From a virus, in the IMG/VR virus record IMGVR_UViG_3300013131_002254, positions 1-26,317 of that record: a stretch of 26,317 nucleotides of DNA; one strand, given 5' to 3'. The translations under genes were made by a program, and so were the position numbers. Positions 1 through 26,317 of this stretch are shown here, one piece after another (position 1 is the stretch's first letter; each line of letters starts with the position of its first letter). The notes under the pieces were generated by a model. It saw only the letters and a list, made by a program, of their open reading frames with translations, searched no databases and was not told where the DNA came from.

Positions 1-363
1 AGCTTTAATAGCTGCAGTAACTATAGCAGCAACTTCTGGATCTTGGATAGCCGGAGCTTCCATTTGCACAGCTACAACATCTGCTACAATATCAGCTGCC
101 TGAGGGACGCTAGAACTTGCTGACAGAGCTACAATATCAGCAACAGAAACTGTTGCTTTATCTGCCGGTGCTGCTACAACTTCGGCTACTTGCCTTTCTG
201 CTTTCTCAGCTAAAAGGCGATCCACCTGAACTTCAACAACCGAAAGTCTTGAATCTAATTCTTCAATACTAGTTGGGCTTGAAGTATTGGGTTCTACTCC
301 TGTTAGTGTGGCTAGTTTGGTTTCTACAACTACTAATCTTGACGCTAGTTCTTGTAATCGCAT
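1..363 (-). CDS. Ala/Val-rich coiled-coil protein, C-terminus cut by window edge
   Basis: The reading frame is open from an ATG at 363 to the window edge (121 codons, no stop), so only the N-terminal part is seen. A good Shine-Dalgarno (AGGAGA) lies 6-8 nt before the ATG, overlapping the end of pstS, so the gene is probably co-transcribed with it. The first ~70 residues have heptad-like Leu/Val spacing with Glu and Arg (for example LDSRLSVVEVQVDRLLAEKAE), suggesting a coiled coil. The rest is rich in Ala, Val and Ser with repeated ADIVA units. I do not recognise a family. A structural or fibre-associated phage protein is plausible from composition and the upstream late promoter, but unproven. 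Confidence 0.7.
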   Translation of the reverse strand, partial: MRLQELASRLVVVETKLATLTGVEPNTSSPTSIEELDSRLSVVEVQVDRLLAEKAERQVAEVVAAPADKATVSVADIVALSASSSVPQAADIVADVVAVQMEAPAIQDPEVAAIVTAAIKA

Positions 364-372
364 TTTATTCTC

Positions 373-1383
373 CTAGTTTACTTTAATTTGTTTCCACACA
401 CGACTTCTAATTTCATTCTGTAATTTTTCTGGTAAGTGAACATAATCAAGTTCTTCACTTAACTTTTTCCCATTTTTGAATGCCCAGTCGAAGTAATTTA
501 AAACTTCAGCACTGGCTTTTTTATCAGCAGGGTCTTTGTACATGATAATAAAAGACGCTGTACTGATAGGCCAGGTTTCTTTGCCGCCCTGATTTACGAT
601 GCTCAGCCCCATGCCTGGAACACTGAACCAGTCTGCACCTGCAGCAGCTGCTGCAAATGTCGCATCATCGGGGCTAACAAAGTTACCTGATTTGTTTTGC
701 AGTTGCATAAAATTCATATTATTTTTCTTGACATAGGCGTATTCAACGTAACCAATTGCGCCTTTAATTCTATTCACGTTAGCAGCAACACCCTCGTTGC
801 CTTTACCGCCAACTGCTGTGGAAGGAATCCATTTTACCGCCGCACCTTTGCCCATCTTATCTTTCCACTCTGAGCTTACTTCGGTTAGGTAGTCGGTAAA
901 ATTAAAAGTAGTACCAGAACCATCAGCTCTGTGAACCACCGTGATATTTTGGTCTGGTAACTTCTTGCCTGGATTTAGTGCTTGGAGTTTAGCGTCGTTC
1001 CATTTGGTAATGGTGCCGAGATATATGTCAGCAAGCACTGGTCCTGTGATACGAAGTTCACCTGGCTTGAAGCCTTCAAGATTGACCACAGGTACAGTAC
1101 CACCGATGATAGCAGGAAATTGAACTTGTCCAAGTTTATCAAGGTCTTCTCCTTTAACTGGTGCGTCAGTGGCACCGAATGTGACTGTTTTAGCATTGAT
1201 TTGACGAATGCCTCCACTTGAACCAATACTTTGATAATTAAGTCCTACTCCAGTCTGCTTTTGATAGGCTTCTGCCCACTTGGCATAGATAGGATAGGGG
1301 AATGTAGCACCAGCACCTGTAATCTGTGCCTGTGCTGTGATTGCGAAGAATGTGGTCGCAACGGCCAATAAAAATTTCTTCAT
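373..1383 (-). CDS. pstS: PstS phosphate-binding periplasmic protein
   Basis: 336 aa, about the length of bacterial PstS. It starts with a signal peptide (MKKFLLAVATTFFAITAQAQ) and the mature part opens with the family signature TGAGATFPYPIYAKW. Phosphate-contacting segments are present: GSSGGIRQI, FGATDAPV and RADGSGTTFNF; the C-terminal WPISTASFIIM and YFDWAFK match E. coli PstS closely. The family binds inorganic phosphate and delivers it to the PstCAB ABC transporter. No pstC/A/B is present, so the phage protein would feed the host transporter. Phage pstS is known from marine cyanophages and pelagiphages as an auxiliary metabolic gene. A late-type AATAAATA box and an 11-bp direct repeat lie upstream. 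Confidence 0.96.
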   Translation of the reverse strand: MKKFLLAVATTFFAITAQAQITGAGATFPYPIYAKWAEAYQKQTGVGLNYQSIGSSGGIRQINAKTVTFGATDAPVKGEDLDKLGQVQFPAIIGGTVPVVNLEGFKPGELRITGPVLADIYLGTITKWNDAKLQALNPGKKLPDQNITVVHRADGSGTTFNFTDYLTEVSSEWKDKMGKGAAVKWIPSTAVGGKGNEGVAANVNRIKGAIGYVEYAYVKKNNMNFMQLQNKSGNFVSPDDATFAAAAAGADWFSVPGMGLSIVNQGGKETWPISTASFIIMYKDPADKKASAEVLNYFDWAFKNGKKLSEELDYVHLPEKLQNEIRSRVWKQIKVN

Positions 1384-1415
1384 AATTTTTCCTAATAAAT
1401 TTAACCCTCATAAAA

Positions 1416-1423
1416 TATTTATT
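1416..1423 (-). promoter_or_regulatory. T4-type late promoter motif upstream of pstS
   Basis: Minus-strand AATAAATA, one base from the T4 late -10 consensus TATAAATA, in a true intergenic gap. It ends about 33 nt before the pstS ATG, leaving room for a leader carrying TTAGGAAAAATT before the start. Similar boxes precede four other genes here. Confidence 0.55.
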
Positions 1424-1440
1424 CTTACAGACCACCCAGA

Positions 1441-1462
1441 TAAGATGAAGATTAGATTAAGA
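1441..1462 (-). repeat. 11-bp tandem direct repeat upstream of pstS (pho-box-like)
   Basis: On the minus strand TCTTAATCTAA is followed directly by TCTTCATCTTA (9 of 11 identical), 58-79 nt before the pstS ATG and overlapping the stop of the upstream gene. PhoB boxes are tandem 11-bp repeats with a CTGTCAT core. Spacing and position fit, but only the TCAT/TAAT ends of the core agree, so this is a weak candidate. Confidence 0.3.
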
Positions 1463-1864
1463 TTTGTTCAAAGTTTCTTTAATGTGTGTTCGATGGACTC
1501 TACATTGAATTTGTGCATTATAATACAGATCGGACTCCAGAACACCTCTAAGCATTTGTTCTTTTGCCTCAAGATAATTGCAGGTACCTTTGTTCTGACA
1601 TATGTGCAGTATTTCTCTTGTAAAATTTTTATCACCAATAGACTTTACATCTGCTTTAACTTCTTCAGATGATGACCAGTAATCTCTCCAATCAGATTCT
1701 ACCTTAATTCTTTTCTTTTTGCCTTTTATTACTTTAGTTTTGCGAAACCAGAATAACTTTTTACCGATATATTTTCTACCGGATAAGTTGTTTGTGATCA
1801 AATACACATAACCATAAGCGTTTGCAGGAACTTCTTCAAATACTTTATTCTTATAAATCCACAT
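1457..1864 (-). CDS. Small GIY-YIG nuclease
   Basis: About 135 aa from ATG at 1864; an in-frame TTG at 1873 would add three residues but lies closer to the promoter box. The GIY-YIG signature is clear: GYVYLITNNLSGRKYIGKK at residues 18-36, with conserved Arg30 between the two halves. A Glu in YLEAKEQ and an Asn in YYNAQIQCRVHR fit the metal-binding Glu and catalytic Asn of the fold. No separate DNA-recognition domain is seen; the middle is Lys/Arg rich. Stand-alone GIY-YIG proteins in T4-like phages include homing endonucleases (Seg type) and uncharacterised nucleases; which this is cannot be decided. It has its own late promoter box at 1883-1890, so it may be late expressed. Confidence 0.85.
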   Translation of the reverse strand: MWIYKNKVFEEVPANAYGYVYLITNNLSGRKYIGKKLFWFRKTKVIKGKKKRIKVESDWRDYWSSSEEVKADVKSIGDKNFTREILHICQNKGTCNYLEAKEQMLRGVLESDLYYNAQIQCRVHRTHIKETLNKS

Positions 1865-1882
1865 AGATACCAATCAAAATAG

Positions 1883-1890
1883 TATTTATA
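1883..1890 (-). promoter_or_regulatory. T4-type late promoter upstream of the GIY-YIG gene
   Basis: Minus-strand TATAAATA, an exact match to the T4 late -10 element, ends 18 nt before the ATG at 1864. It overlaps the last codons of the upstream zinc-finger gene, so it could start a transcript for the nuclease and perhaps pstS. Confidence 0.6.
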
Positions 1891-2242
1891 TGGTCTCCCA
1901 GATTGCTCCATCTTCGCTATTAAGATCATCATCATTTAATGGAATAATATAATAATCATCTGGGTTTGTCATATAATCTTCAAGATTTTCTTTAGGAGGG
2001 GCACCCCTGGAGCCCATTATACCCGCAGCGCGTAGCATTTGAACCTGCATTTGTCTTTTAGCGCGATGCTCTTCAGATTCTTCTCTCGCCATATATTCTG
2101 TTTGGCGAATAGAAAATACTTTCTTTTGTGCATCAGTCCATTGTCTTGAATTGGCACAAGTACGCGAGCAAAATTTACCTGGCTTCTCGTGCTCGATACT
2201 ACATTTAGGACAAGTCTTCTTCGTACTCGTCCCGTTGGTCAT
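1886..2242 (-). CDS. Small treble-clef-type zinc-finger protein, unknown function
   Basis: 118 aa. The N-terminus carries CPKC at residues 11-14 and CSRTC at 25-29 (CxxC-10-CxxxC), a zinc-binding pattern often seen beside HNH or homing-type nucleases and in small phage DNA-binding proteins. A basic helical stretch follows (RQTEYMAREESEEHRAKRQMQ), then an acidic tail (NDDDLNSEDGAIWETI). No catalytic motif is visible. Its start overlaps by 38 nt the end of the 52-aa zinc-ribbon gene upstream, so the two are probably translationally coupled at the end of the nucleotide-metabolism operon. Confidence 0.75.
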   Translation of the reverse strand: MTNGTSTKKTCPKCSIEHEKPGKFCSRTCANSRQWTDAQKKVFSIRQTEYMAREESEEHRAKRQMQVQMLRAAGIMGSRGAPPKENLEDYMTNPDDYYIIPLNDDDLNSEDGAIWETI

Positions 2243-2363
2243 CTTCTATCCCAGAACCGCAGAAAGGACAAAATTGAACATTATAATAATCTTCATCCAA
2301 ATCAAATTTTATTTTGAAAACTGCTTCACATTCGATACATTCGAAGTGTTGATTTCTTCCCAT
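2205..2363 (-). CDS. 52-aa zinc-ribbon protein
   Basis: ATG at 2363 to TAA at 2205 gives 52 residues with CIEC at 9-12 and CPFCG at 32-36, a clean CxxC-19-CxxC zinc ribbon, separated by an acidic and aromatic linker (KIKFDLDEDYYNV). The paired Cys motifs and codon pattern argue for a real gene. It overlaps the upstream cytidylyltransferase by 55 nt and the downstream zinc-finger gene by 38 nt, so it is encoded partly inside both. The ribosome-binding site is modest (CAGG next to the ATG), which with the overlaps suggests translational coupling. Function unknown; small phage zinc ribbons of this form are often DNA/RNA-binding or transcription modulators. Confidence 0.7.
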   Translation of the reverse strand: MGRNQHFECIECEAVFKIKFDLDEDYYNVQFCPFCGSGIEDDQRDEYEEDLS

Positions 2364-2797
2364 CCTGAGTTCCTTCGTTTAAGTTCTGCCTCGAATACTC
2401 TTTTACGTAGATCAGATGAACTAAAGAAATGATCTCGTTTATTATAGTATATCTCTATACCTCTTCGTTCGCAGATATCTTTTCCTGTGAAATTCTTATC
2501 CCTATATTCTTCTCCGATAATTCTAACGTCGATTGGATAGGTCATTAATATATCTTCTAGTTCTTTCTCAGTATTATAAACTACAATTTCATCTACGTGT
2601 TTACATGATGAAACTTGTATTTGCCTTTCAATTATAGATTGAACAGGTTTATTTTTTACCCCCGGTCTATCTAATGTAGGATCTACATGAATAGCTGCAA
2701 TTAACCAATCGCACTGTTTCTTAGCATCTTCAAGCATCATCACATGACCAGCATGAAACAGATCAAAGGCGCTGGCTGTAAACCCATATCGTTTCAT
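2309..2797 (-). CDS. Glycerol-3-phosphate cytidylyltransferase-like nucleotidyltransferase
   Basis: 162 aa. The N-terminus has the HxGH motif (FDLFHAGHVMML, residues 12-23) of the cytidylyltransferase superfamily and a matching C-terminal FSSSDLRKRV in place of the ISTT signature. Members transfer CMP (or AMP) from a nucleoside triphosphate to a phosphorylated alcohol or sugar, as in CDP-glycerol synthesis by TagD. Small homologues are common in T4-like aquatic phages, where the substrate is not established. Its ATG overlaps the dCMP deaminase stop (ATGA at 2794-2797), so it belongs to the nucleotide operon. The last ~20 residues after the catalytic core overlap the zinc-ribbon gene in another frame. 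Confidence 0.88.
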   Translation of the reverse strand: MKRYGFTASAFDLFHAGHVMMLEDAKKQCDWLIAAIHVDPTLDRPGVKNKPVQSIIERQIQVSSCKHVDEIVVYNTEKELEDILMTYPIDVRIIGEEYRDKNFTGKDICERRGIEIYYNKRDHFFSSSDLRKRVFEAELKRRNSGWEEINTSNVSNVKQFSK

Positions 2798-3255
2798 AGT
2801 TTTTCTACCTCTACTTTACATTTATTTAAAAAATTTAATCCATCTTCATTTCTATAATGATTTCTAAAGTATACTTTTCTTATACCTGCAGAGTAAATTA
2901 ATTTGGCACATTCAAAGCAAGGTGCATGTGTAATATACATAACACTATCAAGCCCGCTCTCATTTGATCTAGCAAGTTTAGCGATGGCATTAGCCTCTGC
3001 ATGAATGACTTCTGGTTTCGTTTTAAGTGAAACTGATTTAATAGGTATTGAATAACCACTGTTATCAACAGTACATTCCTCAGTGACAGAAATTTCTTCC
3101 TCACAAAGGTTATCCCAACCAGAAGGTGTTCCATTGTATCCTATACTTATAACTCTATTATCTTTTACTACAATAGCGCCTACTTTAAGTTTTCTTGCCT
3201 TAGATAGTCTAGCATAAACTTCAGCTGTTTCAAGATGTGCATGATGTATAAGCAT
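2794..3255 (-). CDS. Deoxycytidylate (dCMP) deaminase
   Basis: The ATG at 3255 was chosen over an upstream in-frame start at 3285 because it forms a TAATG overlap with the nrdB stop and has a purine-rich AAAGGCGGC just before it; this gives 153 aa. Zinc-dependent deaminase motifs are present: HAEANAI (His85, Glu87) and PCFECAKLI (Cys113, Cys116). A Cys-containing insert (residues 50-75) and the GYNGTPSGWDN segment are typical of phage and bacterial dCMP deaminases. The enzyme turns dCMP into dUMP, the ThyX substrate, linking it to thyX upstream in the same operon. Confidence 0.93.
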   Translation of the reverse strand: MLIHHAHLETAEVYARLSKARKLKVGAIVVKDNRVISIGYNGTPSGWDNLCEEEISVTEECTVDNSGYSIPIKSVSLKTKPEVIHAEANAIAKLARSNESGLDSVMYITHAPCFECAKLIYSAGIRKVYFRNHYRNEDGLNFLNKCKVEVEKL

Positions 3256-4247
3256 TATGCCGCCTTTGCCCAGACATCTTTCCAATCTCCAGATAATGAC
3301 CCTTTGGCATAATCAGTCACTCTATTCTCAAAGAAATTGGTATGTGTTGGTGCATTCAACATTTCTTCGACCCAGGGTAAAGGATTCTTTTTAACCTTCA
3401 TGATTCCTTTAAGGCCCAAGCTGATAAGACGACGGTCAGTAATATAGCGGATATAAGATTTAACGTCAGCAGCGTCCAAATCAGCCACGCGTACCATGCC
3501 GAATGCCAGATCAATAAACTTATCTTCAAGCTCCACCATTTTGGTAGCAATCGTATAAATTTTTCCTTTAAGTTCGTCATTCCAAATCTCTCTGTTCTCT
3601 TCTATATATGTTCTGAAGAGTTTGATCATGGATTCAGCATGCAATGTCTCATCTGCAATAGACCAAGTTACAATTTGCCCCATGCCTTTCATTACGCCAT
3701 GACGAGGAAAATTAAGAAGCATAATAAAAGAACTAAAGAGCTGCATGCCTTCCGTAAACGCGCTAAATGCAGCGATGTGTTCGGCGGTAGATTGTTTAGT
3801 GCTGTTCTTCGAGCTAAGATCCAAAATGTAATCATGTTTCTCTCGCATTTCAGCATACTCAAGAAACTCGTTGTATGTTGTATCCGGCATGCCTAGTGAT
3901 TCTATTAGGTGAGAATATGCTGCAATGTGCAGCGCTTCACGGGCGGCAAAACCGCATAACATCATGCGTACTTCCGGTTGCGGAAAATAAGGCAAGTAGT
4001 TCTTCACATATCCACCGGCAACGTCAATATCCCCCTGTGTAAAAAATCTAAATATATGTGTTAAGAATTTCTTTTCATCCGCAGTGAGTTTGTTCTTCCA
4101 ATCTTTCACATCTTCGAGCATTGGTACTTCTAGATGGAGCCAGTGCATCTGCTCGTGAGCGAGCCAAGAATTGTAGGCCCAGGGATACTGAAAGGGTTTG
4201 AATGCGTGACGTTCGTCTGTTAGTGTTAGTTTAGTTTTCTTGATCAT
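3255..4247 (-). CDS. nrdB: Class Ia ribonucleotide reductase, beta (radical) subunit NrdB
   Basis: 330 aa. All diiron ligands and the radical tyrosine can be placed against E. coli NrdB with matching spacing: Asp73, Glu104, His107, Tyr111 (REALHIAAY), Glu166 (FTEGMQLF), Glu200 and His203 (ADETLHAE). It should therefore make a tyrosyl radical and not be a tyrosine-less type. It pairs with NrdA to reduce ribonucleoside diphosphates to dNDPs for phage replication. Its start overlaps the thioredoxin stop by 17 nt, and its stop overlaps the deaminase start. The C-terminus (DWKDVWAKAA) differs from the usual NrdB tail that docks on NrdA, suggesting matching to the phage NrdA. Confidence 0.96.
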   Translation of the reverse strand: MIKKTKLTLTDERHAFKPFQYPWAYNSWLAHEQMHWLHLEVPMLEDVKDWKNKLTADEKKFLTHIFRFFTQGDIDVAGGYVKNYLPYFPQPEVRMMLCGFAAREALHIAAYSHLIESLGMPDTTYNEFLEYAEMREKHDYILDLSSKNSTKQSTAEHIAAFSAFTEGMQLFSSFIMLLNFPRHGVMKGMGQIVTWSIADETLHAESMIKLFRTYIEENREIWNDELKGKIYTIATKMVELEDKFIDLAFGMVRVADLDAADVKSYIRYITDRRLISLGLKGIMKVKKNPLPWVEEMLNAPTHTNFFENRVTDYAKGSLSGDWKDVWAKAA

Positions 4248-4494
4248 TTTTTATAAACTCTAATAGTTCCTTTTCTTTTAATACTCCGACGTTTCTTTTT
4301 ATTTCCTCTCCAGTATCATCTAGTAATATTAATGTAGGTACACTGCGTATACCATAAATTTTAGCAGCGCCCATATTTTCCTCAATATCAATCGCATCAA
4401 CAAGTATAGTCAACTTATCACCTAGACTTTTAATAATACTTGTTTGCATTTTACAGGGCCCGCACCACGAAGCTTCGAACTTAAGTAGTTTCAT
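4231..4494 (-). CDS. Thioredoxin with CGPC active site
   Basis: 87 aa, slightly shorter than cellular thioredoxins. Active site WCGPCK is near residue 11 and the cis-proline motif VPT is present (GIRSVPTLILLDDTG). Thioredoxins reduce the disulfide formed in NrdA during turnover. Its position between nrdA and nrdB, overlapping nrdB by 17 nt and the coiled-coil gene by 14 nt, makes electron donation to this phage reductase the simplest role. It has no signal peptide, so it acts in the cytoplasm. The N-terminal beta-alpha unit of full-length thioredoxins is absent, giving a glutaredoxin-like size. Confidence 0.93.
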   Translation of the reverse strand: MKLLKFEASWCGPCKMQTSIIKSLGDKLTILVDAIDIEENMGAAKIYGIRSVPTLILLDDTGEEIKRNVGVLKEKELLEFIKNDQEN

Positions 4495-4678
4495 TTTTTA
4501 TGTCCTTTACTTTTTCTTCTTCGATCATTCTTATAATATTTTTTGTCAAAGCAATGTCACGTTCTAACCAATATACTTTATCACGCAGTTCTTCTAGTTT
4601 TTCCTTATAGAACAGAAGTTCTTTTTCCTTCTGCTCCTTCATCTCGTAAACGTCTTTTAATAATATAATTTTACTCAT
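4481..4678 (-). CDS. 65-aa coiled-coil protein between nrdA and trx, unknown function
   Basis: 65 aa made almost entirely of charged helix (KEQKEKELLFYKEKLEELRDK and following), with Leu/Ile at heptad-like spacing; no Cys, signal or membrane segment. Its ATG lies 4 nt after the nrdA stop and its end overlaps the thioredoxin start, so translation is coupled within the reductase cluster. It is not a known reductase subunit. It may assemble with a neighbour or simply be a small conserved phage ORF. Gene status is supported by tight packing and composition. Confidence 0.7.
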   Translation of the reverse strand: MSKIILLKDVYEMKEQKEKELLFYKEKLEELRDKVYWLERDIALTKNIIRMIEEEKVKDIKNETT

Positions 4679-4681
4679 CTT

Positions 4682-6475
4682 TTACTCACATGCAAGGCAC
4701 TCGGTTCCTTCTGCTAGTGCTTTTAAATCTATTTCTTGGATGACTTGTCTCTCGATTTTTCTAGAGACTTTATCAGCTTTCGAAATCTTCTCGCTGCGGC
4801 AGTAATAAAGTGTCTTGAGCCCTTGCTTCCATCCCATAAAGTGTACCGCGTGAATATATTTGATATTTGAGTCTGGTCTGAAAAAGAGATTGACACTTTG
4901 CGCTTGGTCAATATAGGGTTGGCGATCAGCGGCATGCTGTACAACCCATCTCTGGTCAATTTCCATTGACGTCTTAAAAACATCACGTTCCCAGTCTGAC
5001 AGGAATTCGAGATGTTGAACGCTTCCATCGTTTGCGATAATACTTGACCAGATTTCGTTATAGTCCAACTTAGAATCGGCATCACATTTTTCCTTTATAA
5101 TATTATCTAACCACTTATTTTTATTAAGATAAGCACCTGATAAGGTATCTTGACGATATGCATTGGCTCTATATGGTTCTATTGATGGGCTGGTATTGCC
5201 CATAATAATAGAACTTGAAGCATTGGGTGCTATCGCTGATGTGTGACTGAATCGCAATCCTGTTCCTCTGGCGTCAGGTGCTTCGCCACGCTCTTTACCC
5301 AATTCACGATTTGCATTATCTAATCCTTCACGAATATGTTTAAACATTTGTTTGTTTTTACTTACAGCCAACGCTGATTCAAACGGAACCTGTATCTTTT
5401 GAAGATACGCATGAAACCCTAGGGCTCCAATGCCAATAGAGCGTTCACGGCTAGCAGAGTAAACGGCTCGGGAAATGGAATCAGGTGCGTTATCAATAAA
5501 ATATTGTAGAACATTATCAAGCATCTCAGCAACATCACGGAGAAACTGTTTATTAGTTTTCCACTCATCATAATACTCCAGATTAACTGAGCTTAAACAA
5601 CAGACTGCTGTACGTTCTTTATCTGTCGGTAGAATAATCTCACTACATAAATTACTTTGTCTAATTTTTAGACCAAGTTTCTTTTGAAACTCAGGCATAG
5701 CTTTGTTGCTTGTATCAATATAGTGCAGATAAGGTTCTCCGGTTTGCATTCTTAATTCAAGTATGCGCTGCCACAATTCTCTGGCAGAAATCTTTTCCCT
5801 TACTGATCCATCGTGTGGATCTTTCAATTCCCAAGTATCATCCGCTTTTGGGTCAACCATACACTTTTCGATAATGTGCATAAAATCATCGGTTATATTT
5901 ATACCATGATGTAGATTCAATGCTCGCATGTTAGGATCGCCCGTAGGCTTTCTCATATCTAAAAATAAGAGAATATCTGGATGAGAAATATCAAGGTATG
6001 CAGCATAAGAACCACGACGAGTCCTACCTTGTCTATAAGCGAGAGATGATGCGTCATATGTGCGAAGATGCGGCATGACTCCAACACTTTTATCATCCGC
6101 TGAACGAATACCAATTCCAAGACCTACTCCTCCACCGAGCATGCTGAGCCAGTTGACCTCAGATAAAGTGTCGACCAAACCTTCAGCACTATCGTCCAAA
6201 TAAGGTAAAAAGCAGCTAATAGGAAGACCCCGCTTTGAGCGTCCAAAAGAGAGTATAGGTGTGCTGTAGCTAAGCCAGTGATTACTGCTATAATCATAAA
6301 GACGCTGACTGTGCTCTGGATTCGATCCAAACGCCTTTGATACAAAAGCAAATCTTTCTTGTGGACTTCGTTCATCATCTTTCATGTAACTTTCTTTTAA
6401 TCTTTTTATCCCCAACTCATCGAACAGTTTGTCCCGAGAATAGTCTACCCTTATACCATGTACAGTATCTGTCAT
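4682..6475 (-). CDS. nrdA: Class Ia ribonucleotide reductase, alpha (catalytic) subunit NrdA
   Basis: 597 aa, much shorter than E. coli NrdA (761). The N-terminal ATP-cone that normally senses dATP is not visible; the sequence goes quickly into the barrel. Recognisable elements are the first active-site Cys in GLPISCFLP (Cys88), NLCSEIILP with the Asn, Cys and Glu of the active site, AVCCLSSVNL with the partner Cys, and the radical-relay Tyr pair in LKTLYYCRSEK. The C-terminal redox pair is ECLACE (Cys593, Cys596), which thioredoxin would reduce. Lack of an ATP-cone suggests the phage enzyme escapes dATP inhibition. It heads the cluster nrdA, coiled-coil, trx, nrdB, with AAGGTAGAAG just before the start. 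Confidence 0.96.
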   Translation of the reverse strand: MTDTVHGIRVDYSRDKLFDELGIKRLKESYMKDDERSPQERFAFVSKAFGSNPEHSQRLYDYSSNHWLSYSTPILSFGRSKRGLPISCFLPYLDDSAEGLVDTLSEVNWLSMLGGGVGLGIGIRSADDKSVGVMPHLRTYDASSLAYRQGRTRRGSYAAYLDISHPDILLFLDMRKPTGDPNMRALNLHHGINITDDFMHIIEKCMVDPKADDTWELKDPHDGSVREKISARELWQRILELRMQTGEPYLHYIDTSNKAMPEFQKKLGLKIRQSNLCSEIILPTDKERTAVCCLSSVNLEYYDEWKTNKQFLRDVAEMLDNVLQYFIDNAPDSISRAVYSASRERSIGIGALGFHAYLQKIQVPFESALAVSKNKQMFKHIREGLDNANRELGKERGEAPDARGTGLRFSHTSAIAPNASSSIIMGNTSPSIEPYRANAYRQDTLSGAYLNKNKWLDNIIKEKCDADSKLDYNEIWSSIIANDGSVQHLEFLSDWERDVFKTSMEIDQRWVVQHAADRQPYIDQAQSVNLFFRPDSNIKYIHAVHFMGWKQGLKTLYYCRSEKISKADKVSRKIERQVIQEIDLKALAEGTECLACE

Positions 6476-6500
6476 TTACTTCTACCTTATTGTTTTTAGA

Positions 6501-6773
6501 TCACAGACCAAGCCAGTTTCTAGGTCTATCAATTTTCATTGTTTCGTTCTTACATTTTTCTGCTACAACTACTGCACCAACTTTAGCTCCAGAATCTCCA
6601 CCTTTGGCAATTTCTGATATAGCATTCCAACAAGCTGTTTGAGATACTGTATTATCTTTGGAGATTGATTTAGCAGCCTCATAGTATAATTGTTCTTTAC
6701 TTGGGGGTAACATATTAGCACACCCAGATAAAAGTAAACTGGTAAATAAGAAACCTGGTAAAAAGTATTTCAT
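6501..6773 (-). CDS. Small outer-membrane lipoprotein in the lysis cluster
   Basis: The frame extends upstream to 6827, but the ATG at 6773 is preferred: it overlaps the upstream stop as ATGA and puts a lipoprotein signal at the N-terminus (MKYFLPGFLFTSLLLSGC, lipobox LSGC at residues 15-18). The mature part (~72 aa) is polar and contains two further Cys (QTACWNAI and AEKCKNE) and a Gly/Ala/Val stretch. It directly follows a likely o-spanin and i-spanin, so a role in envelope disruption or superinfection exclusion is possible. I do not recognise the family; it is not Pro-rich like classic Rz1. Confidence 0.75.
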   Translation of the reverse strand: MKYFLPGFLFTSLLLSGCANMLPPSKEQLYYEAAKSISKDNTVSQTACWNAISEIAKGGDSGAKVGAVVVAEKCKNETMKIDRPRNWLGL

Positions 6774-7066
6774 TTTTTGCCGCCTGATTCGTAAATTCTT
6801 TTCTGGGTTGTATACCAATCTATCCAACTATCATTTTTATCTGAACATTTGTAATGCAGTAAATAATTATCTACGATTAACTTTTGAAACTCTATAAGAT
6901 CAACTGACCCGTCAGCATTTTTCTTCTCAAATCTTTTTAGATCTTCACAGGGTTTCATACTTTCTTCATTGGCTGCATCTGGCCATTTAGGTTTCAGATT
7001 AAAATATTGAAACATAGAACAACCAGACATACTCAAGGCGATAAGAAGAATAGTTATAATTCTCAT
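6770..7066 (-). CDS. Probable o-spanin (Rz1-like outer-membrane lipoprotein)
   Basis: 98 aa with a lipoprotein signal (MRIITILLIALSMSGC, lipobox SGC with Cys16). The mature part has two Cys 35 residues apart in a pattern seen in many Rz1-like proteins: PCEDL, then VDNYLLHYKC, then an aromatic WIDWY segment. Start and stop overlap both neighbours as ATGA. O-spanins sit in the inner leaflet of the outer membrane and join a coiled-coil i-spanin across the periplasm to fuse the membranes at lysis. The upstream gene (7063-7665) has the expected i-spanin plan. Family call is from pattern and context. Confidence 0.68.
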   Translation of the reverse strand: MRIITILLIALSMSGCSMFQYFNLKPKWPDAANEESMKPCEDLKRFEKKNADGSVDLIEFQKLIVDNYLLHYKCSDKNDSWIDWYTTQKRIYESGGKK

Positions 7067-7665
7067 TTCTTCTCCTCGACTCGTCTAGGTGGTCTTATTT
7101 TCTTTTCGATCTCGTCAACATTAAATGCTGGCACACTTGGGCATAACTTATATTGTTCCAACAGATCAGCAATCTTTTTGTCGTAAGCTGCCTTTTGCTC
7201 AGAGTTCATCTTATCATAATTAGCTTTTTCTTCAGCTGTCATGTTCTGTACTACAGTTTCTTTAATGGTTGTAACTGTAGCCTTACCATCTTTGAGAGCA
7301 TTTGCTAAAGCACCGGCTTGGGTATTATTTACCTTACGCAAATCTTCGGCTTGACTAAGCGCAGCTGTTAATTTTGCGTTCAATTCATCATTTGCTTTCT
7401 TCGCTGCTGCTTCAATTGCTGCTTTTTCTTCTTCAGCGATCTTTAGTTTTTCTTGCCATTTGGCTTCATTACTAGCTGCGCCCAAGAACCAAATAGAAAC
7501 AACTGTAGCAATAATACCGCCTAGTTGAATACCAAATCTATATGTGCTAATAAAGGGTAATTTGCCTAAGAACCAGGCTGCTGCCATGGCAACAAGTCCC
7601 AGCCCAAGAAGCCCTATCCATATCCAATCAGGTAACCAACTGAAAAGGGCGGTGATTTGCCACAT
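7063..7665 (-). CDS. Probable i-spanin (Rz-like): two N-terminal TM helices plus coiled coil
   Basis: 200 aa. Two hydrophobic helices come first (about residues 13-34 and 43-64), then a long Ala/Lys/Glu coiled coil (about 67-115, with AEEEKAAIEAAAKKANDELN) and a Lys/Glu-rich tail with one Cys (YKLCPSVPAF) and a basic end (IRPPRRVEEKK). An inner-membrane anchor followed by a periplasmic coiled coil is the i-spanin design, though most have one TM segment, so topology is unusual. It overlaps the o-spanin-like lipoprotein by 4 nt (ATGA). It lies in the nucleotide operon, away from any recognised endolysin. A membrane-anchored tether of another kind is the alternative. Confidence 0.65.
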   Translation of the reverse strand: MWQITALFSWLPDWIWIGLLGLGLVAMAAAWFLGKLPFISTYRFGIQLGGIIATVVSIWFLGAASNEAKWQEKLKIAEEEKAAIEAAAKKANDELNAKLTAALSQAEDLRKVNNTQAGALANALKDGKATVTTIKETVVQNMTAEEKANYDKMNSEQKAAYDKKIADLLEQYKLCPSVPAFNVDEIEKKIRPPRRVEEKK

Positions 7666-7666
7666 C

Positions 7667-8047
7667 TTAAATTCCTAATGCTCTTTGAATGTTTGGTGGT
7701 GAATAAGTATCGGGTTTAAGAACTTTGCCATCATCTCGTTTGATCAATTGCCCGTCAACTGTTTTGCTATGATTAGATCTTGCTACTTCATCCCATACTG
7801 TTTGAGGATCAACGCCAAGACTGTACATTAATCCCTCAACTACCCAAATTAGATCAGCACAAGCATCAGCTACTTCTACAATATCTTTCTTTAGATATGC
7901 TACACCTAGCTCTTCAAATTCTTCTGCTACTAAATTAAAATAGAGATTGGCTTGGTCTAATCTACTCGGATAAAAACCTGCGTGTTTTGTTGATACTTCG
8001 TGTCCTCCGGCGCGCATAAATGATGCCACATCAAGCTTCGTGTTCAT
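7667..8047 (-). CDS. MazG-like NTP pyrophosphohydrolase
   Basis: 126 aa. It has the metal-binding pattern of the all-alpha NTP pyrophosphatase superfamily: EEFEELGVAYLKKD followed by VEVADACADLIWVVEG, i.e. ExxxE and E..D helices. The C-terminal KRDDGKVLKPDTYSPPNI is typical of phage members. These enzymes cleave (d)NTPs to the monophosphate and pyrophosphate; suggested phage roles include cleaning up unwanted dNTPs, making dUMP, or lowering (p)ppGpp. Here, between thyX (17-nt overlap) and the spanin genes, a nucleotide-pool role is most likely. Substrate cannot be told from sequence. Confidence 0.88.
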   Translation of the reverse strand: MNTKLDVASFMRAGGHEVSTKHAGFYPSRLDQANLYFNLVAEEFEELGVAYLKKDIVEVADACADLIWVVEGLMYSLGVDPQTVWDEVARSNHSKTVDGQLIKRDDGKVLKPDTYSPPNIQRALGI

Positions 8048-8729
8048 GAATCAATCCTTTAATCAATGGGAAAACCTTTGCGATCACCTGTGCGCATGCC
8101 TTTGCAATATCCATATGCTCAAGTTGAGTACCATTAGCTGATCTAAGTTCGCAGTAATGTATCCAACTTCTCAGGGTGCCATTTATATATAATCTCGAGA
8201 CAGTTAAGCCTTCTGGTAGGACTGCTCGGGCCTGCTCCTTTGCTATTCCCGATTCCACAGCCCATTCATAAGCGGCCTTTGCTGCTCTCATAACTTTTTC
8301 TTGTTTTTCTCGCCAGTTTACGGCAAGCTCTCTATGGTCTGGGTTAGCGAAGTCAAGTTCTGTAGAATTTTGTCTGTTACTTGGGTCCTGTAGCCTCGCG
8401 TCTCTAATAACAAAGCTGAGGTCTTTAGTTGGATCAGCATATCTTTGGCTGAACTCTTGGAAGGTAAAACTTCGGTGTCTAAGGATCTGTCTTGCAATAT
8501 CCCTTGTTGTGGTAATTTCGAGGCAGGCACTGACCATTTCAAAGGGAGACCAGTGTTTGTGTTTGATGAGGTATCGTAATAATTTGTTCGAGGTCTCTGT
8601 ATTGGATTGATTACCTGGGTTCGAGACTCGGGCGCAATAGGCAACGAGATCTTGTAAATCGGGTGGAGATTCGAAATCAACACGTGCCTCCGTTGATACT
8701 TGTGAATAACTAATTAGTTTTACTTTCAT
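8031..8729 (-). CDS. thyX: Flavin-dependent thymidylate synthase ThyX
   Basis: 232 aa from the ATG at 8729, chosen over 8741 because it makes an ATGA overlap with the primase stop and has GGAAAAGAG just upstream. The ThyX signature is present at residues 84-96 (RHRSFTFQEFSQR, matching RHR-x7-S-x-R), and the C-terminal substrate-binding region includes LPEGLTVSRLYINGTLRSW and ELRSANGTQLEH. ThyX makes dTMP from dUMP using FAD, NADPH and methylene-tetrahydrofolate. With dCMP deaminase, MazG-like and Nrd in the same operon it completes a route from ribonucleotides to dTMP. Confidence 0.95.
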   Translation of the reverse strand: MKVKLISYSQVSTEARVDFESPPDLQDLVAYCARVSNPGNQSNTETSNKLLRYLIKHKHWSPFEMVSACLEITTTRDIARQILRHRSFTFQEFSQRYADPTKDLSFVIRDARLQDPSNRQNSTELDFANPDHRELAVNWREKQEKVMRAAKAAYEWAVESGIAKEQARAVLPEGLTVSRLYINGTLRSWIHYCELRSANGTQLEHMDIAKACAQVIAKVFPLIKGLIHEHEA

Positions 8730-9745
8730 ACTCTTTTCCATGCTGTAAATTTCATCTTTGCTTCTAATCCTTCAAATGTATTCTCTTTAATAATTTTCTT
8801 TACATTCTTACCAGATAAGATCATATCATTAATATCTTTTTCAAGTAGATTCTGTGGCCAGATTACTACATTATATCCTTGGTTTATTATCTTATCTAAT
8901 AGTTTAACTACTTCTTTATTCCTAGGCTGATTATCAATCACCACAACCAATTTATCTTTTGGTACTTTAATGAGTTCCAATTTATTGAATCCTGTACCAC
9001 CAATCGCAATACTGTTATCTAAAAATAAACTATCAATGGGTCCTTCTACAGCATAAACATTTTTAGACTCATCTATTACATCTAGACCATATACTAATAA
9101 ATTATCATCATTAGTTTTTACAGTGATATAACGCAACGATTCATTTCGTAATGCTCTACAAGTAACACCAAGCAATTTACCATTTTTGTCTATAAAAGGT
9201 ATAACAAGTCTCGGTTCTGAAGTTTGTACCTTGTTCTTGTATTTATCGGACAGTTGTTCTATTTTTCTTACATCATCAATAAAATATAATTTTTTATATG
9301 CTGGTTTAGGTATTTTTCTTTTCTCACAAAATAGAACAGCTTCATTATCTTCAGGCAGTGTATCAAGTCTATCTAGTATTTTATCCAACAATCTTTCGGG
9401 TTTATTAAATACCGGCTCTTCCATCTTAAAACTTGGTTCGGCTTTTTGATGTGATTTATTTCTCGGCAATCCCTCTGTATATCGCTCTAAAACATACTGA
9501 TCATATAGTAATTTATCCTGTGTTTTTAGAAATGAACCAAATTGATAGCTGACACCGCAGTTATGACACTTGTACAAAAGATCATTTTTAATAGCATAGA
9601 AGTATCCTCTGGCTCTGCTTTTCTTTTTAGACGAATCACCACAAATAATACATCTACAATTATAGATTCGTTCACTTTTCTGCTTGAATAATGGTAATCT
9701 ATTGCTTATTAGCTTTAGATATTTGAGATCAACAAATAAACTCAT
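8726..9745 (-). CDS. DNA primase, T4 gp61-type (zinc-binding plus Toprim)
   Basis: The ATG at 9745 is preferred to an upstream in-frame start at 9793 because GGAGG precedes it by 7 nt; this gives 339 aa. The N-terminal zinc module has Cys32/Cys35 (CIICGD) and Cys60/Cys63 (CHNCG), as in T4 gp61. The Toprim core is at about 225-300: AVEGPIDSLFLDN with the catalytic Glu, VVVIDNQPRN with the acidic metal-binding site, and a following KDINDMI. It makes RNA primers with a replicative helicase, which is not in the window. It opens the replication and nucleotide operon; a sigma70-like promoter lies at 9765-9793. Confidence 0.92.
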   Translation of the reverse strand: MSLFVDLKYLKLISNRLPLFKQKSERIYNCRCIICGDSSKKKSRARGYFYAIKNDLLYKCHNCGVSYQFGSFLKTQDKLLYDQYVLERYTEGLPRNKSHQKAEPSFKMEEPVFNKPERLLDKILDRLDTLPEDNEAVLFCEKRKIPKPAYKKLYFIDDVRKIEQLSDKYKNKVQTSEPRLVIPFIDKNGKLLGVTCRALRNESLRYITVKTNDDNLLVYGLDVIDESKNVYAVEGPIDSLFLDNSIAIGGTGFNKLELIKVPKDKLVVVIDNQPRNKEVVKLLDKIINQGYNVVIWPQNLLEKDINDMILSGKNVKKIIKENTFEGLEAKMKFTAWKRV

Positions 9746-9764
9746 AATAAAACCTCCATGACTT

Positions 9765-9793
9765 ATTATAAAGTCTGAAGGTTTAAAGAACAA
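9765..9793 (-). promoter_or_regulatory. Possible sigma70 promoter for the primase/nucleotide operon
   Basis: Minus-strand TTGTTC (9793-9788), a 17-nt spacer and an exact TATAAT (9770-9765), about 20 nt before the primase ATG. The -10 is perfect and the -35 matches at three of six positions. It overlaps the stop region of the upstream gene and lies where virion-related genes give way to replication genes. Confidence 0.5.
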
Positions 9794-10132
9794 TTAATTA
9801 AAGAATTTTTTAATATCAATATTGCCAACAAGATATCCTAAGACTATTGCGGCACCTACAATCATATATCGCCATTTTTCTAATGTATCAACTCTGTTGC
9901 TAAGTCTATCCATACTGTGTCTTACATCATCATGTGCTAAATCTTCAGACTTGGATAATGATTCAAATTTTTGATCGATCTTGTCCATAATCTCACGATT
10001 ACCTGTAGTAATTCGTGAGTGCAGATCTCTGACGTCGGTTTTCAACTCAGCAACATCTTCTTTAATAGATTCTACTTGGGCTTCCAAACGAGACACTCTT
10101 GAAGCTTCGTCTAAAAGACGTTGCTCAACCAT
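9794..10132 (-). CDS. XhlA-like coiled-coil protein with C-terminal membrane anchor
   Basis: 112 aa. Residues 1-85 form a coiled coil with regular heptads (VSRLEAQVESIKEDVAELK, then MDRLSNRVDTLEKW). A single TM helix follows (WRYMIVGAAIVLGYLVG, about 88-104), then a short charged tail. This plan matches the XhlA/hemolysin family, small phage proteins linked to lysis with holins, and also some tail-associated anchors. It overlaps the EF-hand gene by 8 nt. No cognate endolysin is visible, so a lysis role is only suggested. The C-terminal TM with the coiled coil on the cytoplasmic side fits a membrane-tethered complex. Confidence 0.62.
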   Translation of the reverse strand: MVEQRLLDEASRVSRLEAQVESIKEDVAELKTDVRDLHSRITTGNREIMDKIDQKFESLSKSEDLAHDDVRHSMDRLSNRVDTLEKWRYMIVGAAIVLGYLVGNIDIKKFFN

Positions 10133-10361
10133 TTTTCTTTGGACGACCAGCTTTTACTTTACCAGCAACACTTTTCGCTCTTGCTGTAGCTTTAGTCTGT
10201 ACTTGTTTTACTTCTTCTTTGACTTCAGCTACTACTTCCTTAACTTCTTCTTTTGCCTTTTCCACAACAATCTTTGCATCAGCAGAATCAACTTTGCCAT
10301 CCTTGTTTACGTCAAGTTTTTGTTCTGCACCAACAAATAACTTTCTTAACCAATCAAACAT
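10125..10361 (-). CDS. 78-aa EF-hand protein with Ala/Lys/Glu helix and AT-hook-like tail
   Basis: 78 aa. Residues 17-28 (DVNKDGKVDSAD) form a full EF-hand/dockerin-type calcium loop with Asp17, Asn19, Asp21, Asp25 and Asp28 at positions 1, 3, 5, 9 and 12. A long helix rich in Val, Lys and Glu follows, then a basic tail ending AGRPKKNG, where GRPKK resembles an AT-hook core. The N-terminus MFDWLRKLFVG is amphipathic. AAGGAG lies upstream of the ATG. It overlaps both neighbours by 8 nt. Single EF-hand mini-proteins occur in phages but have no general assigned role; calcium-dependent virion assembly or DNA contact are both conjecture. Confidence 0.8.
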   Translation of the reverse strand: MFDWLRKLFVGAEQKLDVNKDGKVDSADAKIVVEKAKEEVKEVVAEVKEEVKQVQTKATARAKSVAGKVKAGRPKKNG

Positions 10362-10920
10362 TTTTTCTCCTTACTAATGCAACAGGTGCATTCTTTTGAT
10401 TTTTCTTTTTGTACTTTGCCATTTGTTTAGGAGTCAGACCAGGTTCTCCTTCAGCACCTACTCCTATACCTGCAATTGCACCTCTCCCTACTGCATTACC
10501 TGCAAGTTCTTCATTATATTGCTTGAATGTTTTCATATACTGCCCTTTAGTATATCTATTTACTACATCAAGCTCTTCTGTTAAATCTGTTCTCATTCGT
10601 TTAACATATTGAAATTCCAGATCTAATGGTTCATTATTATTTTCATAATGTTCTTTTATTAATGATAACGCTGCTGCAAAGGAAAGTATCTTTTTGTTCT
10701 CAATAGGTACTTTTTCTATGATTCTTTTTAATCTAAATACAAGTCTATGTAATAAGGTATATGCATCACGTTCTTCGACAGTATTTAACTGTCCCATTTT
10801 CTTAAGTTCTTTACCTTTAACATCAATGATTCCTAATCTATGTGCATCGCTCTCATCAAACGGAGTAACTAACAATTTTAGTACTCTGTATGCTATAATG
10901 GAATCGATTGCTCTTGACAT
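10354..10920 (-). CDS. Conserved T4-like phage protein, probably virion-associated
   Basis: 188 aa. The N-terminal part (IIAYRVLKLLVTPFDESDAHRL and NTVEERDAYTLLHRLVFRLKR) is mostly helical and resembles a protein I recall as widespread in T4-like aquatic phages beside structural genes; no catalytic motif is visible. A Gly/Ala stretch (NAVGRGAIAGIGVGAEGEPGL) near residue 145 looks like a flexible linker before a basic tail. Start and stop overlap neighbours (TAATG upstream, 8 nt downstream). Function unknown; virion association rests on location. Confidence 0.78.
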   Translation of the reverse strand: MSRAIDSIIAYRVLKLLVTPFDESDAHRLGIIDVKGKELKKMGQLNTVEERDAYTLLHRLVFRLKRIIEKVPIENKKILSFAAALSLIKEHYENNNEPLDLEFQYVKRMRTDLTEELDVVNRYTKGQYMKTFKQYNEELAGNAVGRGAIAGIGVGAEGEPGLTPKQMAKYKKKNQKNAPVALVRRKNV

Positions 10921-11309
10921 TAAATTTCTCTAAGTGTTTTTATAATGTTATCGTCTAAAGGTATATCGGCTTCTTTAAATTCTATACCCTTGGAAACTAT
11001 TACTTCTAAGGGCATAAAGTTTAAAAAAACCAAAAAAGTTTTAAGCTGCGACCAAAACTTTTGCTCTATTTTATAGAATAACATCTTGGTAGCAGCTTCA
11101 GCACCGAATAAATTATAAATGACAATGATATGATTTAAAATTAATCTTTCTTTCAAATCTTTACCAGAGTTGTATTTTCTAAACAACCTTTTAAGATATT
11201 TAAATCTTTTAAGGTCATCCATAAATTCATCCATGCCCTTACAATGGGGATTATCATAATGTTTGATGGCATAGATTATAAAGTTATCTTCATTCAATTC
11301 AAATTTCAT
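10920..11309 (-). CDS. Conserved T4-like phage protein, unknown function
   Basis: 129 aa, helical and hydrophobic. The motif-like start (NEDNFIIYAIKHYDNPHC, then FMDDLKRFKYLKRLFRKY and LILNHIIVIYNLFGAEAATKML) resembles, from memory, a protein family common in aquatic T4-like phages and found beside the 188-aa protein downstream. No enzymatic motif is recognised. The ATG overlaps the upstream stop (ATGA) and the stop overlaps the next ATG (TAATG), so the pair is translationally coupled, which suggests joint function or stoichiometric assembly. Confidence 0.78.
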   Translation of the reverse strand: MKFELNEDNFIIYAIKHYDNPHCKGMDEFMDDLKRFKYLKRLFRKYNSGKDLKERLILNHIIVIYNLFGAEAATKMLFYKIEQKFWSQLKTFLVFLNFMPLEVIVSKGIEFKEADIPLDDNIIKTLREI

Positions 11310-11749
11310 GGATAAATTACGTTAGCCGTTCCCCCAACTACAAACCATTTGTTATTAGTATACATTAATGTAGTTGCATCACCGACGTTATTATATTGTA
11401 TATTAGCGCTACCAGCAATATTACCGGTTAAATTATACGTACCTGTACCTCCAATATACATGATATACTTCATTTGATTTGCTACAGTACCAACTGGTAT
11501 AGTAATATCTCCACCTGATCCATCACCTGTTAGATGAGTAATCAAGCTTGTATTATTTACTATACCTGCTGCAGCAATAGATTGTACTCCAGATAAGGCA
11601 ATATTACCTCCAATAGTAATATTGGATAATGACTTAAACAGATTAGCAATCGTTATACGTTTGCTAGTACTGCTTTGTACAATGTATAATTGATCAGCTG
11701 CGGCGGCCGAGGTAGCCGCCGTTAGCTCTGATACTTTAGAATCAGCCAT
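11306..11749 (-). CDS. Fibre-like virion protein
   Basis: 147 aa. The start MADSKVSELTAATSAAAADQLYIVQ followed by SKRITIANLFKSL is a pattern seen at the N-terminus of many phage fibre and appendage proteins. The rest is rich in Thr, Gly, Asn and Ile with beta-strand periodicity (GNIALSGVQSIAAAGI, TGDGSGGDITIPVG) and ends with KWFVVGGTANVIYP, typical of trimeric fibre-like domains. One nt separates it from the upstream structural gene, and it overlaps the downstream gene by 4 nt. Its specific place in the virion is not determined. Confidence 0.72.
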   Translation of the reverse strand: MADSKVSELTAATSAAAADQLYIVQSSTSKRITIANLFKSLSNITIGGNIALSGVQSIAAAGIVNNTSLITHLTGDGSGGDITIPVGTVANQMKYIMYIGGTGTYNLTGNIAGSANIQYNNVGDATTLMYTNNKWFVVGGTANVIYP

Positions 11750-11750
11750 A

Positions 11751-12407
11751 TTAAGATATCTGTGATTCTAAACCAGGAATGGTTTGTAGAATTTCAATAA
11801 TTCTAAATACTGCATGGTTATTAGTAATTAATACATTTGCATTTAATGCTACAGTTGTGTTATTAGTAACACTTGCCACAGTAGCAGTCTGAGCATTTAC
11901 ATTGGTACCAACAATAGTGATATGGTCACCTGCTTTGAGATCAAGTGCCCAACGAGTACCATAGCCTGTTATGGTAGCATTTGATGCTGCAGCAGTAGTA
12001 TTTGCATTGCCTTGTAAATATTTTGCTGAAGCCCAACCGCCTCTATGCGGTACTACAAAATACTTTGCTCTTACCATAACTTGAGCATTTGCTGTAGTAG
12101 ACATAGCATAGTTAACATTTAAATTACCAGCATCTGTAATAAGTGTTACTACTCTAGCATTAGTATAATTACCAGTTAAAAGAGGGCGAATCATCAAAGT
12201 ATCGCCTTCTTCTATTTCGCTTCTACGAGTTTCTGTTTCTGCAAACTGAGTTTGTCCCCATGTTCCTAATATAGTTACAGAAGTAGTTGTAATATTCGCA
12301 TTACCTTCTAAAGGTAACGGATAAAATTGTAATGTTCTTCCTTCAATTGTTGCATTAGCACTAGCTGCCCACTTAGGAGCAACTGTGTTTAAATAATCTG
12401 CTGGCAT
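11751..12407 (-). CDS. Beta-rich virion protein
   Basis: 218 aa, preceded by a perfect AGGAGG ribosome-binding site. It is almost free of Cys and rich in Asn, Thr, Ala and Val in short strands (TTTSVTILGTWGQTQF, ARVVTLITDAGNLNVNY, QTATVASVTNNTTVALNAN). The segments GDHITIVGTNVNAQTATV and AVFRIIEIL resemble beta domains of phage neck, head-decoration or fibre-base proteins. No signal peptide or catalytic motif. With the fibre-like gene downstream it probably forms part of a virion appendage. High confidence as a gene, low for exact role. Confidence 0.72.
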   Translation of the reverse strand: MPADYLNTVAPKWAASANATIEGRTLQFYPLPLEGNANITTTSVTILGTWGQTQFAETETRRSEIEEGDTLMIRPLLTGNYTNARVVTLITDAGNLNVNYAMSTTANAQVMVRAKYFVVPHRGGWASAKYLQGNANTTAAASNATITGYGTRWALDLKAGDHITIVGTNVNAQTATVASVTNNTTVALNANVLITNNHAVFRIIEILQTIPGLESQIS

Positions 12408-12422
12408 TTTGCCTCCTTACTA

Positions 12423-13583
12423 TTATTTGGTTCTAGAAGCAATGCGCTTCATAGTTCTGCGCTCTGTGGCAGTAGTCCCTTTACCCTCACCTGATCTAAT
12501 TCTACGAGATACTCTTGTCACTCCAGGTTTGGTTCTATCAACATCCAAGTTTAGCTCAGGACTATATTGTTTATCGCCCATGCGAGTTGCTTTATAGTCA
12601 GCTTCAATAATGCCTTGCTTGATTAGTTCAGCTTCGGCAATTACTTCGATATTATTATTAGTAAAAGCTTCATTTGCAATTGAAACAATTTCTGCTTGAA
12701 TCTCAGGATCTTCTGAGTTTACAATAGTCTTAATTGCATTGATGTAATCTTGATATGTTATTGTAGAAGGAACACTGACTTCAATAGTATTTTCAATGAC
12801 AAATTCCATTGTAATGGTTTCTTCTTCTTTTAGTCCGCCACGAGCTTTAGCAGATTTAAGCATTGCAACTCTATCGCGGTATCCTGCAATGCCAGGCTTA
12901 ATATCTTTAGCAGCTTTCTTTTCGCCCGGTGTTGGATTACTAATGTGCTTCATTGTGGTCTTAGCTTGATGGCTCATAGCTTCATCAGTTCGTTCTACTT
13001 CTTCATTAGATAGACGACTAGTCGCTTTTAGCTGACCAGCACGTCGTTTGTCAGCTGTTGCCTGGGCTTTCGCAGCATAGGCAGCAGATTTTGCTGCTAC
13101 TCTAGGATTCGTTGTTTGCTGACTAATCTCAGTATCACGGCGAGCGGTTTCTTTATTTCTTAATTCACTATTTCTAGCCTTATGTCTATAAGATGTAAGA
13201 GTTGATGGTGAAAGTTCATCTATCTGTTCTACTTCTTCTTCCATGCTCTCTGCACGAAGTTTAGCTAGAACGGCACCGGCAACTTTCTTACCTTTTTCCG
13301 CTGAACCATAACGCTTTGCAGCAGATGCAGCAATTTTGCCGAACATCTTACCTGGTTTACCGATATCTTTACCAGCACGAGCTTTCTTGGCAGAATAATC
13401 CATTTTTGCTTCTTCTAATGACTCAGCAAAATCTTCCTCGGTCATTTCGGAAATAATTTCATCTGCTTCTTTAGTATAGTCTTCTTGTACAGTCTCTTCG
13501 TTAAGAATAGTAGGTGTAGCTTCTTGTGCGGCCGCAGACACCTTTCTAATAGATTCGAAAAGATCATTAGTGATTCTTTGCAT
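12423..13583 (-). CDS. Head-associated repeat protein with (I/L)DEL modules
   Basis: 386 aa. Starts MQRITNDLFESIRKV; residues 30-100 are acidic then basic. A module EEEVEQIDELSPSTLTSYRHKA recurs in variant form in the next gene. The middle is highly charged and Ala/Lys/Arg rich (AAKSAAYAAKAQATADKRR); a compact alpha/beta part follows (about 262-330, TITYQDYINAIKTIVNSEDPE), then a basic C-terminus (SRRIRSGEGKGTTATERRTMKRIASRTK). It has its own late promoter (13610-13617) and a strong AAAGGA ribosome site. Such proteins in T4-like phages are usually tied to head assembly or packaged core proteins; that is inference. Confidence 0.7.
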   Translation of the reverse strand: MQRITNDLFESIRKVSAAAQEATPTILNEETVQEDYTKEADEIISEMTEEDFAESLEEAKMDYSAKKARAGKDIGKPGKMFGKIAASAAKRYGSAEKGKKVAGAVLAKLRAESMEEEVEQIDELSPSTLTSYRHKARNSELRNKETARRDTEISQQTTNPRVAAKSAAYAAKAQATADKRRAGQLKATSRLSNEEVERTDEAMSHQAKTTMKHISNPTPGEKKAAKDIKPGIAGYRDRVAMLKSAKARGGLKEEETITMEFVIENTIEVSVPSTITYQDYINAIKTIVNSEDPEIQAEIVSIANEAFTNNNIEVIAEAELIKQGIIEADYKATRMGDKQYSPELNLDVDRTKPGVTRVSRRIRSGEGKGTTATERRTMKRIASRTK

Positions 13584-13609
13584 TTGTTTTCCTTTGATTC
13601 TAATTTATA

Positions 13610-13617
13610 TATTTATT
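13610..13617 (-). promoter_or_regulatory. T4-type late promoter upstream of the 386-aa gene
   Basis: Minus-strand AATAAATA in the 37-nt gap between the 637-aa and 386-aa genes, ending 26 nt before the ATG at 13583, with AAAGGA between. It fits the late box seen at other late genes. Confidence 0.55.
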
Positions 13618-13620
13618 TGA

Positions 13621-15534
13621 TTAGGTGCCTAAGCCTGCGGAAACTGTGCCTCTTGACCAGCTTCTGCATGACCAATAACGAGCTTTATGTTTTGGTCCGG
13701 GATTATCACAGTTGTGTCTTGCCCTAAAATTACGACGTCTATCTGGATTACTTGTCTTAATAGTTAATCCAGTAGTATCACCGAAATTCACCTTAACTAC
13801 ATTGCCTTTTTCATTCTTCGTATAAACAGCAAACTTACCTTTGCCGTCAGATGTTCTAAAAGGTTTATTCAGTTGAACTTTTCTACCACCTTTTTCTGCT
13901 TCTTGAAGTTCTGCTTCTTCACCCATTGCCCTTTTTTGACTTATTGCATATTTTCGTTGTTTGGCAGGTGACATAGACGCCAGTGAAGCATTTTTTCTAT
14001 CCCTTTCTACTGCACGGTGATAACCAGTTCTTAATCTAACTGCTTGACCCATATGTTCGTCACCGGCTTCATCGTGTCCTTTATCTCTAGCTAATTCAGC
14101 ATTCTTTGATGCTTTTTTTGCCGCACGGTCTAAAAGACGAGGTGACAATTCATCTAACTGTGCCACTTCTTCAGTCATATCAAATGTCTTAGGTGCTTTT
14201 GTTGACGTAGCAATTCTGTAATGTGCTCGTTCACCCTGATCCATGCCTCTATGTTCGTCTTTAGCAGATTCCAAATCTTTATGTGTGCTTAGTACTTTAT
14301 TAGTCGCTTTATGTACTAGAGAATAATATGTTACAGGTTTAGCCACATCCTTATCACTTACTGGATATTGTCTTAAATAACGTGTTGTAGCATTGGGTTT
14401 CTTTGATGCTTCGTCGATTTCGGTTTCTTCTTTTTTAATACTCGCCATACCTTGTTTAGCTAAGTGTTTTGCTGAAGAAAAGCCTTGTCCATATTTTCCT
14501 GCTAATGCACTTGGATTTTTCTTAGGAGGATCTGGATCAAATGGTCTATTAGGATCTAAGTGCATAGGTAACTTTTTACCGGGATTTTTAAGCATATAGG
14601 AAAGAGCAGTTTCCTTACTTGCTTCAGCAATCTCGGTTTCTTCTTTGGCCAGTCTTTCGGCTGCACGATTGATACCAGTTAAACGATTCTTGACTGCGCG
14701 TTTCAGTTCTGGCTCGGCATTTTTCATGGTGCCGTCTGGACTTGTTCTGCCTATGAGCTGCTTGTCACGACCATAGCTACCAGCTGCCTTGCTAACATAA
14801 CTGGCTAGTGTCTTTCTTTGTAATTCATCAATCTGTTCGGCATCTTCTTTAACAACATAACTAACAGTCTGCATACCTGAGGTAGGATGAGTAAATGTCT
14901 TTTTCATGACCTTGCCGCCATGCTTTTTAGCATGAGCGAAGGCATCTTCCTTTTTACCAAACTCATTCTTAGGTGGTTTGATCATAGGAGATGCTTCAGC
15001 AAGATTACCTTTGTGATATGCTCTAGCCGCATCTTCGGGTGTATCATGTAAAGTAGTTTTTTGCGTAAATGCTGTAGAAGAACCACCTGCTGCATAATAC
15101 TTTTTAGTCTTGTTATGCTTTAGAATGTTGGCACCTTTGCCTTTACTGGTAGAATGCGTAAAACCAACATAAGTTCCTGTTTTACCCTTTAATACAGGAC
15201 CTTTAGTCTGATCGATGTAGGTATACTTGTCAGTATCCTTGGCTTCATCTAAATCCTCATATGATTCCGCTGCTCTTTTTAAAGCAGATGCAGTAGGTGC
15301 GCCTTTGCTACCAGGTTCACGCATGCGCTCCCCGGAACCAGCCTTGATTCTTTGTCGCTTGGCATGAATATTTGCCCATAGACCAGGACCACCCTCATTT
15401 ATCTCATCCCAGTCTTCATATTGTTCATCACCCGTAGGTTCAAAGTCTTCTTCGACTGAACCATACAAGGTATCATCTGCGCATTCATCACAACACGAAT
15501 CTAATTCTTCTCTTAGTTTAAAAAACGATTTCAT
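13621..15534 (-). CDS. Multi-module repeat protein with conserved RRRxFRARHNCDxPGPK C-terminal domain
   Basis: 637 aa from the ATG at 15534, chosen because it overlaps the upstream stop as TAATG; an in-frame start at 15594 would overlap the neighbour by 61 nt. The protein is a chain of short basic modules separated by acidic linkers of the form (I/L)xE: DLDEAKD, NLAEASP, EQIDELQ, TEIAEAS, TEIDEAS, AQLDELS, ELQEAEK. Between them lie small units such as KTGTYVGFTHSTSKG and HKATNKVLSTHKDLESA. The C-terminal ~75 residues (KGKFAVYTKNEKGNVVKVNFGD, then a Cys/Arg-rich NFRARHNCDNPGPKHKARYW) match a domain I recall from many aquatic myovirus proteins. A packaged or head-core protein cut by a prohead protease is one reading. 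Confidence 0.7.
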   Translation of the reverse strand: MKSFFKLREELDSCCDECADDTLYGSVEEDFEPTGDEQYEDWDEINEGGPGLWANIHAKRQRIKAGSGERMREPGSKGAPTASALKRAAESYEDLDEAKDTDKYTYIDQTKGPVLKGKTGTYVGFTHSTSKGKGANILKHNKTKKYYAAGGSSTAFTQKTTLHDTPEDAARAYHKGNLAEASPMIKPPKNEFGKKEDAFAHAKKHGGKVMKKTFTHPTSGMQTVSYVVKEDAEQIDELQRKTLASYVSKAAGSYGRDKQLIGRTSPDGTMKNAEPELKRAVKNRLTGINRAAERLAKEETEIAEASKETALSYMLKNPGKKLPMHLDPNRPFDPDPPKKNPSALAGKYGQGFSSAKHLAKQGMASIKKEETEIDEASKKPNATTRYLRQYPVSDKDVAKPVTYYSLVHKATNKVLSTHKDLESAKDEHRGMDQGERAHYRIATSTKAPKTFDMTEEVAQLDELSPRLLDRAAKKASKNAELARDKGHDEAGDEHMGQAVRLRTGYHRAVERDRKNASLASMSPAKQRKYAISQKRAMGEEAELQEAEKGGRKVQLNKPFRTSDGKGKFAVYTKNEKGNVVKVNFGDTTGLTIKTSNPDRRRNFRARHNCDNPGPKHKARYWSCRSWSRGTVSAGLGT

Positions 15535-16142
15535 TAGTACCAAGGCCTCTCTAATCCGAAATAATTTGCCTTCCAATGTGCCTGAGCATACCAACCTTTA
15601 AGATATTGCCATTCATCTCGCATAGACCATAATTTTTTAGCAGCATCCACCCAGTCGGTGTTTAAAACTATTTGCTCAGCCTTAACTCTTTCTTCTTCTA
15701 TAAATTCTTTATTGGGACTATCCCATTCCAAATGTAATACTTCTAATGCAATTTGATTGTCGCAATAATCTATATCCAAATCCAATCCCCATTTTTGTTT
15801 GCTGGTCAATAACCAACCTACTCGATGGTTTTCTTGACGATGTTTCTCAATTTGTTTTTTTGCATCACCGTCAAAACTACAGCGATACATTGCACAACTA
15901 TGATCTATGGTAATATTCTCATGCTGGACACTGATCCATGGCTGGAAAATACCAGGATGGTCTGCAGTATATTTAACCACCTTGTAACCTTGGGCAGAAT
16001 AATACACCTGCTCAAGTCTTGTTAATTCGTAACCATCTTTATCAAAAAAATCTACTGCTCTAGAATCGGCAAAATGAATATTATCTATTTCTACATCAAC
16101 GATAGGCTTCTCGAGAAAGTCTATCTTAGCTATCGTGAACAT
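15534..16142 (-). CDS. Conserved hypothetical phage protein (202 aa)
   Basis: 202 aa, rich in Trp, Tyr and His, mixed alpha/beta, no signal peptide. Segments include YYSAQGYKVVKYTADHPGIFQPW, DHSCAMYRCSFDGD, HRVGWLLTSKQKWGLDLDIDY and an aromatic C-terminus (LKGWYAQAHWKANYFGLERPW). The Tyr/Trp-rich ending suggests a packed globular protein. I do not recognise the family. It overlaps both neighbours by one base in TAATG arrangements, placing it in the late operon that starts near 19836. A virion or assembly role is likely by position only. Confidence 0.62.
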   Translation of the reverse strand: MFTIAKIDFLEKPIVDVEIDNIHFADSRAVDFFDKDGYELTRLEQVYYSAQGYKVVKYTADHPGIFQPWISVQHENITIDHSCAMYRCSFDGDAKKQIEKHRQENHRVGWLLTSKQKWGLDLDIDYCDNQIALEVLHLEWDSPNKEFIEEERVKAEQIVLNTDWVDAAKKLWSMRDEWQYLKGWYAQAHWKANYFGLERPWY

Positions 16143-16567
16143 TACATTGTGCGGTCTTTATTATCTATTGGACCATCTGTTAACCACAACTTACATGTTC
16201 TGGTGCCAGCACATTTAAAGTGCAGAATATTGCAGTAACCAAGATCAGCTTTTTCAGCAGTCGCCATGGCATCTGCAGATTTTTCCTTACCCTGCATTCC
16301 TACTTCAATACACTTACGCATTTTATCAGAAATATCAAATGCAGCACAATTGCCGCAGGTCATAGTCTTGGCATTTTCTACACTGATGCCCCAGACTTTA
16401 GCTATCTTGTTCCAATGTTCACCTGGCTCATTGGGATTAGCAGGACCATATAGATATTCGTCAATGGCATGTTGTCTATTCTTGACGTTCTCATGCAAAT
16501 CCATTGTAGCTACTGGACAAGTAGCCTCATACAATTCTGCTCTCAGTGAATTAAATTTTTTCATCAC
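16142..16567 (-). CDS. Cys-rich metal-binding phage protein
   Basis: 141 aa. After CPVATMDLHENVKNRQHAID, a pattern I recall from several phage proteins, six further Cys appear in the C-terminal half: CGNCAAFD, RKCIEVG, LGYCNILHFKC and TRTCKLW. This CxxC..C...C....C....C spacing suggests a bound Zn or Fe-S cluster. The N-terminal part contains WNKIAKVWGISVENAKT. No enzymatic motif; family function unknown to me. It overlaps the PCD-like gene by 17 nt and sits in the late operon. A small redox or structural metalloprotein packaged in or assembled on the virion is possible but not shown. Confidence 0.7.
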   Translation of the reverse strand: MMKKFNSLRAELYEATCPVATMDLHENVKNRQHAIDEYLYGPANPNEPGEHWNKIAKVWGISVENAKTMTCGNCAAFDISDKMRKCIEVGMQGKEKSADAMATAEKADLGYCNILHFKCAGTRTCKLWLTDGPIDNKDRTM

Positions 16568-16952
16568 CGAAAATACCTTTTGTTCTTTCTATTTGAACAT
16601 CATTAGCTTTGGCATAATCATCAATTGCCTTTGCCAGTTTAAAATCCAGTATTGTCAATCCATTAACATCTGAGGTAGTAGTTTTTACTGTCACCTCAGT
16701 TACATCTTGTTTAATAAGAGCAAAGTGATCTAGTTCTTCGCTTTTATCATTAATGAACTTAATGAAATCTACGGCCAATCTATGATCTTTAGCTATAAAT
16801 TTTGCCTGAAGATATCTGTGATCAAACATCTCCCAACCAGGAACAATGGATGCTCGCATATCATCCAGTTCTTTATTAGGTGGTACTCGTTCTTCAGCGT
16901 CGTTTAATCTAAACTCACCTTCTAAGATATAATTACGAAAATTTATTTTCAT
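16551..16952 (-). CDS. Pterin-4a-carbinolamine dehydratase (DCoH)-like protein
   Basis: 133 aa. Residues 40-112 follow the DCoH fold: FDHRYLQAKFIAKDHRLAVDFIKFINDK (strand then helix), EELDH at the catalytic loop (His76), VTEVTVKTTTSDVNGLTILDFKLAKAID (strand, then the conserved G-L-T-x-D-x-x-L-A helix). The usual active-site HH or HN pair appears as His-Phe, so the second catalytic residue is changed and dehydratase activity is doubtful. PCD-like proteins have been reported from aquatic phages. Here it lies among virion genes (ATGA overlap with the DUF5824-type gene), so a structural reuse of the fold is possible. An N-terminal ~35 aa extension precedes the fold. Confidence 0.68.
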   Translation of the reverse strand: MKINFRNYILEGEFRLNDAEERVPPNKELDDMRASIVPGWEMFDHRYLQAKFIAKDHRLAVDFIKFINDKSEELDHFALIKQDVTEVTVKTTTSDVNGLTILDFKLAKAIDDYAKANDVQIERTKGIFGDEKI

Positions 16953-17950
16953 CTTCTCGCAAGTCTTTTCTTTTCAAGTTCTCGTACTCTTGGCAACATC
17001 TTCACTGCCAGATTAGCTTGTAGAGCTGCCATTCTATTTACTTGCCCTTCAATTTGATCCCTTTCCTGCGCAGATAGTTGAGATTTATCTCTGCCTCTAA
17101 GGAATCTATTCATTAATGCTCTGCGGGCTGCTTTGTGCGCTCTGGTCTGCAGAGTCTTAACATCAGATGCTCTGCGTAATTTTATCATCTTGGCAACATC
17201 TCTACGAGTAGATGTTCTTGCAAATCTCATTCTACGTTGTATTCTGGACATAGCTGAGATTTTTTCATCAATTACCTCCGGATCATTTCCCTCGAATTCT
17301 ACTTCATCATCGTTATAAAGTTCAACGATATCATGCCATTCTAAACTGTTTGCCATATTATCAAGTTGATCTTCTGATATTTCTTCTTTTACAAAAGACT
17401 TGAAGGATAAATTTTCTTCTCTTAAATCTTTATCTGCAGTGTGATAAGTCTTACCTTTCATTATATAAGAATTTACTCTGGCCAGACCCCATTGTGTGGG
17501 AGTTGTACCTGGTCTATGAGATGTTCTCCAGGCTGCTACACCGCGCTTGAATACTTTTCTGAGAGTACCAATTGATACTCCAGACTTATCTGCTTTGTTT
17601 CTGAGTGCAGCTTCGGATGATTCATCTAACATTTCGCCTTCCTTTTCAACTGATTCGTCAGCTTCTCCTGCGCCCTTAGGTGCATGTGCATAAGGCTCAT
17701 CTGCTAAAGTTAAATCCTCATCTTTAGCATTTTTAATCATCTCACCGACATGCCCTTTCATATAAGGTTCATGTTCATCTATCGCATTTAATGCCTTTAG
17801 TGCAGAATGTGCATTGGTATAATGCTGAGTAAAATCATGAATGTGTTGCTCGGTTCCTTCTGTGCGAGATGCCTTCAGAACACCAAGATAATTGTCGGTT
17901 GCCTGAATAGCTGCTCTTAATAATTCGTGATCTACATGTACTTTATTCAT
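16949..17950 (-). CDS. DUF5824-type phage protein with a basic helical C-terminal domain
   Basis: 333 aa. The first ~75 residues are His-rich and helical. The segment ALRNKADKSGVSIGTLRKVFKRG, with AWRTSHRPGTTPTQWGLARVNSYIMKG, is what I recognise as the DUF5824 motif of phage proteins. An acidic linker (EEISEDQLDN to DPEVIDEKIS) leads to a strongly basic helix-rich C-terminus (SRIQRRMRFARTSTRRDVAKMI to ELEKKRLARR), a style found in many T4-like phage proteins. EMLDESSEA before the DUF and VIDEKIS after the acidic stretch fit (I/L)xE cleavage-like motifs. Overlaps Dps by 4 nt (ATGA). Function unknown; likely virion/head related. Confidence 0.72.
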   Translation of the reverse strand: MNKVHVDHELLRAAIQATDNYLGVLKASRTEGTEQHIHDFTQHYTNAHSALKALNAIDEHEPYMKGHVGEMIKNAKDEDLTLADEPYAHAPKGAGEADESVEKEGEMLDESSEAALRNKADKSGVSIGTLRKVFKRGVAAWRTSHRPGTTPTQWGLARVNSYIMKGKTYHTADKDLREENLSFKSFVKEEISEDQLDNMANSLEWHDIVELYNDDEVEFEGNDPEVIDEKISAMSRIQRRMRFARTSTRRDVAKMIKLRRASDVKTLQTRAHKAARRALMNRFLRGRDKSQLSAQERDQIEGQVNRMAALQANLAVKMLPRVRELEKKRLARR

Positions 17951-18378
17951 TTTGCAGTGGCTCTAAGCATCCATCCATGCTTTTGATGTGTTTCAATTCT
18001 ACCCTGAAGAGAATTGGAAATACCAATTTCACCTTGTTCTTCAGCTATTTTATATGCAGTCATCAAGGATATAATAACTAAATTATTATCTGCTTCAAGA
18101 TTTACTGCCATTGTTCTTGCATCGGGTACATCTCCGTCGGGCATAATGCCTGATGCCATAGATGTTGCCCTGTGCCCTGGCGCTTTAACATCAAGTGTTC
18201 TAATTAATTCTGCAATGGTATCGGTTGCGCCCTGGGCATCTTCATAGATATCACCAAACATACCATGTAGGGAATGAAAGTGTAAACCTTCTATATTCCA
18301 ATGATAGTATTGTGCTTTTAAATAAAAATTAAAAGTGTCGCCAAGCGCTCTACTAAGTGCTTCTACTAATGGATTCAT
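17947..18378 (-). CDS. Dps-like ferritin (DNA protection/iron storage)
   Basis: 143 aa, slightly shorter than cellular Dps (~165). The Dps ferroxidase residues are all present with exact spacing: His26 (YYHWNIEG), His38 (FHSLHGMF), Asp53 and Glu57 (ATDTIAELI), the same 12/15/4 intervals as His51, His63, Asp78 and Glu82 of E. coli Dps. The HWN motif and the A-x-x-D-x-I-A-E helix are diagnostic. Dps forms a 12-mer that oxidises ferrous iron with peroxide and protects DNA; the basic N-terminal tail used for DNA binding in E. coli Dps is missing. It lies between two virion-type genes with one-base and ATGA overlaps, so it is late expressed. Confidence 0.92.
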   Translation of the reverse strand: MNPLVEALSRALGDTFNFYLKAQYYHWNIEGLHFHSLHGMFGDIYEDAQGATDTIAELIRTLDVKAPGHRATSMASGIMPDGDVPDARTMAVNLEADNNLVIISLMTAYKIAEEQGEIGISNSLQGRIETHQKHGWMLRATAK

Positions 18379-19799
18379 TATAACTCCGTATACTGTCTAA
18401 ATTGCATATGTCTAACATTCTGAGGTTTCATGGCAATACCCGCATGGACCTTGGCCAGAACTGGTTCGTTGGGTCCAGGGGGTGCCTCATAAGGGCCGAC
18501 TTTACTAATCAATTCTGTAAATTTTTTTCTTGCTTCTGGGCTGGCATCAAAATGTTTTGTCTTGTATCCACCATATTCTATTTGATTATTTGATTCCTGC
18601 AATTCTTGTTTTTGTTCTGGAGACATTAGCAAATATGGAATAATTGTTTCAGTTTTTATTCCATGCCTTTCTTTGTATGCCTTAGTATACACTGATGGCT
18701 TTGTCTTTACACCTTTATCAGTTGACCATTGTTGCATTAAACTTGGATCATCTGGATTAGCTTTTACTTTTTCTTTAGCGCGGTCTTGATTCTTCTTTAC
18801 TTCGTAGGGCGAGGCTACTCCTTTAGGAGCATTTTTCTTATTGACATCTGGATAATTTTTGAAACTTGGTCTTTGTTTTAGTGCACCGGATTTGGTTTTA
18901 TATTTTTCTTCGTTGATATCTGTTATCCAACCTTTGACTGTAGATTTATCTTCTAATTGTAGTGTAACGTAGTTTGAACCTCTGTATACTATCTCGCCTT
19001 CTACACCGTCGTTAGTCTCAACCTTTTCATTTAATTTATAGATGTGTCCCAGCACATATTGTTCTCTTAGATTCATTTCTTCTTTCATACTTAAAGGTTT
19101 ACATTTACCGTCTGTATTGCACCAGTATTCGCCTTCAGGGCATTGTATTTCGCCTTTGGGTGTCATACTTTGCATATACTTTGTTCCACCAGGTGTGCCC
19201 CAGTCGAAACGATAAGGATTTTCATAATCCTCTTTTAAAGATGATCTTACTTTATGGTAGACGTCTTCTTTATCTTTGTCGGATAATCCATGCATCATAC
19301 CTTTCTTAAATTCTTCTTTGTTACCAGCAATAGCATGAGAACGTAGCTTGGATGCAGACATTCCTTCAGCGCCCTCAGCATCTGGATCTCTGTGCCCTGC
19401 TGACACTATCTTAATGGATTTATAACTATAATGTTCTGGTTTATTGTTGTATTTGTGCAGTAGATTATGGTATTCTTCCACTCTATCAGAACCAGCAACT
19501 ACATGTAAATGATGGTAACCTTCACCATGTAGTTTCTTAGCTATGTGTATTATACTTGGAGATTCTTTGCTAGATGATCTGACACTCAGATTACTATGGT
19601 TTTTGTAGGCTTTTTTGATCAAGCCAACCTTTTCTGATGCAGATAAGGGATTCTTTTTAGCATCCTGTGAATGGGATACATAGATGTGAGGAGTACCACC
19701 GACACTTTTTGCGTGTTCAATGGTTTTGTCGAACAATTTTCTATGCCCAATTGTTGGGGGGTTCGCTCTACCCCAGGCTACTACAGCGGTTTTTTCCAT
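18378..19799 (-). CDS. TIGH-type nucleotidyltransferase fused to a virion-type C-terminal region
   Basis: 473 aa. Residues 1-165 form a nucleotidyltransferase domain: GRANPPTIGHRKLF (residues 10-23, HxGH-type as TIGH), KNPLSASEKVGLIKKAY, HLHVVAGSDRVEEYHNLL and EGMSASKLRSHA (ISSTxxR-like). This is the NMNAT/cytidylyltransferase fold; substrate is unknown. A central CPEGEYWCNTDGKCKPL Cys cluster follows, then a beta segment (VEGEIVYRGSNYVTLQLEDKSTVKGWI) common in aquatic phage virion proteins, then a basic tail. It is the first gene after the late promoter at 19829-19836 and overlaps Dps by one base. A weak ribosome site precedes the ATG. Confidence 0.82.
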   Translation of the reverse strand: MEKTAVVAWGRANPPTIGHRKLFDKTIEHAKSVGGTPHIYVSHSQDAKKNPLSASEKVGLIKKAYKNHSNLSVRSSSKESPSIIHIAKKLHGEGYHHLHVVAGSDRVEEYHNLLHKYNNKPEHYSYKSIKIVSAGHRDPDAEGAEGMSASKLRSHAIAGNKEEFKKGMMHGLSDKDKEDVYHKVRSSLKEDYENPYRFDWGTPGGTKYMQSMTPKGEIQCPEGEYWCNTDGKCKPLSMKEEMNLREQYVLGHIYKLNEKVETNDGVEGEIVYRGSNYVTLQLEDKSTVKGWITDINEEKYKTKSGALKQRPSFKNYPDVNKKNAPKGVASPYEVKKNQDRAKEKVKANPDDPSLMQQWSTDKGVKTKPSVYTKAYKERHGIKTETIIPYLLMSPEQKQELQESNNQIEYGGYKTKHFDASPEARKKFTELISKVGPYEAPPGPNEPVLAKVHAGIAMKPQNVRHMQFRQYTEL

Positions 19800-19828
19800 T
19801 AGAATATAGTCTTGTTACAAGTATCATT

Positions 19829-19836
19829 TATTTATA
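19829..19836 (-). promoter_or_regulatory. T4-type late promoter upstream of the nucleotidyltransferase fusion gene
   Basis: Minus-strand exact TATAAATA in the gap after the frameshifted gene, ending 29 nt before the ATG at 19799. It would drive the block down to the 637-aa gene. Confidence 0.65.
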
Positions 19837-19852
19837 AAATATAATATTTTGG

Positions 19853-20101
19853 TTATAAAATTCTCTCTATAATTATACTATAACCTGTTGTATTGCTAGA
19901 ATTGTTAGATACTATGAAGGTTACTCGATATACTTTTTCTGCGTTTTTATCAACAATAGTCGCAATAACCATATCACCACGATTGTCTAGTCCGTGGGCA
20001 GAATATAAACTTGTGAAAGAATTTATTAAAGCACCACCGTTTTGTGCGCCTAAGGTACCTGCACCATTAACATATCCAGATATGGTCCAGCCAAAGATAT
20101 C
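19853..20101 (-). other. Frame -1 continuation of the structural gene (no start codon of its own)
   Basis: The region after the stop at 20050 is open in the -1 frame from just after a TAA (20104-20102) to TAA at 19853-19855. It encodes about 82 residues that look like a phage beta domain: WTISGYVNGAGTLGAQNGG, LYSAHGLDNRGDMVIATIV, KVYRVTFIVSNNSS, and an ending TGYSIIIERIL. The only ATG in this frame is deep inside (GDM), so it is not a separate gene of sensible size. It is best read as the C-terminal part of the upstream ORF, separated by a frameshift. Overlap between the two frames is about 50 nt (20053-20101). Confidence 0.7.
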
Positions 20102-20595
20102 TTACTGATCCATTGCTCTAAAAACTGCACCTTTTTAATAACCGAAGATAACTTTGGATCTATGTCTAAAGCTTCTGGTTGTTGGTAGGAGTTTTCGTTG
20201 AGCTTAATTGCTCTTGCTGCTCTTTCTGCAAGGGACTCGGTTCTGGTTTCTGATACTTCTGCGGGTTCAATTTGCTCGGAGGCATTTTCGGGCTCTTGTG
20301 GCGAATCCAGGTCATTTACTTCCTCCGTAGTTTGAGACAAAAATTCCTCCAGCTCATCAAGAGAAGGAGGCATGGGAAAATCTGGTTGATTCTTTATTGT
20401 CTGCACTTCAGTCTTTACTTGCTGCAGTGCTTCTTGTAGATCCTTAATCCAATTTGATCTTGCAGATTGTTTTATACTCTGTTCAAATTCCTTTTGTCTA
20501 TTTACTTCTTCAACTATAGAAGGATCGATATCTTGTCCAAATGTTTTGGATAAGTTAATCAAAAGTTCTTTTTCTTTGATGTTTTTTATAGACAT
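20050..20595 (-). CDS. Virion protein, apparent N-terminal part of a frameshifted gene
   Basis: 181 aa in this frame. Residues 1-100 are helical and acidic (KEKELLINLSKTFGQDIDPSIVEE, KDLQEALQQVKTEVQTIKN); the region 90-130 is Pro/Glu-rich and looks disordered. A coiled-coil-like end (SSVIKKVQFLEQWISKISLAGP) should lead into a beta domain, but the frame instead runs through 12 unlikely residues (YLDMLMVQVP type) to TAG at 20050. The expected beta domain lies in the -1 frame (19853-20101). Together they would give a protein of about 245-260 aa, with the style of a neck or fibre-base protein. Whether the break is real, programmed or an assembly error cannot be told here. Confidence 0.72.
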   Translation of the reverse strand: MSIKNIKEKELLINLSKTFGQDIDPSIVEEVNRQKEFEQSIKQSARSNWIKDLQEALQQVKTEVQTIKNQPDFPMPPSLDELEEFLSQTTEEVNDLDSPQEPENASEQIEPAEVSETRTESLAERAARAIKLNENSYQQPEALDIDPKLSSVIKKVQFLEQWISKISLAGPYLDMLMVQVP

Positions 20596-20639
20596 AGTAT
20601 TGACACGGTGTTATACTTCTCTATGTAGCCTAATAATAA

Positions 20640-21821
20640 TCATGTTCTTTTAGGAAATCGAGGATTATATTTTAGTGCTGCAGCAATGTGATTAGGAACA
20701 ATTTTAAAACGAATGTTTCTAGTCTTTTTATCAGCAACGACAATTCCTTCATCGGTACTTGGTGCCCCATCAATATGTGTTGTAAAGTTACTAGGTTTAT
20801 TATGATGCAAAGTAGAAGATAATGCTTCGGTAACTTTATTGATATGATTATGAAAATCAAATATAGATTTAAATTTAGGTTTATCTCTATCGACTTCATT
20901 CATCATATTTTGAAACGCAGCACCTTTTTCAGCTTTAGACTTTTCTGTCTTGACGGCTGCTTGTCTTTTTTCCATAATTCTTTTTAAATGCTCCTTGTAT
21001 TCTTCATGTGATGGTGGTGCAAGAGGACCTGCTTCTGATCTTAAAGAATTCATGTAAGTAAGCAAATGCTCCTTATGTTCTTTAGAGATATCAAAATGCA
21101 CAGGATTTTTCTTTACTATTTCTTCTGCGGCCACTAAATGTTTCTCTGCAATGTCTTGATGTTTTTGTTCATAATGTGACGACTTGGGTTCATACGATGT
21201 ATCAGCAATAAAGACATTTCTTGAAGGATTGATAGCCTTGGATGACACGCCGGATTTGGCACTGTTACCTTCATACTCGGTGTGCAATGCAATACCAAAC
21301 TTCTTTGGTTTACCTGAGTGTTTATACTCTATTCTATTTGGTGTAGATGATACATGTTCATCTGTTACCTTGGGATCGCCTGGTGTACTTTTCTTTTCAT
21401 CCTTAGTATAGAGCAGATCACCTTGAACGGTGTGCCCTGGTTTAACCATATCTTTACCGTGTTTAAGAACGTGTTTTAATGCTGCAGCTAATCCTGGAGC
21501 ATGACCATGATTCTTTTCAATATCTTCCTCTGAATAATTAATTTTCGGATTGACATTGAATGCGGACTTAGTTGATACTGAAAATCCGAATGTCGGATGA
21601 TTTTTCATTATAACACTTACACCACCATCAACCTTGCGAGACGTATATACCTTGGTTGATTTGCCTGTCTTAAAATATTCATGAGTTGCTTTAAGATCTC
21701 TAATAGCAGACTCGGCACCGTTCTTACCATACAGCACATGCATTTGATATGGATGATCCAAATGAGCTAGTTGCTCATTAGTATTTTCCTGTTCAGAAAT
21801 AAGTGTTTTAAAAGTCAACAT
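20640..21821 (-). CDS. Ligase-like nucleotidyltransferase (DUF6267-type) phage protein
   Basis: 393 aa. A covalent-nucleotidyltransferase plan is visible: motif I KVDGG (Lys63-Gly66) in KVYTSRKVDGGVSVIM, followed by FGFSVSTKSAFN, a middle strand HTVQGDLLYT, motif IV EGIVV (Glu358) and motif V-like RFKIVP (Lys373) near the C-terminus. Spacing between motifs is long because of a His/Lys-rich helical insert (residues 215-330). NHGHAPGLAAALKHVL after KINYSEEDIEKN is typical of the phage family I recall as DUF6267. RNA/DNA ligases use the KxDG Lys to take AMP; activity here is not established. TAATG overlap with the upstream gene; late region. Confidence 0.72.
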   Translation of the reverse strand: MLTFKTLISEQENTNEQLAHLDHPYQMHVLYGKNGAESAIRDLKATHEYFKTGKSTKVYTSRKVDGGVSVIMKNHPTFGFSVSTKSAFNVNPKINYSEEDIEKNHGHAPGLAAALKHVLKHGKDMVKPGHTVQGDLLYTKDEKKSTPGDPKVTDEHVSSTPNRIEYKHSGKPKKFGIALHTEYEGNSAKSGVSSKAINPSRNVFIADTSYEPKSSHYEQKHQDIAEKHLVAAEEIVKKNPVHFDISKEHKEHLLTYMNSLRSEAGPLAPPSHEEYKEHLKRIMEKRQAAVKTEKSKAEKGAAFQNMMNEVDRDKPKFKSIFDFHNHINKVTEALSSTLHHNKPSNFTTHIDGAPSTDEGIVVADKKTRNIRFKIVPNHIAAALKYNPRFPKRT

Positions 21822-22900
21822 TAGATGTATTCGTAATCAATCATTAAATGTGTAGGATACAACCCACCTGATTTTGATCTTAGATTAAATTGTAATTTAT
21901 ACGCATTAGTTTCTACAATTATATCTACTCTCTTACCTGCAGCACCAGTGCCCAATCCTCCGTAATATACAGTACAGGATTTCGGTGTTGCTGCTTGATC
22001 TAAGTAAGATTTAGTCATTTCTTTATGTTTAATACTTGCACCCAACAAATGAACCATATGATACCCATACCCAATACCACTTTTTATAAATTGTTGTAAT
22101 ACTGTTTTATTAATTTTACCAAAGGTATTATCGGTATCCTTAAACATTTTACCTGCGCCATATGCTTCAAAGGTTGCTATAAATTTAGCCTCACTCATTC
22201 CAAACATATCTAATAGAATTTGTGCATTTTGATTGTTTAATTTATTAGCTTTGAAATCTTTTTCAGGGAATAAAGTGGCAACACCAGGATTTGCAAACGT
22301 AACTTTTTTACCATATTTAAGTGATAAGAATACAGTCTTACCCATATTTTTTTGGGTACCTTCAACATTTATATCTGTAACTATTCTACCAATATTTGGA
22401 TCGCCTGCTGTGCCGATGAACACACCTGAAGTAGTAAATTGTAATGGTCTTTTCTGATTTAATTCGCCCATTGGTATAACTTTATCTATGGTCGATAAAT
22501 GATAGTATTTTACAAATTCTATAATAAATTTTTCTATCTTTTTATCTGATATAGTTTCACCGCGTATGTATTTGTTTATATCATTTACCAGATCAGATTC
22601 AAATTTAGTACCGAGATTAACTCTTGCCTCAGTAGATGCTCCTTTTCGAGATCCCTCACCAAAAGCCATCGATAAATTTATTTTTAATGTATTCTTTAGA
22701 GTGGGTAAATTTAGGGGAGATATTCTTCTGGTTATTTTTACTTTACTTGGCGCAGTAGTATCAAGAGCAAATGGAAATTTTATATTGGGATATTTTTCAT
22801 CGAAGTAATTGAACAGCTTAAAATAATCATCCACGTATCTCTTATATGGTGCTGTTCCTGCTACCTCACCGAAATTTTTGGGAATAAAAGTAAATGCCAT
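21821..22900 (-). CDS. Phage protein with a possible PD-(D/E)XK-like core
   Basis: 359 aa, first gene after the late promoter at 22918-22925, with a strong AAGGAGC ribosome site. Mixed alpha/beta. A stretch resembles restriction-endonuclease-like folds: GTKFESDLVNDINKYI (Glu101), GRIVTDINVE (Asp176), then TVFLSLKYGKKV (Ser193-Leu-Lys195), i.e. E...D...(S)xK, with Ser where Glu or Asp is normally found. The remainder (FGMSEAKFIATFEAYGAGKMF, and a C-terminal KLQFNLRSKSGGLYPTHLMIDYEYI) has no motif I recognise. It may be an inactive or variant nuclease fold or an unrelated structural protein. Location argues for a late, virion-associated role. Confidence 0.55.
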   Translation of the reverse strand: MAFTFIPKNFGEVAGTAPYKRYVDDYFKLFNYFDEKYPNIKFPFALDTTAPSKVKITRRISPLNLPTLKNTLKINLSMAFGEGSRKGASTEARVNLGTKFESDLVNDINKYIRGETISDKKIEKFIIEFVKYYHLSTIDKVIPMGELNQKRPLQFTTSGVFIGTAGDPNIGRIVTDINVEGTQKNMGKTVFLSLKYGKKVTFANPGVATLFPEKDFKANKLNNQNAQILLDMFGMSEAKFIATFEAYGAGKMFKDTDNTFGKINKTVLQQFIKSGIGYGYHMVHLLGASIKHKEMTKSYLDQAATPKSCTVYYGGLGTGAAGKRVDIIVETNAYKLQFNLRSKSGGLYPTHLMIDYEYI

Positions 22901-22917
22901 GTTTGCTCCTTATTTTA

Positions 22918-22925
22918 TATTTATA
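22918..22925 (-). promoter_or_regulatory. T4-type late promoter upstream of the 359-aa gene
   Basis: Minus-strand exact TATAAATA ending 17 nt before the ATG at 22900, with AAGGAGC between. It starts the first late block in the window and lies just after the stem-loop at 22944-22964 that follows the HNH gene. Confidence 0.68.
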
Positions 22926-22943
22926 GAAGCCTATTACATGGTT

Positions 22944-22970
22944 AGAGCCGGATTAACCGGCTCTTTTTTT
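22944..22970 (+). terminator. Intrinsic terminator-shaped hairpin, T-run on the plus strand
   Basis: Plus strand AGAGCCGG, 5-nt loop ATTAA, CCGGCTCT, then seven T. The 8-bp GC-rich stem is a textbook rho-independent terminator for plus-strand transcripts. On the minus strand, where the genes lie, the hairpin directly follows the HNH gene stop but has an A-run before it and no U-run after it, so it would be a weak terminator or an RNA-end protector there. Confidence 0.7.
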
Positions 22971-23529
22971 AAATATTTTCTGCCCAGGATTTTATTACGG
23001 GATGTAAAATATCATCAGTATAATCCATTTTCATCGTATTAACTATTGCCAGCACAACTTGAATATTACCTTTGACATATCCTTTATTTGAATTTATACG
23101 ATCTACACTAGGTCGATAAGGATTACGTTTACCTTTCGTACCCATTTCCATACTAAAAGGAAACTTGGTAATAGCACATTTACCTTCGCATTCATCAAAT
23201 TTCTTTTGAATATACTCAGGTGTAAGATCAAATTTTAGATCTTTGGTCTTTGCTCTTGTTTTTAGAGCAGTGTATTCCATCTTACCAAATCTTAAGGGAT
23301 CAGCTTTACGCTTACGATAACTTGCACCATGTTTTTCCTTTAGTTTTTTCAATTTACTTTCAGGTAAAGATGCAAGTTTTTCTTTCTTAAGCTGATATTC
23401 CCATTTAGTAAATGCTTTCAATAAAATAGATTCATCTTCAGTTAATTGCCTTTCGCCTACTTTCTTAACAAGATTTAGGCGTCTGGCTTCTTTAACTAAT
23501 GCTTTGTCGGTAAAATCAAATGTAGTCAT
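22969..23529 (-). CDS. HNH-type endonuclease
   Basis: 186 aa. The N-terminal ~100 residues are basic and helical (KLKEKHGASYRKRKADPLRFG). The C-terminal part has the pattern of a phage HNH family: FDECEGKCAITKFPF (Cys pair), then PYRPSVDRINSNKGYVKGNIQVV with Asp143-Arg144, Gly150-Tyr151 and Asn155, and IVNTMKMDY. This PSxDR-x-GY-x-x-GN form is common in HNH nucleases with variant first His. Homing or DNA-modification roles are possible. It follows the winged-helix gene by 26 nt and has no obvious strong ribosome site, so translation may be low. The hairpin at 22944-22964 lies just after its stop. Confidence 0.78.
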   Translation of the reverse strand: MTTFDFTDKALVKEARRLNLVKKVGERQLTEDESILLKAFTKWEYQLKKEKLASLPESKLKKLKEKHGASYRKRKADPLRFGKMEYTALKTRAKTKDLKFDLTPEYIQKKFDECEGKCAITKFPFSMEMGTKGKRNPYRPSVDRINSNKGYVKGNIQVVLAIVNTMKMDYTDDILHPVIKSWAENI

Positions 23530-23555
23530 AATAAAGGCTGAGCATAATATTTAAT

Positions 23556-23804
23556 TTAGGCGGAGAATGCCTCGCTACCAGACTGCTTATAAGCAGCAGC
23601 TACCATCGCACGACTTGGCTTACCAAGACGATAAGCAGATTTACCATTTTTGGTAGTATTGGTATAAATTGCGTGACCTTCAGAACGAAGTTCACTGATG
23701 CGAGGACGAATGCTATCTTCTGAACTGTTTGTTAATCCTGCAAGTTGAGCAGGAGTGAACTGACGACCAGATTGTAGAACCTTCAATACACGAGTTTTTA
23801 ACAT
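23556..23804 (-). CDS. Winged helix-turn-helix DNA-binding protein
   Basis: 82 aa from the ATG at 23804, chosen because GGAG precedes it by 5 nt and the MLKTRVLKVLQ start is typical of the family; an upstream in-frame start at 23855 would begin at or before the predicted transcript start. Residues 1-55 form a winged helix: MLKTRVLKVLQSGRQFTP, AQLAGLTNSSEDSIRPRISEL as the recognition helix region, and EGHAIYTN with the wing. A basic tail follows. Small proteins of this type are common phage regulators. It sits behind a strong sigma70 promoter (23858-23886), so early expression and a regulatory role are likely. Its target is unknown. Confidence 0.82.
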   Translation of the reverse strand: MLKTRVLKVLQSGRQFTPAQLAGLTNSSEDSIRPRISELRSEGHAIYTNTTKNGKSAYRLGKPSRAMVAAAYKQSGSEAFSA

Positions 23805-23857
23805 AATTACTCCATTTATATCATTGCAACTAAGGTGTGCAATACGACCATACACTT

Positions 23858-23886
23858 ATTATATAATAAAAAGATACCAAGGTCAA
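23858..23886 (-). promoter_or_regulatory. Strong sigma70 promoter for the winged-helix gene
   Basis: Minus-strand TTGACC (23886-23881), 17-nt spacer, TATAAT (23863-23858): 11 of 12 consensus bases with optimal spacing. The start would be near 23851, giving a ~47-nt leader that includes the GGAG ribosome site of the gene at 23804. Confidence 0.85.
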
Positions 23887-24044
23887 TCTGAAGTTAACCA
23901 AAAGTTGGCAAAATCTTCAGCTTCTTTTTTAGAATCAAAGTAGTATTCTTTTTCTGTTTCAAAATAATGATCAAGTAATACTACTCTATATCCTTTACCC
24001 CGTTCTTTTATTATTGCGGTTTTTAAATTTTCGGTCAGGACCAT
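23883..24044 (-). CDS. 53-aa protein overlapping the omega gene
   Basis: ATG at 24044 to TGA at 23883 gives 53 residues (MVLTENLKTAIIKERGKGYRVV at the start, ending with FDSKKEAEDFANFWLTSD). It overlaps the last 50 nt of the omega gene in another frame and has AAGAG directly before its ATG. The composition (strand-like YRVVLLDHYFETEKEYYF then helix) fits a small folded protein and not a shadow. No family recognised. It ends inside the -35 box of the next promoter. Moderately confident as a real gene; function unknown. Confidence 0.6.
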   Translation of the reverse strand: MVLTENLKTAIIKERGKGYRVVLLDHYFETEKEYYFDSKKEAEDFANFWLTSD

Positions 24045-24243
24045 CTCTTAACTTTCTTAAATATTCTTTTCCAATTAACCCTAGTTCAATTTCTCGTATA
24101 GCAGTAACTATGGGTTTATTTTTTGTTGCCATCTTCGGGGCATCACCTCTGCGTAATTCCCTCGCCCTTGCTGCAGCTATTAATACCATATCATACTTAT
24201 TACCAATTTTAATAGATGCTAATTCAGAAGTTATTCTAGCCAT
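23995..24243 (-). CDS. RNA polymerase omega subunit homologue (RpoZ-like)
   Basis: 82 aa. It follows bacterial omega closely: MARITSELASIKIGNKYDMVLIAAARARELRRG matches the MARxTxxDA-xKIGNRFDLVLxAARRAR signature, and APKMATKNKPIVTAIREIELGLIG matches the conserved NKPxVxALREIExGxI segment. A basic tail (RKFKNRNNKRTG) ends it. Cellular omega binds the beta-prime subunit and aids RNA polymerase assembly. A phage copy could enter the host enzyme and alter its promoter choice or stability; this is inference. It lies third in a unit beginning with the perfect sigma70 promoter, after tRNAs and the RNase H-like gene, with which it overlaps by 8 nt. Confidence 0.85.
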   Translation of the reverse strand: MARITSELASIKIGNKYDMVLIAAARARELRRGDAPKMATKNKPIVTAIREIELGLIGKEYLRKLRDGPDRKFKNRNNKRTG

Positions 24244-24709
24244 TATTTATTCTCAATTCCTTTAATCTATCTGCTGCGTAACTAGCAGCGAATGAGAGAG
24301 GTTTTACTAAAGGGATTACATTACAAGTACCTTTAATATAACCTACTGCCTGAGACAGAACAACATTACTTACATGATCATCGTTTGGATTGATATCCAA
24401 ATGCACCTCTACCTCTCTGTCTATAAATACCTCAGCAAGTTTTATGTATAGATCCGCGATCTTGTATACTTCATTCATTAATCTAAATGTAGGTTTAGAT
24501 GCTTTTTGATCATAATCTTTTTCTGTAATTATCTCACCGAAGATTTTACAACCATGTTTTCCATCTATATGAACCACTATGGCAAGAATATAATCAGCGT
24601 ACCATACATTGTTTCTGCGATATCTTTCAGAATCGCAACCAATATAAATTTTAGTCTCTGGACCTTGTTTATCTATAAATTCTTTTACTTGTTCTAGATT
24701 TAGTTTCAT
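24236..24709 (-). CDS. RNase H-like protein (DUF458/YkuK-type)
   Basis: 157 aa from the ATG at 24709, preferred over a GTG at 24718 because AAGGTG lies 6-11 nt before it. The N-terminus KIYIGCDSERY carries the first acidic residue of the RNase H-like fold, as in YkuK/DUF458 proteins (YIGxDSQ). Further conserved-looking acids lie in FRLMNEVYKIADLY, VHLDINPNDDH and SYAADRLKEL, with VVHIDGKHGCKIFGEII as strands. These proteins are predicted nucleases or nucleic-acid-binding; activity is not proven. The gene begins 16 nt after the encoded CCA of tRNA-Met, so it shares a transcript with two tRNAs. Confidence 0.72.
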   Translation of the reverse strand: MKLNLEQVKEFIDKQGPETKIYIGCDSERYRRNNVWYADYILAIVVHIDGKHGCKIFGEIITEKDYDQKASKPTFRLMNEVYKIADLYIKLAEVFIDREVEVHLDINPNDDHVSNVVLSQAVGYIKGTCNVIPLVKPLSFAASYAADRLKELRINNG

Positions 24710-24725
24710 TTTACACACCTTAAAA

Positions 24726-24803
24726 TGGTGCCCCCTCCAGGGGTTGCACCTGGCACCAACGGTTTATGAGACCGCGGCTCTACTAACCATGAGCTAAGGG
24801 GGC
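24726..24803 (-). tRNA. tRNA-Met (anticodon CAU)
   Basis: Minus strand, 78 nt with encoded CCA. Acceptor GCCCCCT/AGGGGGC with A discriminator, D stem GCTC/GAGC, anticodon stem GCGGT/ACCGT around CTCATAA (anticodon CAT), T stem CCAGG/CCTGG around TGCAACC. All stems pair. CAU could be elongator Met or an Ile tRNA modified at C34; the first pair G-C suggests it is not initiator. It follows tRNA-Leu by 5 nt. Confidence 0.93.
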
Positions 24804-24808
24804 AATAC

Positions 24809-24896
24809 TGGTACCCAGGGCGGGATTCGAACCCGCAGTGTTTCTAATGTGCAAGATTTTAAGTCTTGTGCGTTTCACCTATTTCGCCACCTGGGC
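24809..24896 (-). tRNA. tRNA-Leu (anticodon UAA)
   Basis: Minus strand, 88 nt with encoded CCA. Acceptor GCCCAGG/CCTGGGT, D stem GCG/CGC, anticodon stem CAAGA/TCTTG around CTTAAAA (anticodon TAA), long class II variable arm (~16 nt) and T stem GCGGG/CCCGC with TTCGAAT. The 5' end lies about at the expected start site of the promoter at 24905-24933, so the transcript may begin with the tRNA itself. Confidence 0.93.
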
Positions 24897-24904
24897 GTTA
24901 AATT

Positions 24905-24933
24905 ATTATAATGTATTTAGATAAGCATGTCAA
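24905..24933 (-). promoter_or_regulatory. Perfect-consensus sigma70 promoter for the tRNA-omega unit
   Basis: Minus-strand TTGACA (24933-24928), 17-nt spacer, TATAAT (24910-24905): 12 of 12 consensus bases and ideal spacing. The start is expected near 24898, two bases before the tRNA-Leu 5' end. The downstream unit would be tRNA-Leu, tRNA-Met, RNase H-like, omega and the 53-aa ORF. Confidence 0.9.
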
Positions 24934-24940
24934 ATGCTTA
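24922..24940. promoter_or_regulatory. Inverted repeat (dyad) covering the -35 box: operator candidate
   Basis: TAAGCAT, 5-nt GTCAA, ATGCTTA: perfect 7-bp arms whose centre is the TTGAC of the -35 element on the minus strand. The dyad also overlaps the stop codon of the adhesin gene. It could be a repressor or activator site for the promoter, or the 3' stem of the upstream transcript; no U-run follows in the minus direction. Confidence 0.6.
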
Positions 24941-25969
24941 GTTGATCAAAGTTACTATTACGTAACCATTTCCGTTGTTGGTACCGGTAACATTACTTAC
25001 GTAACCAGACAGAGTATAGGAACCACCACCACCACCATATTGTCCATCGCTTGCACCACCGTTGCCTCCTCCACCTCCACCGCTATATCCGCCACCGCCA
25101 CCTGCCCAAACGTAAGTATTAGTCGCATTGTTATCACCGTTACCTGCGCCACCGCCTCCACCGAATCCACCTCTAATAGCATGCATGGATCTAACGTTTG
25201 CTGCTACATTGCCACCTATCCAATTATTTGCTTTACTTCTTCCTTGAAGACCGTTTGCTGATTGACCATCAGATAAAATACCAGCACCAGGTCCGCCATA
25301 TAAAATACCCCTGGTACTTACGTTACCGCCTCTTCCATTTCTACCACCATAGGAAAAAGCTCCGCCTTGTATTGATACATTTGTGCCATGTATCGTATTA
25401 CCTTTACCATGGGCAGTCAATTGATTAGTCAGTAATGCTGTTCTAGTCGATGCTGCTCCTCCGCCTCCCCCGCCTACAACATAGAAAGTAGAAGTAGTGT
25501 TATCATAAACAAATGAACCTCCTCCGCCAGCACCGCCCGGAAATAACGGACCATTAACATTGCTTCTGTCTTGTCCCTCTTGTCCAACAACTATGGCAAT
25601 TTTATCATTTTGAGTAAGAGCTATTTCAGCAACAATTTGTGCCCCGAATCCGCCCTCTAAATTTGCTGAATGGCTTTTACCACCTCTGGCTCCTACCGCA
25701 GTAATTCTATAAGTACCAGACTTAGGCACAGTCCAAAGTTGTATACCTTGAACTGGGACATTAAAATAATCAGTATTATTTAACCAAGAATTATCTACAG
25801 TATTGTAGTTTGCTAAACATTGAGAAAGAGTAGGACCAGCTCTACCCGCAACATTTGCTGCGGTAAATGTGAATGTAGAAAAAGAATATAAGTCAGAATT
25901 TATTACAACAAGTTCGGTGCCAAGATTACTTCCTGATATGTTTAATCCAGAAATATTTAAATTTGGCAT
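24938..25969 (-). CDS. Gly-rich adhesin-like protein (host recognition candidate)
   Basis: 343 aa. The first ~90 residues are beta-rich (NISGLNISGSNLGTELVVINSD, then FSTFTFTAANVAGRAGPTLSQC). From GTYRITAVGARGG onward the protein is a glycine-rich domain with long Gly runs (PGGAGGGGSFVYD, VVGGGGGGAAS, GGFGGGGGAGNGDN, WAGGGGGYSGGGGGGNGG). This resembles the Gly-rich domains of phage adhesins (T2 gp38-like polyglycine helices) and of ALK-type Gly-rich domains. Such proteins sit at fibre tips and bind the host receptor; here that is inferred. Loops between Gly runs are the variable part. It ends at the dyad of the tRNA-omega promoter. The preceding gene is the Lys-rich 57-aa ORF. Confidence 0.82.
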   Translation of the reverse strand: MPNLNISGLNISGSNLGTELVVINSDLYSFSTFTFTAANVAGRAGPTLSQCLANYNTVDNSWLNNTDYFNVPVQGIQLWTVPKSGTYRITAVGARGGKSHSANLEGGFGAQIVAEIALTQNDKIAIVVGQEGQDRSNVNGPLFPGGAGGGGSFVYDNTTSTFYVVGGGGGGAASTRTALLTNQLTAHGKGNTIHGTNVSIQGGAFSYGGRNGRGGNVSTRGILYGGPGAGILSDGQSANGLQGRSKANNWIGGNVAANVRSMHAIRGGFGGGGGAGNGDNNATNTYVWAGGGGGYSGGGGGGNGGASDGQYGGGGGSYTLSGYVSNVTGTNNGNGYVIVTLIN

Positions 25970-25971
25970 TA

Positions 25972-26145
25972 CTATTTTAATAGTGCTTTTAACTTATCCC
26001 AATCTATCACACCGTTTTCATCCATGTATGTACCATAAGTTTTTTTGATTGGTTCAATTTTTGTCTCTTCTTTTTTAATGGATACTTTTTTTGCTGGTGT
26101 TTTTTTAGCAGATTCTGTGGGTTTTGCTTTAGGTGTTCTGGCCAT
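25972..26145 (-). CDS. 57-aa Lys/Ala/Pro-rich protein
   Basis: ATG at 26145 to TAG at 25972, 57 residues; AAGGA lies 7 nt before the ATG. The N-terminal 35 residues are a basic, histone-H1-like tail (MARTPKAKPTESAKKTPAKK, then VSIKKEETKIEPIKK), followed by a compact end TYMDENGVIDWDKLKALLK. The ending resembles a small helix with an Asp/Glu-rich turn. It is separated by 2 nt from the adhesin ATG, so they are likely co-transcribed. It may be a DNA-binding or a chaperone-like helper for the adhesin; neither is shown. No similarity to a named family is recognised. Confidence 0.72.
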   Translation of the reverse strand: MARTPKAKPTESAKKTPAKKVSIKKEETKIEPIKKTYGTYMDENGVIDWDKLKALLK

Positions 26146-26176
26146 AGTAATTCCTTACAAAGATATACTATATATA

Positions 26177-26254
26177 TGGTGCCCAGAGAGGGATTCGAAC
26201 CCACACTGTACGGCTTCTAAGGCCGGTGCCTCCTACCAATTGCGCTATCTGGGC
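26177..26254 (-). tRNA. tRNA-Leu(UAG)-like, short variable loop
   Basis: Minus strand, 78 nt with encoded CCA. Acceptor GCCCAGA/TCTGGGC pairs perfectly with discriminator A. The anticodon loop CTTAGAA gives UAG, a Leu anticodon, and the flanking GGCAC and CTTNNAA are Leu-like. The variable region is only about 5-6 nt, not the usual long class II arm; the D stem is poor, and the T stem GTGGG/CCCTC has one T-T mismatch. It is probably derived from a Leu tRNA that lost its variable arm; function is uncertain. Confidence 0.75.
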
Positions 26255-26279
26255 ATATTTTTTATAAATAATAGTATGG

Positions 26280-26317
26280 TTAGATATTGCTGGTAACAAT
26301 ATCAACCACAGCTACAG
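26280..26317 (-). CDS. C-terminal end of an upstream gene (partial)
   Basis: The minus strand shows VAVVDIVTSNI followed by TAA at 26280, then 25 nt to the tRNA gene. Only 11 codons are visible, so this is a weak call based on the dense packing of genes on this strand and the lack of stops in this one frame up to the window edge. Confidence 0.35.
   Translation of the reverse strand, partial: VAVVDIVTSNI

Follow-up and report, generated by a model that had tools for sequence, protein, structure and literature searches.

Why should a virus carry a gene for a core subunit of bacterial RNA polymerase, and which polymerase would the product join? These questions are raised by an IMG/VR virus record of 26,317 bases, analysed here in its entirety (the window), in which an 82-residue product had been read in an earlier note as the omega subunit (RpoZ). 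Phages are known to supplement the host RNA polymerase with factors, to alter this enzyme or to supply one of their own; bringing a core-subunit homologue is not among the strategies that we found described in the open-access literature, and no published description of a phage omega was found there either (subscription journals and preprints lay outside this scope). Omega assists the folding of beta-prime and its entry into the core enzyme, and it is dispensable in E. coli (PMC5811629), so that the gain for a phage is not obvious.

Identity of the omega gene

The open reading frame, which lies on the minus strand at the position given by the earlier note (Table 1), encodes a full omega (RpoZ) homologue, and the homology is firm. 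Its product exceeded the cut-offs of both Pfam RNA_pol_Rpb6 (PF01192; E = 1.2e-14, 54.5 bits against a cut-off of 26) and the NCBIfam rpoZ equivalog TIGR00690 (E = 3e-11, 43.2 bits against 23.6), and all 56 aligned viral relatives likewise matched Rpb6, so that the profile search proposed in the note bears out its assignment. Two other NCBIfam omega models scored far under their cut-offs and a PHROGs search found no family for the window protein. The top PDB sequence matches were the omega subunits of Vibrio (E = 1e-11) and E. coli (E = 3e-10), aligned over residues 1-63. An AlphaFold monomer model built with the 56 viral relatives (pLDDT 83.4) predicted an omega fold, and the matches listed by a Foldseek search with this model were bacterial RNA polymerase omega chains (target-normalised TM-scores of ~0.5-0.84). 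Residues ~1-62 make up the core fold, in which R26, A48, R50, E51 and I52 of the conserved omega-family core are all present, and residues 67-82 form a basic, non-conserved tail. The N-terminal sequence reads MARITSELASIKIGNKYDMVLIAAARARELRRG, with the MARIT N-terminus fixed by an in-frame stop two codons 5' of the ATG.

Table 1. Features surrounding the omega gene in the window
Feature	Position	Strand	Basis or remark
Winged-helix/HTH protein (weak HTH_11; phrog_4973)	23556..23855	-	Profile match
Second sigma70-type promoter, TTGACC-17-TATAAT, 11/12, between omega and winged-helix gene	23858..23886	-	Promoter scan
53-aa ORF over the omega 3' end	23883..24044	-	ORF list, locus comparison
Omega (RpoZ homologue), 82 aa	23995..24243	-	Profile, PDB sequence and fold matches
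MARIT N-terminus of omega; residues 2-5 equivalent to those of omega in E. coli ppGpp site 1	24229..24243	-	Sequence and PMC7676912
RNase H-like protein (PF04308 / phrog_11311)	24236..24718	-	Profile match
tRNA-Met (cat)	24726..24803	-	tRNA search
tRNA-Leu (taa), first gene past the promoter	24809..24896	-	tRNA search
Sigma70-type promoter, TTGACA-17-TATAAT, 12/12	24905..24933	-	Promoter scan; placed to drive the tRNA-RNaseH-omega unit
tRNA-Leu (tag), farther upstream within the tRNA region	26177..26254	-	tRNA search

Gene order and promoters in the window

The perfect sigma70 promoter behind which the earlier note had set omega is present, but omega comes fourth among the genes that follow, some 660 nt downstream. 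The first of the four, tRNA-Leu, begins ~8 nt past the promoter and is followed by tRNA-Met, the RNase H-like gene and omega, the last two sharing an 8-nt overlap suggestive of translational coupling. Among the omega loci described below, the RNase H-like gene was found in 17, lying directly or closely upstream of omega in the window's own clade, and the 53-aa ORF was kept in six loci of that clade, the window counted.

The winged-helix gene does lie downstream of omega, as had been noted, but it has a promoter of its own and follows omega in only 13 of 81 loci, all within the window's clade. It is therefore a feature of a single lineage and not of the omega family as a whole, and was rejected as an obligate omega partner. 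The late boxes that the note had reported fared less well: TATAAATA occurs six times in the window against 3.8 expected, a count reached in 15 of 100 shuffles, so that late boxes are unsupported by count and a link of omega to late promoters was rejected on this basis.

Distribution and origin of the viral omega family

A scan of IMG/VR with the window omega alone returned 13 relatives, and a scan with an alignment of these returned at least 113 contigs encoding relatives, of up to 354 kb, from many independent metagenomes; 80 of the 113 were kept for analysis. A single omega was encoded by each of 24 large contigs. Across 84,980 bacterial and archaeal genomes, nearly identical motifs gave one match, to an ordinary-looking cellular omega, and the viral form was thus unseen in cellular genomes. 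A tblastn search of 50,697 phage records, with only some of the matches inspected individually, yielded no convincing omega in an isolated phage. Among the matches inspected, that from Acinetobacter lay between gmk and spoT, marking it as the chromosomal gmk-rpoZ-spoT region, and the Campylobacter phage A11a record encodes the E. coli omega; others came from an unannotated Enterococcus phage record and from MT839270, an unannotated 4.4-kb faecal contig. Matches to plasmid records included chromosome-sized records and rpoZ adjoining gmk and spoT.

Cellular-type rpoZ in five phage records is apparently host contamination: MG065691 (L126) carries an E. coli protein, CAKLQH020000003 (L089) an Acinetobacter gmk-rpoZ-spoT region, and MG065686, OR845831 and OR851528 were so called from identical match scores only.

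In a phylogenetic tree restricted to 66 columns and a limited cellular sample, 64 distinct phage omegas were separated from 21 cellular omegas by one branch (support 99/98). By path, the nearest cellular omega was that of Neisseria, followed by those of Aeromonas, E. coli, Legionella and Proteus. Collection of the phage omegas with phage-derived motifs, alongside few cellular omegas, favours monophyly; on these sequences, a single origin from a beta- or gammaproteobacterial omega would be the simplest reading. The phage omegas are under strong purifying selection, with dN/dS of 0.014-0.215 over the 19 pairs for which dS was computable.

Given that public phage sets do contain comparable contamination, the viral omegas might be misbinned host DNA, or a host gene recently acquired and functionless. 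However, in place of gmk and spoT they have tRNA arrays and phage genes on either side, they come from many independent metagenomes, and their own clade and the selection acting on them are as described above. Host contamination or misbinning was rejected on the strength of clade, phage neighbours and selection, and we consider any explanation of this kind extremely improbable.

Phage and cellular omegas have R26, A48, R50, E51 and I52 in common, whereas S6, E29, T47, E53, Y61 and L62 are near-invariant among the phage proteins but not in the cellular sample.

Omega genes within tRNA arrays

Of the 81 omega loci, 79 contained tRNA or tmRNA genes by ARAGORN (median 11, maximum 46), the nearest lying within 1 kb of omega in 67 loci, and all 1158 of these genes share the strand of omega. 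The capsid-gene surroundings of such phages, examined in four loci of ~4 kb, contained no tRNA genes. Protein neighbours vary by lineage, with none nearly as constant as omega. The recurrence of omega in this position suggests that such arrays hold gene-expression parts beyond tRNAs. Among 50 non-redundant lineages, 12 have a strict sigma70 promoter that starts 42-62 nt 5' of the omega ATG, where the promoter rate in the same omega loci would predict 0.6, and from these promoters we infer transcription by the host sigma70 polymerase and hence early expression.

Very large arrays of 35-46 tRNAs in ~11-16 kb, with omega inside or beside them, were observed in L008 (622-8312), L020, L021, L042 and L023. 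Permuted-type tmRNA genes were called by ARAGORN near omega in L031 (8606-8944), L037 (8437-8831), L038 (11302-11687), L069 (two), L070, L072 and L081.

This setting bears on the proposal that the phage omega is functionally equal to that of the host and, like the adjacent tRNAs and tmRNA, simply refills a pool after host mRNA and DNA are destroyed. Placement within long tRNA arrays, several of which also contain tmRNA genes, and the variability of the remaining neighbours are in keeping with pure replenishment, whereas the six phage-invariant residues argue for a distinct conserved contact, unless they too are accounted for by ancestry in one proteobacterial omega. We regard pure replenishment as a substantial possibility that falls somewhat short of an even chance.

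Carrier phages and the polymerase partner

A phage gene with host-type promoters, as in the earlier note's account, is borne out by the promoter scan, and a T4-related carrier is suggested by the primase matches and by Gp23 and gp55 in relatives. T4-type nucleotide and replication genes in the window encode NrdA, NrdB, a thioredoxin-like protein, dCMP deaminase, thymidylate synthase, a MazG-like protein and a primase, the best isolate matches of the last being T4-like cyanophages at ~41-45% identity. The capsid and gp55 hallmarks lie outside the window: Gp23 was found in 10 and a gp55-type late sigma in 12 of the 24 large omega contigs, which may be incomplete, and some relatives have no Gp23 or gp55. 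Terminase and sheath profiles matched few contigs, presumably owing to profile distance or to contig incompleteness, and these searches were given no weight in either direction.

The beta-prime core domain (PF00623) was detected in none of the 24 large contigs and in all 14 control genomes, a search that a divergent phage beta-prime could escape, and a phage-borne polymerase was rejected as the omega partner on this result. Together with the gp55-type sigma in half of the contigs, it points to host RNA polymerase as the likely partner, and the proteobacterial affinity of the closest cellular omegas makes host beta-prime plausible in this role. Judging from these sequence comparisons, we think it probable that the phage omega joins the host polymerase, as a replacement or as a replenishment. 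Under this model, the host sigma70 polymerase would transcribe omega, presumably early, with or next to the phage tRNA genes; the product would fold as cellular omega does and bind host beta-prime instead of, or alongside, host omega, and, once host expression had been shut off by the phage, would preserve the assembly and stability of the host core polymerase. The enzyme would thereby gain a phage-defined omega surface, including the omega half of ppGpp site 1, and its ppGpp response or promoter choice may be affected. Replenishment, a changed ppGpp site and altered promoter choice are narrower versions of this main reading and are mutually compatible.

In bacterial polymerase structures, omega is located away from sigma and promoter DNA. 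This, with the chance-level count of late boxes in the window, speaks against the version in which the phage omega alters promoter choice together with the gp55-type late sigma or another phage factor. The occurrence of that sigma in 12 of the 24 large contigs would suit such a role, as would the winged-helix gene after omega in the window's clade, although the latter is confined to 13 of 81 loci. Altered promoter choice accordingly strikes us as improbable.

The ppGpp site and the alarmone response

In E. coli, omega residues 2-5 coordinate the phosphates of ppGpp as part of site 1 (PMC7676912), and MAR is the conserved N-terminal ppGpp-binding motif of RpoZ (PMC6416229). Among distinct phage omegas, 84% retain A2, 93% R3 and 94% T/S5, whereas at position 6, next to this segment, 98% have S and the cellular sample has V or I. 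Phage omega combined with host beta-prime might serve chiefly to rewire site 1 in the infected, often starved cell, so that the polymerase stops responding to ppGpp in the way that suits the host, or responds in the phage's favour. Retention of the coordinating residues in most phage omegas is consistent with alarmone control of this kind, as is the gene for a SpoT/Mesh1-like hydrolase that lies downstream of omega, at 2.3-4.0 kb in 6 of 81 loci and at 7.4 kb in a seventh. Against it, the hydrolase occurs in related loci only, with most contigs and the window lacking it, and the N-terminal motif may be conserved through descent alone. Moreover, the omegas of L048, L055-L062, L064 and L066 begin MPRQT or MPRQC rather than MARIT, a natural change in the site 1 segment, and a few others have no N-terminal motif at all, yet the rest of omega is kept in each case. 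Genes for DksA/TraR were found in none of the 24 large contigs, which also led us to reject this protein as a partner of the phage omega. Taken together, we hold alarmone control to be a tentative reading, with perhaps one chance in four of being correct.

The putative small alarmone hydrolase was located at 10795-11331 in L042 and 10503-11093 in L008, with further copies in L041, L044, L051, L021 and L047 (the locus at 7.4 kb). It has HD and ED motifs and matches the N-terminal region of SpoT/RelA and the solved Lmo0812/MESH1 structures. For alarmone control it is a lead within its own lineage only.

A stronger form of the idea, about which we are slightly more doubtful still, is that a widespread group of uncultured large phages swaps the host omega for a viral one, takes over its half of ppGpp site 1 and so uncouples transcription in infected cells from the stringent response, with the phage hydrolase acting jointly in some lineages. 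If true, a virus without a polymerase of its own would be exchanging a core subunit of the bacterial enzyme.

Comparison with known systems

The viral proteins share with bacterial RpoZ (TIGR00690, PF01192) their length, fold, conserved core and N-terminal MAR, and pass the family cut-offs. They differ in S6, E29, T47, E53, an [ED]-Y-L segment and a clade of their own; in a tail that is short and often basic, where those of several proteobacterial omegas are long and acidic; and in a setting among tRNA and phage genes rather than in the gmk-rpoZ-spoT neighbourhood. Like gp55, gp33, AsiA, MotA and Alc of T4, they are small phage proteins that would act on the host core polymerase, in apparently T4-related genomes, but omega is a core subunit homologue and not a sigma factor, co-activator or anti-sigma, and is not known in T4 itself. 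Rpb6, which belongs to the omega/Rpb6 family, is encoded by large eukaryotic DNA viruses together with a full polymerase, whereas the omega phages appear to depend on that of the host. The jumbo phages phiKZ and AR9 also have genes for cellular-type polymerase parts, and jumbo-phage multisubunit polymerases comprise beta/beta-prime-like subunits while lacking the alpha assembly subunits (PMC7598289). The omega phages, in contrast, have an assembly subunit, with beta-prime undetected in the 24 large contigs (the window itself being too short).

A family of this size, with a clade to itself and subject to selection, must be presumed to do something, and the evidence suggests that large phages with a viral omega rebuild or retune the host polymerase during infection. 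Because omega is dispensable in E. coli, its purpose is an open question that phage omegas allow to be tested directly, and the same goes for whether phages target the ppGpp response at the level of the polymerase.

Other genes in the window

Further genes were observed in the window. A phosphate-transporter subunit (phrog_5385) is encoded at 373-1383, and nucleotidyl/cytidylyltransferase-like genes at 2309-2797, 16949-17950 and 18378-19799, one of which resembles heptose-phosphate adenylyltransferase. A 343-aa protein rich in glycine, with a weak ALK/LTK glycine-rich domain and a match to phrog_22713, is encoded between tRNA genes at 24938-25969.
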